This document shows, one piece after another, positions 1-64,000 of a DNA stretch of 64,000 bases. Under the pieces are notes generated by a model. It worked only from the letters and a program-made list of their open reading frames with translations, did not search any database and had not been told where the DNA came from. The position numbers were made by a program, and so were the translations under genes. The stretch comes from Sphingobium sp. TCM1 (GTDB lineage: Bacteria > Pseudomonadota > Alphaproteobacteria > Sphingomonadales > Sphingomonadaceae). Numbering within the stretch: position 1 is the stretch's first letter; the number at the start of each line of letters is the position of its first letter. The DNA lies in assembly GCF_001650725.1 (NCBI RefSeq), contig NZ_LXVX01000039.1:1-64000 (forward strand), in the 5' to 3' direction.

Positions 1-102
1 CGCGTCTCAACCGAGATGGCGCTCCATGTTCTCGCTTACAACTTGACCAGGGTGCTCAACATCATGGGGAGTAAGGCAATCCTCAAAGCCATCGCGACCT
101 AA
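1..102 (+). CDS. transposase, C-terminal fragment (IS1182-like), cut by window start
   Basis: Frame 1 is open from the first base and gives a 33-residue tail (EMALHVLAYNLTRVLNIMG...) ending at TAA, positions 100-102. The pattern 'EMALHVLAYNLxRVxxIxG' is the usual C-terminus of IS1182-type DDE transposases, so the body of the element lies left of the window. Only the tail is visible, so intactness cannot be judged. Family assignment rests on recall of this C-terminal signature. Confidence 0.7.
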   Translation, partial: RVSTEMALHVLAYNLTRVLNIMGSKAILKAIAT

Positions 103-200
103 AGGAAAGGCTGCGCTCAACTCGCGGCAATGCGGTTTTGTGAAATGAACTCCCTTCTCAAAACCACCGCTCCAGCGTTTTCACACGGCCTGGACCAATT
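103..200. mobile_element. probable right end of the IS element
   Basis: Non-coding DNA follows the transposase stop. The stretch near 173-197 (GCGTTTTCACACGGCCTGGA...) resembles terminal repeats of this type of element and is the likely right end. The left end is outside the window, so neither the inverted repeat nor a target duplication can be confirmed. Nothing else is recognised between here and 298. Confidence 0.35.
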
Positions 201-298
201 TTGGTCACGCCATCAGAGTATCCGCTTCACTGAAACTGGCCACCCATTTAGAGAGCACGTAGAAGGCTGATTGACCAAACTCGGTGGAGACAGGCTGT

Positions 299-496
299 TC
301 ACTCTCCGAGGGAACGCGCTTTGACTTTAGGTCCGATCAAACCGATCAAACTGGTGATTCCACATGTGAGCAGTACAAGCCCAATGGGCGGCTTTCCTTC
401 AATGACCCAAACCGTCAGCAGCGCTGACCCACTAACGACGATCGGCGTGGCAAGAGCGCAACGCATAAGCGTGTAACGGTTGTGATCGCGGGTCAT
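299..496 (-). CDS. small hypothetical membrane protein
   Basis: A 65-residue protein if started at the internal Met (MTRDHNRYTL...). The same frame is open upstream to 613 but adds only a basic, low-quality extension. Two hydrophobic stretches (about residues 12-29 and 35-50, PIVVSGSALLTVWVI and IGLVLLTCGITSLIGLIG) suggest two membrane helices and a short basic tail. No family is recognised. It sits between the IS end and the lipoprotein gene and may be part of a variable segment. Confidence 0.45.
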   Translation of the reverse strand: MTRDHNRYTLMRCALATPIVVSGSALLTVWVIEGKPPIGLVLLTCGITSLIGLIGPKVKARSLGE

Positions 497-669
497 CGTT
501 AGATGATACCGTGCGACAGAATGATCGCAAGTGGGTGAATGCCGAACGTTTTTTTTCGCGCGTCGTCCGCTATCGCCAATCATTTCCCCGAAAGCTGACT
601 GTCGCATAACCACCCCAAGCGGCCGTTCACCCGCGCGCCGCGAAACGACACGGCGATCCCGAAAGAAAA

Positions 670-695
670 CCCGGCGCTCCTGCCGAAGCGCCGGG
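670..695 (-). terminator. rho-independent terminator of the DUF4136 lipoprotein gene
   Basis: Perfect 9-bp stem CCCGGCGCT / AGCGCCGGG (670-678 and 687-695) with an 8-base loop. Read on the minus strand it is followed by TTTTCTTTC (661-669), and it lies about 45 bases past the stop of the gene at 742-1392. Confidence 0.8.
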
Positions 696-741
696 TCATG
701 TCAGGGTCTGGCCGGGAGCCGCCCCTTGTACGCTTTGTCTG

Positions 742-1392
742 TCAGCCCTTCTTTTCGGGCGGCAGGGTGATCTTCACATTTTCCCCATTCTGGCCAGGGA
801 AGTTGGTGAACATCGCGTCGATCAGGTTCGGAACCAGATAGGTCAACTTGTTCGACAGCGACTGGGCGCTCGCCTTGCCTTCGAACAGACGGCGATTATC
901 GGCCGCGCGGTCGATCTTCACGCTGAGGTCGCTGGTGTAGACAGTGTAGCTCGACACGTCATTATAGCCCGCGCCGCCAAACAGCCACGGATCATAGAAG
1001 CCATAGCCCCAGGGGCGGCCCCAGCGGCCGCGCCAGCCCCAGCCGCCGCCATACATGAAGGGATCACCACCAAAGCCGGAAGAGCGGACCTTCTCGCGAC
1101 CATTGTCGACATCATAGGCGACCCGGACGATCAGGTCGGCACGCGCCGGGTCGCTGGCGGGAACATAGCCGGTCTGGGTCAGGCGCTGCCCGACCAGATC
1201 GGCATAATGGGCGAACTCCAGTCCGCCGGCGAGCCGGGGATCGTCGGCGACGACGGTATAGCTCTGGCCTGCCGGGGCGGGGAGTTGCTGGAAACGGGCG
1301 ACATCAGCCTTGAACGACGTGGCGCAGCCCGACAACGCCACCAGCGCCAGTGCGGGCGCTGCAATCAGGCCGAACATCTTGAAACGGGTCAT
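742..1392 (-). CDS. DUF4136 domain-containing lipoprotein
   Basis: A 216-residue protein starting MTRFKMFGLIAAPALALVAL. A hydrophobic signal and lipobox LSGC at about residues 19-22 predict a lipid-anchored envelope protein. After the Cys comes a DUF4136-like pattern: an N-terminal 'YTVVADDPRLAGGLEFAHYA' block, then 'ADLIVRVAYDVD' and a Gly/Trp/Tyr-rich loop (about 117-150). I chose the start at 1392 because it places the signal peptide at the N-terminus; the longer frame to 1506 does not. Function is unknown; family members are envelope lipoproteins. The gene is monocistronic, with its own terminator. Confidence 0.8.
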   Translation of the reverse strand: MTRFKMFGLIAAPALALVALSGCATSFKADVARFQQLPAPAGQSYTVVADDPRLAGGLEFAHYADLVGQRLTQTGYVPASDPARADLIVRVAYDVDNGREKVRSSGFGGDPFMYGGGWGWRGRWGRPWGYGFYDPWLFGGAGYNDVSSYTVYTSDLSVKIDRAADNRRLFEGKASAQSLSNKLTYLVPNLIDAMFTNFPGQNGENVKITLPPEKKG

Positions 1393-1599
1393 TTTTCTGC
1401 GTCCTGTGACAGGCGTTGAGCCTGGGTTCATTCTTGCGCCCTTCGCTAGCAAAAGGCAACTGAACATCGTTTGAACGCACGATCGGACCGAATGGGCGCA
1501 AACCATGTTCTCGCCCTCAAGGACGACGCCCGGAGACCGAACCCGTACCGGGCAGACGTGGGGCGCGCCCTTTTCGCGCGCGCGCCTGCCCCTCCGTTA

Positions 1600-2637
1600 T
1601 CAGCGCATCAGGCCCATCGCGTCATAGGCCGCGCGCAGCGTCGGCTCGGCCGCCGCCGCCGCCTTGGCCGCGCCCTTGTCCAGGATCGCGTCCAGCGCCG
1701 CGTCGTCAGTGCGCAATTCCAGGAAGCGCTCGCGAATCGGGCGCAGCGTCTCGACCAGCAATTCGCCCAGCGCCGGCTTGAACGCGCCGAAGCCCTTGCC
1801 CGCAAACTCGGCGCAGACCGCGTCCGGTGTGGTGCCGCGCAGGGTGGCGAAGATGCCGACCAGATTGTTCGCTTCCGGGCGGCCCGCCAGCCCTTCCGCC
1901 GTTTCGGGCAGCGGTTCGGGATCGGTCTTGGCCTTCTTCACCTTCTGCATGATGGCGTCATCGTCATCGGTCAGGTTGATGCGGCTCATGTCGCTCGGGT
2001 CGGACTTGGACATTTTCGCGGTGCCGTCGCGGAAGGACATGATCCGCGCCGATTCCTTCGGAATGATCGGGTCGGGCAGCGTGAACAACTCGACCCCGAA
2101 ATCGGTGTTGAACTTGGTCGCGATGTCGCGCGCCAGCTCCAGATGCTGTTTCTGGTCCTCGCCCACCGGCACATGGGTCGCGTTGTAGAGCAATATGTCG
2201 GCCGCCTGGAGCACCGGATAGACGAACAGGCCGATCGAGGCGCCCTCGCGGTCCTTGCCGACCTTGTCCTTGAACTGGGTCATGCGGTTGAGCCAGCCGA
2301 TGCGCGCCGTGCCGTTCAGCAGCCAGCAGAGTTCCGCATGGGCCGGCACGCGCGCCTGGTTGAACAGGACCGAGCGATCGGGGTCGATCCCGGCGGCGAC
2401 CAGAGCGGCGGCCATGTCGCGGACGTTGCGGATGCGCTGCTCGCGTCCTTCATGCACGGTGATGGAATGCATGTCGGCGAGGAAGAAGAAGCACTGGCCC
2501 GGCGTTTTCGTCGGCGTGTCCGTGTTGGCCGCCCCGCTGTCCATCTCATCCTGCATCCGCACCCAGTTGCGGATCGCGCCGAGGTAGTTGCCCAGGTGCA
2601 GATTGCCGGTCGGCTGGATGCCGGAAAGGACGCGCAT
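1600..2637 (-). CDS. trpS: tryptophanyl-tRNA synthetase
   Basis: Charges tRNA-Trp in the cytosol (class I synthetase). The HIGH-type signature is at residues 9-18 (PTGNLHLGNY) and KMSKS at about 208. Length 345 is normal for bacterial TrpRS. It lies 15 bases downstream of murJ on the same strand, so the two are probably co-transcribed, possibly with secB upstream. A GC-rich imperfect inverted repeat (about 1568-1600) follows the stop and may end the transcript. Confidence 0.97.
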   Translation of the reverse strand: MRVLSGIQPTGNLHLGNYLGAIRNWVRMQDEMDSGAANTDTPTKTPGQCFFFLADMHSITVHEGREQRIRNVRDMAAALVAAGIDPDRSVLFNQARVPAHAELCWLLNGTARIGWLNRMTQFKDKVGKDREGASIGLFVYPVLQAADILLYNATHVPVGEDQKQHLELARDIATKFNTDFGVELFTLPDPIIPKESARIMSFRDGTAKMSKSDPSDMSRINLTDDDDAIMQKVKKAKTDPEPLPETAEGLAGRPEANNLVGIFATLRGTTPDAVCAEFAGKGFGAFKPALGELLVETLRPIRERFLELRTDDAALDAILDKGAAKAAAAAEPTLRAAYDAMGLMR

Positions 2638-2652
2638 GTGACTGATCCGTTC

Positions 2653-4233
2653 TTATGAGGTTGCGTGTTTGCGGCACATAAGCGCCTTGATGTCGGAGAG
2701 CCGATAGGCGCCCGTGATGAAGGACGCCAGCCCGTAAAGCGTCACGCCCGCGCCGACGAGCAAGGCGAGCGCCACATAACGCTGGAGCATGGCGCCGGTC
2801 AGCCAGGGGTCGAGCAGCCCCTCCCCCGCCCACAGCGCGCCGCCCATGATGAGCGCAGCGAGGGCGAGGCGGGGAATACGCCGGCGCAACCCGGCATCGG
2901 CCGCGAAATGACCGCGCTTCACCAGCGTCGCATAGAGCATCGCGACATTGACGGTGGAGGACAAGGCGGTGGCGAGCGGCGGCCCGATATGGCCGAGGGT
3001 GGGGATCATCGCGAGGTTCCCGACGATGTTGATGACGATCGAGACCATCGCAAAGCGCACCGGCGTCTTCGTATCACCGCGCGCATAATAGCCGGGTGTC
3101 AGCACCTTCACCAGGACATAGGAGGGCAGGCCGATCGAGAAGGCCGACAGCGCCCAGCCGCAGCGCATCGCATCCTCGGGCGTGAAACGGCCATATTGGA
3201 ACAGGCCGCGCACGATCGGCTCCGCCACGACCAGGAATGCCACGGTGGCGGGCAGGGTCAGGAACAAGGCGAGTTCGATGCCGCGATTCTGCGTCTCCAT
3301 CGCCGCCTGCTCCTCGCCCTTCGACAACATGCGCGAGATCGTGGGGAGGAGGATGGTGCCAAGGCCGATGCCGATCAGGCCCAGCGGCAACTGGTTCAGG
3401 CGATCGGCATAATAGATATAGGTGATGGAGCCTGAGGCGAGCAGCCAGCCCGACAGCGCGGTGGAGATCAGCAGGTTGATCTGCGACGCGCCCGCCCCGG
3501 CGGCGGCAGGAACGATCAGGCGGAGCAATTGCTTCACGTCGGCGTCGAGGCGCGGCCGCCGCAGCTTCATCGACACGCCCGCGCGCCGGCACGCCCAGAT
3601 CAGCCACAGCAGTTGCAGCGCGCCGCCGATCGTCACCGACATCGCCTGCACTCGCGCCGTCTCATATTCGTCCGCGCCGTGGAACAGCCACAGGCCCGCG
3701 ATCATGCTGAGGTTGAGCAGGATCGGGGCGGCGGCGTTGACCCAGAATTTGTCGAGCGAATTGAGGATGCCGCCCAGCAGCGAGGCGAGGCTGATGAGCG
3801 CCAGATAGGGGATGGTGATGCGCGAGAGGGCGACAGCGAAGGCGAATTGCTCGGCGCTTGGATTCTGGCGCGAAAAGCCGCCCGAGAGCGCCCAGGTCAC
3901 GGGCCAGGCGGCGGCGATCAGGATCGCGGTGAACAGGATCAGGACCGGCAGCAGTACCGCCAGCGCGCGCTCGGCGAAATGGAAGCCGGCGGGCAGCCCG
4001 CCCTCCCCTGCCGCCTTGCGGTTGAACAATGGCACAAAGGCGGCGGCGAAGGCGCCCTCAGCGAAGAGCGCGCGGAACATGTTGGGCAGGCGGAAGGCGA
4101 CGCCGTTGAACGCGTCCGACGCGAAGCCCGCGCCGACATAACGCGCCGCGAGCGAATCGCGCACTAGCGCCAGGATGCGGCTGGCCAGCGTCAGCCCGCC
4201 GACCGAACCGAGAGCGCGGACGAGTTTCATCAA
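2653..4233 (-). CDS. murJ: lipid II flippase MurJ (MviN)
   Basis: A 526-residue polytopic inner-membrane protein of the MATE/MOP-like MviN family, which flips lipid II for peptidoglycan synthesis. The N-terminus (MMKLVRALGSVGGLTLASRI) and early 'DSLAARYVGAG.ASDAFNGVAFRLPN' are typical family sequences. About 14 hydrophobic segments run to the C-terminus. It is followed closely by trpS and preceded by secB on the same strand, with 135 bases between that contain a short AT-rich palindrome but no gene. Confidence 0.96.
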   Translation of the reverse strand: MMKLVRALGSVGGLTLASRILALVRDSLAARYVGAGFASDAFNGVAFRLPNMFRALFAEGAFAAAFVPLFNRKAAGEGGLPAGFHFAERALAVLLPVLILFTAILIAAAWPVTWALSGGFSRQNPSAEQFAFAVALSRITIPYLALISLASLLGGILNSLDKFWVNAAAPILLNLSMIAGLWLFHGADEYETARVQAMSVTIGGALQLLWLIWACRRAGVSMKLRRPRLDADVKQLLRLIVPAAAGAGASQINLLISTALSGWLLASGSITYIYYADRLNQLPLGLIGIGLGTILLPTISRMLSKGEEQAAMETQNRGIELALFLTLPATVAFLVVAEPIVRGLFQYGRFTPEDAMRCGWALSAFSIGLPSYVLVKVLTPGYYARGDTKTPVRFAMVSIVINIVGNLAMIPTLGHIGPPLATALSSTVNVAMLYATLVKRGHFAADAGLRRRIPRLALAALIMGGALWAGEGLLDPWLTGAMLQRYVALALLVGAGVTLYGLASFITGAYRLSDIKALMCRKHATS

Positions 4234-4368
4234 ATGATCCCTTCCCCCGTTCGGCCCGAGCTTGTCTAAGCCCTTTTCTTTTCTTCAAGAAAGAGCGACG
4301 CTTCGACATTCGGGCGAGACGCGTGGCTCGCCTGAACAGGGCGAACGAAGGCCAGGGACATCCTTATA

Positions 4369-4875
4369 TCAGGCGTGACCGGCCGGCTCGCCTGCGGTCG
4401 CTTCCATCTGTTGCGCCTGTTGCAGGTAGAGCGCGCCGAAGTCGATCGGCTCGAGCAGCAGCGGCGGGAAGCCCCCGTCGCGGATCGCATCAGCCAGCAC
4501 GCGGCGGGCAAAGGGGAAGATGAGGCGCGGCGCTTCGGCCAGCATGAAGGGCTGGACCTGATCCTCGGGCACGTTGCGCATCCCGAACAGCGCCGCATAG
4601 AGCAGCTCGACGGCGAAGGCGGTGCCCTGCGGCGCAACCGCCTTGACGTCGATCTTCAGCGCGATTTCCAACACTTCCTCACCCACGCGGTCGGCGCCGA
4701 TGTTGAACTGGACGTCGATCTGCGGCTGGTCCGGCCACTGGTAGACGGCGGGCGCGTTGGGGTTTTCGAAGGAGAGATCCTTCACATATTGGCTGATCAG
4801 CGCGATCTGTGGCGCGGTGTCGGCGCCATTGGGCTGGACGTTGATGGTGGTGCTGGTGTCGGCTTCGTCGGCCAT
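4369..4875 (-). CDS. secB: protein-export chaperone SecB
   Basis: A 168-residue acidic cytosolic chaperone that holds preproteins unfolded for SecA. Family blocks are visible: 'YVKDLSFENPNAP', 'YALFG' counterpart 'YAALFGM', and 'LFPFARRVLAD'-type 'LIFPFARRVLADAIRDGGFP'. Start 4875 (MADEADTSTT) was chosen over the longer frame because an AAGGTAGAGAG ribosome site precedes it. It is divergent from the Tim44-domain gene, a common alphaproteobacterial arrangement. Confidence 0.95.
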   Translation of the reverse strand: MADEADTSTTINVQPNGADTAPQIALISQYVKDLSFENPNAPAVYQWPDQPQIDVQFNIGADRVGEEVLEIALKIDVKAVAPQGTAFAVELLYAALFGMRNVPEDQVQPFMLAEAPRLIFPFARRVLADAIRDGGFPPLLLEPIDFGALYLQQAQQMEATAGEPAGHA

Positions 4876-5009
4876 GCTCTCTACCTTGACTTTCCCTGTT
4901 GGCCGGCGGCGGCTCGCCCCCGGAATATGATGACCCGCGCGCTTAGCAGGGGCGCTGGAGGAGGGCAATGGCGCCGCCGTCAACCCGCCATTTGAAGTTG
5001 CGGGCAAAC

Positions 5010-5714
5010 ATGCCTATGTTGTCGATGGAACCTGATTTTGAACAAAGGGTATTAGCCCCCGTGTATGTGATCGTCATCCTCGCCATGATCGCCGGCTTCC
5101 TGGCCCTGCGGCTCTATTCTGTGCTGGGCAAGCGTACCGGGCACGAACAGGAGCCTGCACTGCGCCCGGCGGAGGATCGCGCGAAGGTGACGGTGCTGCA
5201 ACCCGGCCCGGTCGCGCAGAATAGCGGTGATTCGGTGCGGCTGGCCGAAGGGCTGATTGCGCCGGGCGCGGAAACGGGCGTGCGCGCGCTGATCGCCGCC
5301 GATCGCAGCTTCGACGTGCCCCAGTTCGTGGAGGGCGCCAAGAGCGCCTACCGGATGGTGCTGGAGGCTTTCTGGCGCGGCGACCGCGACGAACTGGCTT
5401 GGCTGTGCGACACCGACGTGCTCGCTTCCTTCGAGGAAGCGATCGCCGCGCGTGCGGCGCAGGGCCATGTCCTCGACAATCGGCTGGTGCGGATCGAGAA
5501 GGCGCAGATCGTCGAGGCATCGATCAAGGACCGCATCGCCGAGGTGGCGCTGCGCTTCGAAGCGGACATCGCCGCCGTCACGCGCGACAAGGACGGCAAT
5601 GTCGTCGCCGGCTCGCTGACCGATGCGATCGGCACCAAGGACATTTGGACCTTCAGCCGCGACATTCGCAGCGCGGACCCGAACTGGAAGCTCAGCGAAA
5701 CCGACGAAGCGTGA
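5010..5714 (+). CDS. Tim44/TimA domain-containing membrane-anchored protein
   Basis: About 234 residues: one N-terminal membrane helix (VYVIVILAMIAGFLALRLY), the conserved LYSVLGKRTGHEQ motif that marks alphaproteobacterial Tim44-like proteins, a variable linker, then a C-terminal NTF2-like Tim44 domain (about 100-230). The mitochondrial homologue tethers Hsp70 to the import channel; the bacterial role is not settled. Start choice is uncertain: ATGs at 5010, 5016 and 5025 all fit. Divergent from secB and 19 bases upstream of mltA, so it may be in one operon with mltA and the Smr gene. Confidence 0.85.
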   Translation: MPMLSMEPDFEQRVLAPVYVIVILAMIAGFLALRLYSVLGKRTGHEQEPALRPAEDRAKVTVLQPGPVAQNSGDSVRLAEGLIAPGAETGVRALIAADRSFDVPQFVEGAKSAYRMVLEAFWRGDRDELAWLCDTDVLASFEEAIAARAAQGHVLDNRLVRIEKAQIVEASIKDRIAEVALRFEADIAAVTRDKDGNVVAGSLTDAIGTKDIWTFSRDIRSADPNWKLSETDEA

Positions 5715-5733
5715 TCTGGGGCGCGATCGGGGC

Positions 5734-6981
5734 ATGAATTTCCGGCAATCGGGCGGCGTACTGGCCGCAGCACTGTTGCTGTCGGCCTGCGCGGGCGGCG
5801 TGATCCCTCCGTCCGCCGGCGGTCCGGCGCCGACACGACCTTCCGGCGAGACGGCAACCCGCCCCAGTCCCGCTACCCCCCGCCCTGCCCTGCCGGTCCA
5901 GCCGCCTGTCGAACCGGCGCTTGACCAGAGCACCGCCGCCGGACTGGGCGTGACGAAGGGTCCGGACATTGCCGGACTGATACCTTCGGGCGAGCGTGCC
6001 CGCCTCGCGCTCCAGGCCTTCCGCCTGTCCTGCCCGACGCTGATGCGCCGCACCGACCAGAGCGGCCTGACCAGGGGGGCCGACTGGAACAATAGCTGCG
6101 CCGCCGCATCGAGCTGGCCCGAAGCCTCAGCCAGCGAATTTTTCTCCCGCTATTTCGAAGCGGTGCAGGTGGGCGAGGGCACGGCCTTCGTCACCGGCTA
6201 TTATGAGCCGGAGATCAGCGGATCGCGCGTCCGCCAGCCCGGCTATGACGTGCCCATCTATCGCCGTCCGACCGACCTCATCGATGTCGATCTCGGCCAG
6301 TTCAGCGAGAGCCTGAAAGGCAAGTCGATCCGGGGCAAGGTGCAAGGGACGAAGTTCATCCCCTATGACGAGCGCAGCCGGATAGTGGCCGGATCGCTCG
6401 CGGGGCGCGGGCTGGAACTGGCCTGGGCGGCCGATCCGGTGGAATTCTTCTTTCTCCAGGTGCAGGGGAGCGGCCGGCTGAACCTGCCAGACGGCGGCGT
6501 CATGCGTATCGGCTATGACGGACAGAATGGCCGCGATTATACCGGTATCGGCAAGCTGATGAAGGATCGCGGCCTGATTCAGGCCGGGTCGATGCAGGAC
6601 ATCATGGCCTGGCTGCGCGCCAACCCCGTCGAGGGCGCAGCGATCATGAACGAGAATAAGAGCTTCGTCTTCTTCCGCGAACTGACCGGCGCCGGGCCAC
6701 TGGGCGCGCTCGGCGTGCCGGTGACGCCGGAAGCGACAGTCGCGGCCGACCCGAAATTCATTCCGCTGGGCGCACCGGTGCTGCTATCCCTCGACCGGGC
6801 CGAACCCAATGGCATCTGGATCGCGCAGGATACGGGCGGGGCGATCAAGGGCGCCAACCGCTTTGACAGCTTCTGGGGCGCAGGCGCGCGGGCGCGCGGC
6901 ATCGCCGGGGGCATGTCGGCGCGGGGCAGCGCCCTCATCCTGCTGCCGATCGGATCGGCGGCGCGGCTCGCGCGCCCCTGA
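5734..6981 (+). CDS. mltA: membrane-bound lytic murein transglycosylase A
   Basis: A 415-residue lipoprotein: signal ending in lipobox LLSACAGG (about residues 14-21), a Pro-rich spacer, the MltA beta-barrel (about 130-330, with FVTGYYEPEI) and a 3D domain near the C-terminus (WIAQDTGGAIKGANRFD...FWG) carrying the catalytic Asp residues. It cleaves the MurNAc-GlcNAc bond of peptidoglycan to form 1,6-anhydro ends in the periplasm. The start at 5734 gives a clean signal peptide; the longer frame overlaps the Tim44 gene. Confidence 0.95.
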   Translation: MNFRQSGGVLAAALLLSACAGGVIPPSAGGPAPTRPSGETATRPSPATPRPALPVQPPVEPALDQSTAAGLGVTKGPDIAGLIPSGERARLALQAFRLSCPTLMRRTDQSGLTRGADWNNSCAAASSWPEASASEFFSRYFEAVQVGEGTAFVTGYYEPEISGSRVRQPGYDVPIYRRPTDLIDVDLGQFSESLKGKSIRGKVQGTKFIPYDERSRIVAGSLAGRGLELAWAADPVEFFFLQVQGSGRLNLPDGGVMRIGYDGQNGRDYTGIGKLMKDRGLIQAGSMQDIMAWLRANPVEGAAIMNENKSFVFFRELTGAGPLGALGVPVTPEATVAADPKFIPLGAPVLLSLDRAEPNGIWIAQDTGGAIKGANRFDSFWGAGARARGIAGGMSARGSALILLPIGSAARLARP

Positions 6982-6991
6982 CGGTCGGGCC

Positions 6992-7522
6992 ATGGTCCGG
7001 CGCCGTCTCACAGTCGATGAAGAGGCGCTCTGGGACGCGCTGACACGATCGGTACGGCCGCTGCGGCCGGGCCAGCGACGGCCGGCGCCGGTCGCCACGC
7101 CCACCCCGACACCGAAGATAGGGTTAACGCCGCCGCCCCGCCCCGCCACCCCGGCCAAGCCCGTCGCGACGCCCGCCGCCACGCTCGATTCAAGCTGGGA
7201 ACGCCGAATCCGTAGCGGCAGCCTGACCCCCGAAATGAGCATCGACCTGCACGGCCACAGCCTCGCCGCAGCGCACAACAGGCTTAATCAGGCGCTGGCC
7301 CAGGCGCTGGCCCAGGATGCCCGCATCATGTTGGTCGTAACCGGAAAGCCACCCAAAAATGCGGTTGGAGCAGGCACGGCACGGCGCGGCGCCATCCGGG
7401 GAGAAATCGGCCACTGGCTGGAAACCAGCCCCTATGCGGACCGTATTGCCAGCGTCCGGATCGCCCATCCGCGCCATGGCGGCGACGGCGCCATCTATCT
7501 TATATTGCGTCGCAAAAAATAG
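6992..7522 (+). CDS. Smr domain-containing protein
   Basis: A 176-residue protein. Residues 1-60 are basic and Pro-rich (low complexity); residues 75-176 form an Smr domain with 'SIDLHGHSLAAAHNRL' (the DLHG motif), 'IMLVVTGKP' and a final 'HPRHGGDGAIYLILRRKK' (HGG...Y). Smr domains bind or cleave nucleic acid. It starts 10 bases after mltA stops, so it is probably co-transcribed. Start 6992 is the first ATG that does not overlap mltA. Confidence 0.9.
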   Translation: MVRRRLTVDEEALWDALTRSVRPLRPGQRRPAPVATPTPTPKIGLTPPPRPATPAKPVATPAATLDSSWERRIRSGSLTPEMSIDLHGHSLAAAHNRLNQALAQALAQDARIMLVVTGKPPKNAVGAGTARRGAIRGEIGHWLETSPYADRIASVRIAHPRHGGDGAIYLILRRKK

Positions 7523-7618
7523 CGCCGATCCCGCCGGTTGCTGATATTTTCTTAACCACTGTCCTTCATATCCGGTGGATCGGGGCTCCATATGGGGCGG
7601 CTATCGGGCAGGAGGCGA

Positions 7619-9304
7619 ATGCAGGGCGTTACCTTGAAGAGCCGCGCCACTGCCTTCGCCTGCGCCGCGGGGGCGCTGGTGTTCATCCTTTCGATGATGC
7701 TCGGCTATACGGCGGGGCAGGAGGACGACCTGCTGCGGATCGGGCGCGCCCTGATCATCGCGATCCTGTGCGGCACGATGAGCTGGGCGTCGGCCCGCCG
7801 GTCCATGGCTGCCACCGCCACCGCAATCGATGTCGCAACCGAGAGGCTGGTGTGCGCCGCGCATGGCGACCTGCAATCGCCCGTTCCCAGCGAAATCGCA
7901 AAGGAACTGCCCGACCTGTCGGTCGCGATGGAAAGCCTGTTCAGTCAGGTTCGCACCAATCTCGATCATGTGCAGGCGCTCGCCCTGTTCGACCAGGTGA
8001 CGGGCCTCGCCAACCGCACCAGCTTCTGCCGCCAGGTGGAACGCCATCTGGCGGAGCGGACCGACGCCGGCATGGCCGCGCTCTTCTTCATCGACCTGGA
8101 CGGGTTCAAGGGCGTCAACGACACGCTGGGCCATGCCGCAGGCGACCAGTTGCTCGCACGCGTTGCCGGGCGGCTGCGCGAAGTGGTGATGGCGCAGGTC
8201 AGCAACGGCACCGGCGACGCCGTGATCGGCCGCCTCGCCGGCGACGAATTCACCATGTTCTTCCCCACCCTCACGGGTCGCAGCGCAGCCTCGCGGATCG
8301 CGCGCGCGATCCAGTTCGCGCTGAGCGAGCGGTTCGACCTGGGCAGCCAGCATGTAGAGCTGGGCGCGTCGATCGGCATCGCCTGCTATCCCGACCATGG
8401 CGACACGCTGTCCGCCCTGCTGCGCGCCGCCGACATCGCCATGTATCATGCCAAGCATGAGGGGCGCGGACGCGCGGAAATCTACACCGCCGAACTGGCG
8501 CTGGAAGCGGCCGACCGGGCCGAACTGGAGCGCGAATTGCTGCTGGCGCTCCAGCGCGAGGAATTCCTGCTGGAATTCCAGCCGCAGATCGACATCGTCA
8601 CCGGTGACGCCGTCGCCGCCGAGGCTCTGGTGCGCTGGGCGCATCCCGAACGCGACCTGGTGATGCCCGGCGCGTTCGTGCCGGTCGCCGAGGAAAGCGG
8701 CGCGATCGTCGCGCTGGGTGACTGGGTGATGAGCCGGGTGTGCGAAACCGCCGCGCGCTGGGCGAAGGCCGGCATGACGCAGCGCATCGCCATCAACATC
8801 AGCACGCGCGAACTGGCGCAGGCCGATTTCTTCCTTCGCCTGCGCCACGCCATGGCGACGCATGAGACGCCCGCCGCCATGCTGGAACTGGAAATCACCG
8901 AATCGCTCGCCATGGAGATGGAGCCGCGCATCCTGACCCAGTTGCGCGCGCTGCGGGACGATGGCGTCCGCATCGCGATAGACGATTTCGGCACCGGCTA
9001 TTCCAATCTCGCGCGCCTCCGGGAATTGCCCGTCGACCGGGTGAAGATCGACCGCAGCCTGGTGCGGGACATCGCCACCTCGGCCGAAGCGCGGACCATA
9101 TGCAGCGCCGTCGTCGGCCTGATCCAGGGGCTGGGCATGGAAGTGGTGGTCGAAGGGATCGAGAGCGAGGCCCAGATGGACGTGCTGCGGGTGATCGGCT
9201 GCTCGCTGTTCCAGGGCTATCATCTCGCCAGGCCCAGCCGCGAGCGGGCCTATCTCGACCGCTTCGCGCCTGCGCTGGCGGTGCTGGACATGCGCAGCGT
9301 GTGA
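7619..9304 (+). CDS. membrane-anchored GGDEF-EAL cyclic-di-GMP turnover protein
   Basis: About 561 residues. Two N-terminal membrane helices (about 8-60) with no obvious periplasmic sensor, a linker, a GGDEF domain (about 115-285; the signature reads AGDEF at about 205, a tolerated change) and an EAL domain (about 300-555; AEALVRW at about 333, DDFGTGYSNLARL). It could make and/or hydrolyse c-di-GMP. AGGAGGCG lies directly before the ATG at 7619, which is why this start is preferred to the one at 7592, although the spacing is short. No signalling partner is adjacent. Confidence 0.9.
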   Translation: MQGVTLKSRATAFACAAGALVFILSMMLGYTAGQEDDLLRIGRALIIAILCGTMSWASARRSMAATATAIDVATERLVCAAHGDLQSPVPSEIAKELPDLSVAMESLFSQVRTNLDHVQALALFDQVTGLANRTSFCRQVERHLAERTDAGMAALFFIDLDGFKGVNDTLGHAAGDQLLARVAGRLREVVMAQVSNGTGDAVIGRLAGDEFTMFFPTLTGRSAASRIARAIQFALSERFDLGSQHVELGASIGIACYPDHGDTLSALLRAADIAMYHAKHEGRGRAEIYTAELALEAADRAELERELLLALQREEFLLEFQPQIDIVTGDAVAAEALVRWAHPERDLVMPGAFVPVAEESGAIVALGDWVMSRVCETAARWAKAGMTQRIAINISTRELAQADFFLRLRHAMATHETPAAMLELEITESLAMEMEPRILTQLRALRDDGVRIAIDDFGTGYSNLARLRELPVDRVKIDRSLVRDIATSAEARTICSAVVGLIQGLGMEVVVEGIESEAQMDVLRVIGCSLFQGYHLARPSRERAYLDRFAPALAVLDMRSV

Positions 9305-9362
9305 AGGCGAGTGGAGCGGCGCTTTGCCGCCCCGCTCCTGCCCGGCCCCGGAGCCGCCGCTG

Positions 9363-10148
9363 CTATTCCACCCCGCGCCGCACCTTCGCCCGGCGGGCGA
9401 AAATGTTGAGGCACTCGACCAGCGTCGAAAAGGCCATGGCCGCGTAGATATAGCCCTTGGGCACATGCACGCCGAAACCATCGGCGATCAGCACCGCACC
9501 GATCATCAGCAGGAAGCCCAGCGCCAGCATCACCACGGTCGGGTTGCGCGCGATGAAGTTGGCGAGCGGGTCCGCCGCCAGCAGCATCACCGTCACCGCC
9601 ACGACCACCGCGATCACCATGACCGCCAGATTGTCCGTCATGCCCACCGCCGTCAGGATCGAATCGAGCGAGAAGATCATGTCGAGCAGGATGATCTGCA
9701 CGATCGCCGCGCCGAAGGTCATCGTCGCAACGCTCCGCTTGTCGAGCATATCGTCGCTGCCGGACGGGTCGACATTATGATGGATTTCCTTCGTCGCCTT
9801 CCAGATGAGGAACAGGCCGCCGCCGATCAGGATCATGTCGCGCCAGGAAAATTCGGTTTCGAAGGTCGGCGCGCCATGCGTGTCGAGCGGGCCGCTGAGG
9901 CCCAGGTCGAACACCGGCTGGGTCAGCCCGACGATCCAGGCGATCATCGACAGCAGGACGAGGCGCATCCCCAGCGCCAGGCCGATGCCGATCCGCCGCG
10001 CCTTCGGCCGCTGCGCCTCCGGCAGCTTGTTGGTGAGGATGGAAATGAAGACGAGATTGTCGATGCCCAGCACGACCTCCATCACCACCAGCGCGATGAG
10101 CGCGGCAAGGGCCGTGGGATCGGTGAAGGCGGCGATGAGACTGTCCAT
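9363..10148 (-). CDS. TerC/Alx family integral membrane protein
   Basis: A 261-residue polytopic membrane protein with the TerC signatures [16 protein letters not shown] (acidic residues in helix 1) and [14 protein letters not shown] in mid-protein. Members have been linked to manganese export and metallation of exported proteins, and to tellurite resistance. The ATG at 10148 has a GAGGAAC ribosome site. It is divergent from fructose-bisphosphatase across a 213-base region holding a perfect palindrome (10224-10237). Confidence 0.88.
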
Positions 10149-10223
10149 GATGTTCCTCTTTGTCGTGCCCATTGGCACGCCAGCGCAACGACAGGAGCGG
10201 CCTCTCGTTCCGCCATACATAGT

Positions 10224-10237
10224 TTGTCACATGACAA
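10224..10237. promoter_or_regulatory. palindrome TTGTCA-CA-TGACAA in a divergent promoter region
   Basis: A perfect 6-2-6 inverted repeat lies between the divergent terC-like gene and fbp, 76 bases from the former and 124 from the latter. Its size fits a dimeric repressor or activator site. The regulator is unknown. Confidence 0.35.
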
Positions 10238-10361
10238 CGCTAACAGGGACACGGGACGTCGCGTCCGGCTGGACTAGGGCGTTTCTCTCCCGTAGCGAGG
10301 GCGTGTCATCCCCGGTCCGGCCCCGGCCGCGATCTCCCGACCCATTCGCGAAAGGCGTTTC

Positions 10362-11381
10362 ATGGCTCGAACCACCCTCACCCGCTTCCTCATCGAACAG
10401 CAGCGCCAGGCCAATGCCCTGCCGGCCGAATTGCGCCTGCTGATCGAAACCGTCGCCCGCGCCTGCAAGACCATCAGCCATTCGGTGGGCAAGGGCGCGC
10501 TGGGCGAGGTGCTGGGCAGCCTGGACAGCGAGAATGTGCAGGGCGAGGTGCAGAAGAAGCTGGACGTGATCGCCAACGAACTGCTGCTCGACGCCAATGA
10601 ATGGGGCGGCCACCTCGCCGCCATGGCCTCGGAGGAGATGGAGACCATCTATCCCATCCCCAACCGCTATCCCAAGGGCGAGTATCTGATGCTGTTCGAC
10701 CCGATCGACGGGTCCAGCAACATCGACGTCGACCTGTCGGTCGGGACCATCTTTTCCGTCCTGAAAGCCCCCGAAGGCTGCGCCGGACGGGACGTGACGG
10801 AGGAGGATTTCCTCCAGGACGGCCGCCAGCAGGTCGCAGCCGGCTATGCGATCTACGGTCCCCAGACGATCCTGGTGCTGAGCGTGGGCGCCGGCGTCCA
10901 TGAATTCACCCTCGACCGGGAGGTCGGCAGCTGGGTCCTGACCGACGCCAACATGCAGATGCCCCAGGGCAAGTGCGAGTTCGCCATCAACATGTCGAAC
11001 CGCCGCCAATGGTCGCCCGCCGTCACCCGCTATGTCGACGAGCGCGTCCTGGGCGCGGCGGGGCCGTGCGGCAAGGATTACAACATGCGCTGGACCGCAT
11101 CCATGGTGGCGGACGTGCATCGCATCCTGAAGCGCGGCGGCATCTTCATGTATCCTTATGACCACCGCAGCCCCGGCAAGGCGAAGCTGCGGCTGATGTA
11201 TGAGGCCAATCCGATGAGCTACCTGATCGAACAGGCCGGCGGCGCATCGAGCGACGGCTTCATGCCGATCATGGACGTGCCCGCCAGGGGGCTGCACCAG
11301 CGGGTCGGCGTGGTGCTGGGCGATACGGCCGAAGTGGAGGCCGTGGTCGCCTATGGCCGGGAGGAACAGGCCGCGGCCTGA
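10362..11381 (+). CDS. fbp: class 1 fructose-1,6-bisphosphatase
   Basis: A 339-residue cytosolic gluconeogenic enzyme converting fructose 1,6-bisphosphate to fructose 6-phosphate plus phosphate. The metal-binding motif [10 protein letters not shown] is at about residue 113, and '[20 protein letters not shown]' is a typical class 1 block near 265. Length matches the family. An AAAGGCG ribosome site precedes the ATG. Monocistronic, convergent with the small gene at 11418. Confidence 0.95.
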
Positions 11382-11390
11382 TCCCCGCAC

Positions 11391-11418
11391 GGTTGGGTCG
11401 GCCGATGCCGGCTCAACC
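11391..11418. terminator. hairpin between convergent genes
   Basis: A 12-bp stem (GGTTGGGTCGGC / GCCGGCTCAACC, two wobble pairs) closes a CGAT loop just past the fbp stop and touches the stop codon of the opposite gene. There is no clear T run, so its terminator role is inferred from position. Confidence 0.45.
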
Positions 11419-11612
11419 TACCCCTCGATCAGGTCGAGATAGGCGACCACGTCATTGTCGGTCGCCAGGAAGAGGCCGTCCTGCACTTCGGCGGGCTGTT
11501 GTTCGGCGACGTGGAGCGCCTGGGACAATGGCCCGTACATGATGGTCATCGCGGCCCCGTCATCGCCCAGATGGTAGAGGCGGACGGTCGCGCTGTCATA
11601 GGTGGTTCGCAT
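11418..11612 (-). CDS. small hypothetical protein (64 aa)
   Basis: A short soluble protein (MRTTYDSATVRLYHLGDDGA...) with a mildly acidic C-terminus (ATDNDVVAYLDLIEG). No domain is recognised. Codon use is like the neighbours, and the frame fills the space between fbp and the beta-helix gene without overlap, which supports a real gene. Confidence 0.6.
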   Translation of the reverse strand: MRTTYDSATVRLYHLGDDGAAMTIMYGPLSQALHVAEQQPAEVQDGLFLATDNDVVAYLDLIEG

Positions 11613-11656
11613 CCCCCTGCCCTAGCAGAACGGCCCCGAAAAGTCAGCGCCCTCCC

Positions 11657-12595
11657 TCAACGCCGGTCCTTGACCTTCATCGACGGCGCCAGATCGTTCG
11701 CGCCGATCCGGACCGGATCATCGGTGAAATTGGCGACGAAGGTCGAATTGCGCTCGACCCCCGGCACGAAACCCGCCCGGTTCCCATCGATCACCAGTCC
11801 GGCGCTCGACTGTTCGCGGCCCTCCGGCGCGACGGTGATGAAGGCGGACCAATTGTCCTTGTCCTTGCCCTGCACCATTTCGTTGCCGCTGATGACCCCG
11901 CTCGCCCCGTTGCTGAGGTCGATCATGTAGTTGGTCAATCGCCCGCCGCTGTCGTCGAAGCTGTTGCCGGTGATGGTGACGCGGGCGGTGCGGGTTTTCA
12001 GATAATGGCCGCCATCGCCCTGGTCGAAGCGGCTGTTGGTGACGGAGAGGCTGGCGAGCCGCCCGATATAGATGCCGTGCGCGCAGTCGAGATCGCGGTC
12101 GCAACGGCCGAGATGGCGGAAGGTCGACTTGTCGATGACCACCTGCCCGTCGCCATGATCGCCGGTCAATATGCCTTCCTCGCTGTTGCGGAACAGGCTG
12201 TTGCGGACGGCGAGGTTGCCGCTTTCGAGGCGGATGCCCGCGCCATTGCCGTCGGGCACGCGGATATTCTGGAAGATGATCCCCTCGACCGTGCTGGACC
12301 GGCCGCGCAGCACCAGCGCCGCCTTGCCCTCGCACGGCACGCCGTCGAAGATGGCGGTGCCCGGCGTCGCGGCGCGGATGGTGACGTCGCCGCCCTGCTG
12401 CACCGCGCACTGGCGATAGGTGCCGGGCGCCACCAGCACCGTGCCGCGCCCGTCGCCGATCGCGGCGAGCGCGTCGCCCAGTGACGCAAAGGTGCGGCCG
12501 GTTTCGGTAACGGTGAAGGGCGCGGCGTTGCCCTGCGCCAGCGCGGTGGCGCCGATCGCGACGGAGACGAGGAGGCTGGTGGAGAGGATACGCAT
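11657..12595 (-). CDS. secreted right-handed parallel beta-helix protein
   Basis: A 312-residue protein with an N-terminal signal (MRILSTSLLVSVAIGATALA, cleavage near AQG). The body has repeated short coils, each with a V-x-I/I-x-N core (VTIRAATPG, VEGIIFQNIRV, LAVRNSLFRN, VVIDKSTFRH, LSVTNSRFDQ, VTITGNSFDD), the pattern of pectate-lyase-like or NosD-like beta helices. Substrate unknown; likely periplasmic or secreted carbohydrate binding or lysis. Start 12595 was chosen for the signal peptide. Confidence 0.8.
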   Translation of the reverse strand: MRILSTSLLVSVAIGATALAQGNAAPFTVTETGRTFASLGDALAAIGDGRGTVLVAPGTYRQCAVQQGGDVTIRAATPGTAIFDGVPCEGKAALVLRGRSSTVEGIIFQNIRVPDGNGAGIRLESGNLAVRNSLFRNSEEGILTGDHGDGQVVIDKSTFRHLGRCDRDLDCAHGIYIGRLASLSVTNSRFDQGDGGHYLKTRTARVTITGNSFDDSGGRLTNYMIDLSNGASGVISGNEMVQGKDKDNWSAFITVAPEGREQSSAGLVIDGNRAGFVPGVERNSTFVANFTDDPVRIGANDLAPSMKVKDRR

Positions 12596-12801
12596 GGCGT
12601 GGACGATAGGCCCGGCCGATTGCAGGACCAAGGCGGGAACGGGGTTAATGGCGCGCTGGCCCGATATGGGACAGGTGCGCGCGGGTGGATGAAGGACGCG
12701 GCCGAGGGGCGCGGCGGGACGGTCATCACCGGGTCACGCCCGCGAAGTTCACAGTGTCGCTGGTTCCATATTCGCGGCGAAATCGCGCCGGATGCGCCAG
12801 C

Positions 12802-12922
12802 GACGCGCCGGGAACGCGCCCCCGACGCGACGACGACGCGCCTGTCGGGTCACAATGACGCGCCGCGAGGGTCATAGTGACGCGCCCCCCACGCATCAGC
12901 GACGCGCCGGCCGGGTCACATC
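12802..12922. repeat. 22-bp imperfect tandem repeat array
   Basis: Units begin GACGCGCC at 12802, 12835, 12857, 12879 and 12901; the last four are back to back at exactly 22 bases. Between 12823 and 12835 an 11-base half unit (GACGCGACGAC) keeps phase. Most units continue with a GGGTCACA-like or related block. Since 22 is not a multiple of 3 the array is unlikely to be coding. It runs over the stop of the HTH gene (12896). The rest of the 300-base gap 12596-12895 shows nothing else I can name. Confidence 0.7.
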
Positions 12923-13195
12923 GGCCGGGACGGCGGGCCGGCCGGAATGGGCAGCGAAGGGATCGGCGAGGCTCTGCGCATGGAGCGCGAGCGCGCTGGT
13001 CCATGTCCGGTCGAACACCGTCCCCGCCAGCCGCCGCCGCAACCGATGCGCGCTGGCGGGCGACATGCCTGCGGCCCGCGCCGCCTGCGTCACATTGCCG
13101 GTCGCGAGCAGGGTGGTGAGGAAAAGGCGCTGCCGCTCCGGCGTCCAGCGGACGCGGTCGGCTGCGGGCGGATTGGGGTCGGGCTGCTGGTCCAT
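12896..13195 (-). CDS. small helix-turn-helix protein
   Basis: About 99 residues. The core RVRWTPERQRLFLTTLLATG followed by NVTQAARAAGMSPASAHRLR is a recognisable helix-turn-helix (about residues 16-55), of the kind seen in short sphingomonad DNA-binding proteins. The C-terminal 25 residues are basic and Pro/Arg-rich and are encoded partly by the tandem repeat, so the true end may have drifted. Starts at 13201 or 13195 both fit. Target unknown; the adjacent repeat array is a candidate. Confidence 0.6.
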   Translation of the reverse strand: MDQQPDPNPPAADRVRWTPERQRLFLTTLLATGNVTQAARAAGMSPASAHRLRRRLAGTVFDRTWTSALALHAQSLADPFAAHSGRPAVPADVTRPARR

Positions 13196-13294
13196 CGACA
13201 AGGATAGATCAGATGAAATCCTATTTTGGAAGAGGAATAGGATTTTGGGGAGCGGACCTTGCTACCGCAGCGCCTTCGACGAACATTCGGGAAT

Positions 13295-13603
13295 ATGGAC
13301 GCGCGCATTCCAGTTGCCGATGCCAGGCGGCAGGTGGCGACGGAAATCGAAACCTTCGTGGTGCCGACGCCGCGTCCTGACCAGTTAGGAGAGGCACTCC
13401 CCGCCGCATGGTTTGTGCAGCAACCAGATGAGATGAGAGCGGCTTTGACCGAGCATTACCTCGTCGAGATTGATGGTGACGCGCGCTTCCCCGGAAGCAT
13501 CCCCAAGCCGGTGCCAAGGCGGGTTATCATTGTCGCCGAGGATGACGATATCGTCCTCGCTTGCGATCCTGACCCTGGCGGTGATTTCGCTTTGATATCC
13601 TAG
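13295..13603 (+). CDS. hypothetical protein (uncertain)
   Basis: A 102-residue frame starting MDARIPVADARRQVATEIET. The middle (QLGEALPAAWFVQQPDEMRAALTEHYLVEID) looks like a soluble acidic protein, but no family is recognised. A competing long frame on the opposite strand (13385-13867) cannot be excluded. Codon third positions are moderately G/C rich in the chosen frame. 13604-13883 contains no gene I can support. Confidence 0.35.
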   Translation: MDARIPVADARRQVATEIETFVVPTPRPDQLGEALPAAWFVQQPDEMRAALTEHYLVEIDGDARFPGSIPKPVPRRVIIVAEDDDIVLACDPDPGGDFALIS

Positions 13604-13883
13604 TCGGCTTCCGGCTTTGGTGTATCGCCCATTCGCGGCCATGCCGTGGATCGCTTCATGGCACGCCAGGCAGGGCGGTTGCCTAAACCGGTGGCATGGA
13701 AGTTCCGTAAGGGGGCGTTGGCGGCCAAGCAGCATGCGGCCACTGTCACCGGATAGCAGCGCCCGGTGGTCGGGAGCAGCCCGGCGCCGGGCATCAATCG
13801 GATGAATCGACTGGCAAGGCGCTTGATAGTGATTGCCGTGGGAGGCAAAGGCCGTTGATCCTCCCACTTGGTTCGGATGAGAA

Positions 13884-14120
13884 ATGCAAAAATTACTTAG
13901 GGTTATAATCGTTGTCGTCGTGGCTGTGATCGTGATGTTCGGCGGCCGATGGTATATGTATGTGGCGCAAGGCAGCAGTCCTTACGACGAGGTTGGCGTC
14001 GCTTTGAATGGCTATATGCCTGCGCCTTTGCGGGATTGGGGCTGCCACAAGATGCAATCGCGGTTCCCGGGCCAGTTGCCCCCCTATGGTTGCTCGGTGG
14101 ATGGCCGTAACTGGATCTGA
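13884..14120 (+). CDS. small membrane-anchored hypothetical protein
   Basis: A 78-residue protein with one N-terminal helix (LLRVIIVVVVAVIVMFGG) and a short exported or cytosolic tail with conserved-looking SSPYDEVG, MPAPLRDWGCHKMQ and LPPYGC segments. Two Cys residues could pair outside the membrane. It resembles small proteins I recall in sphingomonads, but no function is known. A hairpin follows the stop. Confidence 0.65.
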   Translation: MQKLLRVIIVVVVAVIVMFGGRWYMYVAQGSSPYDEVGVALNGYMPAPLRDWGCHKMQSRFPGQLPPYGCSVDGRNWI

Positions 14121-14127
14121 GCTTCTG

Positions 14128-14155
14128 ACCTGCCGCCTGCAAAATGGCGGCAGGT
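14128..14155 (+). terminator. hairpin after the small membrane protein gene
   Basis: Perfect 10-bp stem ACCTGCCGCC / GGCGGCAGGT with an 8-base loop, starting 8 bases past the stop. No T run follows, so termination is probable rather than proven. It also marks the left limit of the AT-rich unit. 14156-14359 holds no gene; TTGACT/TTGACG and TTTATC motifs near 14320-14346 could form the promoter of the next gene. Confidence 0.5.
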
Positions 14156-14359
14156 ATGGATTACGCGCCGGATTGCGCCAATTTTCGCCGTTCGGCGGCT
14201 CATTTGAATTACCCGAAAGCGGTCATTCGGTCGGAGGCGCTGTCACCGTGATGATGCCCGGCGACGGTGGTTAGGTGATTGGCGGCTTTGAAGCATGGAA
14301 GGTCTGCTAACCGCTTGACTTGAGCTTGACGAAAACCAGCTTTATCGCGCAACTGGGCT

Positions 14360-15295
14360 ATGGCGCAGAAACCTTTGTCGGAAATCGAGTATTTTTTACA
14401 GCACGGCGACGCCATTGGTTTCCCCGCAACATACGACGGTCGCGCCTATGATTTGATGATGCGCGGCCTTCAGGGGCAGCTCCAAACCAGTCAGCTGATG
14501 ACAGACCTGTCAAATAAGCTCACAGATCTTGCAAAAAGCTATGCGGGTGGACGTCCTGATCTTCTTTTTTATAATTCGAAGCCAACTGAATTTCCTGTTC
14601 TTGTTAAGCCATTCCAAAGCGTCAAAAACAAAATTTATCGTTTAAATTGCGCTTGGAACCGAGATTTTCCATTAGCCCCAAAAAAGTTCAAAATTGTAAC
14701 AAAAGATAACTTTCTGGAGCACGACAAAATAAATGATCTTTTTCGGACTAGGTTGGTATGCAAGTACATGGACGGCCCCGAGTTTATAGCTCTCGGCATC
14801 AAAGACATGTGTGATGAAAAGAACATTGAATTTCGCCATTATCCCATGAGTACTGATAATGGATATCATTCTTGGCATTGCTACATGAAAATAAGCGGAG
14901 AAATACTTAGCGGCGATGAGGTGGCAGTCCGCCAAATTTGGTTAGAAATTCAAATCACCACGCAGCTAACTGAACTGATTACCGGCCTAACCCACGATTT
15001 ATATGGTGGCACTAGAAATCTCTCGAGTAGTCGGAGCGACACAGACTGGAAATGGCGTCCAGAAAGTCAGCAATTTAAAGCGACCTACCTCGGTCACACA
15101 CTTCATTTGCTAGAAGGGATCATTCAGACTTTTCGCGACGACGTACTTGGAATAAATCCAAATCAATCGAGCGCGAATTCGAAAAGTCTTGACGGCAGGA
15201 CAGATGAAACGCTCGATACTGATATGATGGCGTATGTGCCACACCCTTCTTCTGAACAAACCGCCGAGCATGGCGAAGGAGATCAAAAATCATGA
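14360..15295 (+). CDS. RelA/SpoT-like nucleotidyltransferase domain protein
   Basis: A 311-residue soluble protein. I see the synthetase-type signatures of the RelA/SpoT fold in order: a basic segment with KKFKIVTKDNFLEHDKINDL (about 109-128), RTRLVCKYMDG (about 129-139, the D-x-x-G-x-R...Y region with the Asp in INDLF), GYHSWHCYMKI (about 168-178) and EIQITTQLTEL (about 196-206, the catalytic Glu/EIQ-R-T position, here T-T). There is no HD hydrolase, TGS or ACT domain. Family members transfer pyrophosphate to GDP/GTP or ATP, and some toxins modify tRNA; which applies here cannot be read off. Base composition is AT-rich (35% G+C in one 60-base line versus about 68% in a core-gene line). It overlaps the next start by 4 bases. 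Confidence 0.65.
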   Translation: MAQKPLSEIEYFLQHGDAIGFPATYDGRAYDLMMRGLQGQLQTSQLMTDLSNKLTDLAKSYAGGRPDLLFYNSKPTEFPVLVKPFQSVKNKIYRLNCAWNRDFPLAPKKFKIVTKDNFLEHDKINDLFRTRLVCKYMDGPEFIALGIKDMCDEKNIEFRHYPMSTDNGYHSWHCYMKISGEILSGDEVAVRQIWLEIQITTQLTELITGLTHDLYGGTRNLSSSRSDTDWKWRPESQQFKATYLGHTLHLLEGIIQTFRDDVLGINPNQSSANSKSLDGRTDETLDTDMMAYVPHPSSEQTAEHGEGDQKS

Positions 15296-16896
15296 TCAGC
15301 GCCCCGCAGCCTTCGGTGGTCCATCTGTTTACGGTATTTCGGCAGATTGGAGCCGGGGAACTTCGTATACCTGCGTTTCAGCGGGAATTCGTTTGGAAAC
15401 CTCGGCAGATTATTGAATTACTAAACAGTGTCCGGGAACAGTATCCTATTGGAAGCATTCTTCTGTGGAGTGTTGACAGGAAAGTCTTAGAAATTGCTAG
15501 TAACAGGGTAACATCTTTTCCTGAAGTTCCTGAATTATATCCTACAAGCTATGTTTTAGATGGCATGCAGAGACTGTCATCTTTGTATGGAACATTTCAT
15601 TTCAAGGATGGGGCGGATGAAATTTTTGATGTGAGGTATGATCTCAGAGCAAAGATATTTTATCACGCGACCGACCGGTCTATTTATGCAGAGGAATCTT
15701 CGATTCCAATTTCTTCTATTCTATCACCGCGTCACTTGCTTGAACAACAGGCTAGGATTGCCAGTTTGCCCGATGGTGACGAGCTTTTGGATGAGATGCT
15801 TGCGACTCAAGCTGCATTCCAAGACTATATGATCCCCATTGTGAAGATAACGGGCGCGGAAGTGGAACGGGTAGTTGGTATTTTCGAGCGAACAAACTCG
15901 ACGGGTACTAGACTTGATACGGTCGACTTCATGCGAGCGATCACATGGAACCAGAATTTTGATCTGAACCATTTTCTCGATCAAGCCCATAGCTCAATAG
16001 AAGACTATGGATTTGAGCTATTCGATGAGACGATAATTAAGTGCGTCGGGCTTTTGCTAGGCGTTGACCCGTCAGACGATGGACTGCTTTCACTTCGAAG
16101 TCGAAGCGCTGCGGATCTAATTTCTGCGTTTCACGAGTTTCCGATAAAAATCAAAGTCGTTTTCGATTTTTTAAGAAATTGGCTGAAGATCGAAAACATG
16201 GCCTATGTACCTTATGAAGGACAGATATTGGTGCTGTTTAAGGCCCTGGCCGTAGAGAACGAGCGCGATCCTGATACGGTCGGCGCGTTAACTCGCTGGT
16301 TCTGGGCCGCTGGATTCAACGAAAGCTTGCGTGGTAAGCCAGATCATTACGTTGTGAAGGCCGTCGATAACTGGCGGACGATGCTTTCTGGGCGCTTGCG
16401 TGGCCTTGAACCGAGGCTGCGACTCAACGCTCAAGATTTTCAAGGTCGACGGCTGATAACTGGCAAAGCATTGTCTGGGGCATTCGCAGCAATGTTTGCC
16501 CATCACAAAGCTAAAAGCTTGATTACTGGGGAGGTTATCCCCGCTAGCGCTTTTATGTCCGCTTCAGATTTAACATCGTTTCAATCAATTTTCGATCGAA
16601 GTGATCTAGCTCGTCATGGATACGATGTTGGCCCTTCTGCAAGGATATTTCCGAATATTATATTGTCTAATAGCTCAGAAGAAACCGGCGCAGGTCACGA
16701 TTGGCGGCAATACATCATTAGAATGTTCGAGGACGGGAGAGAAGACGTCCTTGCTTCTCAATTTATAAATGAGCAAGCTACGCACTGCTTGCTGGATGAT
16801 AATGTGCAGGCATTTTTAGATGTTAGATCTCAAAGCCTTTGGGATTATGCACATTCTCTGGTTGATGACGGGCCATCTCTCATGGAATATAATTGA
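15292..16896 (+). CDS. DUF262 (GmrSD N-terminal-like) protein
   Basis: A 534-residue protein. DUF262 signatures: IPAFQREFVWKPRQIIELL then YPIGSILLW (about 25-60), YVLDGMQRLSSL (about 86-97; usual form DGQQRL, Q changed to M) and FERTNSTGTRLDTVDFMRA (about 197-215). This ParB/Srx-like domain binds or hydrolyses nucleotides in GmrS-type and related defence proteins. The C-terminal part has SIFDRSDLARHGYDVGPSAR and FPNIILSN (about 430-460), which aligns by eye with DUF1524/HNH tails but lacks the expected His pair. AT-rich, ATGA overlap with the preceding gene, so they form one translation unit. A defence or toxin role is inferred. Confidence 0.8.
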   Translation: MISAPQPSVVHLFTVFRQIGAGELRIPAFQREFVWKPRQIIELLNSVREQYPIGSILLWSVDRKVLEIASNRVTSFPEVPELYPTSYVLDGMQRLSSLYGTFHFKDGADEIFDVRYDLRAKIFYHATDRSIYAEESSIPISSILSPRHLLEQQARIASLPDGDELLDEMLATQAAFQDYMIPIVKITGAEVERVVGIFERTNSTGTRLDTVDFMRAITWNQNFDLNHFLDQAHSSIEDYGFELFDETIIKCVGLLLGVDPSDDGLLSLRSRSAADLISAFHEFPIKIKVVFDFLRNWLKIENMAYVPYEGQILVLFKALAVENERDPDTVGALTRWFWAAGFNESLRGKPDHYVVKAVDNWRTMLSGRLRGLEPRLRLNAQDFQGRRLITGKALSGAFAAMFAHHKAKSLITGEVIPASAFMSASDLTSFQSIFDRSDLARHGYDVGPSARIFPNIILSNSSEETGAGHDWRQYIIRMFEDGREDVLASQFINEQATHCLLDDNVQAFLDVRSQSLWDYAHSLVDDGPSLMEYN

Positions 16897-17027
16897 TCAT
16901 TTTCTACAATGTCGACATTTCACCACGAGCCAACGCCCTACGAGCGCCATACCGAAGATCGTGTCCGACAACTATCGCCTCCCGCCGGGCGTTAAGCCGA
17001 CATTCCGCCATCGGCCATTAACGGCCA

Positions 17028-17462
17028 CTACCCCACAAACAAATCCACCTGCTCCGCGTCGGGCAGCACCGCGTCCAGCAGCAGCGAACGGTGGCAGGCT
17101 GCGGGATCGCGTTCGAAGCAGAGCAGGGCCGTGGGCGTTTCCGCCGCCATGTCCTTGAGCTGTTCCGCCTGCACGATCGCCTCCGGCAGGTCGAGCTGGC
17201 GGGCGTAGATTTCGGCGAGGCGGGCGTGGTGGCCCTTGCGTGCGGCCTCCCGCCCTTCGGCAGGCGTGCCCAGCGCCTTGAGCCCGACATAGTCGATCCC
17301 CGCTTCGCGCAGGCCGGCGGCGAGGATGTTCTTCGAGAAGCCGGGCCGCCGCGACAGCGGCACCGCGCGGACATCGGCCAGCAGGCGCACGCCCGCCTGC
17401 GTCAGCGTCGCGATCAGTTCCGCCTGCGTCGCGCCTTCATAGCCGATGGTGAAGATCTTCAT
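17028..17462 (-). CDS. DUF488 family protein
   Basis: A 144-residue soluble protein with MKIFTIGYEG, LADVRAVPLSRRPGFSK and LLCFERDPAACHRSLL, the three hallmark blocks of DUF488. Biochemical role unknown. G+C returns to the level of core genes here, so it marks the right border of the accessory segment. 16897-17027 is a non-coding boundary of 131 bases with nothing recognised. Confidence 0.85.
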   Translation of the reverse strand: MKIFTIGYEGATQAELIATLTQAGVRLLADVRAVPLSRRPGFSKNILAAGLREAGIDYVGLKALGTPAEGREAARKGHHARLAEIYARQLDLPEAIVQAEQLKDMAAETPTALLCFERDPAACHRSLLLDAVLPDAEQVDLFVG

Positions 17463-17583
17463 CGAGGGGAGATAGGGATTGGGGGACGGACCGCCAGTCT
17501 CTTTTGCCGACGGCGATGCGCTTTATCGCGGGGCGCATGGCCCACCCCGCTGCGACTGGCGCGCTACGCGTGCAAGTCTCGCT

Positions 17584-17607
17584 GCCCCTCCCGGAAACGG
17601 GAGGGGC
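17584..17607. repeat. GC-rich palindrome (CCCTCCC/GGGAGGG type)
   Basis: Perfect 10-bp stem GCCCCTCCCG / CGGGAGGGGC with a GAAA loop, 12 bases past the metH stop. No U tract follows on the minus strand, so I class it as one of the CTCCC...GGGAG palindromes seen again at 20231-20320 and 61889-61914. It may still help end the metH transcript. Confidence 0.6.
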
Positions 17608-17618
17608 GTAAAGAGGGA

Positions 17619-20219
17619 TCAGTCCAGGTTCGGCCGCAGATAGCGTTCCGCCGTGTCGAGGTCGATGCCGCGCCGCTGCGCATAATCTTCCATCTGGTCG
17701 CGGCCGACGCGGGCGACGCCGAAATATTCGGCCTGGGCGTGGCCGAAATAGAAGCCGCTGACCGCCGCCGTCGGCAGCATGGCGAAGCTTTCGGTCAGGG
17801 TGATGCCGGTCGCGTGATGGGCGTCGAGCATGTCGAACAGGATGGGCTTGAGGCTATGTTCCGGGCAGGCGGGATAGCCGGGCGCGGGGCGGATGCCGCG
17901 ATATTGCTCCCTGATGAGCGCCTCGTTGGTCAGCTGCTCCCCCTCCGCATAGCCCCAGAGCGCGGTGCGGACATAATGGTGGAGCCGTTCGGCGAAGGCT
18001 TCGGCGAGGCGGTCGGCCAGCGCCTTCAGCAGAATGTCCGAATAATCGTCGATCGCCGCCTTGAACCGGGCCAGATGCGGCTCGATGCCGTGGATCGACA
18101 CGGCGAAACCGCCCATCCAGTCGCCGTTCGGGCTGATGAAGTCGGCGAGACACATATTGGCCCGCCCTTCGCGCTTGGCGATCTGCTGGCGCAGCATGGG
18201 GAGGCGATAATGTTTCTCGTCCTCGACATGGACGACGATGTCGTCGCCTTCGCGGCGGCAGGGCCACAGGCCCGCGACGCCGCGCGCGGTCAGCCATTTT
18301 TCGCTGACGATCCGGTCCAGCATCTTCTGCGCGTCGGCGAAGAGGCTGCGGGCGCTTTCGCCCACCACCGCATCGTCCAGGATCGCCGGGTAATTGCCCG
18401 CCAGTTCCCAGGCGCGGAAGAAGGGGGTCCAGTCGATATACTGCACCAGATCCTTCAGATCCCAGTCGGGGAATGTATGGACACCGGGCAGCAGGGGGCG
18501 CGGGGCCTTGAGGCTTTCGTCCATGTCGAAGGCGTTGGCGCGGGCATCCTCGATGCTGAGCAGCTGGCTCTGGCCCTTGCCCTCGCGCGCCTTGCGGACA
18601 TGGTCGTAATCGTCCTTGGTCTTGCGGACGAAATCCTCCTTCTGCGTTTCGGAGACGAGCGCGGTGGCGACGCCGACGGCGCGGCTGGCGTCCAGCACAT
18701 GCACCACCGGGCCGGTGAAGGCGGGGTCGATGCGCAGCGCGGTATGGACCTTCGACGTGGTGGCGCCGCCGATCAGCAGCGGCATGGTCATGCCCGCGCG
18801 CTGCATTTCGACCGCCACCGTCACCATCTCGTCCAGCGAGGGGGTGATGAGGCCGGAGAGGCCGATCATGTCGGCGTCATGATCGTTCGCGGCCTTGAGG
18901 ATGTCCTGCCAGGGCACCATGACGCCCATGTCGACCACCTCGAAGCCGTTGCATTGCAGCACGACGCCGACGATATTCTTGCCGATGTCATGAACGTCGC
19001 CCTTGACCGTGGCCATGATGATCTTGCCCTTGCCCTTGGCGCCGGGTTCCTTGGCGGCCTCGATATAGGGAAGGAGATGGGCAACCGCCTTCTTCATGAC
19101 GCGGGCGGATTTCACGACCTGGGGCAGGAACATCTTGCCCGCGCCGAACAGGTCGCCGACGACGTTCATGCCGTCCATCAGCGGGCCTTCGATCACCTGG
19201 ATGGGCTTTTCGGCGGCGAGGCGGGCTTCTTCCGTATCCTCGACCACATACATGTCGATGCCCTTGACCAGCGCATGTTCCAGCCGCTTGGCGACCGGCC
19301 AGCCGCGCCATTCCTGCGCGGCCTTTTCCGACGCGGCGTCCTTGCCCTTGAAGGATTCCGCGAGCGCGACGAGGCGGTCGCCGGCTTCGGGGTCGGTATT
19401 GAGGAGGACATCCTCGCACGCCTTGCGCAGGGCGGGGTCGATCGCGTCATAGACGTCGAGCTGGCCCGCATTGACGATCGCCATGTCGAGCCCGGCGGGG
19501 ATGGCGTGGTAGAGGAAGACGCTGTGCATCGCGCGGCGGACCGGCTCGTTGCCGCGGAAGGAGAAGGAGAAGTTGGACAGGCCGCCCGAGATATGGACGT
19601 GCGGGCAGCGCGCCTTGATCTCGCGGCACGCCTCGATGAAGTCGACGCCGTAATTGTTATGCTCTTCGATCCCCGTCGCCACGGCGAAGATATTGGGATC
19701 GAAGATGATGTCCTCCGGCGGGAAACCGATGGTCATCAGCAGCTTGTAGGCGCGCTCGCAAATCTCGACCTTGCGCTGCTTCGTGTCGGCCTGGCCGGTC
19801 TCGTCAAAGGCCATGACGACCACGGCGGCGCCATAGGCCATGCAGAGTTTCGCATGATGCAGGAAGGCCTCCTCGCCCTCCTTCATGCTGATCGAGTTGA
19901 CGACCGGCTTGCCGCTGACGCATTTCAGCCCGGCTTCGATGACTTCCCATTTTGAGCTGTCGATCATGACGGGGACGCGGCTGATGTCCGGTTCCGATGT
20001 CATGAGTTTCAGGAAGGTGGTCATCGCCTCGACCGCGTCGAGCAGCCCTTCGTCCATGTTGACATCGACGATCTGCGCGCCATTTTCCACCTGCTCGCGC
20101 GCGATGTCGATGGCGGCGGCATAGTCGCCCGCCATGATGAGCTTCTTGAACTTGGCCGAGCCGGTGACGTTGGTGCGTTCGCCGATATTGACGAAGGTGG
20201 CGGTCGATTTCTGGGTCAT
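17619..20219 (-). CDS. metH: methionine synthase, pterin/cobalamin/activation part (split MetH)
   Basis: 866 residues covering the methyl-H4folate-binding domain (starts [13 protein letters not shown]), the B12 cap and cobalamin domain with DVHDIGKN (about 405-412, axial His) and the SAM-dependent reactivation domain (about 530-866). It transfers methyl groups from methyl-THF through cob(I)alamin to homocysteine held by the separate N-terminal protein. The homocysteine-binding domain is encoded upstream at 20328-21374. GGAGAG lies before the ATG, so this is a genuine separate cistron and not a frameshift. Confidence 0.95.
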
Positions 20220-20230
20220 CTGATTCTCTC

Positions 20231-20320
20231 TCCCCTCCCTTCAGGGAGGAGTCGGGGGAGGGCATGTCGGAGAGCAAGCGTTTACAGGCCCTCCCCTAAC
20301 CCCTCCCTGAAGGGAGGGGA
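20231..20320. repeat. 33-base inverted repeat between the two metH cistrons
   Basis: Arms 20231-20263 and 20288-20320 are inverted copies with 3 mismatches in 33, spaced by 24 bases. Each arm also contains its own small palindrome CCTCCCTTCAGGGAGG. In RNA this would make a very stable stem between the two coding regions. Confidence 0.85.
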
Positions 20321-20327
20321 ACTATGG

Positions 20328-21374
20328 TCAGGCCGCGATGTGCATCGGTTCGAGGCCTGCGAGCCTTGTCACCACGGGCAGTTCCGGCACGACACGCGGC
20401 TTGTGCCCCGCCAACGCCTTGGCCACCGCGCCGATATGCGCGGGCGTCGTGCCGCAGCAGCCGCCGACCATGTTGACCAGCCCCTCATCCACCCACTGGC
20501 GGATGAGGCTGGCGGTGGTTTCCGGCAGCTCGTCATATTGGCCCAGTTCGTTGGGCAGGCCCGCATTGGGATAGGCCAGGATCAGCGTGTCGGCATTTTT
20601 CGACAATTCGCTCAAATAAGGCCGCAGCAGGTCCGCGCCGAAGGCGCAGTTCACGCCGATGGTGAGCGGCTTCAGGTGCCGCAGCGAATACCAGAAGGCG
20701 TTGATCGTGTGACCCGACAGGTTGCGGCCCGACATGTCGGTGATGGTGAAGCTGAGCATCAGCGGCACGGCGCGGCCCGCCGCTGCCTCCGCCTCGCGCG
20801 CCGCCATGCCCGCCGCCTTGGCATTGAGCGTATCGAAGCAGGTTTCGACCAGCAGGAAATCGACGCCTCCTGCGATCAGCGCGTCGCACTGCTCGCGATA
20901 ATCGGCCTTGAGCGTATCATAATCGACTTCGCGATAGGCCGGATCGTTGACGTCGGGCGAGATGCTGAGCGTCTTGTTCGTCGGGCCGATCGAGCCGCAG
21001 ACGAAGCGCGGCTTGCCGTCCTTCGCGGTCGCAGCCTCGCACGCCTTGCGGGCGATCTTCGCGGCGGCGACGTTGATGTCCCACACCAGATGTTCGCAGC
21101 CATAATCGGCCATGGCGATCTTGGTGGACGAGAAGGTGTTGGTCTCGATCATGTCGGCGCCATTGTCGAGATAGGCGGTGTGGATACCCTCGACGATGTC
21201 GGGCCGGGTCAGGCAGAGCAGGTCGTTATTGCCTTTCTGGTCCTTGGCCAGGTCCAGCGACCCGCGATAATCGGCTTCGGTCAGGCCATGTTTCTGGATC
21301 GACGTGCCATAGCCGCCGTCGAAGATCAGGATCTTTTCCGCCGCCAGGGCGCGCAACTGTGCTTCGGCGCTCAT
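20328..21374 (-). CDS. metH: methionine synthase, homocysteine-binding part (split MetH)
   Basis: A 348-residue homocysteine S-methyltransferase domain. It shows [10 protein letters not shown] near the N-terminus, [15 protein letters not shown] at mid-protein (first zinc Cys) and [11 protein letters not shown] near the C-terminus (the Cys pair). It activates homocysteine on zinc for methylation by the cobalamin protein encoded just downstream. It overlaps metF by 4 bases. The two-protein MetH layout is known in sphingomonads and related alphaproteobacteria. Confidence 0.94.
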
Positions 21375-22294
21375 GCTGCCTTCTCCGATTGGGCGACCGC
21401 CGCTGCATTGGGCCGCAGCCCGAGCAGGTGGCAGATCGCGTAGCTATGTTCCGCCCGGTTGAGCGTGTAGAAATGAAAGTCGCGCACGCCGCCTTCATAG
21501 AGTTTGCGGCAGAGTTCCGCCGCGATCGTGGCCGACACCAGTTGCCGGGCGGCGGGATGATCGTCCAGCCCCTCGAACAGGCGCGCCATCCAGCTGGGCA
21601 CGTCGGTGTTGCACATGGCGGCCATGCGCTGGGTCGCGGCGAAATTGCTGACCGGCATGATGCCCGGCACGATGTCCGCGCTGATCCCCGCCGCCGCCGT
21701 CCGGTCGAGGAAGCGGAAATAGGTTTCGGGCGCGAAGAAGAATTGCGTGATGGCGCGGGTCGCCCCGGCGTCCAGCTTGCGCTTGAGATTGTCGAGGTCG
21801 CTCTGCGCGCTCGCCGCTTCGGGATGGACTTCGGGATAGGCGGACACCGAAATTTCGAACGGATGCTGGCGCATCAGACCGTCGACCAGATCGGCCGCGC
21901 CGGCGTAACCGTCCGGGTGCGGTTCGAACCGGCCGCCCGCTTCGGGCGGATCGCCGCGCAGCGCGACGATATGGCGCACCCCCGCCTCCCAATAGGCGTC
22001 GGCGATCTCTGCGATCTCGCCCTTGCTGGCGGCGACGCAGGTCAGATGGGCGGCCGCCGCCAGCGGCGTTTCCTGCGCGATCCGGGCGACAGTGTTGTGG
22101 GTGCGCTCGCGCGTAGAACCGCCCGCGCCATAGGTGACCGACACAAATTTGGGCGCCAGCGGCGTCAGCGTTTCGATCGCCGACCAGAGCTGCGTTTCCA
22201 TCTTCTCCGTCTTGGGCGGGAAGAATTCGAAACTGACATGGCAGTCGCCGGCCAGATCCGCGTAAAGCGGTGCAGCAGGATCATTGAGGGTCAT
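21371..22294 (-). CDS. metF: 5,10-methylenetetrahydrofolate reductase
   Basis: A 307-residue FAD enzyme making 5-methyl-THF, the methyl donor for MetH. Motifs: [13 protein letters not shown] at the N-terminus, [16 protein letters not shown] (about 60-75), and [14 protein letters not shown] (about 180). It overlaps both neighbours by 4 bases, which gives a tightly coupled regulator-metF-metH operon. Confidence 0.96.
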
Positions 22295-23262
22295 GCGGAA
22301 ATCCGTCCTTCGATGGGCAGGACGCGCGCGCTCCGGCGCCGGCCCAGCCAGAGTTGCACCGTCAGTTCCTGGCCGGGCAGCGTTTCCACCCGTTCCAGTT
22401 CCAGGCCCGCCTGCGCGAACCAGCGTTCGATCTGTTCGTCGGCAAAGCCCAGCCGCGCATGTTGGTCGCGCACGCGCAGCTCTTCGCGTTCATGCGGCGC
22501 GAAATCGGCGATCAGCACCCGCCCCTGCGCCGCCGTCACCCGCGCCGCCTCGGCAATCACCACCTCGGGCGCCTGTGCATAATGCAGCACCTGGTGGAGC
22601 ACGACCGTGTCGATGCTGCCGGGCGCCAACGGCAGGTCCAGGAAATCCCCCAGCAGCAGCGCATATTTGTCGCCCGCATCCTGCGGCAGCTTGGCACGGG
22701 CGAGCCGCAGCATGTCGGGGCTGCGATCAAGCGCCGTCACCTGATCCGCCGCATCGCCCAGCAGTTCGATCATCCGCCCAGTGCCGGTGCCGACGTCCAG
22801 CAGATGGCCGATCGGCTCGCGCGCCAGCAGGCTGCGTATCGCCGCCTCCACCTGCGCCTCGGGCACATGGAGCGACCGGATCGCGTCCCATTCCTCGGCA
22901 TGTTCGGCGAAATAGGCTTCGGCCGCGCTGGCGCGGTCGGCCCGGACCGCCGCCAGCCGGGCCAGGTCCGCCGCCTGCCACAATTTCTCGCCCTCAGACG
23001 GGGTCAACCGGTCGAACAGGTCGAGAAAGGGCGCGACCTCCCCGCCCCGGCCCAGCCGCAGGAAGACCCAGTTTCCCTCCTTGCGGCGTTCGACCAGCCC
23101 GGCTTCCGCCAGGATGCGGACATGGCGCGACACGCGCGGCTGGCTCTGCCCCACGACCTGCGCGATCTCGCCCACGGCCAGTTCCATCGCCCGCAGCAGG
23201 TGGACGATCCGCAGCCGCGTCGGGTCGCCCAGAGCGCGGAAAATGTCGAGAGCGGACAGCAT
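22291..23262 (-). CDS. ArsR-family regulator fused to a methyltransferase (SahR-like)
   Basis: A 323-residue protein. Residues 1-85 are an ArsR winged helix ([39 protein letters not shown]). From about 145 there is a class I SAM-methyltransferase fold with [15 protein letters not shown] (about 153-167) and [20 protein letters not shown]. Leading the metF-metH operon, this fits the SahR-type regulators that sense S-adenosylhomocysteine. ATG 23262 was chosen because the longer start (23298) would place the operator palindrome inside the gene. Confidence 0.88.
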
Positions 23263-23270
23263 GGCGCCAT

Positions 23271-23292
23271 CATATAAAGAAATCTTTATATG
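23271..23292 (-). promoter_or_regulatory. palindromic operator of the methionine operon
   Basis: CATATAAAGA-AA-TCTTTATATG, a perfect 10-2-10 inverted repeat, 8 bases before the chosen ATG of the ArsR-methyltransferase gene. It is an AT island in GC-rich DNA. ArsR-family sites are typically long palindromes near the start of the autoregulated operon, so autorepression is likely (inference). Confidence 0.75.
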
Positions 23293-23477
23293 CGTCAATG
23301 CTCCTCATTTCCGCGACTCGCGAGCCAAAGGAGGTAGCGCAACCACCCCGATTTGCATGAATGGGATTGCCTTGCTCTTTCCAAAGCATTACGAATCGCG
23401 ACGCAGGCGCAATGGGGGGTGAGCTTTTCTCCGAGAGTGGTCTGCATCTTTTTTTTCTCAGAGAGGGGTTGTTGCCC

Positions 23478-23693
23478 ATGACCAAGTCGATTGCTCTTTC
23501 GCTCGTTCTCGCCGCTTCGCTCGGCCTCGCTGCCTGCTCGGGCGGCACGGAAAACGCCGCGAACAACGCTGCCAACGCCGCCGAGAATGCTTCGAACGCT
23601 GCCGACAACGCCATGAACGCCGCGCTGAACGCTGCCGACAATGCCGCGAACGCTGCGTCGAACGCGACCAACAACGTCGCCAACGCGATGTAA
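23478..23693 (+). CDS. small Asn/Ala-repeat lipoprotein
   Basis: 71 residues: signal MTKSIALSLVLAASLGLAAC with lipobox LAAC (Cys about 20), then a low-complexity tail of N-A/A-N units (NAANNAANAAENASNAADNA...) of 4-aa or 8-aa periodicity. This predicts an amphipathic Ala/Asn helix on the outer face of the envelope. GAGAGGGG serves as ribosome site. Such proteins are abundant in sphingomonads, where they are sometimes labelled circumsporozoite-like; function unknown. Confidence 0.8.
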   Translation: MTKSIALSLVLAASLGLAACSGGTENAANNAANAAENASNAADNAMNAALNAADNAANAASNATNNVANAM

Positions 23694-23721
23694 GTCCCGT
23701 TTTCGGGAAGATTTCGGAAAA

Positions 23722-23753
23722 GGGTCGCGCCGGCAACGGTGCGGCCCTTTTTC
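23722..23753 (+). terminator. rho-independent terminator
   Basis: An 11-bp stem GGGTCGCGCCG / CGGTGCGGCCC (two G-T pairs) with a short loop, followed by TTTTTC, 28 bases after the Asn/Ala lipoprotein stop. Confidence 0.8.
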
Positions 23754-23767
23754 ATGGGAGAGACAGG

Positions 23768-24016
23768 ATGCACCGCCGACGGGCGATCCTTTGCGCGCTG
23801 GTCGCCCTGGCCGGATGTGGCGCGGAGCCGGACGATGGCGTCGGCGGCGTCAGCGCCAGCGAGGCGCGCGCGCTGAACGAAGCAGCCGCCCTGCTCGACG
23901 CCCGGAGCGGCGCGGCGCGAGACGAGGCGGGGCTGAATCCCGCAGCGCGGGCGGCAGCGGCGGCCGATCGTCGCCGCATGGTGCCCACGCCCATCCCCGA
24001 AACAGCGGCACGATAA
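23768..24016 (+). CDS. small hypothetical lipoprotein
   Basis: 82 residues: MHRRRAILCALVALAGCGAE has a basic start, a hydrophobic core and the lipobox LAGC (Cys 17). The rest is Ala/Arg-rich and probably helical (ASEARALNEAAALLDARSG), ending in a Pro-rich tail. GGGAGAGACAGG precedes the ATG. No family is recognised. Confidence 0.65.
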   Translation: MHRRRAILCALVALAGCGAEPDDGVGGVSASEARALNEAAALLDARSGAARDEAGLNPAARAAAAADRRRMVPTPIPETAAR

Positions 24017-24046
24017 AGGGCCGCTCCTTGCGGAACGGCCCTTCCC
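24016..24046. terminator. probable bidirectional terminator
   Basis: GGGCCG ... CGGCCC inverted repeat around a GC-rich loop, between the convergent genes ending at 24016 and 24068. On the minus strand it runs into CCCTTTAT; on the plus strand into CCCTTCCC. Confidence 0.5.
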
Positions 24047-24067
24047 GTTGTTCAGCGTCGCATCGGC

Positions 24068-24496
24068 TCAGCAGTTGCGGTCGATCGCCCGGCCCGCCAG
24101 CGCGCCCACGCCGGCACCGATGATCGCCCCTGTGGTGCCATCGCCCCGGCGGCCATAGCGGCCCGAACCCTTGCCGACTTCATTGCCGAGCAGGCCACCG
24201 GCGATCGCGCCGATGATGGTGCCGCCCGTGCCATTGTCCCGGCAGCGATAGCCGCCACGATAGCGGTCACCGCGATAATAATTGTTGCGATAATAACGAT
24301 CGCCGCGGTAGCCGCGATAATAGTCGCCGCGATAGCCGCGATCGCCACGGTAGCCGCGATCACCACGATAATAATCGCCGCGCTCATAGCCGCGATAATA
24401 GCCGTCGCGGGCCATGGCCGGCGTGGCGGTGACGGCCAGGGAAGCAGCGCCCATCGCCAGAGCGGCTCCCATATTCACTAGAAACTTCATTTTCAT
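24068..24496 (-). CDS. glycine-zipper 2TM outer-membrane protein
   Basis: 142 residues: signal peptide (MKMKFLVNMGAALAMGAASL... ending TPAMA-R), a Tyr/Arg/Gly/Asp-rich repeat region (YRGDRGYRGD type, about 29-70), then two glycine-zipper helices (TIIGAIAGGLLGNEVGKG and TGAIIGAGVGALAGRAID), as in the Rickettsia 17-kDa antigen family. Likely a periplasmic or outer-membrane structural protein. ATG at 24496 or 24490; the former is used here. Confidence 0.8.
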   Translation of the reverse strand: MKMKFLVNMGAALAMGAASLAVTATPAMARDGYYRGYERGDYYRGDRGYRGDRGYRGDYYRGYRGDRYYRNNYYRGDRYRGGYRCRDNGTGGTIIGAIAGGLLGNEVGKGSGRYGRRGDGTTGAIIGAGVGALAGRAIDRNC

Positions 24497-24686
24497 GGCG
24501 TTGCTCCTTCCATAAGCCATCATCATGGGCGAGGGTCCGGAAAACGGGATTCGCCATTGATTGACGTCCTTATGGGCGATTCAGCTTGAGCCGCGCCTGA
24601 ATGTCGCCGTCAGCCGCCGTTCACCTGCAAACGGCCTGCCACTGCTTTGCTGCGTCCTGCCGGATAATCGCCTATGGCACGGGATA

Positions 24687-25670
24687 ATGACGCGAATCCT
24701 GATCGTGCTGGCGCTCGCCATCCTGCTGCTGCCAGCCCCTCCCCCCGGCAAACCGGAAGGCGTGCACCCCGGCGCGCTGCTCGTCACGGCGCGCGCGCTC
24801 GCGCTGAATGCCGGCGATCCGGCGGCGCGGCGGGCCGGGGATCTCCGCTATCTGGGCGGCTGGGAGCTGCGCAGCGCCAATCCGGGCTTCGGCGGCATTT
24901 CCGCGCTGCTGGCGTCGCCGACGGGCGACCTGCTGGGCCTGAGCGATTCCGGTGTGCTGATGGGATTCCATGTCGGGGCCGGCCCGCCACGGCGACGGCC
25001 CTTCATCGCCCCGCTGCCGGTACGCGCCCAGGACCGACACCGCCCCTGGTGGGCATGGGATGCCGAATCGATCACTCATGACCCTGCCAGCGACCGCTAT
25101 TGGGTCGGCTTCGAACTGGAGCAGGCCATCTGCCGCTATTCCCCCGGCTTCGCCCGCGTCGAGGGATGCCGGACCTGGCCCGAGTTGGTCGCTTGGCCCA
25201 AGACCGGGTCGATCGAATCGCTCTCCCGCCTGCCGGACGGCCGCTTCCTGGCGATCGGGGAGATGGGGATGACGCCGGACGGGCGGCACGAGGTGCTGCT
25301 CTTCCCCGGCGATCCGGCCGACCATGGCACGGCCGACCCCATTCATCTGCGCTATGCGCCGCCGCAGGGCTATCGCCCGACCGACGTGGTGGCGCTGGAT
25401 GCGCGGCACCTGCTGGTGCTGAACCGCCGGCTGACCTTGCAGGAATTGTTCACCGCGACGATCGCGATCGTCGACCTGCCCGAGCGGATGGAGCCGGGCG
25501 CGCTGCTCAAGGCGCGCACCCTCGCCCGGCTCGCGCCGCCGCTGCTAGCCGACAATTTCGAAGGCATGGCCTTGACCCGCGAGGCCGGCCGGCCGGTCCT
25601 CTGGGTTATTTCCGACGACAATCACGAATTTTTCCAGCGCACGCTGCTGCTGAAATTCGGGTTGGACTGA
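24687..25670 (+). CDS. esterase-like phytase-family secreted protein
   Basis: 327 residues with an N-terminal signal (MTRILIVLALAILLLPAP). The body follows the esterase-like phytase domain: GGISALLASPTGDLLGLSDSG, WDAESITHDPASDRYWVGFE, GSIESLSRLPDGRFLAIGE and DNFEGMALTREAGRPVLWVI, a beta-propeller pattern. Substrate not known. Start 24687 chosen for the signal peptide. Confidence 0.82.
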   Translation: MTRILIVLALAILLLPAPPPGKPEGVHPGALLVTARALALNAGDPAARRAGDLRYLGGWELRSANPGFGGISALLASPTGDLLGLSDSGVLMGFHVGAGPPRRRPFIAPLPVRAQDRHRPWWAWDAESITHDPASDRYWVGFELEQAICRYSPGFARVEGCRTWPELVAWPKTGSIESLSRLPDGRFLAIGEMGMTPDGRHEVLLFPGDPADHGTADPIHLRYAPPQGYRPTDVVALDARHLLVLNRRLTLQELFTATIAIVDLPERMEPGALLKARTLARLAPPLLADNFEGMALTREAGRPVLWVISDDNHEFFQRTLLLKFGLD

Positions 25671-25689
25671 CCCGGCCCCATTCTGAACG

Positions 25690-25713
25690 CAAAAAAGCGG
25701 CCCGGTGAGGGGC
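25690..25713 (-). terminator. rho-independent terminator of rpmB
   Basis: GCGGCCC / GGGGCCGC stem with a short loop. On the minus strand it is followed by CTTTTTTGC. It lies about 30 bases beyond the rpmB stop and about 20 beyond the stop of the convergent phytase-like gene. Confidence 0.75.
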
Positions 25714-25744
25714 CGCTCCTTATGCCGAAACGAATCGAAACGAA

Positions 25745-26038
25745 TCAGGCCGCGACGGCGGCCTTCTTCTTGGCAATGTCGCGCTTCAGGCGACGCGCCT
25801 TCAGCGACAGCTTGTCGTCGCTGGTCTTGAGCAGCCAGTTGTCCAGCCCGCCATTATGCTCGACCGAGCGCAGACCATGGGTCGACACGCGCAGCTTGAC
25901 GCTGGTTTCCAGCGCTTCGGAGATCAGCGAGACGTTCTGCAGGTTGGGCAGGAACACACGCTTGGTCTTGTTATTGGCGTGGGAAACATTGTGACCCACC
26001 TGGCGACCCTTGCCGGTCAGCTCGCAAATGCGCGACAT
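25745..26038 (-). CDS. rpmB: 50S ribosomal protein L28
   Basis: 97 residues starting [27 protein letters not shown], the classic L28 N-terminus, with a basic C-terminal tail ([14 protein letters not shown]). The alphaproteobacterial length is normal. ATG at 26038 preferred over 26044. Single gene with its own terminator. Confidence 0.97.
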
Positions 26039-26183
26039 AGTCAATCAACCTTTGAATTCGGGTTCGTTCGGAAAGCCGCGCCGATAACGGGATTCCCTGT
26101 CCCCGTCAACCCGCAGCAAGGCTGGATCGCAACCCTTGGCGGTCCAGCGCGTTGAAAGGGCAACTAGCCCAAGGGAGGCGGAT

Positions 26184-26405
26184 ATGCGAATCATTGGTGG
26201 ATTGCTGCTCATCATTCTGCTCGTACTGGCCGGCGGCATCGCCACGGGCTTCATCGACCTGCAAAAGACGCAGGAGGGTCGCCTGCCCGAAATCGCGGTC
26301 AAGGAAGGCGCGCTGCCCAAATATGAAGCGAGCGTGGCCAAGGTCGAGGTCGGCACGCGCAACGAAACGGTCGAAGTGCCCACGGTGGACGTGAAGAAGC
26401 CGTGA
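26184..26405 (+). CDS. small membrane-anchored hypothetical protein
   Basis: 73 residues: one N-terminal helix (IIGGLLLIILLVLAGGIATGF) and an acidic/basic mixed tail (KEGALPKYEASVAKVEVGT). A GGGAGGCGG ribosome site supports ATG 26184. No family is recognised; topology suggests an inner-membrane anchor with a periplasmic tail. Confidence 0.7.
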   Translation: MRIIGGLLLIILLVLAGGIATGFIDLQKTQEGRLPEIAVKEGALPKYEASVAKVEVGTRNETVEVPTVDVKKP

Positions 26406-26437
26406 ACGCTGTCTGATGCGCCTTCGGCGCGGTGCGG

Positions 26438-26509
26438 CACCGGCCCGCTCCTCCCACCCAACCACCCATATAATATTGCCGTTGGGTGGCCGAGCGGGGC
26501 ATCGGGCCG
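26438..26509. repeat. large imperfect inverted repeat with AT-rich loop
   Basis: Core arms CCACCCAAC (26454-26462) and GTTGGGTGG (26481-26489) are perfect. Outside them CCCGCT and AGCGGG pair after a small bulge, then CACCGG-type sequence on both flanks. The loop contains ATATAATATT. It fills the gap between the small membrane gene and tadA and could be a terminator, a structured RNA, or a small repeat element. Confidence 0.5.
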
Positions 26510-26581
26510 GCTCTGCATCGCGTGCGCGCCTAATGTCGCCCAATCCTTTCACCCGATTGCATCATCCTGTAACGGCGGGGG

Positions 26582-27040
26582 ATGGCTCCGCCCTTTCCCC
26601 TGCCCGCGCCCATGCGCCGCGCGCTCGACCTCGCCCGCGCGGCGGAGGCGGCGGGCGAGGTACCGATCGGCGCGGTGGTGACGAAGGACGGCGCGATCAT
26701 CGGCGAGGGCGAAAATCGCAACCGGCGCGACCATGATCCCAGCGCCCATGCCGAAATCGTCGCGATGCGCGCGGCAGCGGCGCGGCTCGGCGATTTCCGG
26801 CTGACCGGCTGCGACCTCTGGGTCACGCTGGAGCCGTGCCCGATGTGCGCGGGCGCCATATCGCACGCCCGGATCGCGCGGCTCTATTATGCGGCCGCCG
26901 ATCCCAAGGGCGGCGCGATCGAGCAGGGGCCGCGCCTCTTCACCCAGCCGCAATGCCTGCATCGGCCCGATGTCTATGGCGGCATCGCCGAGGCCGAGGC
27001 CTCAGCGCTGCTGCGGGCCTTCTTTCTCGCCCGACGGTGA
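26582..27040 (+). CDS. tadA: tRNA adenosine(34) deaminase
   Basis: 152 residues. The zinc and catalytic motifs of the cytidine-deaminase fold are present: HAEIVAMRA (about 56-64, His ligand and catalytic Glu) and EPCPMCAGAI (about 84-93, Cys pair). It deaminates A34 of tRNA-Arg to inosine. Its last 39 bases overlap the end of the convergent membrane protein gene. Confidence 0.93.
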   Translation: MAPPFPLPAPMRRALDLARAAEAAGEVPIGAVVTKDGAIIGEGENRNRRDHDPSAHAEIVAMRAAAARLGDFRLTGCDLWVTLEPCPMCAGAISHARIARLYYAAADPKGGAIEQGPRLFTQPQCLHRPDVYGGIAEAEASALLRAFFLARR

Positions 27041-28900
27041 ATAGAGTATCCGGTAGACTTGATAGGGCATGGTCATGCCGGTCTTGAGCGCCACCGGGAC
27101 CAGCCAGTCGGGCCGCTCGCCGCGCATCAGGCCAGCATAGAAGCCGCGCGGGCTGCGCGCCTGATAAATGGTGCCTTCGGGAAAATTGGGGCAGACCAGC
27201 AGATAGGTGGCATGATGCTTCGCGGCGATCGCGCGGAAGCCGCTCGCCGGACCGTCGAAGGCATGGTGGATGTCGAGGATCGTCGCGCCGTTGCGATGAT
27301 AGGGACCGGCCAGCGCGCTGTGATGCGTGGTCGCCAGGATGCGCGGGCCGAGGTCCACCATGGTGAAGATGGTCGCGGCAGGCAGCTGGTCCAGTTGTTC
27401 CAGCGCCGGCAGGGTGCGGCAACGGCCATTGGCCTTCTTGATCGCGTCGTTCCGCGCGATGGCGGAGGGCCGCCATGGCCGGGGCTTGCTGCCCGTCGCC
27501 TCCTGCCAGAGCGTCACAGCCTGCGGATAGAGCGGATAGGCGAAGGCGATCAGGCCCAGCAGCGCCACGCCCGTGCCCGCCGCGATCCGCGCCCTGCGGC
27601 TGCCCGTCAGCACCGCCGCGACCAGCCGGTGCGCGGCCCACGCGGCGGGCGGGATCGCCAGCAACTGCGCCGCCGGCCCGGCGCGCAGCTGCCAGAAGAG
27701 CAAGGCGGTCGAAAAGAGCATCATCAGCCCCACCGTCGCCCAGGCCCAGAGCCGTTCCGCATCGCGCCGCGAATCCCACAGCGCCCAGAGCAGGCCGACA
27801 AGGCCCGCCGCCGGGATCGCCAGCAGCGGCACGACCAGGCTTTGCGCCTGCGCGGTGATCGGCTTCGCTTCCCGGATATTGGCGAGCCACAGCCGCTCCA
27901 GTTCGGGCGAAATCTGATAGGGGCGCAGGCATTGCGGCCAGTTCATCCAGAAGAACAGCGCCACCGCCCCGCCCACGACCGCGCCCGCGGCCAGCCGCGC
28001 CGGCCAGCCACGCAGGGGCGCCAGCGACAGGATCACCATGCCCGCGCCCGCCGCGCCGAACACCGCCACCCAGACGGGCGACAGCGCGTCGCAGACCATC
28101 GCCCGGTTGGCGTAGCTGGCGAAGAGCAGGTAGAAGAGCGAGGTCGCGCCCGCCAGGCTCAGCGCATAGGGCAGCATCCGCCGCTCCGCGCCCGGCCGGA
28201 ACACCCAACGCAGCGCGATGAGGCCGCCGCCCGCCGCCAGATAGACGATCATCTCCATGCCGATGGCGATGGACAGCGCGCTGCTTATCCCCGCCATCAC
28301 CCCGCCGCGCAGGCGATTTTCGTCGATCACCCCGGCCAGCATGGTCAGCGCCAGCGCCAGTTGCCAGCCATGATGGTCGATCCGCATCGGCGCATACATG
28401 CCCAGCCCCATCTGCGCGGCGAGCGGCGCCAGGACGGCAAGCACCCAGCCATTGGGTCCGGCCAGCCGCCGCCCGATAAAGCCCAGGCTCAGCATCAGCA
28501 GCAGCAGCGGCAGCAGCGGCGCGATGGCGCAGGCGAGACGATCGGCCAACCCCTGGTCGACGAAGGCGCGGAAGAAGAGGATCAGCCCGGCCAGCGGGAT
28601 GTCGACGATGCGCGACCAGTGGATGTCGGCCCCGCCCGGCGGATCGAGCCGATACTGGCGCAGGTCGTACCAGCCCTGCCCCGCGAGCCAGTCCTTCACC
28701 TGGACATAGCGGATATTGTCGTCGGTATCGCTGAGCACCAGCCAGTGGACCGCCGGCCAGCGCGTCGCCACGAAGGTGACGGCGACGATGATCCACAGCA
28801 GGAAGGTCAGCCATTTCCAGTGGCGCGCGCCATGGACGGACAGGAGCGCCGCCAGCCGGCAGGCGCGCGCGCGCAGGGTTTCACCGCTATGCAAGGTCAT
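27002..28900 (-). CDS. polytopic membrane protein, GT-C/oligosaccharyltransferase-like
   Basis: 632 residues. About 12 hydrophobic helices (30-500) precede a soluble C-terminal part. The first predicted periplasmic loop has LSDTDDNIRYVQVKDWLAG and DPPGGADIHWSRI, resembling the acidic DxD-type loop of STT3/PglB-like glycosyltransferases; MRIDHHGWQLAL comes later. A GT-C role is inferred from this layout only. It is divergent from a GtrA protein gene 45 bases away, which strengthens a link to lipid-linked sugars. Start 28900 is the likely one. Confidence 0.6.
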   Translation of the reverse strand: MTLHSGETLRARACRLAALLSVHGARHWKWLTFLLWIIVAVTFVATRWPAVHWLVLSDTDDNIRYVQVKDWLAGQGWYDLRQYRLDPPGGADIHWSRIVDIPLAGLILFFRAFVDQGLADRLACAIAPLLPLLLLMLSLGFIGRRLAGPNGWVLAVLAPLAAQMGLGMYAPMRIDHHGWQLALALTMLAGVIDENRLRGGVMAGISSALSIAIGMEMIVYLAAGGGLIALRWVFRPGAERRMLPYALSLAGATSLFYLLFASYANRAMVCDALSPVWVAVFGAAGAGMVILSLAPLRGWPARLAAGAVVGGAVALFFWMNWPQCLRPYQISPELERLWLANIREAKPITAQAQSLVVPLLAIPAAGLVGLLWALWDSRRDAERLWAWATVGLMMLFSTALLFWQLRAGPAAQLLAIPPAAWAAHRLVAAVLTGSRRARIAAGTGVALLGLIAFAYPLYPQAVTLWQEATGSKPRPWRPSAIARNDAIKKANGRCRTLPALEQLDQLPAATIFTMVDLGPRILATTHHSALAGPYHRNGATILDIHHAFDGPASGFRAIAAKHHATYLLVCPNFPEGTIYQARSPRGFYAGLMRGERPDWLVPVALKTGMTMPYQVYRILYSPSGEKEGPQQR

Positions 28901-28945
28901 GCGCGTGGATTAGAGGCTGCGCGTCAAAGCGCAACGGGGACCATC

Positions 28946-29365
28946 ATGAAATTCGCGCAGCGGCTGTCGCCCGAACATCGGGCGCTGTTCTGGCAGATCG
29001 TCCGCTATGGCCTGACCGGCCTGTTCGTCACCGCCTGCCAGGCCGGCATCTACTGGTGCCTCGCCGCGCTTGCGGGGCTGCATGTCCAGATCGCCAACCT
29101 GATCGGCTATGGCGCGGCGGTCTGCATCGGCTATGTCTCGCACAGCGCCATCACCTTTCGCGGCCATGGCCAGGCCGATGACGGCCACGCCGCGCGCGGG
29201 GCGCGGTTCGTCGCCGTCTCGCTGGTCAGCTATGCGCTCAACGCGCTCTGGGTCTGGTTGTGCGTCACCCATATGGGCTGGCCCGCATGGTCGCCCATCC
29301 CCCCCATGATCTTCGTGACGCCGGGGATCGTCTTCCTGCTCAACCGGCAATGGGTGTTTCGCTAG
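28946..29365 (+). CDS. GtrA family membrane protein
   Basis: 139 residues with four hydrophobic helices. QIVRYGLTGLFVTACQAGIY near the start, then IGYGAAVCIGYVSHSAITFRG and a final FLLNRQWVFR match the GtrA pattern (F/Y-L-x-N-R-x-W-x-F ending). Members are thought to flip polyprenyl-phosphate-linked glucose. The upstream extension of the same frame antisense to the neighbour is not coding; ATG 28946 is the first consistent start. Confidence 0.88.
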   Translation: MKFAQRLSPEHRALFWQIVRYGLTGLFVTACQAGIYWCLAALAGLHVQIANLIGYGAAVCIGYVSHSAITFRGHGQADDGHAARGARFVAVSLVSYALNALWVWLCVTHMGWPAWSPIPPMIFVTPGIVFLLNRQWVFR

Positions 29366-29379
29366 ACCCGTACCATTAC

Positions 29380-29407
29380 CGTCATTCCCGCGAAGGCGGG
29401 AATGACG
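29380..29407. repeat. CGTCATTCCCGC/GCGGGAATGACG palindrome
   Basis: Perfect 12-bp stem with a GAAG loop between the convergent gtrA-like and fdhD genes. This sequence is a widespread intergenic palindrome in Gram-negative genomes; here it may act as a bidirectional terminator. Confidence 0.8.
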
Positions 29408-29431
29408 AATATTTGCCTGGCTTTCAGCCCT

Positions 29432-30235
29432 TCACCCCGGCTCCCGCGCCAGCAGGGCATCGGACCGGGCCAGCACCACCAGCGGCAGACCCGCTTCCGC
29501 CGCCCGATCGGCCGCCAGCCGCGTCGGCGCGGAAATGGTGACGAGCAGCGGACAATCGGCCAACGCCGCCTTTTCCACCAGTTCATAGGAGCAGCGCGAG
29601 GACAGCAGCGCGAAGCCGCCGTCCCAGCCCGCGCAGGCGCGCATCATCGCGCCGACCAGCTTGTCGAACGCATTGTGCCGGCCGACATCCTCCCGCACCA
29701 GCCGGATCGCCCCGTCCGCCCCGACCCAGGCGGCGGCATGGGCCGCGCCGGTGGCGGCGTTCAACGGCTGATGATCGCCGAGCGCGGCGAGCGCGCGGAA
29801 GATCGCCGCGCGATCCGCCCGCGTCGCCGCGCTCACGCGCGGCAGCGGCCGGATCGCCTGCTCCAGATTCTCGATCCCGCACAGGCCGCAGGCGCTGTCG
29901 GTCGCCCGGTGGCGCACCCGGTCCAGCAGCGCGCCGGTGCGTTCGGGTGGCAGCGTGGCGCGGGCGATGATGCCCTGCGCGGTGCGATGCACGTCGACAT
30001 CGAACGGCGCATCCTCCGGCCCGATCAGCCGTTCGGCCAGCGCAAAGCCCAGCACCAGATCGTCCAGATGTTGCGGCGTCGCCATCAGCACGGCATAGCC
30101 AATGCCGTTGAATTCGATCGCGACCGGCACTTCTTCCGCCAGCGCGCGCTCGACCGCCTGCGTCGCGCCATCGGGCGTCAGCCGATCGAAGGACAGGCGG
30201 ACAAGCGCCGTTTCCTGCTCCAGCAGATCGGTCAA
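29432..30235 (-). CDS. fdhD: formate dehydrogenase accessory sulfurtransferase FdhD
   Basis: 267 residues. CGLCG at about 116-120 is the sulfur-carrying Cys pair, and VPVAIEFNGIGYAVLMATPQ is a family block. FdhD transfers sulfur from IscS to the bis-MGD cofactor so that formate dehydrogenase is active. Last gene of the fds operon, overlapping fdsD by 4 bases. Confidence 0.95.
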   Translation of the reverse strand: MTDLLEQETALVRLSFDRLTPDGATQAVERALAEEVPVAIEFNGIGYAVLMATPQHLDDLVLGFALAERLIGPEDAPFDVDVHRTAQGIIARATLPPERTGALLDRVRHRATDSACGLCGIENLEQAIRPLPRVSAATRADRAAIFRALAALGDHQPLNAATGAAHAAAWVGADGAIRLVREDVGRHNAFDKLVGAMMRACAGWDGGFALLSSRCSYELVEKAALADCPLLVTISAPTRLAADRAAEAGLPLVVLARSDALLAREPG

Positions 30236-30465
30236 CGGGCGATCCGGCGGACGGCCGCGGCCGCGATCGGCGACAGCGCATCGGGCTTCTCCGCCGCGAG
30301 CAGCCCGATCCGCGCGCGCATGTGCGGGTCCCAGAAGCTGGCGATATGGTCCGCCGTCGCCGCGACCGCTTCCGCCTCGCCCTGCGCCGCCAGGTTGCGG
30401 GCAATCTGGTTGGCCATGTAGATCAGCCGGTCGCCGGTCGACATGACATCATTTTCGTCGCTCAT
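30232..30465 (-). CDS. fdsD: formate dehydrogenase delta subunit
   Basis: 77 residues (MSDENDVMSTGDRLIYMANQIARNL...). The pattern LIYMANQIARNLAAQGE...ATADHIASFWDPHMRARI is the FdsD signature; it is needed for maturation of the enzyme. 10 bases after fdsA. ATG 30465 chosen; the frame open to 30531 overlaps fdsA. Confidence 0.9.
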   Translation of the reverse strand: MSDENDVMSTGDRLIYMANQIARNLAAQGEAEAVAATADHIASFWDPHMRARIGLLAAEKPDALSPIAAAAVRRIAR

Positions 30466-30475
30466 CCCCGCGATC

Positions 30476-33337
30476 CTATTCGGCTGCTTCCAGCGGCGCA
30501 ATGCGGCGGCTGTGGCGGGCCTGCTCGGCATAGTCGCGCTGCCAGTCGCTCGGCCCGTTGGACGCCGACACCTGCACCGCCGTCACCTTATATTCCGGGC
30601 AGTTGGTGGCCCAGTCCGAATAGTCGGTGGTGATGACGTTGGCCTGCGTTTCGGGATGGTGGAAGGTGGTGTAGACCACGCCGGGCGCGACCCGTTCGGT
30701 GAGGATCGCGCGCAGCGTCGTTTCCCCCGCCCGGCTGCGCAACGTCACCCAGTCGCCATCCTTGAGACCGCGATTGTCGGCGTCGCTGGGATGGATTTCC
30801 AGCCGGTCCTCCGGGTGCCAGGCGGTATTGGCGGTGCGCCGGGTCTGCGCGCCGACATTATAATGGCTGAGGATGCGCCCGGTGGTCAGCAGCAGCGGGA
30901 AGCGCGGCCCGGTCTTTTCATCCGTGGGCACATAGTCGGTCACGACGAACTTGCCCCTTCCCCGCACGAAGCCGTCGATGTGCATGGTCGGGGTGCCGTC
31001 GGGCGCGGCATCATTGGCGGGCCATTGCAGCGATCCTTCCGCGTCCAGCCGGTCATAATGGACGCCGGCGAAGGTCGGGGTGAGCGCGGCGATCTCGTCC
31101 ATGATCTGCGAAGGATGATCGTAGGTCCAGTCGAGGCCCATGGCGTTCGCGACCAATTGCACGATCTCCCAGTCGGCATAGCCCTGGCCATTTGGGCCAT
31201 TGAGTGGGGCCATGACCTTGCGCACCCGCTGGATGCGGCGTTCGGCGTTGGTAAAGGTGCCGTCCTTTTCGAGGAAGGTCGATCCGGGCAGGAAGACATG
31301 CGCGTAATTGGCGGTTTCGTTGAGGAACAGGTCCTGCACCACCACGCATTCCATCGCCGCGAGGCCCGCCGCGACATGATGGGTGTTGGGGTCGGACTGG
31401 AGGATGTCCTCGCCCTGGATGAACAGCCCCTTGAACGTCCCGTCGGTCGCCGCGTCGAGCATGTTGGGGATGCGAAGGCCCGGCTCGCTGTCGAGGGCAA
31501 CGCCCCAGGCGGTTTCGAACAGCTTGCGGGTGGCATCGTCCGACACATGGCGATAGCCGCTATATTCATGCGGGAAGCTGCCCATGTCGCAGGCGCCCTG
31601 CACATTATTCTGGCCCCGCAGCGGGTTCACGCCCACGCCCTCGCGCCCGATATTGCCGGTGGCCATGGCGAGGTTGGCGATCGCCATGACGGTCGAGCTG
31701 CCCTGGCTATGTTCGGTGACGCCAAGGCCATAATAGATCGCCCCGTTCCCCCCGGTCGCGTAGAGCCGCGCGGCGGCGCGCACCGCGTCGGCCTTCACCC
31801 CGGTCAGCGGCTCGATCGCTTCGGGAGAGCGGGCGGGTTGCGACACGAAGTCCGCCCAGTCCACGAACTCGTCCCAGTCGCAGCGTGCGCGGATGAACGC
31901 CTCGTCATAGAGTTTCTCGGTGACGATCACATGCGCCATCGCCGTCAGCATGGCGACATTGGTGCCGGGGCGCAGGGGCAGGTGATGCTCCGCCTCGATA
32001 TGGGGCGACTTGACCAGATCGGTGCGGCGCGGATCGACGACGATCAGCTTCGCGCCCTGACGGAGGCGCTTCTTCATGCGCGACGCGAATACCGGGTGCC
32101 CGTCCGTGGGATTGGCGCCGATCACCAGGATCACGTCCGACTGCATCACGCTGTCGAAATCCTGCGTCCCCGCCGACGTGCCGAAGGTGGTCTTGAGGCC
32201 GTAGCCGGTCGGCGAGTGGCAGACGCGGGCGCAGGTATCGACATTGTTGTTGCCGAACCCCTGGCGGATCAGCTTCTGGACGAGGAAGGTTTCCTCGTTG
32301 GTGCAGCGGCTGGACGTGATGCCGCCGATGCTGCGCGTGCCATATTGCGCCTGGATGCGGCGGAACTCCGACGCAGTATGGGCGATCGCCTCCTCCCACG
32401 ACACTTCGCGCCACGGCTCGTCCACCGATGCGCGGATCATGGGGTTGAGGATACGGTCCTGATGCTGGGCATAGCCCCAGGCGAAGCGGCCCTTGACGCA
32501 GCTATGGCCGCGATTGGCCTTGCCTTCCTTCCACGGCACCATCCGCACCAGTTCCTCGCCCCGCATTTCCGCGCGGAAGGTGCAGCCGACGCCGCAATAG
32601 GCGCAGGTGGTGACGACGGCGCGGTCGGGCGTGCCGACCTCCACCACCGCCTTCTCGATCAGGCTGGCGGTCGGGCAGGCCTGAACGCAGGCGCCGCAGG
32701 ACACGCATTCGGAGCCGAGAAAATCCTCGCCTTGCGAAGCGGCGACTTTGGATTCGAATCCCTTGTTCTCGATGGTGAGGGCGAACGTCCCCTGCACCTC
32801 CTCGCAAGCCCGCACGCAGCGCGAACAGACGATGCACTTGCTGGGATCGAAATCGAAATAGGGGTTCGACTGGTCCTTCGCCTGCCCCATGTTGGTCGCG
32901 CCGTCATAGCCGTAGCGCACGTCGCGCAGGCCGACCGCCCCGGCCTGATCCTGCAATTCGCAGTCGCCATTGGCGGCGCAGGTCAGGCAGTCGAGCGGAT
33001 GGTCGGAGATATAGAGTTCCATCACCCCGCGCCGCAGCTGCTTGATGCGATCGCTCTGGGTGCGGACCACCATGCCCTGCGCGACCGGCGTGGTGCAGGA
33101 GGCGGGATAGCCATTGCGCCCCTCCACCTCGACCAGGCAGAGGCGGCAGGAGCCGAAACTTTCGACGCTGTCGGTCGCGCAGAGTTTCGGGATGGAGCCG
33201 CCCAGCAGCGAGGCGGCGCGCATGATGCTGGTGCCTTCGGGCAGGGTGACGTTCTGGCCGTCGATGGTCAGGGTGACGCTGTTGCCGGTGGCGAGCGCCG
33301 GTGGGGTGCCATGGTCGGTTTCGCGGGAAAAGCTCAT
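30476..33337 (-). CDS. fdsA: NAD-dependent formate dehydrogenase, alpha subunit
   Basis: 953 residues. Order: N-terminal [2Fe-2S] domain (SCRLCLVEVEG), His/Cys [4Fe-4S] (CLTCAANGDCELQ), two ferredoxin clusters (CIVCSRCVRACEEVQG, CVSCGACVQACPTASL), then the molybdopterin domain with CAYCGVGC and the active-site Cys in CARVCHSPTGYGLKT (Cys, not selenocysteine). It oxidises formate to CO2 at bis-MGD and passes electrons to FdsB. The C-terminal part includes the MGD dinucleotide-binding fold. Start 33337 overlaps fdsB by 4 bases. Confidence 0.96.
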   Translation of the reverse strand: MSFSRETDHGTPPALATGNSVTLTIDGQNVTLPEGTSIMRAASLLGGSIPKLCATDSVESFGSCRLCLVEVEGRNGYPASCTTPVAQGMVVRTQSDRIKQLRRGVMELYISDHPLDCLTCAANGDCELQDQAGAVGLRDVRYGYDGATNMGQAKDQSNPYFDFDPSKCIVCSRCVRACEEVQGTFALTIENKGFESKVAASQGEDFLGSECVSCGACVQACPTASLIEKAVVEVGTPDRAVVTTCAYCGVGCTFRAEMRGEELVRMVPWKEGKANRGHSCVKGRFAWGYAQHQDRILNPMIRASVDEPWREVSWEEAIAHTASEFRRIQAQYGTRSIGGITSSRCTNEETFLVQKLIRQGFGNNNVDTCARVCHSPTGYGLKTTFGTSAGTQDFDSVMQSDVILVIGANPTDGHPVFASRMKKRLRQGAKLIVVDPRRTDLVKSPHIEAEHHLPLRPGTNVAMLTAMAHVIVTEKLYDEAFIRARCDWDEFVDWADFVSQPARSPEAIEPLTGVKADAVRAAARLYATGGNGAIYYGLGVTEHSQGSSTVMAIANLAMATGNIGREGVGVNPLRGQNNVQGACDMGSFPHEYSGYRHVSDDATRKLFETAWGVALDSEPGLRIPNMLDAATDGTFKGLFIQGEDILQSDPNTHHVAAGLAAMECVVVQDLFLNETANYAHVFLPGSTFLEKDGTFTNAERRIQRVRKVMAPLNGPNGQGYADWEIVQLVANAMGLDWTYDHPSQIMDEIAALTPTFAGVHYDRLDAEGSLQWPANDAAPDGTPTMHIDGFVRGRGKFVVTDYVPTDEKTGPRFPLLLTTGRILSHYNVGAQTRRTANTAWHPEDRLEIHPSDADNRGLKDGDWVTLRSRAGETTLRAILTERVAPGVVYTTFHHPETQANVITTDYSDWATNCPEYKVTAVQVSASNGPSDWQRDYAEQARHSRRIAPLEAAE

Positions 33338-34908
33338 TCCGCGGCCTCCTTCAAAGGCGCAGAAGCGCCGAAATCCTCGGGGAAATGGTCGAGCGCGCTC
33401 AGCACCGGATAGGGGGTGAAGCCGCCCAGCGCGCAGAGCGAGCCATATTTCATCGTATCGGCCAGGTCGCGCAGAAGGGCGGTCTGCGCGTCGAGCGAGG
33501 TGTCGATACGAGCGGGGGAACGGGAATAGAGCGCCTTGTCGAGATAGCCGCCGACCGCTCCACCCGCGCCTGACGGTGCGGCATCGCGCGCACCGATGAT
33601 CCGGTCCATGATCTCCACCCCGCGGGTCGATCCGATGCGGCAGGGGGTGCATTTGCCGCAGCTTTCCACCGCGCAGAACTCCATCGCAAAGCGCGCCATA
33701 TGCGCCATGTCCACGCTGTCGTCGAACAGGGTGATCCCGGCATGGCCGATGAGGCCACCCGCAGCCGTAAACGCTTCATAATCGAAGGGCAGATGGAACA
33801 TGGACGGCGGGAAATAGGCGCCCAGCGGCCCGCCCACCTGGACCGCGCGCACCGGGCGACCGCTCGCCGTGCCGCCGCCGATGTCGTTCACCAGCTCGCC
33901 AAGGGTGATGCCGAAGCCGATCTCGTAGAGGCCGCCATGCTTCACATTGCCCGCCAGCTGCACCGGCATGGTGCCGCGCGACTTGCCGAAACCGACCGCC
34001 GCATAGGCGTCTGCTCCTTGGGCCAGGACGAACGGCACGGCCGCCAGGCTCAGCACATTGTTGATGACGGTCGGCTGGCCGAACAGACCTTGCAGCGCCG
34101 GCAGGGGCGGCTTGGCGCGTACCTGGCCTCGCTTGCCCTCGATGCTGTCGAGCAGCGCCGTTTCCTCGCCGCAGACATAGGCGCCCGCACCCTCGCGCAC
34201 CTCCAGCACGAAGGGCGCGACCAGATGCGCCGACGCGTCGATCGCCGCGCGCATGGTCGTGATGCAATAGGGATATTCGGAGCGGATATAGATATAGCCA
34301 TGGCCCGCACCCACCGCATGGGCTGCGATCGCCATGCCCTCGATCAGGCAGAATGGATCGCCTTCCATCAGCATCCGGTCGGCGAAGGTGCCGCTGTCGC
34401 CCTCATCGGCGTTGCAGACAATATATTTCTCGGCGCCGGGCGCATCCAACACCGTCTGCCACTTGATGCCGGTGGGGAAGCCCGCGCCGCCACGCCCGCG
34501 CAGGCCCGACGCCTTGACGGCGTCGACCACGGCCTGTGGCGACTGCGCCCGCGCCGCGGCCAACCCCTGCCAGCCGCCATGCGCGGCATAGTCGGCAAGG
34601 CTCAGCGGATCGGTGATGCCGCAGCGGGCGAAGGTGAAACGCTGTTGCGAGGCGAAGAAGGGCAGCGCCTCCACCCGGCCCAGCCGCGCCGCGTGCGTGC
34701 CATCCAGTATCGCCGCCACATCCCCCGGCCCGACGGGACCGAAGCCGATGCGGCCTTCGTCCGTCTCCACCTCGACCAGCGGCTCGATGCTGAACAGCCC
34801 GCGCGACCCGGTCCGCACCACATTGCAGCCGGCGTCGGCGAAGGCGCGTGCCACATCGTCCGCGCCGAGCGCGACGGAGGCCATGTCGCGACTCACGAAC
34901 ACCCTCAT
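33334..34908 (-). CDS. fdsB: formate dehydrogenase, NADH/FMN beta subunit
   Basis: 524 residues, NuoF-like with an extra N-terminal thioredoxin-like domain (about 1-110). GLRGRGGAGFPTGIKW (FMN/NADH site), VCGEETALLDSIEG, and SCGKCTPCRIGSTRG (the [4Fe-4S] ligands) are all present. It reduces NAD+ with electrons from FdsA. It overlaps fdsG and fdsA by 4 bases each. Confidence 0.96.
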   Translation of the reverse strand: MRVFVSRDMASVALGADDVARAFADAGCNVVRTGSRGLFSIEPLVEVETDEGRIGFGPVGPGDVAAILDGTHAARLGRVEALPFFASQQRFTFARCGITDPLSLADYAAHGGWQGLAAARAQSPQAVVDAVKASGLRGRGGAGFPTGIKWQTVLDAPGAEKYIVCNADEGDSGTFADRMLMEGDPFCLIEGMAIAAHAVGAGHGYIYIRSEYPYCITTMRAAIDASAHLVAPFVLEVREGAGAYVCGEETALLDSIEGKRGQVRAKPPLPALQGLFGQPTVINNVLSLAAVPFVLAQGADAYAAVGFGKSRGTMPVQLAGNVKHGGLYEIGFGITLGELVNDIGGGTASGRPVRAVQVGGPLGAYFPPSMFHLPFDYEAFTAAGGLIGHAGITLFDDSVDMAHMARFAMEFCAVESCGKCTPCRIGSTRGVEIMDRIIGARDAAPSGAGGAVGGYLDKALYSRSPARIDTSLDAQTALLRDLADTMKYGSLCALGGFTPYPVLSALDHFPEDFGASAPLKEAAE

Positions 34909-35369
34909 GCCGCCACCTCCAGCGCGATCCGCTCCAGCGCGGCGGCGTCGATTCGCGCCACCGGCCGGCCGTCGACCAGCGCATTGGGGCCGATGGCGCA
35001 CAGGCCCAGGCAATAGACCGGCTCCAGGGCCACCTGCCCGTCGCCGCGCGTCTCGCCCATCGCCACGCCCAGACGCTGCGCCGCCGCCCGTTCGATCGCC
35101 GCGCCGCCGCGCGCCTGGCAGCTTTCCGCGCGGCACAGCTTCACCACATGGCGGCCGGGCGCCGCGCGGCGGAAATCATGATAGAAGGTGACGACGCCAT
35201 GCACGTCCGCGCGGCTGAGGTTCAGCGCCTTCGCAATCGCCGGGACCAGCGCATCGTCGATATGCCCCGCCTCCGCCTGCACTGCATGGAGCAGCGGCAA
35301 CAGCCGATCGCGCGTCGCGCCATGGCGCGCGGTCCACTCCGTGACAAAATCTTCCATCATGTCCTGCAT
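34905..35369 (-). CDS. fdsG: formate dehydrogenase gamma subunit (NuoE-like)
   Basis: 154 residues, 24-kDa-type [2Fe-2S] protein. Ligands are CRAESCQARG (about 92-101) and CLGLCAIGP (about 133-141). ALNLSRADVHGVVTFYHDFR is the conserved helix before the cluster. It is the first gene of the fds operon and lies downstream of lysR. A LysR-type box (35452-35470) lies 83 bases upstream of the start. Several N-terminal Mets are close together, so the start is approximate. Confidence 0.94.
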   Translation of the reverse strand: MQDMMEDFVTEWTARHGATRDRLLPLLHAVQAEAGHIDDALVPAIAKALNLSRADVHGVVTFYHDFRRAAPGRHVVKLCRAESCQARGGAAIERAAAQRLGVAMGETRGDGQVALEPVYCLGLCAIGPNALVDGRPVARIDAAALERIALEVAA

Positions 35370-35451
35370 CCCTGGCCTGCTGTCCTGGCCCGATTTTGGC
35401 CGCGATCCTGCGCCCGCGCGGCCGAGGGGTCAAATCGAAGCCTGCCATGGC

Positions 35452-35470
35452 TGATAGAAGAATCCTATCA
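35452..35470 (-). promoter_or_regulatory. LysR-type box upstream of fdsG (TGATAG-N7-CTATCA)
   Basis: Inverted repeat with ATAG-N7-CTAT core, which also satisfies the T-N11-A rule of LysR sites. It overlaps the lysR stop codon and precedes fdsG. The same core recurs at 36403-36417. Confidence 0.7.
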
Positions 35471-36370
35471 ACCGACCCGAAATCCCGGCGGCAGGCGCAG
35501 TTCGCGCGCGACTCCCAGCACCGCCTGCGCCAGCGGTCCCATCGGCGCGCTGTCCGACACGATCACGCCGACCCGGCTGCCCTCCCCCATATCCGGCAAG
35601 GGGCGCGTGCGCGCCCAGGCCAGCCCCTCCAGCAGTGTCGCATGACTGTCCGGAATGATCGAGCAGAGCCGCCCCTGCTGCACCAGCCCGAGCAGCGCGA
35701 CATAGCTGTCCGCCGTCACCAGGGGTCGCAGCGCCAGCCCACGCTCGGCCAGCCGTGCGTCGAGAATCCGCCTGTTCTGCATCCCCTGATGCAGCAGGCA
35801 GAGCGGCAGCGTGGCGAGAGCCGCCCAGTCGAGCGGGTCGGGAATGGGCACGCCCGTCACCGCGCTCACCAACATGGTCCGCTCGACATAGAGCGGGACG
35901 GAGAGGGCATGGGCGGGCGGCTCGAAATCGAGATAGGTCAACCCCGCGTCCAGCTCGAACGCCGCCAGTTCGCGCTCGATCTGCCGGGATGTCAGCGCCC
36001 GCACCGAAATATTCAGCCCCGGATGCCGCGCCAGCATCGCTGCGGCGAGGCAGCCGATCGCGGGCATGGCGGCGGGGATCGCGCCCAGTCGCAGTTCGCC
36101 CTTCAACGGCCCGCGCGCCGTTTCCGCAGCCTGCCCCAGCGCCTCCGCCGCTGCCACCAGTTGCCGCGCCCAGGGCAGGATCGCCTCCCCCTCCGCCGTC
36201 AGCCCGGCATATTTGCGGTCGCGCCGGATCAGCCGCTTGCCCAGTTGCGCCTCCAGCGTCGCGATGCCGGCCGACAGGGTCGGTTGCGACACATGGCATT
36301 GGGCCGCCGCCCGCGCGAAATGGCCTTCGCGCTCCAGCGCCAGGAAATATTCGACGAGGCGGGTCTGCAT
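35468..36370 (-). CDS. LysR-family transcriptional regulator
   Basis: 300 residues. N-terminal winged helix (LVEYFLALEREGHFARAAAQ then CHVSQPTLSAGIATLE, about residues 4-40) and a C-terminal periplasmic-binding-like effector domain (about 90-290). It lies directly upstream of fdsGBAD-fdhD in the same direction and is divergent from mobA, so it probably controls formate dehydrogenase and perhaps its cofactor gene. The effector could be formate; this is inference. Confidence 0.9.
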   Translation of the reverse strand: MQTRLVEYFLALEREGHFARAAAQCHVSQPTLSAGIATLEAQLGKRLIRRDRKYAGLTAEGEAILPWARQLVAAAEALGQAAETARGPLKGELRLGAIPAAMPAIGCLAAAMLARHPGLNISVRALTSRQIERELAAFELDAGLTYLDFEPPAHALSVPLYVERTMLVSAVTGVPIPDPLDWAALATLPLCLLHQGMQNRRILDARLAERGLALRPLVTADSYVALLGLVQQGRLCSIIPDSHATLLEGLAWARTRPLPDMGEGSRVGVIVSDSAPMGPLAQAVLGVARELRLPPGFRVG

Positions 36371-36402
36371 ATATCTGCTATAGTGCAGCCAGTCCCGTCT
36401 TT

Positions 36403-36417
36403 ATAGAGGGCGACTAT
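36403..36417. promoter_or_regulatory. LysR-type box between lysR and mobA (ATAG-N7-CTAT)
   Basis: ATAG at 36403-36406 and CTAT at 36414-36417, spaced by exactly 7 as in the fdsG box. Located in the 60-base divergent lysR-mobA region, 14 bases before the mobA start. A CTGCTATAGTGCAG element (36375-36388) sits beside it. Confidence 0.65.
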
Positions 36418-36430
36418 CACGGAGGCGGAT

Positions 36431-36967
36431 ATGCGCAACGGACCGATATTGGGCGCCGTTCTGGCCGGTGGACACTCCAGCCGTTTCGGCAGCGACAAGG
36501 CGCTGGCCCTGCTCGACGGAAAAAGGCTGCTCGACCATGCCGTGGCGGGGCTGGCGCCCCATGTGGCGGAGGTGGTGATCTGCGGCCGCCCCGACACCGA
36601 AGGCGCCGGGCTGGCCGACCGGCCGCATTCCGACATGGGACCATTGGGCGGCCTCAACGCGGCGCTGCACCATGCGCTCAGCCACGGTTTCGTCGGCGTG
36701 CTGACCACCGGCTGCGACATGCCCTATTATCCCGCCGACCTGCCCGCCGCGCTGATCGGCGACGGCGCCGCGATCCTGCAAGGCCAGCAACTGCTCGGCT
36801 GGTGGCCCACCTCGCTGGCGTTCGAACTGGACGCCCATCTGGGCGAGGAGAATAACCGCTCCATCGCCGGGTGGCTGGACCGCATCCATGTGCGGGTGGT
36901 GGAGATGCCGGGACTGGTCCTGCCCAACATCAACCGGCCGGAGGATCTGGCTAGCCTTTCCTCCTGA
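36431..36967 (+). CDS. mobA: molybdenum cofactor guanylyltransferase
   Basis: 178 residues, a nucleotidyltransferase of the MobA type: GAVLAGGHSSRFGSDKALALLDG near the N-terminus, MGPLGGLNAALHHAL, and CDMPY (metal and GTP binding). It attaches GMP to molybdopterin, giving the MGD cofactor used by FdsA and NasA in this window. GGAGGCGGAT precedes ATG 36431. Confidence 0.95.
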   Translation: MRNGPILGAVLAGGHSSRFGSDKALALLDGKRLLDHAVAGLAPHVAEVVICGRPDTEGAGLADRPHSDMGPLGGLNAALHHALSHGFVGVLTTGCDMPYYPADLPAALIGDGAAILQGQQLLGWWPTSLAFELDAHLGEENNRSIAGWLDRIHVRVVEMPGLVLPNINRPEDLASLSS

Positions 36968-37020
36968 CTCCATTCGGGCTGAGCCTGTGCCGACAGGGCG
37001 AAACGGACTTGAAGTCGGCG

Positions 37021-37803
37021 CTAAGCCGGCAACGCCACGCTCGCTGCCACGTCCGTCGGGCAGTGCGTGCCCGCCACCGCCTCCCCAATCAGCAGCAGGG
37101 TCGGGTCTTCGTCACTGATCGTCGCCACCAGGAAGGCGAGCGCAGAGAGCTTCCCCCGGATCAGCCGCTCGCTGGGCAGCGAGACATTGACCGCCACCAT
37201 CACCGGCGTTTCGGGATCGCGCCCGGCGGCGATCAGCGACCGGCTGATCTCGCCCGCCGCCGCCCGGCCCATATAGATGCCGAGCGTCCCGCCCGGCCGC
37301 GCCAGCGCTGCCCAGTCCAGCTTGAGCGGCTCCCCGGCATTGAGATGTGCCGTCACCAAGGTCAACCCGCGCGCCACGCCGCGCAGGGTGAGCGAGGCAT
37401 GGCCGCTCGCTGCCGCCGCGCTGGCCGTGGTGATGCCGGGGCAGATGCGGAAGCGCACGCCGTCGCGCGCCAGATGCTCCATCTCCTCCGCCGAGCGGCC
37501 GAACACCGATGGGTCTCCGCCCTTCAACCGCACGACGCGCTTGCCCGCCTTCGCCGCCGCCAGCAGCAGGTCGTTGATGCTGTCCTGCGCCTTGGAGTGG
37601 CGGCCCGAACGCTTGCCGACGCTCACCTGTTCGACACCCGTCGGGATCAGGTCCAGCACGCCCGGCCCCACCAGCGCGTCGTAGAATATGATGTCGGCGG
37701 CGGCGATCAGCTTTTCCGCCTTGCGGGTCAGCAGGTCCGGATCGCCCGGTCCCGCGCCCACCAGCCAGACTTCACCCGGCGCGATAAGGTCATTCGGCTG
37801 CAT
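37021..37803 (-). CDS. cobA: uroporphyrinogen-III C-methyltransferase (SUMT)
   Basis: 260 residues. GEVWLVGAGPGDPDLLTRKA at the N-terminus, YDALVGPGVLDLIP, RLKGGDPSVFGR and GTLGIYMG are the signatures. It methylates uroporphyrinogen III to precorrin-2, the entry to sirohaem, which NirB needs. The start overlaps the nasA end by 14 bases, so it is the last gene of the nitrate operon. Start 37803. Confidence 0.95.
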   Translation of the reverse strand: MQPNDLIAPGEVWLVGAGPGDPDLLTRKAEKLIAAADIIFYDALVGPGVLDLIPTGVEQVSVGKRSGRHSKAQDSINDLLLAAAKAGKRVVRLKGGDPSVFGRSAEEMEHLARDGVRFRICPGITTASAAAASGHASLTLRGVARGLTLVTAHLNAGEPLKLDWAALARPGGTLGIYMGRAAAGEISRSLIAAGRDPETPVMVAVNVSLPSERLIRGKLSALAFLVATISDEDPTLLLIGEAVAGTHCPTDVAASVALPA

Positions 37804-40408
37804 GGAGCGTCTCCTGCGTGGATTGGGCTTGAGCGAGGATATTGGCGATGGCGGGGCGGCACGATCCGCAATTGGTCCCGGCGCCCAGCGCCTTGCCCAC
37901 GGCGGGCACGTCGACCAGTTGCTGGTCGCGAATCGCGGCAACGATCTGGTTCAACCCGATGTCGAAGCAGACGCAGATGGTCGCGCCCTTGTCCGGCTGG
38001 CTGCCCGGCCCGCGCGCGGCGAGCACCGAGCCGCCCACCCCTTCGACCTCCAACTGGCGGATCAGCCAGTCGCGCGAGGGCAGCAGGCCGGTGCGCGTCA
38101 CGAACAGCACGCCGCGCAGCCTGCCCTCGCTGATGATCGCGACGCGGCGGGTGCCACGGGTCATGTCCATGGCCTCGACCCGGTCGCCCTTGGGCAGGAA
38201 CGCCTCCAGCCGCGCAGGATCGCCATTGCCCGCGATCTCGTAGAGCGCGCCGCCCGGCACGCTGATCTTCGTCGCCCAGAGGCACGGCAGCCGCACCGGC
38301 TCCGCCCCGCGCAGGATGAGGAAGCCCTTCCACTCGGTCGCGACCTTCTCGACGCTGGCCGGGGTCGACTTGAAACCCGGCTGGCCCGAATGAGGATCGA
38401 CCAACGGGCGCGGCAACAGGCCGGTGCGGCCGCCGCTGCTGGTCTGGTCGGTCCAGTGGATCGGGGTGAAGATCTCGCCCGGCCGCTGGCCGTCGCTCAC
38501 GCGCACGCGGAAGATGCTGTTGCCCTGCGCGGTCTGGACCCGCGCCAGATCGCGGTCGACGATGCCCAGTTCCTCGGCGTCGCGCGGGTGGATTTCCACC
38601 AGCGGCTCCTCGCGGTGGCGCGCCAGCTTGGGGGCCAGGCCGGTGCGGCTCATCGTGTGCCACTGGTCGCGATAGCGCCCGGTGTTGAGCGTCATCGGCC
38701 ACTGTTTCAGCGGCTCCTGAATGTCCATCTGCTTCGTCAGCACCAGCCGCGCCTTGCCGTCGGGCGTCGTGAAGCGACCATCGGCAAAGACCCTGCCCCC
38801 GCCCCAGCGGAACGGCTCCATCGCGTCATAGGCATCATTGCCGATCGTCGCCTGTGCCCGCAGGTTGAGCAGCCGCGCACCGTCATTCTGATAGGCGGTC
38901 AGGCGCGCATGTTCGCGCCAGATGTCGGCGGGCCGGTCATAGGCGAAGGCGTTGCGCCAGCCCATGCGGCGCGCGACCTGCGTGACGATCCACCAGTCGG
39001 GCTTGGCCTCGCCGGGCAACGCCAAAAAGGGGCGCTGGCGGCTGACGGTGCGGTCCGAATTGGTGACGGTGCCGTCCTTCTCGCCCCACCCGGCGGCGGG
39101 CAGGCGGACATCGGCATGGGTCGAGCTGTCGGTATCGGCCATGATGTCCGACACGACGAGGAAGGGAACCGCCTCCAGCGCCTCGCGGACCCGGCCAGCG
39201 TCAGGCAGCGAAACGGCGGGGTTGGTCGCCATGATCCACAGCGCCTTGATCCGCCCTTCGTTGATCGCGCGGAACAGGTCGACCGCCTTCAGCCCCGGCT
39301 TGGTCGCCATCGTCGGCGCGGCCCAGAAGCGGCCGACGCGCGCGACATTGTCGGGCGCGAAGTCCATATGCGCCGCCAGCGTCGAGGCAAGGCCGCCGAC
39401 CTCGCGCCCGCCCATGGCATTGGGCTGGCCGGTGATCGAGAAGGGCGCCGCGCCCGGCTTGCCGATGCGGCCGGTGGCCAGATGGAGGTTGATGATCGCG
39501 TTGACCTGATCGGTCCCGCGGATCGACTGGTTGATGCCCTGGCTGAACAGGGTGACGGTGCGCGGCGTGGCGGCGAACAGCTTGTAGAATTGTTCCAGCA
39601 GCGCGGGCGCGATGTCGCAGGTTTTCGCCGTAGTCCACAGATCGTGGCCGTCGCGGATATGCTCCCAGAAGCCTTCGGGGGCGTTCACATGATCGGCCAT
39701 ATAGGCCGGATCGGTGATGCCCTGCGCCGCTACCCATGCGAGCAGCCCGTTCATCAGCGCGACGTCGGTGCCGGGCTTCACGGCCAGATGCAGGTCCGCG
39801 CCCTCGCAGGTTTCGGTGCGGCGCGGGTCGATGACGACCAGCTTCGTGCCGCGCGCGGCACGGGCGGCCTGGATGCGCTGATAGACGATCGGGTGGCACC
39901 AGGCGGTGTTGGACCCGACCAGGACGATCAGGTCCGCTTCTTCCAGATCGTCATAGCTGGCGGGCACCACATCCTCGCCGAATGCCCGGTTATGCCCGGC
40001 GACCGCGCTCGACATGCACAGGCGGCTATTGGTGTCGATGTTCGCCGAACCGATAAAGCCCTTCATCAGCTTGTTGGCGACATAATAATCCTCGGTCATC
40101 AACTGGCCGGAGACATAGAAGGCCACGCTGTCCGGGCCGTACCGTTCGACGGTTTCGCGAAATTTCTTCGCGACCAGGTCCAGCGCCTTGTCCCAGCTGG
40201 CGCGCTTGTTGCCGATCATGGGATGCAGCAGCCGACCGGTCAGCCCCACCGTTTCGCCCAGATGCGTGCCCTTGGAGCAGAGGCGCCCGCCATTGGCCGG
40301 GTGCGCCTCGTCGCCCTTGATGATGACCGATCGCGGCCCGGTCGGCGTGGCCGAAATGCCGCAGCCGACGCCGCAATAGGCGCAGGTGGTGCGGATGGCC
40401 TCTGTCAT
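37790..40408 (-). CDS. nasA: assimilatory nitrate reductase catalytic subunit
   Basis: 872 residues. N-terminal [4Fe-4S] ligands CAYCGVGCGI (about 9-18), three bis-MGD-binding domains, and a C-terminal BFD-like [2Fe-2S] domain (about 800-862: ICVCFDIGLNQI ... NCGSCRPAI). It reduces nitrate to nitrite in the cytosol, drawing electrons probably via the C-terminal cluster. There is no selenocysteine and no separate NADH subunit in the window. Expressed with nirBD upstream. Confidence 0.95.
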   Translation of the reverse strand: MTEAIRTTCAYCGVGCGISATPTGPRSVIIKGDEAHPANGGRLCSKGTHLGETVGLTGRLLHPMIGNKRASWDKALDLVAKKFRETVERYGPDSVAFYVSGQLMTEDYYVANKLMKGFIGSANIDTNSRLCMSSAVAGHNRAFGEDVVPASYDDLEEADLIVLVGSNTAWCHPIVYQRIQAARAARGTKLVVIDPRRTETCEGADLHLAVKPGTDVALMNGLLAWVAAQGITDPAYMADHVNAPEGFWEHIRDGHDLWTTAKTCDIAPALLEQFYKLFAATPRTVTLFSQGINQSIRGTDQVNAIINLHLATGRIGKPGAAPFSITGQPNAMGGREVGGLASTLAAHMDFAPDNVARVGRFWAAPTMATKPGLKAVDLFRAINEGRIKALWIMATNPAVSLPDAGRVREALEAVPFLVVSDIMADTDSSTHADVRLPAAGWGEKDGTVTNSDRTVSRQRPFLALPGEAKPDWWIVTQVARRMGWRNAFAYDRPADIWREHARLTAYQNDGARLLNLRAQATIGNDAYDAMEPFRWGGGRVFADGRFTTPDGKARLVLTKQMDIQEPLKQWPMTLNTGRYRDQWHTMSRTGLAPKLARHREEPLVEIHPRDAEELGIVDRDLARVQTAQGNSIFRVRVSDGQRPGEIFTPIHWTDQTSSGGRTGLLPRPLVDPHSGQPGFKSTPASVEKVATEWKGFLILRGAEPVRLPCLWATKISVPGGALYEIAGNGDPARLEAFLPKGDRVEAMDMTRGTRRVAIISEGRLRGVLFVTRTGLLPSRDWLIRQLEVEGVGGSVLAARGPGSQPDKGATICVCFDIGLNQIVAAIRDQQLVDVPAVGKALGAGTNCGSCRPAIANILAQAQSTQETLHAAE

Positions 40409-40439
40409 GCCTTACCTCTTGATCCAAAAAGGGAAAACT

Positions 40440-40487
40440 GGGTGGAGGCGCGTGCCGCAAGGGATGGCCGGCACCCATCCTCCACCC
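40440..40487 (-). terminator. hairpin in the nirD-nasA gap
   Basis: GGGTGGAGG / CCTCCACCC (9 bp) with inner GTGCC/GGCAC pairing, followed on the minus strand by AGTTTTCCCTTTTT. It could partly terminate, or stabilise, the transcript between nirD and nasA, giving different expression of reductases. Confidence 0.45.
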
Positions 40488-40520
40488 CGGCCCCTGCCGC
40501 CAGCGACAGGGACCGAAAGC

Positions 40521-40856
40521 TCATGCCGCCGCCTTCAGCGCGGCGGGGCGAGCGATGAGGATGCGGTCGCCATCCTGCCTGACCGCGATGGTCGGGGTGC
40601 AGCCCTCGTCCGCGCCCTGCGCCTCGCCGGTCTTGAGCGCGATGTTCCAGTTGTGCAGCGGGCAGGCGACGCTGTGGCCGTGGACGATGCCCTGGCTCAG
40701 CGGCCCCTTCTTGTGCGGGCATTCGTTGACCAGCGCGAAGATCTGGTCGTCGCCGGTGCGGAAAACGGCGATTTCCTTCTGCCCTTCGATCTGCACCGTG
40801 CGGGCGCCGCGCTGGGGAATGTCGGCCAGCGTTCCGATGTCGATCCAGTCGGTCAT
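40521..40856 (-). CDS. nirD: nitrite reductase (NADH) small subunit, Rieske-type
   Basis: 111 residues. CPHKKGPLSQGIVHG and VACPLHNWNI give both Cys-x-His pairs of a Rieske [2Fe-2S] cluster. It partners NirB. 5 bases after the nirB stop. The start at 40856 (MTDWIDIGTLADI) is preferred; the longer frame overlaps nirB. Confidence 0.92.
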   Translation of the reverse strand: MTDWIDIGTLADIPQRGARTVQIEGQKEIAVFRTGDDQIFALVNECPHKKGPLSQGIVHGHSVACPLHNWNIALKTGEAQGADEGCTPTIAVRQDGDRILIARPAALKAAA

Positions 40857-40861
40857 GTCGT

Positions 40862-43369
40862 TCACTCCGCTGCGATGGAGATGGGCTGGAGATGCTGATG
40901 CAGCTCGGCATGTTGGCCAGCGGCGCGCTCGGCCCAGGGATCGTCCTGGCTGAAGCTTTGCGAATAGAGGAAGCGGGCGCGCAGTGCTTCCCGGCCCGCC
41001 TCGTCCTCGACGATCCGGCTCTTGATATAGTCGACGCCGACCCGCTCGATCCAGGGCGCGGTGCGCTCCAGATAGCGCGCTTCCTCGCGATAGAGCTGGA
41101 TGAAGGCGGCGCAATAATCGAGCGCCTCCTGCTCGGTCGCGACCTTGCAGAGCAGGTCGGTGGCGCGGACATGGATGCCGCCATTGCCCCCGACATGCAG
41201 TTCATAGCCCGAATCGACGCATACCACGCCGAAATCCTTGATCGTCGCCTCCGCACAGTTGCGGGGGCAGCCCGATGCCGCGATCTTGAACTTGTGGGGC
41301 ATCCACGACCCCCAGGTCATCCGCTCGATCTTGACGCCAAGGCCGGTCGAATCCTGCGTGCCGAAGCGGCACCATTCGGACCCGACGCAGGTCTTCACCG
41401 TGCGCAGCGACTTGCCATAGGCATGGCCCGACACCATGCCCGCGGCATTGAGGTCGGCCCAGACGGCGGGCAGGTCTTCCTTTTTGATGCCGAAAATGTC
41501 GAGGCGCTGGCCGCCGGTGACTTTCACCATCGGGGCGTCATATTTCTCGACCACGTCCGCGATCGCGCGCAGCTCGCGCGGGTTGGTGAGGCCACCCCAC
41601 ATGCGCGGGACGACCGAGTAGGTGCCGTCCTTCTGGATATTGGCGTGCATCCGCTCATTGACGAAGCGGCTCTGCTGGTCATCCTGATATTCGCCCGGCA
41701 GCGCGCAGAGCAGATAATAGTTGAGCGCAGGGCGGCAGGAGGAACAGCCGTCCGGGGTCGACCAGTGCAGCAACTGCATCACCTCCGGGATCGAGCGCAT
41801 ATTCTGCGCCACGATCTCGCGACGGACATCGTCATGGGTGAAGCTGGTGCATTTGCACATCGTCTTGGGGCCGGACTTCACCTCGTCGCCCAGCACCACG
41901 CTAAGCAGATTCTCGACCAGACCGGTGCAGCTGCCGCAGCTGGCCGACGCCTTGCACCCGGCGCGAACCGCGTCGAGGGAGCAATTGCCCGCTTCGATGC
42001 AGGCGACGACCTGGCCCTTGCTGACGCCGTTGCAGCCGCAGATCTCGGCATCGTCCGAGAGCGCCGCAACGGCCGCCTTAGGGTCCAGCGCGCCCCCTCC
42101 CGAGGCGAAGGCCTGGCCGAAGATCAACAGGTCGCGAATGTCGCTGACATCCTCTTCGCGCTTCAGCAGGTCGAAATACCAGCCGCCGTCCGCCGTGTCG
42201 CCATAGAGCACCGCGCCGACGATCCGGTCTTCCTTGACGATGACCCGCTTGTAGACGCCGCGCGACGCATCGCGCAGGACGATATCCTCGCAACCTTCGC
42301 CACCGGAGAAGTCACCGGCGGAGAAAACGTCCAGCCCGGCGACCTTGAGCTTGGTCGACGTGACCGAACCCTTGTATCCGCTGTGCTGGTCGGTCAGGCC
42401 GTCGGCCAGGCTGCGGCACATGTCCCACAGCGGCGCGACGAGGCCGTAGACATTGCCGTCATGCTCGACACACTCGCCGACCGCCAGCACGTCGGGGTCG
42501 CTCGTGACCATGTGATCGTCGACCTTGATGCCGCGATTGACCTCCAGCCCCGCTTCGCGGGCCAGCGCCGTCGACGGGCGGATGCCCACCGCCATGACGA
42601 CCAGGCTCGCCGGGATTTCGCGGCCGTCCTTCAGACGGACGCCCTCGACCTTGCCGTCGCCATAGATGGCTTCGGTGTTGGCGCCGGTCAGGATGGTCTG
42701 GCCGCGTGCCTCCAGCGCGCTCTTGAGCAGCCAGCCGGCGGCCTCGTCGAGCTGCCGCTCCATCAGCGTGTCCATCAGGTGGATGACCGTCACCTTCATG
42801 CCGCGCAGGGTCAGGCCATGCGCGGCTTCCAGGCCCAGAAGGCCGCCGCCGATCACGACCGCGTCCCCGCCCGCATCGGCGGCGGCAAGCATGGTGTCGA
42901 CATCCTTCATGTCGCGGAAGCTGATGACGCCGGGCAGATCCTTGCCCGGAACCGGGATGATGAAGGGATCGGAGCCGGTGGCGATCAGCAGCTTGTCATA
43001 GCCCATGGTGCGACCCGAGTGGCTCGTGACGGTCTTGGCGGTGCGGTCGATCGCCGTCACCGGATCACCCGCGATCAGCTCTATGCCATTGTCGGCATAC
43101 CATTCGCGCGTGTTGATGATGATGTCGTCGAAGCTCTTTTCGCCGGCCAGCACCGGCGAGAGCATGATGCGGTTATAGTTCACATAAGGCTCTGCGCCGA
43201 AGATGGTGACGCGGTAGCGTCCCGCATCCCGCGCCAGCAGTTCCTCGACCGCCCGGCAACCGGCCATGCCGTTGCCCACGACCACCAAATGTTCACGGAC
43301 ATCCTCGAACGGCACCAGGATGTCGTCCTGCGCCTCCGTCCGATCCTCGTCCTTGACCTGAAACTCCAT
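40862..43369 (-). CDS. nirB: nitrite reductase (NADH) large subunit
   Basis: 835 residues. FAD/NAD(P)H domain (VVVGNGMAGCRAVEELLA and VVIGGGLLGLEAAHGL), a BFD [2Fe-2S] domain (CGCNGVSKGQVV), then the sirohaem/[4Fe-4S] reductase half with SGCPRNCAEATIKD (about 680-694). It reduces nitrite to ammonium with NADH. The gene is preceded by a terminator-containing leader (43399-43523), so it should be induced by nitrate/nitrite through NasT. Confidence 0.96.
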   Translation of the reverse strand: MEFQVKDEDRTEAQDDILVPFEDVREHLVVVGNGMAGCRAVEELLARDAGRYRVTIFGAEPYVNYNRIMLSPVLAGEKSFDDIIINTREWYADNGIELIAGDPVTAIDRTAKTVTSHSGRTMGYDKLLIATGSDPFIIPVPGKDLPGVISFRDMKDVDTMLAAADAGGDAVVIGGGLLGLEAAHGLTLRGMKVTVIHLMDTLMERQLDEAAGWLLKSALEARGQTILTGANTEAIYGDGKVEGVRLKDGREIPASLVVMAVGIRPSTALAREAGLEVNRGIKVDDHMVTSDPDVLAVGECVEHDGNVYGLVAPLWDMCRSLADGLTDQHSGYKGSVTSTKLKVAGLDVFSAGDFSGGEGCEDIVLRDASRGVYKRVIVKEDRIVGAVLYGDTADGGWYFDLLKREEDVSDIRDLLIFGQAFASGGGALDPKAAVAALSDDAEICGCNGVSKGQVVACIEAGNCSLDAVRAGCKASASCGSCTGLVENLLSVVLGDEVKSGPKTMCKCTSFTHDDVRREIVAQNMRSIPEVMQLLHWSTPDGCSSCRPALNYYLLCALPGEYQDDQQSRFVNERMHANIQKDGTYSVVPRMWGGLTNPRELRAIADVVEKYDAPMVKVTGGQRLDIFGIKKEDLPAVWADLNAAGMVSGHAYGKSLRTVKTCVGSEWCRFGTQDSTGLGVKIERMTWGSWMPHKFKIAASGCPRNCAEATIKDFGVVCVDSGYELHVGGNGGIHVRATDLLCKVATEQEALDYCAAFIQLYREEARYLERTAPWIERVGVDYIKSRIVEDEAGREALRARFLYSQSFSQDDPWAERAAGQHAELHQHLQPISIAAE

Positions 43370-43383
43370 CCCTGCGTCTCCGG

Positions 43384-43452
43384 AAAAGAAAAAACAAAAA
43401 GGCCGCCATCCGGACCCCCGGTTCGAAAACCGAAAGTCTGGATGGCGGCCTT
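43384..43452 (-). terminator. leader terminator of nirB (antitermination target)
   Basis: Long stem AAGGCCGCCATCC / GGATGGCGGCCTT (43399-43452) with a secondary CGGTT/AACCG hairpin in its loop. On the minus strand it is followed by a T-rich run (TTTTTGTTTTTTCTTTT, 43384-43400). It stands 30 bases before the nirB ATG. Confidence 0.88.
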
Positions 43453-43470
43453 GCCATCATTTGCGCCTTG

Positions 43471-43523
43471 CTGATCCGTCCCTGGACCAGTGCGGCTATG
43501 GTAGGAAGGACAACCTCGTCCTT
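43471..43523 (-). promoter_or_regulatory. two-hairpin ANTAR (NasT) RNA motif before nirB
   Basis: In the transcript P1 = AAGGAC-GAGGUU-GUCCUU (43506-43523, 6-bp stem, hexaloop) and, 15 bases on, P2 = CUGGUCC-AGGGAC-GGAUCAG (43471-43490, 7 pairs with one wobble, hexaloop with A1 and G4). Two hexaloop hairpins just before a terminator are the binding motif of ANTAR antiterminators such as NasR/NasT. nasT is in this window. Confidence 0.85.
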
Positions 43524-43630
43524 TGCACTGCAACATAAAGCGAATCGTCGGCCAGCTCAAGCGATTCCACGCCGCGCTGGCGAAAAAGCTGGGGCGGCGG
43601 TCCGTAACGGCCGCCGCCCTCCTCTCCAAC

Positions 43631-44875
43631 TCAGATGCGCGCGCCGGTATTCCAGGTCGCACGCCACTTGGTCTTGACCAGCGCGACGCCCGCAAAGGCC
43701 AGGATCGCAAGGCCGGCAAAGATCAGGAAGCCCGGCGCGAAGCTGCCCGTGAACTGCTTGGCGATGCCCAGCGAACTGGCCAGGTAGAAGCCGCCAATGC
43801 CGCCCGCCATGCCGACGAGGCCGGTCATGATGCCGATTTCCGCCTGGAAGCGCTGCGGCACGAGCTGGAAGACCGAGCCATTGCCGGTGCCCAACGCCAG
43901 CATCGCCATCACGAACAGGCCGAGCGCACCGACCAGCGTGGTCGAATAGGCGACACCCGCCAGCGCCAGCGCGGCGACGACATAGACCATCATCAGCGCC
44001 TTGACGCCACCGATCCGGTCGGCCAGCGCGCCGCCCATCGGCCGCACCAGCGACCCGGCGAACACGCATCCTGCGGTGCAATATCCCGCGACCACCGGGG
44101 TCAGGCCGAACTGGTCGGTGAAGTAGATCGGCAGGCTGGCGGCGAGGCCCACGAAACCGCCGAAGGTCACCGCGTAGAAGGCCATCAGCCACCAGGCATC
44201 GGCCTGCTTCAGGGGCGCGAAATAATCGACCAGCTTCTTGGGCGCGGGCGCGTTGGGCGCGTCCTTCGCCATCACCATATAGGCGATGAACACGATCGTC
44301 AGCGGGATGCAGGCCAGGCCCAGCACCGAATTCCAGCCGAACAGCTTGGCCAGCCCCGGCGCGAACAGCGAGGCAAGCACCGTGCCCGAATTGCCCATGC
44401 CGGCCAGACCCATCGCCTTGCCCTGATGTTCGGCCGGATACCAGCGGCTGGCGAGCGGCAGCGCGATCGCGAAGCTCGCCCCGGCAAAGCCCAGGATCAC
44501 GCCCAGCGCCAGCGTGCCGGCGAAGCTGTCGATCCCCGCCATCCAGGCGGTGAACAGCCCGGCGATCACGATCACCTGGCTGATGGCGCCCGACATTTTC
44601 GGGCCGATGCGGTCGACCAGCAGGCCGTTGACCACGCGCAGCAGCGCGCCGGCCAGCGTCGGCGTCGCGACCATCAGCCCCTTTTCGGCGGGGGTCAGGG
44701 CCAGCGTCTTGGAAATCATCGGCGCCAGCGGACCCAGCAGCACCCACACCATGAAGGCGAGGTCGAAATAGAGAAAGGCGGCGATCAGCGTCGGCGTGTG
44801 GCCGGCCTTCCAGAAGCTCGTCGCGGGCGCGGGCGCCCGGCCCTCTTCCTCGCGATCCCAATAAGCGGTTGCCAT
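43631..44875 (-). CDS. MFS nitrate/nitrite transporter (NarK/NasA type)
   Basis: 414 residues, 12 predicted helices. YFDLAFMVWVLLGPLAPMI and 'PTLAGALLRVVNGLLVDRIG' match the N-terminal half of the nitrate/nitrite porter family, and GNSGTVLASLFAPGLA is the nitrate signature region. It brings nitrate (or exchanges nitrite) across the inner membrane. Start 44875 chosen by hydrophobicity and leader position. It precedes nirB by 260 bases of leader. Confidence 0.92.
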   Translation of the reverse strand: MATAYWDREEEGRAPAPATSFWKAGHTPTLIAAFLYFDLAFMVWVLLGPLAPMISKTLALTPAEKGLMVATPTLAGALLRVVNGLLVDRIGPKMSGAISQVIVIAGLFTAWMAGIDSFAGTLALGVILGFAGASFAIALPLASRWYPAEHQGKAMGLAGMGNSGTVLASLFAPGLAKLFGWNSVLGLACIPLTIVFIAYMVMAKDAPNAPAPKKLVDYFAPLKQADAWWLMAFYAVTFGGFVGLAASLPIYFTDQFGLTPVVAGYCTAGCVFAGSLVRPMGGALADRIGGVKALMMVYVVAALALAGVAYSTTLVGALGLFVMAMLALGTGNGSVFQLVPQRFQAEIGIMTGLVGMAGGIGGFYLASSLGIAKQFTGSFAPGFLIFAGLAILAFAGVALVKTKWRATWNTGARI

Positions 44876-44906
44876 GCTACGTCCCCAATTAAAGCAAATG
44901 GACATG

Positions 44907-44958
44907 AAAAAAGCCGCAGGCCGGACATCACCATGGGGTGAGCCCGGTCAGCGGCTTT
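44907..44958 (-). terminator. leader terminator of the nitrate transporter gene
   Basis: On the minus strand AAAGCCGC...CCGG...TCACC pairs with GGTGA...CCGG...GCGGCTTT, followed by TTTTTT (44907-44912). It ends 31 bases before the transporter ATG, exactly like the nirB leader. Confidence 0.85.
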
Positions 44959-44980
44959 GCTGTAAAATCTGGTGAGGAAA

Positions 44981-45032
44981 CGCGATCCCCACCTTGGGAC
45001 GGCGCATCCGATTTACGTGCGCTTCATCGCGC
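44981..45032 (-). promoter_or_regulatory. two-hairpin ANTAR (NasT) RNA motif before the transporter gene
   Basis: In the transcript P1 = GCGC-GAUGAA-GCGC (45019-45032, hexaloop, G4) and, 14 bases on, P2 with core UCCC-AAGGUG-GGGA (44986-44999, hexaloop, A1 and G4), extended by a G-U pair and three more pairs to 44981-45004. The arrangement P1, 14-15 bases, P2, terminator is the same as before nirB. Confidence 0.78.
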
Positions 45033-45090
45033 GACTCCGATAGTATCTCGCGATTCGCGCCATGTTGCAAGGCACAAAAATCAAGGCCGC

Positions 45091-46305
45091 TCAGCGCGGC
45101 TGCGCGAACCCCGCCAGGAAATCGTCGATCTTTTCCGGATCGAACACCCGCCCGTCGAAAAACCGGTCCGGCCCCAGGGTCAGTTCGCCCCGGCGCGATC
45201 CCACCGCCAAGGGCAGGTCGACCGCCCCTTCCAGCTTCATGCTGGCACCGGGCATCGGCACGTCGCTGTCCGCCAGCGCGCGGCGGAAAATGTCCGGACG
45301 GAACACCGCCCCGGCCTTCGCCGCGGTCGCGGCGTCATGCGCCACCATGTTCCAGCGCACCAGCTGCGAATAGATCCACAGCGCCTGGCTGCGCCAGGGA
45401 AAGGGCGTCGCTTCGCGGCTGAACAGCATGAAATCAGGATTGGCGATCGCCGGCTCGCCCGCCCGCGCGACGATCCGGCCGCCCAGCGCGCGCAGGATCA
45501 GCTCGGCGGGCTGGTCGACATAGCGCGCCGCCGCCATCAGCTCGGCCAGCGCCGCATGGTTCGCCGGATCGTCGCACCAGGCCGCCGCCCGCGCCAGCGC
45601 GCGCAGCAACCGGTCGACAGTATCGGGATTTTCCTCCAGCCAGGGCTCGCGGAAGGCCAGCACCTTCTCCACGCCGCGCCGCCAGATGCGCTCGCCGATC
45701 GCCGCCGTCTCCGCCAGCCCCGCCTCCACCGCCGCGCTGCCCCATGGCTCGCCCGCGATGAAGCCGTCAATCTCGCCCGCGCGCATCGCCTCTACCGTCA
45801 GCGACGGCGGCAGCACGCGCAGCACCACATCCTTGTCCGGGTCGACCCCCGCGCTCGCCAACCAGTAGCGCAGCATGATCGCATGACTGGAAAAGCGATG
45901 GACGACGCCGATCACCGGCTTGCGCCGCCACAGGCCGATCGCGGCGGCGAAATCATGCGCGGTGCCCAGCGGGTCGGCCAGCCGCGCGGCGACGTCCGGC
46001 TCCAGCGCCTTGGCGAAATCGGTCGCCATCACCAGCATGTTGCCGTTGACGTTCAGCTTGTAGGGCGCGGCCAGCGGCGCGGCCTGCTGGCTGAGGCCCA
46101 GCGTCACGGCGACCGCCAGCGGCGCCAGCATGTGCGCGGCATGGACCTGCCCGAACACCAGCCGGTCGCGCAGCGTCGCCCAGCTGGTCGTCCGCACCAG
46201 CTGGAGCGCCAGCCCCTCCGCCTCGGCAAAGCCCTGCTCGCGCGCTGCGATCAGGACAGCGGCGTCGGTCAGCGGCAGGAAGGCGATCTTCAGTTCGGTC
46301 GTCAT
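45091..46305 (-). CDS. nasS: nitrate/nitrite sensor protein NasS (cytosolic NrtA-like)
   Basis: 404 residues without a signal peptide, resembling ABC nitrate-binding proteins: LKIAFLPLTDAAVLIAAREQ, QVHAAHMLAPLAVAVTLG, and VHRFSSHAIMLRYWLA. As known for NasS, it binds NasT and releases it when nitrate or nitrite is present. It overlaps nasT by 4 bases. Confidence 0.9.
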   Translation of the reverse strand: MTTELKIAFLPLTDAAVLIAAREQGFAEAEGLALQLVRTTSWATLRDRLVFGQVHAAHMLAPLAVAVTLGLSQQAAPLAAPYKLNVNGNMLVMATDFAKALEPDVAARLADPLGTAHDFAAAIGLWRRKPVIGVVHRFSSHAIMLRYWLASAGVDPDKDVVLRVLPPSLTVEAMRAGEIDGFIAGEPWGSAAVEAGLAETAAIGERIWRRGVEKVLAFREPWLEENPDTVDRLLRALARAAAWCDDPANHAALAELMAAARYVDQPAELILRALGGRIVARAGEPAIANPDFMLFSREATPFPWRSQALWIYSQLVRWNMVAHDAATAAKAGAVFRPDIFRRALADSDVPMPGASMKLEGAVDLPLAVGSRRGELTLGPDRFFDGRVFDPEKIDDFLAGFAQPR

Positions 46306-46883
46306 AGCCCTCCTCCCAGCAGGTCGCTGGCGGTGATCAGCGCCTGCGCCACGTCCACGATCTTCTTGCCCTGGTTCATCGCGCTCGACCGCAGCAGCGC
46401 ATAGGCATCCTGTTCGGAAAGGCCGCGCTGGTTCATCAGGATCGACTTGGCGCGGTCGATGATCTTGCGGTCGCTGAGCGCGGTGCGGGCCTCGTCCAGC
46501 TCGGTCTGGATCTTGGCGAAGGCGTTGAAGCGCCGCACCGCCAGTTCCAGCACCGGCTTCACCCGCTCCTTGCGCAGGCCGTCGACGACATAGGCAGACA
46601 CGCCCGCGTCGATCGCCGCGCCGATCATGCTGTCGTCCGACTGATCGACGAACATGGCGATCGGCCGGGCGAGCGCGCGGCTGACGGTCAGCATCTCCTC
46701 CAGCGTGTCGCGGCTGGGGCTGCCCAGGTCCATCAGCACCACGTCGGGCGCCATGCGCTCCAGCCGCGCGACGAAGGCGCCACGCGGCGGGACGATGTGG
46801 ATATCGTCATAGCCCGCCTCGCGCAGCCCCTCCTCCAGGACGGTCGCGCGAAGCCCGCTGTCGTCGATGATGACGATTCGCAT
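46302..46883 (-). CDS. nasT: ANTAR-domain antiterminator NasT
   Basis: 193 residues. A receiver-like domain (MRIVIIDDSGLRATVLEEGL, with DLGSP in place of a usual phosphorylation site region) and a C-terminal ANTAR domain (about 130-190: DRKIIDRAKSILMNQRGLSEQDAY). It binds two-hairpin leaders and prevents termination upstream of nitrate genes. It is first in the cluster, ahead of nasS. Confidence 0.93.
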   Translation of the reverse strand: MRIVIIDDSGLRATVLEEGLREAGYDDIHIVPPRGAFVARLERMAPDVVLMDLGSPSRDTLEEMLTVSRALARPIAMFVDQSDDSMIGAAIDAGVSAYVVDGLRKERVKPVLELAVRRFNAFAKIQTELDEARTALSDRKIIDRAKSILMNQRGLSEQDAYALLRSSAMNQGKKIVDVAQALITASDLLGGGL

Positions 46884-47015
46884 CTACCCTGCCTCTCTCG
46901 CCCCGTAACTGACCGCGATGCTGCGCCGCGTCAATCGGCGCGGCGGAATGCGAAGCCACCCCTGTCCGCGTCCACGCCCCGGTTCCCCGTCTCCAGGCCC
47001 GGCGCCCCCCGCCGC

Positions 47016-47636
47016 CTAGAAGCTCGCCTTGATCCCGTCGATCACGAACTGCGCCGCCAGCGCCGCCAGCAGAACGCCCAGCAGCCGCGTGATGACTGCC
47101 TCGATCTTCCGCCCCAGCAGCGCCATCAGCGGCCCAGCCGCCAGCAGCGATCCCAGCATCAAAGCCAGCGTCAACACCACCGCGCCCAGCACGACGCCGC
47201 GTTCGGCGATGCCATTGGCGCGCGACATCAGCAGCATGACCGTGGCGATCGATCCCGGCCCGGCGATCATCGGCATTGCCATGGGAAAGACCGACACATC
47301 CTCGACATGCGGCTCTTCGGCGTTCAGCTTCTGCGCCCGGTCCTCGCGCCGCTGGGTGCGCTTTTCGAACACCATGTCCATCGCGATGATGAACAGCATG
47401 ATGCCGCCCGCGATTCGGAAACTGTCGAGCGCGATGCCCAGCACGCCCAGCAGCTGCTTGCCCCACAGCGCAAAGACCAGCAGGATCGCCGCCGCGATGC
47501 CGACCGCGCGGATCGCCATCGCGCGGCGCTGCGCCTGGCTCGCGCCGGCGGTCAGGCTGGCATAGATGGGAGCGCAGCCCGGCGGGTCGATCACCACGAA
47601 CAGGGTGACGAAGGCGGAAAGGAAAAGTGCGATCAT
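47016..47636 (-). CDS. MarC family integral membrane protein
   Basis: 206 residues with six hydrophobic segments. FVTLFVVIDPPGCAPIYASL at the N-terminus and FRIAGGIMLFIIAMDMVF, MPMIAGPGSIATVML are MarC (UPF0056) hallmarks. Function not established. It overlaps the next upstream gene by 4 bases. Confidence 0.9.
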   Translation of the reverse strand: MIALFLSAFVTLFVVIDPPGCAPIYASLTAGASQAQRRAMAIRAVGIAAAILLVFALWGKQLLGVLGIALDSFRIAGGIMLFIIAMDMVFEKRTQRREDRAQKLNAEEPHVEDVSVFPMAMPMIAGPGSIATVMLLMSRANGIAERGVVLGAVVLTLALMLGSLLAAGPLMALLGRKIEAVITRLLGVLLAALAAQFVIDGIKASF

Positions 47637-48304
47637 GATCCGGCCACTCCGCTCGCCTGCACCCTGTCGTCGATCACGGTTTCATAGGTTTCGCCGGTCC
47701 ACATCTTCACCGTGACGCGGCGGCTCAGGTCGGGCGCGACATCGGCGCTCCAGACCAGGCTCTCGTCGGGCGGCGGCGGCATGTCGCTCCCCTTCCCCGG
47801 CTTTGCGCCCGGCGGCGGTCCGTCCGGGCGGGCGCCGCGCTTGCAGGTGGCGACCTTGCCCGTCAGGAACTCGGGCACGGCGCGGGGCGCGGCCAGCCGG
47901 TCACCATGATCGAGAATCCACTGCCAGCGCCCCTTCCTGTCGCGCCGCCAGATCGTCGTGAAATAGCCGGCCGATCCGTCCGGCCGCGTCCAGTTGCCGG
48001 TGCTGGCGGCCAGATTGCCGTCACAGGAGACATGGACGATGGACGGCGCCCAGCTCACCGATGCGGGCGGGTCGGCCTGCGTCTTCAGCCAGTCCCTGGC
48101 CAGCACCTTCTGCGGCACGAACATCACAGCGTCGTCGGCCGCCGTCGCGCGGAAGGCGGTCCATTGCCCCTTTTCCTGCGCCAGCCGGTTGAAGGCGATT
48201 TCCGCCGCGATCACCGAACTGGGATCGGGCTGGAAGCGCATCGGGGGTTTCGCGGCGACCAGCGCGAAGAGGCTGGCGGTCAGGAGCGCCAGCCGCCCCT
48301 TCAC
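47633..48304 (-). CDS. secreted SnoaL/NTF2-like hypothetical protein
   Basis: 223 residues, starting at GTG ([19 protein letters not shown]), which overlaps the folD stop as GTGA. The N-terminus is a short signal peptide. [20 protein letters not shown] resembles NTF2/DUF4440 sequences, and [23 protein letters not shown] is typical of that fold (about 100-125). The C-terminal part (Pro/Gly-rich, then [19 protein letters not shown]) is unassigned. Product likely periplasmic. Confidence 0.68.
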
Positions 48305-49197
48305 AGCCCCTCCGGCTTCGCGAGTCCGGCGCGGGCATGGGCGGCGACCAGCGTGTTGCGCAGCAGCACCGCGATCGTCATCGGGCCGACCCCGCCGGGC
48401 ACCGGGGTGATGGCGCGGACATGGGCCAGCGCCTCGGCGGTGGCGACGTCGCCGACAATGCGGCTCCTGCCCTCTTCCTCGGTATCGGCGACGCGATTGA
48501 TGCCGACGTCGATCACGGTCGCACCGGGCTTGATCCATTCGCCCTTGACCATTTCCGCGCGGCCGACGGCGGCGACGACGATGTCGGCGCGATGGACGAC
48601 GCTCGCCAGGTCATGGGTGCGGCTGTGCGCGATGGTGACGGTGCAGTTTTCCGCCAGCAGCAGCTGCGCCATCGGCTTGCCGACGATGTTGGAGCGGCCG
48701 ACGACCACCGCCTCCATGCCGCTGAGGTCGCCCAGCTCATCCTTCAGCAACATGATGCAGCCCATCGGCGTGCAGGGCACCAGCGCCTCCTGCCCGGTCG
48801 CCAGCCGTCCTGCATTGACGACATGGAAGCCGTCCACATCCTTGGCCGGGTCGATCGCGCCGATCACCGCGGCCTCGTCTATATGCCGGGGCAGCGGCAG
48901 CTGGACCAGGATGCCATCGACCCGCTCATCATGGTTCAGCTCCTCGATCAGGTCGAGCAGGTCGTCCTCGCCGATGCTGTCGGGGCGCTTGAACTCGAAG
49001 CTCTCCATGCCGACCGCGACGGTCATCTTGCCCTTGGAGCGGACATAGACGCTGCTTGCCGGGTCTTCGCCGACCAGCACGACCGCCAGGCCCGGCTTGC
49101 GGCCGGTCCGTTCGGTGAAGTCCGTGACGCCGCTGGCAATCTTGTCGCGCAGTCCCGCCGCGAAGGCCTTGCCGTCAATGAGCTTGCCGATGGTCAT
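48301..49197 (-). CDS. folD: bifunctional methylene-THF dehydrogenase/cyclohydrolase
   Basis: 298 residues. [31 protein letters not shown] (active site block), KDVDGFH and [22 protein letters not shown] are all present. It interconverts 5,10-methylene- and 10-formyl-THF. Start 49197 chosen; the longer frame enters the next gene. Overlaps DUF167 gene by 4 bases. Confidence 0.96.
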
Positions 49198-49517
49198 GTC
49201 TTTTCTACCCATGTATCGATAAGGGCGACGAGGCGCGCCGACGCGCGTCCTCCGCCGATGATCCTCAGCCGCTTTAGCCGGTTGGTGTCGCCCGATTCCA
49301 GCAAAATCGCCCCTTTGGGCCAATCCAGCCGTTTCGACAGCAGGGCAATCAACGCGCCATTGGCCCTGCCCTTTTCCGGTACCGCGCGCACGCGGGCCGA
49401 CAGCCAGCGCGCGCCGTGCGCGTCGGTCCAGCCGCCGCCCAAGTCATCCTTCGCCGCTCCGGGGGTCAGCCGGACGCTCAGCAGCAGGTCGTTGCCGGCC
49501 TGCGTCCAGACGGTCAC
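49194..49517 (-). CDS. DUF167 (YggU family) protein
   Basis: 107 residues. [18 protein letters not shown] at the N-terminus and [20 protein letters not shown] are the DUF167 signatures. Function unknown. It is translationally coupled on both sides (ATGA overlaps) with the YggT-like gene and folD. Confidence 0.88.
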
Positions 49518-49804
49518 ACCATTCCGAAGAGCGGCGGCAATATGGCCTGGCGGATGATGAGGATGGCGAGCAGCACGACCATCGGCGACAGGTCGAGCGC
49601 GCCGAGGTCCGGCATCACCCGGCGGATGGGGTTATAGATGGGCGCGGTCATCCGGTCGAGCGCGACCATGACGGTGCGGACGAAATCATTGCCCATGTTG
49701 ACGACATTGAAGGCGATCAGCCAGCTCATGATCGCCTGGATGATGATGATCCACCACAGCACATCCAGAAGGATGACGATGATCTGATAGAGGGCGTAGG
49801 ACAC
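49514..49804 (-). CDS. YggT family membrane protein
   Basis: 96 residues with two hydrophobic segments (IIVILLDVLWWIIIIQAIMSWL and the C-terminal LLAILIIRQAILPPLF). NMGNDFVRTVMVALDRMTAP and IYNPIRRVMP are the YggT signature. It starts at GTG 49804, with GGAGA 8 bases upstream; the ATG further up lacks this. Often linked to cell-shape or osmotic homeostasis genes. Confidence 0.88.
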   Translation of the reverse strand: MSYALYQIIVILLDVLWWIIIIQAIMSWLIAFNVVNMGNDFVRTVMVALDRMTAPIYNPIRRVMPDLGALDLSPMVVLLAILIIRQAILPPLFGMV

Positions 49805-49954
49805 ACAGGTCTCCGTAGGATGCTTGGACGCCGCTCTAGCCGAGGCAGCCACCTCGCCACAAGCCTAGCGTGTCGCAACAATGGTGCGACGCAAAATCCA
49901 CCAACGACAGGACAAATTCTGCCGCCGGGGCCGGGCCACCCCCGCTTGCGGCTA

Positions 49955-50521
49955 TCAGGCTGCGGGAAGCGTGCCGGGCCGGACATGGCCCAACATATGT
50001 GTTACATAGTCGGCTTTCCCCAGCGCCACCCCCTGCGCCCGCAAGATCGCGTAGGCCGTCATGAGGTGGAAGTAGAATTGGGGCAGCGTCCAGTCCCGCG
50101 CATATTGTTCGGCCGTCAGGTCCAGAACCATGCCGTTGGGCAGCGCGTGCGCGATCGCCGCACTGGCATCCATGTCCAACGCGTCGGTCGGCAGTCCTTC
50201 CAGCAGGGCGACGGTTTCGGCGATCCGGGCCTTGGCGTCGACGATCGAACCGGGGCGTTCCCCCGCGTCGCGCCCTTCGTTCAACAGCGCGTCCAGAGAT
50301 GCCGGAAACGGCTCGCCCTGCAATCGACACACCGCTTCCCACGCCTGCACGCAGGCAAAGCGGATCTGCGTGGACAGTGGAAACATGTCGGGCGCCAGCC
50401 GCGCCGACAGCAAAGCCTCCGCATCGGCGGCAGAACATTGCGCCTGCGCCTTGTCCAGCCAACCCGACAGCGTCTTCAACATCTGCACATAGGTCGGCAC
50501 GAGAAATGTGGTGAGCGTCAT
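49955..50521 (-). CDS. DUF1993 family protein
   Basis: 188 residues. LTTFLVPTYVQMLKTLSGWL at the N-terminus and FYFHLMTAYAILRAQGVALGKADYV near the end fit DUF1993, a DinB-like four-helix bundle. Function unknown. It is 8 bases downstream of argB and may be co-transcribed. Confidence 0.85.
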   Translation of the reverse strand: MTLTTFLVPTYVQMLKTLSGWLDKAQAQCSAADAEALLSARLAPDMFPLSTQIRFACVQAWEAVCRLQGEPFPASLDALLNEGRDAGERPGSIVDAKARIAETVALLEGLPTDALDMDASAAIAHALPNGMVLDLTAEQYARDWTLPQFYFHLMTAYAILRAQGVALGKADYVTHMLGHVRPGTLPAA

Positions 50522-50529
50522 GACGGCAC

Positions 50530-51435
50530 CTACTTCCGCACCAGCGTGCCCGCGCCGCGATCGGTGAAGATTTCCAGCAGCATCGCGTGCGGTACCCGCC
50601 CGTCCAGGATGACCGCGGCGTCCACCCCGCCCTCGACCGCGCGGACGCAGGTTTCCAGCTTGGGGATCATGCCGCCGCTGATCGTGCCATCCTCTTCCAG
50701 CACATGGATGGCGGCGGGGTCGAGGTCGGTCAGCAACTGGCCCTGCTTGTCGAGCACGCCCGCGACATCGGTCAGCAGGAAGAAACGCGCGGCCTTCAGT
50801 TCCGCCGCGATCGCGCCGGCCATGGTATCGGCATTGACATTATAGGTATGGCCGTCGGTGCCGATGCCCACCGGCGCGACGACCGGGATGATGCCGTTCT
50901 GCGCCAGCGTGTCGAGGATCGAGCGGTCGACCGAGACGGGATCGCCGACGAAACCCAGGTCGACATTGCGCTCGATGCCCGAATTGGGGTCCGCCTCCCG
51001 CTTGCCCAGCACCTTCTCGCAGACCACCAGCCCGCCGTCCTTGCCCGAAATGCCGACCGCGCGGCCGCCCGCGCCGGCGATCCAGCCGACGATTTCCTTG
51101 TTGATGGACCCTGCCAGCACCATTTCGGCGATCTTGGCGGTTTCCGCGTCCGTCACGCGCAGGCCGCCGACGAACTGCGATTCGACGCCCAGCTTCTTCA
51201 GCATCGCGCCGATCTGCGGCCCGCCGCCATGGACGACGACGACATTGATGCCGACCGCCTTCATCAGCACGACATCCTCGGCGAAATCGCGCGCGGCTTC
51301 GGGGTCGCCCATGGCGTGGCCGCCATATTTGACGACGAAGGTCTTGCCCGCATAGCGCTGCATGTAGGGCAGGGCTTCGACGAGGGTTTCGGCCTTGGCG
51401 AGGAGGGCCGGATCGGGCGCGTGCTTGCTGTTCAT
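50530..51435 (-). CDS. argB: acetylglutamate kinase
   Basis: 301 residues. [27 protein letters not shown] (phosphate and substrate binding), and [18 protein letters not shown] are hallmarks. It phosphorylates N-acetylglutamate in arginine synthesis. ATG at 51435 was used; a Met at 51447 is possible. An AT-rich patch with a TTAGCTAA palindrome (51618-51634) lies 180 bases upstream. Confidence 0.95.
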
Positions 51436-51690
51436 GCGCGCGCGCATAAGACCATATGCCCCGCATCGCAAGTTTTGCGCGCCGCCGCCGCCCCGCGCGA
51501 GACTGGCGGCCCACGCCGTCCGCTTCGCGCGCGGTCGGGAAGCGGAGCGCGCAAGGCACGTATTTTTCGGCAGGAAGGCGCAAGTCCCGCCCCCCGTTAC
51601 AACGCCGGCGACACTCTAAAATTAGTTAGCTAAGCAATGAAAAAGCGCCATGTCGAACCAGCTGTCCAGTTCGCTGTCGCCCTGGCGCGC

Positions 51691-52362
51691 TCAGCGATCC
51701 AGCCGCCGCCCCAGCCCGACCAGCAGATAGATGACCGGCGGCACCAGCAGGGCGGACAACAGCACCTTGGCCATCATCTGGCCCAGCAGCAGTTCGCCGA
51801 TCGGAAACACGCCATAGAAAGCGATGGTGACGAACAGCAGGGTGTCGACGATCTGCGACAATATGCTGGCCGCGGCCGCGCGCAGCCACAGCAGTTGGCT
51901 ACCCTCCTGCCCCTTGAGCGCCGCGAACAGGGTGACGTTCAGCGTCTGTGAAATGCCATAGGCGATGATCCCGCCCAGCCAGATGCGCGGCGTGCCGCCC
52001 ATCATCATCGCGAAGGCTTCGGCACGCTTGGGGTCCATGTCCCCCGCGGCCGGTGCGGCCAGCACGACGATCGACAGCAAGATCGACGCGATCAGCGGCA
52101 GGAAGCCGATCTGCACCAGCCGGCTGGCGACGGCGCGGCCATGGAGTTCGGCGACCGCGCTGGAAATGGTGACGAGCAGCAGGAAGGCGAAGATCCCCGC
52201 CTCCACCGCCAGCGGCCCCAGCCCGACCATCGGCCCGATGCCCGACAGCGGCCCCAGCGCGACCTGCTTGTTCCCCAGCACGCCCGCAATACAGACCATG
52301 CCGCCATAGAAGATGGAAAAGACGAAGAGCGAGCGGCTGATGGGCGCGGGCGTGGAAGTCAT
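51691..52362 (-). CDS. queuosine precursor transporter (YhhQ/VUT family)
   Basis: 223 residues with about six helices. FYGGMVCIAGVLGNKQVALG at the N-terminus, ISSAVAELHGRAVASRLVQIGF in the second quarter and SQIVDTLLFVTIAFYG near the end are family sequence. It imports preQ0/preQ1 or related bases for tRNA queuosine. 51436-51690 upstream of argB is non-coding apart from the AT patch. Confidence 0.88.
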   Translation of the reverse strand: MTSTPAPISRSLFVFSIFYGGMVCIAGVLGNKQVALGPLSGIGPMVGLGPLAVEAGIFAFLLLVTISSAVAELHGRAVASRLVQIGFLPLIASILLSIVVLAAPAAGDMDPKRAEAFAMMMGGTPRIWLGGIIAYGISQTLNVTLFAALKGQEGSQLLWLRAAAASILSQIVDTLLFVTIAFYGVFPIGELLLGQMMAKVLLSALLVPPVIYLLVGLGRRLDR

Positions 52363-52491
52363 CTGCCGCCCTTAACGGCAATTGCAGGGCGGGGGAAGAT
52401 GGGGGTTCAGGGGTGGGGCGCCAAGCGTGCGCCGGATCGAGACGTTGCGCTCGCTCCCTGCCCGTCCCCGAAACCCGCCGATCGGCCTGCC

Positions 52492-54009
52492 CTACACGCC
52501 CAGCAGTTGATATTTCACGCCCATCGCCTGCGCCAGGTTGCGCAGCCGGCGCTCCACCGCCTCGCCATAGAGATCGGCGTCCTCGCCGCGCATGTGCAGG
52601 TCGATCCGATCGCCCACCCGCGCAAGATGCGACACCGCCAGCGGCCCTTCGACGCCGCCCGACAGACGCTGGGCCAGGCGGATGGCCAGCCCCCAGAGCG
52701 CGGCGCGGCGGACGGCCTCCGGCCTGGCGATGCGGTCGATCCCCGGCGGCATGTTGAGGCCCCCGCCGAAATGGCTGTGCAGCGCCTGCCCCAGCATCGC
52801 CCGTTCCGCCGCGGTTATGCCCACCCAGTTGCTGTGCAGCGCGATTTCCACGCCACGTTCGGCGCGGAAGTCCGGGTTGGCGCGCCAGCTCACGTCGGCG
52901 AGCAGGCAGGCAGCGCGGCGGATGCGCCGGGCGGCGGCATCATCATCGGGAAAGAGCGGCGCGATCCAACGGTCGATGCGGTCGCCATGGCCACGAAAGC
53001 GCGCCTGCGCCTCCCCTTCCGCCTCGGCCGCGACCAGCAGCGGGTCATGGGCGCGAATATCCTCCGGCAGATCCTCGTAGAGCAGCCCTTCGCGCAGGCC
53101 ATAGGCCGACACGACGAGGCGGCTGGACTTGAGCTGCCGGACCACCACCGACAGAAGGGCCGCCGCGTCGGGCAGGGTCGGCACGCGCGATCCGGTCATG
53201 GCCGGGATCTGCTTCAGCCGCACCCGGTCGACATGGGACACGATCCGGGTCAGCTGCTCGGCGCGCGCCGCCGTCATCTCATATTGGTGGACCACGGGCA
53301 GCGGGAAATGGGTCAGCTGCATGTCGAACCGCGCCAGCGCCCGCCACGACCCGCCGACCAGGTAGAAGGGCAGCCCCGGCTCGGGCTTCCACCCGGCCTT
53401 GTCCAGCATCTTGGCGACGGTGCGCTCCAGCGCGCGTGGCCCCTTGGCGCGTATCTGCGGCAGCCGCAGGACGCCCAGCGGCAGGGAGATCGTCTGTTGG
53501 ACCACCCCGCCCCGCACCCGCGCCAGTTCCAGGCTGCCGCCGCCCAGATCGCCGACGATCCCGTCGGCGTCGGGAATGCCCGACAGCACGCCCATCGCCG
53601 CGCCGATCGCTTCCTGCGCGCCGGTCAGCAGCTCGACGGTCAGGCCCATCTCCGCGGCGCGGGCGATGAATTCGGCGCCGTTGGTGGCATCCCGAACCGC
53701 CGCCGTGGCGACGCAGCGTATCGCCGTCACCTTCATCGCGCGGCAAAGATGGGCGAAGCGGCCGATCGCCCGCAGGCCGCGATCCATCGCCTCCGGCTCG
53801 ATCGCGCCGGTTCTGGCCAGCGACGCCCCCAGCCCCGCCATCACCTTTTCGTTGAACAGGATGAAGGGGATGCGGCGCGGCCCGTCATAGACGACCAGGC
53901 GCACGCTGTTGGAACCGATGTCGATGATGGCGGTGCGCGCATGGGCCGGTTCGGGCGATGTCGCCATCTGTTCGGCGACGGCGCGGACACGGCTCAGCAT
54001 CGAGTTCAT
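52492..54009 (-). CDS. ppx: Ppx/GppA family exopolyphosphatase
   Basis: 505 residues. IDIGSNSVRLVVYDG (P-loop-like motif) near residue 28, then VGDLGGGSLELARV at about 150. The C-terminal half carries an HD-like helical domain. It hydrolyses polyphosphate and perhaps pppGpp. 5 bases downstream of ppk1, so the two form a polyP synthesis/degradation pair. ATG 54009 or 54000. Confidence 0.93.
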   Translation of the reverse strand: MNSMLSRVRAVAEQMATSPEPAHARTAIIDIGSNSVRLVVYDGPRRIPFILFNEKVMAGLGASLARTGAIEPEAMDRGLRAIGRFAHLCRAMKVTAIRCVATAAVRDATNGAEFIARAAEMGLTVELLTGAQEAIGAAMGVLSGIPDADGIVGDLGGGSLELARVRGGVVQQTISLPLGVLRLPQIRAKGPRALERTVAKMLDKAGWKPEPGLPFYLVGGSWRALARFDMQLTHFPLPVVHQYEMTAARAEQLTRIVSHVDRVRLKQIPAMTGSRVPTLPDAAALLSVVVRQLKSSRLVVSAYGLREGLLYEDLPEDIRAHDPLLVAAEAEGEAQARFRGHGDRIDRWIAPLFPDDDAAARRIRRAACLLADVSWRANPDFRAERGVEIALHSNWVGITAAERAMLGQALHSHFGGGLNMPPGIDRIARPEAVRRAALWGLAIRLAQRLSGGVEGPLAVSHLARVGDRIDLHMRGEDADLYGEAVERRLRNLAQAMGVKYQLLGV

Positions 54010-54014
54010 GGGCG

Positions 54015-56153
54015 TCAGGCTTTCCCGCGCAGGCGCAGGGTCGGCACCGCTTCATTGTCGAACGCGGCACCGCGCCCGGACAGCGACGGGTTGGTCATGA
54101 AATAGCGATGCAGATTGAACGGCTTTTCGCCCGGCTCCAGCCGCGTATAATGGCCGTCCCGGTCCAGCGACCAGCTCTGTTCGGTGTCGATCAGATTGGC
54201 CACCATGACCTGGTCCAATATCTGGTCATGGACCGTCTCATTTTCCACCGGCGCCAGAAATTCGACGCGCCGGTCGAAGTTGCGCGGCATCCAGTCGGCC
54301 GAGCTGATATAGACTTTCGCGCCATTGTTGGGCAGCGCCTTGCCATTGCCGAACACGGCGATGCGGCTATGCTCCAGGAAGCGGCCGACGACCGACTTCA
54401 CCCGGATATTCTCCGACATGCCCGGCACGCCGGGCCGCAGGCAGCATATGCCGCGGATGATGAGGTCGATCTGGACGCCCGCGTTGCTGGCCGCATAGAG
54501 TTTCTCGATGATCGCCGGGTCCACCAGACTATTCATCTTGGCCCAGATGGTTCCAGGCCGCCCGGCGCGGACATGCTCGATCTCCGCATCGATGCAGGCG
54601 CACAGCGTGTTGCGCAGGTCGCGGGGCGACATGACCAGTTTCTCCAGCCGCTGCGGCTCGACATAGCCGGTGATATAGTTGAACAGGGCGGCCGCATCGC
54701 GCCCATAGGCCGGATCGGCGGTGAAAAAGCTGAGGTCGGTATAGATGCGCGCGGTCACCGGATGATAATTGCCGGTGCCGAAATGGCAGTAGGTGCGGAA
54801 CTGCTCCCCTTCGCGGCGGACCACCATCGACACCTTGGCATGGGTCTTCCAGTCGATGAAGCCATAGACCACCTGCACGCCCGCGCGTTCCAGCGCGTCG
54901 GCCCACATCAGATTCTGTTCCTCGTCGAACCGGGCCTTCAGCTCGACCACCGCCGTCACCGACTTGCCCGCCTCCGCCGCGTCGATCAGTGCGCGGATGA
55001 TCGCCGACTGCTTGCCCGCGCGATAGAGCGTCTGCTTGATCGCAACCACATCGGGGTCGGTCGCCGCCTGCTTCAGGAAGGAGATGACGACGTCGAACGC
55101 CTCATAGGGGTGATGGACGACGATATCCTTGGCCCGGATCGCGGCAAAACAGTCGCCGCCATATTCGCGGATGCGCTCGGGAAAGCGCGGGGCATAGGGT
55201 TCGAACTTGAGGTCGGGACGGTCCACGTCGACGATGCCGGACAGGTCACCGATTCCGATGAAGCCCTCGACCTCGACGACGCTGGCTTCATGGCCCTGGA
55301 GCATGTCCTGCAACATCTCCTCGACCGGCTCGGGAATCCGCTCCTCGATTTCCATGCGGATCACCCGGCCACGACGCCGGCGCTTGATGGCGCTGCGGAA
55401 ATAACGGACCAGATCCTCCGCCTCTTCCTCGATCTCGATGTCGCTGTCGCGGATGATGCGGAACACGCCGCTGTTGCGGACGCGATAGCCGGGGAAGAGA
55501 TCGGCGGAGAAGCGGCGGATCACTGCCTCCAGCGACATGTAGCGCGCCGGTTCGCCGGGGATACGCACGAACCGGGCGAGCGACGACGGGATCATCACCA
55601 GTTCGCGGATCGGCTGCTTGTCCGACAGGCGTTGCAGGTCGAAGACGATCGACAGACCCTGGTTGGGAATGAAGGGAAAGGGGTGCGCGGGGTCCAGCGC
55701 CTGGGGCGTCAGGATCGGGAATATCTGCGTCAGGAAATGCTCCCGCAGCCATTCGCCGCAGGCCGTATCCATCTCTGCGGACGGGCCGATCACCTCGACC
55801 CCCACCTGCGCCAGTTCGCCATGGAGCGCGCCCCACACCTTCTGCTGGGCGCGCATCAGCGTCGCGGTGGCGTCGGTGATGGCCGCCAGCTGCTGCGCCG
55901 GGGTCAGCCCATCGGCCGACCACATGTCGACATCCTGCAATTGCTGGCCTTTGAGCCCGGCGACCCGGACGGAAAAGAATTCGTCCAGGTTCGCGCCGGA
56001 GATCGACAGGAAGCGCAGCCGCTCCAGCAAAGGATGGGCGCGGTTCATCGCCTCCTCCAGCACGCGCTGGTTGAACGCCAGCCACGACAGCTCACGGTTG
56101 AAATAGCGGTCGCTGGCAGTGGCCAGGCTGGCGATGGGATCGGCTTCGGCCAC
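54015..56153 (-). CDS. ppk1: polyphosphate kinase 1
   Basis: 712 residues. YFNRELSWLAFNQRVLEEA is the N-terminal signature, and CHFGTGNYHPVTARIYTDL (about 455-475) includes the autophosphorylated His. It polymerises ATP gamma-phosphate into polyphosphate. Followed by ppx, preceded by hdaA with 3 bases between. Confidence 0.97.
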   Translation of the reverse strand: MAEADPIASLATASDRYFNRELSWLAFNQRVLEEAMNRAHPLLERLRFLSISGANLDEFFSVRVAGLKGQQLQDVDMWSADGLTPAQQLAAITDATATLMRAQQKVWGALHGELAQVGVEVIGPSAEMDTACGEWLREHFLTQIFPILTPQALDPAHPFPFIPNQGLSIVFDLQRLSDKQPIRELVMIPSSLARFVRIPGEPARYMSLEAVIRRFSADLFPGYRVRNSGVFRIIRDSDIEIEEEAEDLVRYFRSAIKRRRRGRVIRMEIEERIPEPVEEMLQDMLQGHEASVVEVEGFIGIGDLSGIVDVDRPDLKFEPYAPRFPERIREYGGDCFAAIRAKDIVVHHPYEAFDVVISFLKQAATDPDVVAIKQTLYRAGKQSAIIRALIDAAEAGKSVTAVVELKARFDEEQNLMWADALERAGVQVVYGFIDWKTHAKVSMVVRREGEQFRTYCHFGTGNYHPVTARIYTDLSFFTADPAYGRDAAALFNYITGYVEPQRLEKLVMSPRDLRNTLCACIDAEIEHVRAGRPGTIWAKMNSLVDPAIIEKLYAASNAGVQIDLIIRGICCLRPGVPGMSENIRVKSVVGRFLEHSRIAVFGNGKALPNNGAKVYISSADWMPRNFDRRVEFLAPVENETVHDQILDQVMVANLIDTEQSWSLDRDGHYTRLEPGEKPFNLHRYFMTNPSLSGRGAAFDNEAVPTLRLRGKA

Positions 56154-56156
56154 GGA

Positions 56157-56795
56157 TTACTCGCGCTGGTCGGTGGAGGGATCAGGCAGGACTATAGGCA
56201 GAAATCCTGCCGATTGCAGGGTCTCTTTCGCCATTGCGACCGAAATCTTACGGCCGGATGACAGTGCCGCCCGGTCGAGCAGCCGCGTGACCTCCGCGAT
56301 CGCGCCATAGCGATGCTCGACCCGACGCAACAGCCAGTCGGGCAGATCGGGAGCATAGCTCGCCCCCGCAAGGTCGAAGGCGCGGCAGATCAGCGCGCGG
56401 GCCAGCCCTTCGTCCGGCTCCTCGATCGCGACATGCGGTGCCGCGGCGAGGCGGGATCGCAGGTCCGGCAGCGCCACGGTCCAGCTGGCCGGCGGCGCAT
56501 CGCCCACCATCAGCAGGGGGCGGCGCCGGGTCTGCGCCTCGTTCCAGGCGTGGAACAGATAATGCTCGTCCCGCCCCTGCGCGTCGTCGATGATCTCGCC
56601 CCCGCTCATCCGCGCAAAATGGCCCGACAGCGTCGATCGGCCAGACAGCGGCGGGCCGGTCAGCACACTCACCGACAGCGGCCATTCCCGCCAGCGCTCC
56701 AGATGGGCGACGGCCAGGCGATTGGCGTCGCTGACCAGGAAATCGCCCGCGCCCGCGCCGCCATGCCATTCCAGGGGCAGGCTGATCTGGCTCAT
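56157..56795 (-). CDS. hdaA: DnaA-related regulator (HdaA-like)
   Basis: 212 residues with an AAA+ domain III-like fold but no DNA-binding domain IV. SQISLPLEWHGG at the N-terminus (clamp-binding type motif QISLPL) and a Walker A of GPPLSGRST (Lys replaced by Arg) are visible; the Walker B region has GEIIDDAQG. It is expected to work with the DNA clamp to inactivate DnaA. It overlaps the next gene by 4 bases. Confidence 0.85.
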   Translation of the reverse strand: MSQISLPLEWHGGAGAGDFLVSDANRLAVAHLERWREWPLSVSVLTGPPLSGRSTLSGHFARMSGGEIIDDAQGRDEHYLFHAWNEAQTRRRPLLMVGDAPPASWTVALPDLRSRLAAAPHVAIEEPDEGLARALICRAFDLAGASYAPDLPDWLLRRVEHRYGAIAEVTRLLDRAALSSGRKISVAMAKETLQSAGFLPIVLPDPSTDQRE

Positions 56796-58117
56796 TGCGA
56801 TGGCGGGGGCGCCTGCCGCCGCGTGATCCGCAGCATATTGCCGGACATGGCGACGCTGTAGCCGCGCGCCTGCAACGCATTGCGCAGCATCTCGACCGTC
56901 CCCTCGAAACTGACCTGCATCACCGATGTCCCGCCCAGCGCCAGGCTGCTGGTCGCGGCCGACCGGACGCCGGGTATGCCGCGCACCGTCGATTCGCCCG
57001 CCCCCACCGAACTGACGTCGGGCGTGTCGAACTGGATCGCGACACTGGTCGTGCTGCTCGCCTGGATGGGCAGGTCGATCGCCTCGATCGGCGCCTCGGC
57101 CGCATTCTCGATCGCCAGCGCGTCTGGGTCGACCGGCTCCTCGATGATGAGCGAGGGGTCGGGGCGCAGGCGGCCGTCGTTGAGCGCGCGGATATATAGC
57201 GCGTCGATCCTGCGCGCGCCCTCGTCCAGCATCTGGGCGATACCGCTGTCATTGGAGGCGCGCAGCGAAAAGCTGCCGATCAGGCTGTTGTCGGGGCCGT
57301 AGCGCGCGGTGAAGGTGCCGGTGACGGGACCGCCCGGATAGGCGCGGTCGAGCCGCGCGATCGGGATCACCACGTCGGCCGCGCCATATTGGTCAAGCAG
57401 CACACGCCACCAGAGGCGTCCGCGTCGCCCGGTCTGACCGGCGTTCAACAGGATCGGGTCGGCGATCGACCCCGCCACGCGGACATAGTCTATCGCGCTG
57501 TCCCCGGTGCGGTATCGCGCCCAGGCCTTCTGCCATTCATTGGTCCGCTCATAGGAGACGGCCGATCCGCCGTCCCACAGGACCGGGATCACCAGCAGCG
57601 GCGGCGACCGCATGACGTTGCCCGACACGCCCAGCAACTGGCCGGTGCGCGCGCGGTCGAACAGGATGCCCAGGGTCGCGACATAGCGGTTGGGGCCGGC
57701 CTGTTCATATTCGATCTCGATGCCGGAGATCATCGCCTCCAGCTGCGAATCGGAAAGGGCCGGCGCGCCGCCGCCCGATGCTCCGGAACCGTGCGTGCGG
57801 CTCCACAGCATCCGCCATGCCTGCCGCTGCGCCATGCGCCAGCCGGCATAGCGGGCGCTGTCGGCGTCCTTGGCCTGAACGTCGACCTTCACCCCGCGCA
57901 CCTCGAAATCGCCGCCGCTGGCGATCGGCGGCACGCCGCGCTCCCCCTCCATCTGCGCGAAAAGGGCCGCCGCCGCCAGGCCGATGCCGATGGCAATCAT
58001 GATCTGGACGGGCCGGACAAGCAGGCGCGAAAGGGCGGCTGGCTGGAACGGCAGGCGGAAAAAGGTCTGGCTCAGGCTCACGCGCGCCCTTTTGGCGGGA
58101 TTTGCCAGACATGCCAA
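56792..58117 (-). CDS. hypothetical envelope protein (sphingomonad type)
   Basis: 441 residues with one N-terminal membrane helix (VQIMIAIGIGLAAAALFA, about 38-55) and a large periplasmic region. The middle has a DUF2066-like flavour (VDVQAKDADSARYAGWRMAQRQAW, then SGIEIEYEQAGPNRYVATL), and the C-terminus repeats a short beta-alpha domain (MQVSFEGTVEMLRNALQARGY). Automated labels for such proteins vary; I know no function. Start position may be later (about 58006). Coupled to hdaA. Confidence 0.72.
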   Translation of the reverse strand: MACLANPAKRARVSLSQTFFRLPFQPAALSRLLVRPVQIMIAIGIGLAAAALFAQMEGERGVPPIASGGDFEVRGVKVDVQAKDADSARYAGWRMAQRQAWRMLWSRTHGSGASGGGAPALSDSQLEAMISGIEIEYEQAGPNRYVATLGILFDRARTGQLLGVSGNVMRSPPLLVIPVLWDGGSAVSYERTNEWQKAWARYRTGDSAIDYVRVAGSIADPILLNAGQTGRRGRLWWRVLLDQYGAADVVIPIARLDRAYPGGPVTGTFTARYGPDNSLIGSFSLRASNDSGIAQMLDEGARRIDALYIRALNDGRLRPDPSLIIEEPVDPDALAIENAAEAPIEAIDLPIQASSTTSVAIQFDTPDVSSVGAGESTVRGIPGVRSAATSSLALGGTSVMQVSFEGTVEMLRNALQARGYSVAMSGNMLRITRRQAPPPSQ

Positions 58118-58171
58118 GCGTGAACCATGCGACCTTCCGTTTTCCGCGCCTTTGCTCTAGGGGACCGCCTC

Positions 58172-59266
58172 ATGAGCGACAACGAATCCTACAGCTACGC
58201 CAAGGCTGGCGTCGACATCGCCGCGGGCAACGCCCTTGTCCGCGCCATCGCCCCGCTGGCCAAGGCCACCCGCCGCCCCGGCGCCGATGCCGAGCTGGGC
58301 GGTTTTGGCGGCTTTTTCGATCTCAAGGCCGCCGGCTATGACGATCCGCTGCTGGTCGCGGCCAATGACGGCGTGGGCACCAAGCTGAAGCTCGCGATCG
58401 ACCACAACCGTCATGACGGCGTGGGCATCGACCTGGTCGCCATGTGCGCCAACGACCTGATCGTGCAGGGCGCCGAGCCGCTCTTCTTCCTCGATTATTA
58501 TGCGACCGGCAAGCTGGAGAGCGGCGTCGCCGAACGAGTCATCGCCGGTATCGCCGAAGGCTGCCGGATCGCCGGTTGCGCGCTGATCGGCGGCGAGACG
58601 GCCGAAATGCCCGGCATGTATGCCGACGGCGACTACGACCTCGCCGGCTTCTGCGTCGGCGCGGTGGAACGGCACAAGGCGCTGACCGGCAACAAGGTGA
58701 AGTCGGGCGACGTGCTGATCGGCCTCGCCTCCTCGGGCGTTCACAGCAACGGCTTCTCGCTGGTGCGTCGACTCGCCGCCGACAAGGGCTGGAAGCTCGA
58801 CCGTCCGGCGATCTTCGATCAGGACGTGCTGCTGATCGACGCGCTGATGGCGCCGACCCGCATCTATGTGAAGTCGCTGCTGCCGCTGGTGCGCGCGGGC
58901 ATGGTCAATGCGCTCGCCCACATTACCGGCGGCGGCCTGCTGGAAAACATCCCCCGCGTCCTGCCCGACGGCTGCCACGCCATCGTCGATGCCGACGCCT
59001 GGGAACAGCCGCGGCTGATGGCCTTCCTCCAGGCACAGGGGAATATCGAGCCGGAGGAAATGGCGCGCACGTTCAATTGCGGCGTCGGCATGGTGCTGGC
59101 GGTGGACGAGAGCCATGTCGCGGGCGTTACCTCCGCGCTGGAGACGGCGGGCGAGACGGTGCATCGCATCGGCACCGTCGTCGCGGGTGAAAAGGGCTGC
59201 ACCGTCCGGGGCAGCGCCGAAAGCTGGAGCGCGAAGGCCGACTGGTCGGCCACGCATCTGGGCTAA
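58172..59266 (+). CDS. purM: phosphoribosylformylglycinamidine cyclo-ligase
   Basis: 364 residues. [32 protein letters not shown], and [20 protein letters not shown] are signatures. It makes AIR in purine synthesis. Divergent from the preceding gene, and followed by purN after an inverted repeat. Start 58172 is the first ATG consistent with the family N-terminus. Confidence 0.97.
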
Positions 59267-59278
59267 CTTCGCTTCCCT

Positions 59279-59345
59279 CCGTTCGTTTCCAGCGAAGTCG
59301 AGAAACGGTCGCGCGAGGGTTCCCGACTTCGCTCGAACCGAACGG
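59279..59345. repeat. sphingomonad-type inverted repeat between purM and purN
   Basis: Arms 59279-59306 (CCGTTCG...GCGAAGTCGAGAAAC) and 59319-59345 pair over about 27 positions with few mismatches. Of the 'CGAGCGAAGTCGAG' kind that recurs in sphingomonad intergenic DNA. It ends 9 bases before the purN ATG. Confidence 0.75.
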
Positions 59346-59353
59346 ATGTTGTT

Positions 59354-60304
59354 ATGCACAAGGCTAAAGTCGGCGTCCTGATTTCCGGCCGCGGGTCGAA
59401 CATGGCGGCTTTGCTCTACGCCGCCAAGGCGGAAAGCTGCCCCTTTGAGATCGTGCTGGTCGCGGCCAACGATCCCGACGCGCCGGGCCTGGCCCTCGCC
59501 GCCGCAGAGGGCATCGCGACCTTCGGCCAGAGCCACAAGGGTCTGAAACGCGCAGACTTTGACCGGATCATCGACGCGCAGCTTCGCGCGGCGGGCGTCC
59601 AATATGTGGCGCTGGCCGGTTATATGCGCCTGCTCTCGCCGGAATTCGTCTCGGGCTGGGAAAGCCGGATGCTCAACATCCACCCCAGCCTGCTCCCCAA
59701 ATATAAGGGGCTGGACACCCACCAGCGCGCGATCGACGCGGGCGACGCCCAAGCCGGCTGCTCGGTCCATATCGTCACCGCCGAACTGGACGACGGCCCG
59801 GTGCTGGGCCAGACGCCGGTGGCGATCCTGCCCGGCGACACGGCGGACAGCCTCGCCGCGCGCATCCTGATCGCCGAGCATCAGCTTTATTCCCGCACCC
59901 TCGCCGATTTCGTCACCCGCGAACGCCAGCCCGACTGGCTGCTGAACAAGGTACGCGAAATCGCGCTCGCCCTGCCGCAGGCCGATGAGATCGTCTCCCA
60001 CGGGATGCCTTGCTTCGGCATCGTGAAGGGCAGGAAATTCGGCTATTTCACCCGCGACCATCATGGCGACGGCATCATCGCGGTCCTCGTCAAAACCACC
60101 GCGCCGGAGGAACAGGCGACCCTGATTGAAGCCGACCCCGACCGCTATTACCGCCCCGCCTATTTCGGCACCGACTGGGTCGGCATCCGCCTGGACCTGG
60201 GCGACACCGACTGGGATCATATCGCGCAACGGCTGCGGTCCAGCTGGCGCCAGGTCGCGCCGAACAAGCTGCTGGGCCTGATGGATATTGCGGAGGAGTT
60301 CTGA
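59354..60304 (+). CDS. purN: glycinamide ribonucleotide formyltransferase fused to a YjbR domain
   Basis: 316 residues, about 110 longer than usual PurN. Residues 1-195 are PurN (VGVLISGRGSNMAALL, GYMRLLSPEFVSGW, NIHPSLLPKYKG). Residues about 200-310 match MmcQ/YjbR (VSHGMPCFGIVKGRKFGYF, YYRPAYFGTDWVGIRLD). PurN adds formyl to GAR. YjbR domains are small folds of unknown role, related to DNA-binding in some members. No stop or frameshift separates them. Confidence 0.93.
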   Translation: MHKAKVGVLISGRGSNMAALLYAAKAESCPFEIVLVAANDPDAPGLALAAAEGIATFGQSHKGLKRADFDRIIDAQLRAAGVQYVALAGYMRLLSPEFVSGWESRMLNIHPSLLPKYKGLDTHQRAIDAGDAQAGCSVHIVTAELDDGPVLGQTPVAILPGDTADSLAARILIAEHQLYSRTLADFVTRERQPDWLLNKVREIALALPQADEIVSHGMPCFGIVKGRKFGYFTRDHHGDGIIAVLVKTTAPEEQATLIEADPDRYYRPAYFGTDWVGIRLDLGDTDWDHIAQRLRSSWRQVAPNKLLGLMDIAEEF

Positions 60305-60345
60305 CCCCTTTCCTTCGCCGCCCTCGATCCCCATAGAGTTGAGCC

Positions 60346-61290
60346 ATGACCGACAGCCCCGCCCGCCAGCCCGCGCAAGAAGCAGCGATCGAGATCCGTA
60401 ACCTGACCAAGGTCTACAAGGGCGGAAAGCGCGCGCTCGACGGCATCAACCTGTCGATCCCGCGCGGTCAGATCTATGGTCTGCTTGGCCCCAATGGCGC
60501 GGGCAAATCGACCACGATCAACATCCTGGCCGGCATGGTGAACAAGACGGCGGGCGATGTCAGCATCTGGGGCTTCGACATCGACGCGCATCCGCGCAAC
60601 GCCAAGAACAGCATCGGCATCGTGCCGCAGGAAATCGTCTTCGATCCCTTCTTCACCCCCTATGAGACGCTGGAGAACCAGGCCGGCTTCTATGGCGTGC
60701 CCAAGGGCAAGCGCCGGTCGATGGAGTTGCTGCGCGCGGTGCATCTGGAGGACAAGGCGAACGCCTATGCCCGCACGCTGTCGGGCGGCATGAAGCGCCG
60801 CCTGCTCGTGGCCAAGGCGATGGTCCATTCGCCGCCGATCCTGGTGCTGGACGAGCCGACCGCCGGCGTCGACGTGCAGTTGCGCCAACAACTGTGGGAA
60901 TATGTCCGCGAACTCAACGCCATGGGCGTGACGATCGTGCTGACCACCCACTATCTGGAAGAGGCCGAGCAATTGTGCGACCGCATCGGCATCATCAACC
61001 ATGGCAAGGTCATCACCGACAAGCCGACCCGCGAATTGTTGGCCATGGCGCAGGAAAAAGTGGTGCAGGTGACGGTCGACCGCGACGTGACCGTCGCGCC
61101 GGTCGCGCCCTGTTTCGAGAAGGTCGAACTGTCCGGCGAACGCACGCTGACCATCACCTATATGAAGGACCGCGCCAATGCGGGCCAGGTGCTGAGCGCG
61201 GTGCAGGCCAGCGGTCTTGCCATCGTGGATGTCGTGACGCGCGACCCGGACCTGGAGGATGTGTTCCTGAACCTGACGGCGGCCGCCTGA
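60346..61290 (+). CDS. ABC transporter ATP-binding protein
   Basis: 314 residues. Walker A GPNGAGKST (about residues 47-55), signature LSGGMKRRL, Walker B LVLDEPTAGVD, H-loop TTHYLEE, then a C-terminal ABC-2-type regulatory tail (VVQVTVDRDVTVAPV). It resembles drug or lipid exporters of the CcmA/YadG type. No permease gene lies beside it in this window. Confidence 0.92.
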   Translation: MTDSPARQPAQEAAIEIRNLTKVYKGGKRALDGINLSIPRGQIYGLLGPNGAGKSTTINILAGMVNKTAGDVSIWGFDIDAHPRNAKNSIGIVPQEIVFDPFFTPYETLENQAGFYGVPKGKRRSMELLRAVHLEDKANAYARTLSGGMKRRLLVAKAMVHSPPILVLDEPTAGVDVQLRQQLWEYVRELNAMGVTIVLTTHYLEEAEQLCDRIGIINHGKVITDKPTRELLAMAQEKVVQVTVDRDVTVAPVAPCFEKVELSGERTLTITYMKDRANAGQVLSAVQASGLAIVDVVTRDPDLEDVFLNLTAAA

Positions 61291-61308
61291 TTTTAAAGGA
61301 GAGGGATC

Positions 61309-61848
61309 GTGGGCTTTAAAATCTCATGGCTGGCTTTTGAAGCCATCGAAAAAGGAGCGCTGCTGGATGCCTTGGGATTCCGGGATACTGGTGAAGTCGA
61401 CGAGGCGAATGAAAGCCCTTTTTCGGCCGTTCAATTGCGTAATGGCTGGAGTATAATTTGGTCTAACGACTTCGAATGGGCCGCAACGCAGCCAGTCAAT
61501 TTACTCTTTCCGACCAAACGCGCCATTAGCTGTCAGTTGCACGAAGGCGTGATGTACAGTGCCGCACATGGTGCAGAAGATGGCATTGAGATGTGGAGCG
61601 TAGCCCATGATGCGCAGCAATCGCTGCACGACCTTTCGGTTTCCGGCAATCCACCTCCAGAATTTCTGTCGATCAAGGACAAACTGTCTTTAGACCAAAA
61701 AAACGAAGATGCCGGAAGTGCGGAAGTGGATTTCATATTCGACATTCCGATCGAACTTGCAGCCAGCGTCACCGGCTTTCGGCATGATCTGTGGGAGATA
61801 GACGGTTATCGTCCCGACTGGACAGTCATCGAAAGAAAATCGGTCTGA
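61309..61848 (+). CDS. hypothetical protein, atypical composition
   Basis: 179 residues starting at GTG 61309, with AAAGGAGAG 7 bases upstream. MGFKISWLAFEAIEKGALLD, NGWSIIWSNDFEWAA, EIDGYRPDWTVIE. No family recognised; it looks like a soluble acidic protein of the kind found as immunity or orphan genes. One sampled line is 48% G+C against about 65-70% in its neighbours, suggesting a horizontal origin. 18 bases after the ABC ATPase. Confidence 0.72.
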   Translation: MGFKISWLAFEAIEKGALLDALGFRDTGEVDEANESPFSAVQLRNGWSIIWSNDFEWAATQPVNLLFPTKRAISCQLHEGVMYSAAHGAEDGIEMWSVAHDAQQSLHDLSVSGNPPPEFLSIKDKLSLDQKNEDAGSAEVDFIFDIPIELAASVTGFRHDLWEIDGYRPDWTVIERKSV

Positions 61849-61888
61849 CCTTCCCGATCTTTCTGGAGTAACATCGCTATTTTTATCA

Positions 61889-61914
61889 ACTCCTCCCGCC
61901 TGCGGAAGGGGAGT
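61889..61914. repeat. CTCCC...GGGAG type palindrome before nadB
   Basis: ACTCCTCCCGC-CTG-CGGAAGGGGAGT, an imperfect stem related to those at 17584 and 20231. 24 bases before the nadB ATG. Confidence 0.55.
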
Positions 61915-61937
61915 AAGCAAGAAGCAGCACAGCACAG

Positions 61938-63542
61938 ATGCCCACCACCACCCATGACGTCATCATCATCGGCTCCGGCGCGGCGGGGCTGACGGCCGCC
62001 ATCAACCTCGCGCAGGACCGCAAGGTGCTGGTGCTGGCCAAGGGCGCGCTCGACGGTGGCTCCACCAACTGGGCGCAGGGCGGCATTGCCGCCGTACTCG
62101 ACGCGGGTGACAGTTTCGAGGCGCATGTCCATGACACGATGATCGCGGGCGCCGGCCTCAACGACCGGGCGACCGTGGAATTCGTCGTTTCCGAAGCCCC
62201 CGCCGCGATCGAGCGGCTGGCCGATCTCGGCGTGCCCTTCAACGGCGGCGAGGAATTCGGCGAACGCTGGCACCTGACCCGCGAGGGCGGCCACAGCCAC
62301 CGTCGCATCGTCCATGTCGACGACGCCACCGGCCATGCCGTGCAGGTCGCGCTGCTCAAGGCCGCGCGGGCCAATCCCAACATCACGCTGATGGAGGATA
62401 TGGTCGCGATCGACCTGATCACCTCCCGTCATGGGGAACGCTATTCGGGCGATGGCCATGTCTGGGGCGTCTATGCCTTCAACCGGCAGACCGGCCGCAT
62501 CGATACGCTGCTCGGCCGGGCGACGATCCTGTGCACCGGCGGCGCGGGCCGCACCTATCTCTTTTCGACCGCGCCGCGCGGCGCGACCGGCGACGGCATC
62601 GCCATGGCCTGGCGCGCGGGCTGTCGCGTGTCGAACATGGAGATGAACCAGTTTCACCCGACCTGCCTCTATAATCTGGAGGTCAAGAATTTCCTCATTA
62701 CAGAGGCCGTGCGCGGCGAGGGTGGGCATCTGAAGCTCCCGCCCGGCGTGCCGGGCGGCGGCGAGCGCTTCATGCCCCGCTTCGATTCCCGCGCCGAACT
62801 CGCCCCGCGCGACGTGGTGGCCCGCGCCATCGACCATGAAATCAAGCGACTCGGCCTCGACTATGTTCATCTGGACATCAGTCACAAGGACCCGGCGTTC
62901 GTGAAGCATCACTTCCCGACCATATATGCGCGGCTGCTGGACCTCGACATCGACATCACCAAGGAGCCGATCCCGGTCGTCCCGGCGCAGCATTATACTT
63001 GCGGCGGGGTGGTGATCGACCTGGACGGGCGGACCGACCTGCCCGGCCTCTATGCCGCGGGCGAAGTGAGCGAGAGCGGGCTGCACGGCGCGAACCGCCT
63101 CGCCTCCAACTCGCTGCTGGAATGTTTCGTCTTCGGCGAAGCGGCGGCCAAGCATATCCGCAGCTCTTGGGACGAACTGCCCAGCCCCCCGCCGATCCGG
63201 CCCTGGGACGAAAGCCGCGTCACCAACAGCGACGAGGAAGTGATCGTCCAGCATAACTGGAAGGAAATCCGCCGCTTCATGTGGGACTATGTCGGCATCG
63301 TCCGCACCACCAAGCGGCTGGAGCGCGCCCAGCACCGCATCGACCTGCTAGCCAGGGAAGTGGATGATTATTACGGCAATTTCCGCGTCACGCCCGACCT
63401 GATCGAACTGCGCAACCTGCTGGAGGTTGCTCGGCTGGTGGTGCGCTCCGCCCTCCATCGCAAGGAAAGCCGGGGGCTGCACTATACGCTCGACTATCCC
63501 GAGACGCTGCCGGAGGCGGTGGACACGGTGCTGGCGCCCTGA
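61938..63542 (+). CDS. nadB: L-aspartate oxidase
   Basis: 534 residues. FAD-binding IIGSGAAGLTAAINLA at the N-terminus, GGSTNWAQGGIAAVLD (about 36-51), EMNQFHPTCL and GEVSESGLHGANRLASNSLLE. It oxidises aspartate to iminoaspartate for NAD synthesis. nadA and nadC are not in the window. Confidence 0.96.
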   Translation: MPTTTHDVIIIGSGAAGLTAAINLAQDRKVLVLAKGALDGGSTNWAQGGIAAVLDAGDSFEAHVHDTMIAGAGLNDRATVEFVVSEAPAAIERLADLGVPFNGGEEFGERWHLTREGGHSHRRIVHVDDATGHAVQVALLKAARANPNITLMEDMVAIDLITSRHGERYSGDGHVWGVYAFNRQTGRIDTLLGRATILCTGGAGRTYLFSTAPRGATGDGIAMAWRAGCRVSNMEMNQFHPTCLYNLEVKNFLITEAVRGEGGHLKLPPGVPGGGERFMPRFDSRAELAPRDVVARAIDHEIKRLGLDYVHLDISHKDPAFVKHHFPTIYARLLDLDIDITKEPIPVVPAQHYTCGGVVIDLDGRTDLPGLYAAGEVSESGLHGANRLASNSLLECFVFGEAAAKHIRSSWDELPSPPPIRPWDESRVTNSDEEVIVQHNWKEIRRFMWDYVGIVRTTKRLERAQHRIDLLAREVDDYYGNFRVTPDLIELRNLLEVARLVVRSALHRKESRGLHYTLDYPETLPEAVDTVLAP

Positions 63543-63661
63543 CGAAAAAGTGGCGCGGTGTCCGGGGGGACGCCGCGCCTTGAGGTGGAGGAGGGACACG
63601 CTGCAAGCGCATCCGGGAACCCCCTGCTATCGCCCCTCCCCACCCATGGGTTTGATGGAGG

Positions 63662-64000
63662 TCAAACGGCCAGAAATTCCCTGAGCGATGCGTGGAAACG
63701 GGCGGGCTGGTCGGCCATCACCATATGGCCGCTAGGACCGATGGCTTTCAGCAGCACGCCTTTTTTCCCGGCATAGGCGGCGCGAAACCGGCTGGTGATG
63801 GCGGCGGTCTGTTCGGCGTCGGCGCCCACCGCATAGACCACCTCCAACGCGGCGGCGAGCCGCGGCAATTGGGGTTCGAGATCGACATTGGCAAGGTCGC
63901 GCAGCGCATTGGCGATGACGTCCGGATCGCTGCCGCTGGCGCCCGGCGCCTGTGCGACCATCTGCGCCAGATAGCGTCGTCCCGCCGCCGTGCCGGTCAG
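63662..64000 (-). CDS. alpha/beta hydrolase, C-terminal part, cut by window end
   Basis: The frame stays open to base 64000 (LTGTAAGRRYLAQMVAQAP...). The visible 112 residues hold the end of an alpha/beta hydrolase: LEVVYAVGADAEQTAAITSR (strand with Asp) and GPSGHMVMADQPARFHASL with the catalytic His. The nucleophile region lies beyond the window. Substrate unknown. Confidence 0.8.
   Translation of the reverse strand: MTGTAAGRRYLAQMVAQAPGASGSDPDVIANALRDLANVDLEPQLPRLAAALEVVYAVGADAEQTAAITSRFRAAYAGKKGVLLKAIGPSGHMVMADQPARFHASLREFLAV

Follow-up and report, generated by a model that had tools for sequence, protein, structure and literature searches.

The gap upstream of nirB in Sphingobium sp. TCM1 holds several hairpins and a terminator, raising the question of whether they form a leader through which NasT controls transcription into nirB, and which hairpin plays which part. 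The window analysed here is the whole stretch of 64,000 nucleotides (64 kb). The reading favoured here, at a probability of about 85%, is that the nirB leader belongs to the ANTAR RNA class and that NasT controls transcription antitermination there; its three hexaloop hairpins are designated P0, P1 and P2. In the available text of PMC3369931 and PMC8164766, this class is defined by two stem-loops with A1 and G4; comparisons with published systems throughout draw on excerpts of the papers cited.

Gene cluster and the two leaders

The genes surrounding the leader are as follows.

46302..46883, minus strand: nasT, receiver plus ANTAR domain, 193 aa (domain matches)
45091..46305, minus strand: nasS-like gene for an NMT1-like binding protein (NasS name from family and place)
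43631..44875, minus strand: narK-like MFS transporter (named from domains and position; start 44875 is our choice)
40862..43369, minus strand: nirB, nitrite reductase large subunit (TIGR02374 above cut-off)
40521..40865, minus strand: nirD, nitrite reductase small subunit (TIGR02378 above cut-off)
37790..40408, minus strand: nasA-like molybdopterin nitrate reductase (named from domains and position)

The minus-strand order is nasT, nasS, narK, nirB, nirD and the nasA-like gene, with nasT overlapping the adjoining NMT1-like nasS gene. An earlier sequence-only reading had placed nasT and nasS in the same cluster as the nirB leader, and gene order and domain matches bear this out. The narK-like protein scores 280.6 bits against TIGR00886, under the cut-off of 311.7, and no model reached its NCBIfam cut-off for the nasA-like protein. 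The best named NirB match is from Sphingobium cyanobacteriorum, at 90% over the first 156 residues, own-genome records possibly being omitted.

NasT is the one ANTAR protein found in the genome, with receiver-like and ANTAR Pfam models both above cut-off. Across 199 family genomes, nirB is found in 70 and nasT in 70, together in 69 (lists compared by eye), the two exceptions being G127 (weak nirB match) and G070 (stop within the nasT match). Comparison by eye with EutV (6wsh) shows 8 of the 11 reported RNA-contact residues identical in NasT, 2 conservatively changed and 1 lost, Arg175 of EutV corresponding to Gly172. The tyrosine that partners G4 is conserved (Tyr161 in NasT, Tyr164 in EutV), and the numbering offset between the two proteins agrees with the coiled-coil leucines given in the excerpted PMC8934654.

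The elements of the nirB leader are listed in the order of transcription.

43506..43523, minus strand: P0, the extra hexaloop hairpin, AAGGAC[GAGGTT]GTCCTT (the first hairpin of the sequence-only reading)
43471..43490, minus strand: P1, hexaloop hairpin, CTGGTCC[AGGGAC]GGATCAG (called P2 in that reading)
43441..43458, minus strand: P2, antitermination hexaloop, GATGGC[AAGGCC]GCCATC, overlapping the 5' arm of the terminator
43399..43452, minus strand: intrinsic terminator stem-loop, its long helix 99.1% paired across 59 leaders
43384..43400, minus strand: T-rich tract of the terminator (direct reading of the sequence)

From the start of the T tract to the nirB ATG at 43369 is 31 bases. Two hexaloop hairpins followed by a terminator with a T tract, described in the sequence-only reading as lying some 30 bases ahead of nirB, are indeed present (43523-43506, 43490-43471 and 43452 onward). 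The leader is real and its assignment to the ANTAR type is right, with the hairpin roles in that reading being wrong: the pair taken as P1 and P2 is P0 and P1. The AGGGAC hairpin is P1, and the true P2, GATGGC[AAGGCC]GCCATC, had been missed within the 5' arm of the terminator. Since neither P0 nor P1 overlaps the terminator, the pair originally proposed is unable itself to exclude termination. The terminator stem starts at 43452, within P2, and because P2 shares bases of the 5' arm, P2 and the terminator are mutually exclusive. Folding of the RNA at growing lengths reproduces this order of events, with P0, P1 and P2 persisting until the terminator 3' arm emerges, whereupon P2 is displaced. The loop rule of A1 and G4 is satisfied by P1 (AGGGAC) and P2 (AAGGCC); P0 (GAGGTT) has G at position 1.

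Published E. faecalis eut leaders have a hairpin linker of about 5-12 nt, with induction lost at 14 (PMC3369931, in the text available). The P1-P2 linker of the nirB leader, at 12 nt, lies inside this range; between P0 and P1 there are 15 nt, beyond that limit. P1 is also enclosed by a short outer helix, GCC/GGC (43465-43496, minus strand), with 2 of its 3 pairs retained in at least 57 of 59 leaders; given this retention, P1 may stand on a stacked stem, with about 6 nt then left between it and P2.

A second leader, absent from the sequence-only reading, occupies the gap between nasS and narK (45042-44905, minus strand), again with three hexaloops and a terminator.

45019..45032, minus strand: P0 of the narK leader, GCGC[GATGAA]GCGC (hexaloop scan of the gap)
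44985..45000, minus strand: P1 of the narK leader, GTCCC[AAGGTG]GGGAT (hexaloop scan of the gap)
44949..44962, minus strand: P2 of the narK leader, CAGC[AAAGCC]GCTG, within its terminator
44905..44958, minus strand: terminator of the narK leader with its T tract, ending ahead of narK

Hexaloops with a stem of at least 5, C-G closing, a purine at position 1 and G4 number 42 on the plus strand and 41 on the minus strand of the window; only two pairs of them lie 20-45 nt apart, both belonging to the nirB leader, a grouping beyond chance. Covariance model R1 matches the nirB leader in its own genome at E 1.5e-32, a value high by construction because this leader is its own training row, and finds no other full-length place there up to E 1. 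The narK leader was not recovered by R1 in that genome, the hexaloop scan of the nasS-narK gap being what recovered it. Model R2 matches the narK leader at E 1.2e-28, likewise a training row, with no other full-length place in the genome up to E 0.1. The leaders found in the genome are thus two, ahead of narK and ahead of nirB-nirD-nasA. A simple promoter/terminator scan gave a single terminator-like site where shuffles predict 0.8, and by itself is therefore no evidence. Rfam returned 0 matches in the window at gathering score, with the matches of a permissive search staying far below it.

Under strict filters, R1 matches at E 0.01 or better occur in 23 of the 199 family genomes, some preceding nasA-like genes (G156, G123) and an nrtA-like gene (G046), named from reading translations. 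Matches in G074 and G117:C151 were rejected as apparent chance terminators, and opposite-strand matches at the same terminators as palindrome echoes. A leader of the same class was also observed in G031 ahead of a small PilJ/methyl-accepting-like gene (L183, 2400-3077, plus strand; name by reading), a possible nitrate-linked signalling target.

Conservation and covariation among relatives

Searches with the NirB start gave matches in 70 of the 199 family genomes, and the best 80 of 212 confirmed named loci were taken as well. The P2-in-terminator motif lies directly before nirB in 42 of the 70 family stretches (19 in clade I, 23 in clade II) and in 65 of these best 80 named loci. Twelve of the 28 family stretches lacking the leader were inspected, and there another gene ends just upstream of nirB (by reading); one upstream stretch, L062, is only 186 bases long. 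Alignment A4 comprises 59 leaders, all distinct and with the window's spacing, assembled from the 65 named loci minus 8 of a longer Ib type and 6 duplicates, leaving 51, plus 8 family loci.

All 59 leaders retain the closing C-G pair and G4 in each of P0, P1 and P2. Loop position 1 is A, G or U in 46, 12 and 1 leaders for P0 (the U in L005), in 50, 9 and 0 for P1, and in 59, 0 and 0 for P2, of which only P0 and P1 are independent tests, P2 having been selected by a motif that holds its A1 and G4. Taking the best hexaloop of each zone free of such rules, G4 is present in 58 of 59 for P0, the single exception being a competing hairpin in L108, and in all 57 found for P1, where 2 of the 59 zones are without a stem of 4. 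Control hexaloops from upstream, mostly coding, DNA carry G4 in 74 of 270 cases and a purine at position 1 together with G4 in 12%. A1 makes no specific protein contact in EutV, according to the available text of PMC8934654, and the G1 variants observed here fit this. Compensation of G1 in P0 by G1 in P1 was considered and dropped, the narK leader of L144 having both.

Pairing across P0, P1 and P2 reaches 94.8% of cells against 89.2% in shuffles, none of 500 being as high, and does not exceed 58.9% once the partner has been shifted 1 to 3 columns. Double-change cells in the three hairpins number 98 against 30 in shuffles; as the sequences are related, the shuffle figures are not probabilities. 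Double changes affect 5 of 6 pairs in P0 and 6 of 7 in P1, so the hairpins covary in relatives and an objection from missing covariation, foreseen in the sequence-only reading, fails. The weak spots are the outermost pairs, failing in 22 of 59 leaders for P0 and 27 of 59 for P1. P2 is near-invariant, as expected for bases that serve two helices. Its loop position 3 is the sole free loop base (G in 30, A in 29), and this base and its partner in the terminator 3' arm both differ from the commonest pair in 28 of 59 leaders.

The narK leader was found in 64 of 81 loci, 60 of them distinct, the remainder comprising 9 loci without the narK motif and 8 without the leader. Its alignment holds 49 of the 60, with 11 divergent ones excluded, 5 of these lacking a canonical P0. 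None of the 49 departs from the closing C-G pair or from G4 in any of the three loops, and double changes occur in 3 of 5 pairs of P0 and 3 of 5 of P1. Most P0 stems are palindromic. Of the 60 distinct leaders, 54 can form a canonical P0, with that register strictly the longest in only 18; 50 have a canonical P1 whose stem is at least 4.

Across clades, P0 is distributed unevenly. Clade Ib, which has a longer P1-P2 stretch, carries a canonical P0 in 14 of 17 distinct leaders by reading, the exceptions being L023, L044 and L046. No canonical P0 with a stem of at least 5 was found upstream of P1 in any of the 23 clade II leaders; one row of that list, L031, was anchored on the wrong motif, its own sequence holding a dual hexaloop. 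NasT identity to the window's protein is 53-61% in clade II genomes and 74-100% in clade I. The loops of P1 and P2 stand 46-55 nt apart in clade II and 52-76 nt apart in clade Ib, far above the published linker limit; further base pairs near or 3' of P1 may bring them effectively closer. The P1-P2 linker of the window's narK leader, at 22 nt, is also above the published range; like the spacing in clades Ib and II, this departs from the published geometry unless additional pairing reduces the distance.

At class level, the comparison took in 20 of the 26 NasT loci found outside the family, in other alphaproteobacterial families. Eight of the 20 have P2 in the terminator with an upstream hexaloop; three hexaloops are present in 3 of these leaders (L226, L234, L236) and two in 4, with 1 ambiguous. 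In shuffled copies of these 20 loci, P2-in-terminator arose once, and never with an upstream hexaloop. A further nirB locus, L191, may also have the triple-hexaloop form.

Putative promoters and GANTC sites

A putative promoter precedes each leader.

43532..43560, minus strand: putative promoter of the nirB leader, TTGAGC-17-TATGTT, with GATTC in the spacer (from conservation only)
45041-45075 zone, minus strand: putative promoter of the narK leader, TTGCAA-17-GATACT, with GANTC in the spacer

A scan of the window for the sigma-70 consensus found no promoter, and a sigma-54-like GG-N10-GC spacing, readable in the window, was rejected, none being seen in relatives (by eye, uncounted). GANTC occurs in the promoter zone of 55 of 59 Ia nirB leaders versus 12 of 354 background windows of the same width. 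The corresponding values are 14 of 17 versus 3 of 68 in clade Ib, 14 of 23 versus 7 of 161 in clade II, and 41 of 60 versus 21 of 168 for narK leaders. A second GAATC is frequently seen just upstream of the nirB -35.

The genome has a GcrA match and one match to the RAMA domain, which CcrM carries; among control genomes, RAMA matches occur in Caulobacter only. The strong enrichment of GANTC, the CcrM site, between the putative -35 and -10 of both leaders suggests GcrA/CcrM control, and GcrA may drive both leader promoters. GcrA is described in the accessible part of PMC7987155 as working at methylated promoters, with the motif YGAKTCG. A TGCTGCACTGCAAA-like motif was also noted, lying at the putative start site in clade I (window 43537-43524, minus strand) and upstream of the putative promoter in clade II (loci such as L037, L041 and L052); it is perhaps a repressor site.

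Proposed mechanism, alternatives and meaning

Several published systems inform the proposed mechanism. In Paracoccus, nitrate dissociates NasS-NasT and NasT binds a leader (PMC3795266), the nasA leader there having two hairpins (PMC5424462). Bradyrhizobium uses NasT antitermination, with narK going up, not down, without NasT (PMC6759348). In the EutV model the protein moves from a recruitment hairpin to an antitermination one, and the structure study argues that the dimer visits a single hexaloop at a time (PMC8934654). By analogy, we infer that NasS-NasT release as in Paracoccus is combined here with a hairpin hand-over as in EutV, with P0 as a second recruiter. Without nitrate, NasT would be held by NasS, and polymerase would make P0, P1 and P2, the emerging terminator 3' arm ousting P2 and transcription stopping ahead of nirB. 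With nitrate or nitrite, NasT would be freed and dock on the nascent hexaloops, G4 being placed on Tyr161. It would then move from the upstream recruitment hairpins to P2 and hold P2 folded, so that the terminator is blocked and nirB-nirD-nasA is transcribed. P0, at the predicted 5' end of the RNA, would act as a second recruitment site for early NasT loading.

That P0 is a NasT site is probable. The principal alternative, which we regard as unlikely though well worth weighing, accepts P1 and P2 as a working dual-hexaloop ANTAR element and gives P0, at the 5' end, a part in mRNA stability or in initiation and none in NasT binding. It draws on the start of P0 within a few bases of the putative start site, on the want of a canonical P0 throughout the 23 clade II leaders, and on the U at P0 loop position 6 in 55 of 59 leaders, which may pair with position 1 and so reduce the loop to four bases, the form that RNAfold and RNAalifold predict. 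A hairpin serving stability, however, would not require a constant G4 and closing C-G, yet both are invariant in nirB and aligned narK leaders alike (59 of 59 and 49 of 49) while the remaining P0 stem and loop vary. The near-constant P0-P1 spacing of 33-37 nt among nirB leaders and the triple hexaloops in 3 of 8 leaders from other families also argue for a NasT site.

The regular spacing of the hexaloops P0 and P1 could instead make these two the ANTAR element, with the terminator opposed in some other way and P2 a by-product of terminator sequence. This is very improbable: P2 of the narK leader also has C-G closing, A1 and G4, the one free base of the P2 loop tracks the terminator, and P2 in a terminator with an upstream hexaloop recurs at NasT loci of other families (8 of 20) and not in their shuffled copies. 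Antitermination leaders described in the available text of PMC3369931 and PMC8934654 likewise place P2 in the terminator stem. The least probable reading takes the element as a constitutive narK terminator, or as an attenuator unrelated to NasT, with the hairpins arising by chance. A terminator would be unremarkable directly 3' of narK, where the leader lies, but covariation and invariant loop bases, the nirB start close behind the leader in relatives, and the similar leaders that other family members have ahead of nasA-like and nrtA-like genes speak against it.

The NasT-controlled three-hexaloop leader resembles the eut leaders and EutV (PMC3369931, PMC8934654) in its G4 hexaloops, the second within the terminator stem, its cognate ANTAR protein and the tyrosine that partners G4. 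It differs from them in having three hexaloops, in tolerating G1 in P0 and P1, in some longer linkers, and in a NasS-NasT partnership in place of the EutV phosphorelay. The Paracoccus denitrificans nasA leader (PMC3795266, PMC5424462) is likewise a NasT-type leader between nasS and structural genes, responding to nitrate there, with two hairpins (HI, HII) compared with three hexaloops and two leaders per cluster here. Klebsiella NasR/nasF, as reported via PMC3369931, shares antitermination by an ANTAR protein, nitrate-dependent there, and hexaloops with A1 and G4, but relies on the one-component sensor NasR and a dual hexaloop. The EutX/Rli55 RNA (PMC8934654) adds one further single G4 hexaloop to its dual hexaloop, comparable to the third hexaloop here; EutX, however, acts in trans and sequesters EutV, whereas the third hexaloop here sits within a conserved cis leader. 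Within the listings and partial texts covered, the literature search found no description of a conserved three-hexaloop leader, which is no proof of absence.

The family is ordinary, an ANTAR leader, and the three hexaloops are what is new. Their presence in both leaders of one pathway, with two in relatives, constitutes a natural experiment for the relay model, in which removing or swapping P0 would probe the role of the recruitment hairpin. Judged from the sequences, the upstream loops appear to tolerate G1 while G4 and the C-G closing pair stay, a pattern that would sharpen searches for ANTAR targets. A fuller picture, in which P0 and P1 recruit NasT in series for transfer to P2 and CcrM-site promoters are possibly driven by GcrA, is tentative and on balance doubtful. 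If true, a three-station relay would make the nitrate response sharper or quicker than two hexaloops allow, and nitrate assimilation would be gated twice: nitrate would act through RNA, and DNA methylation tied to replication would act at the promoter.
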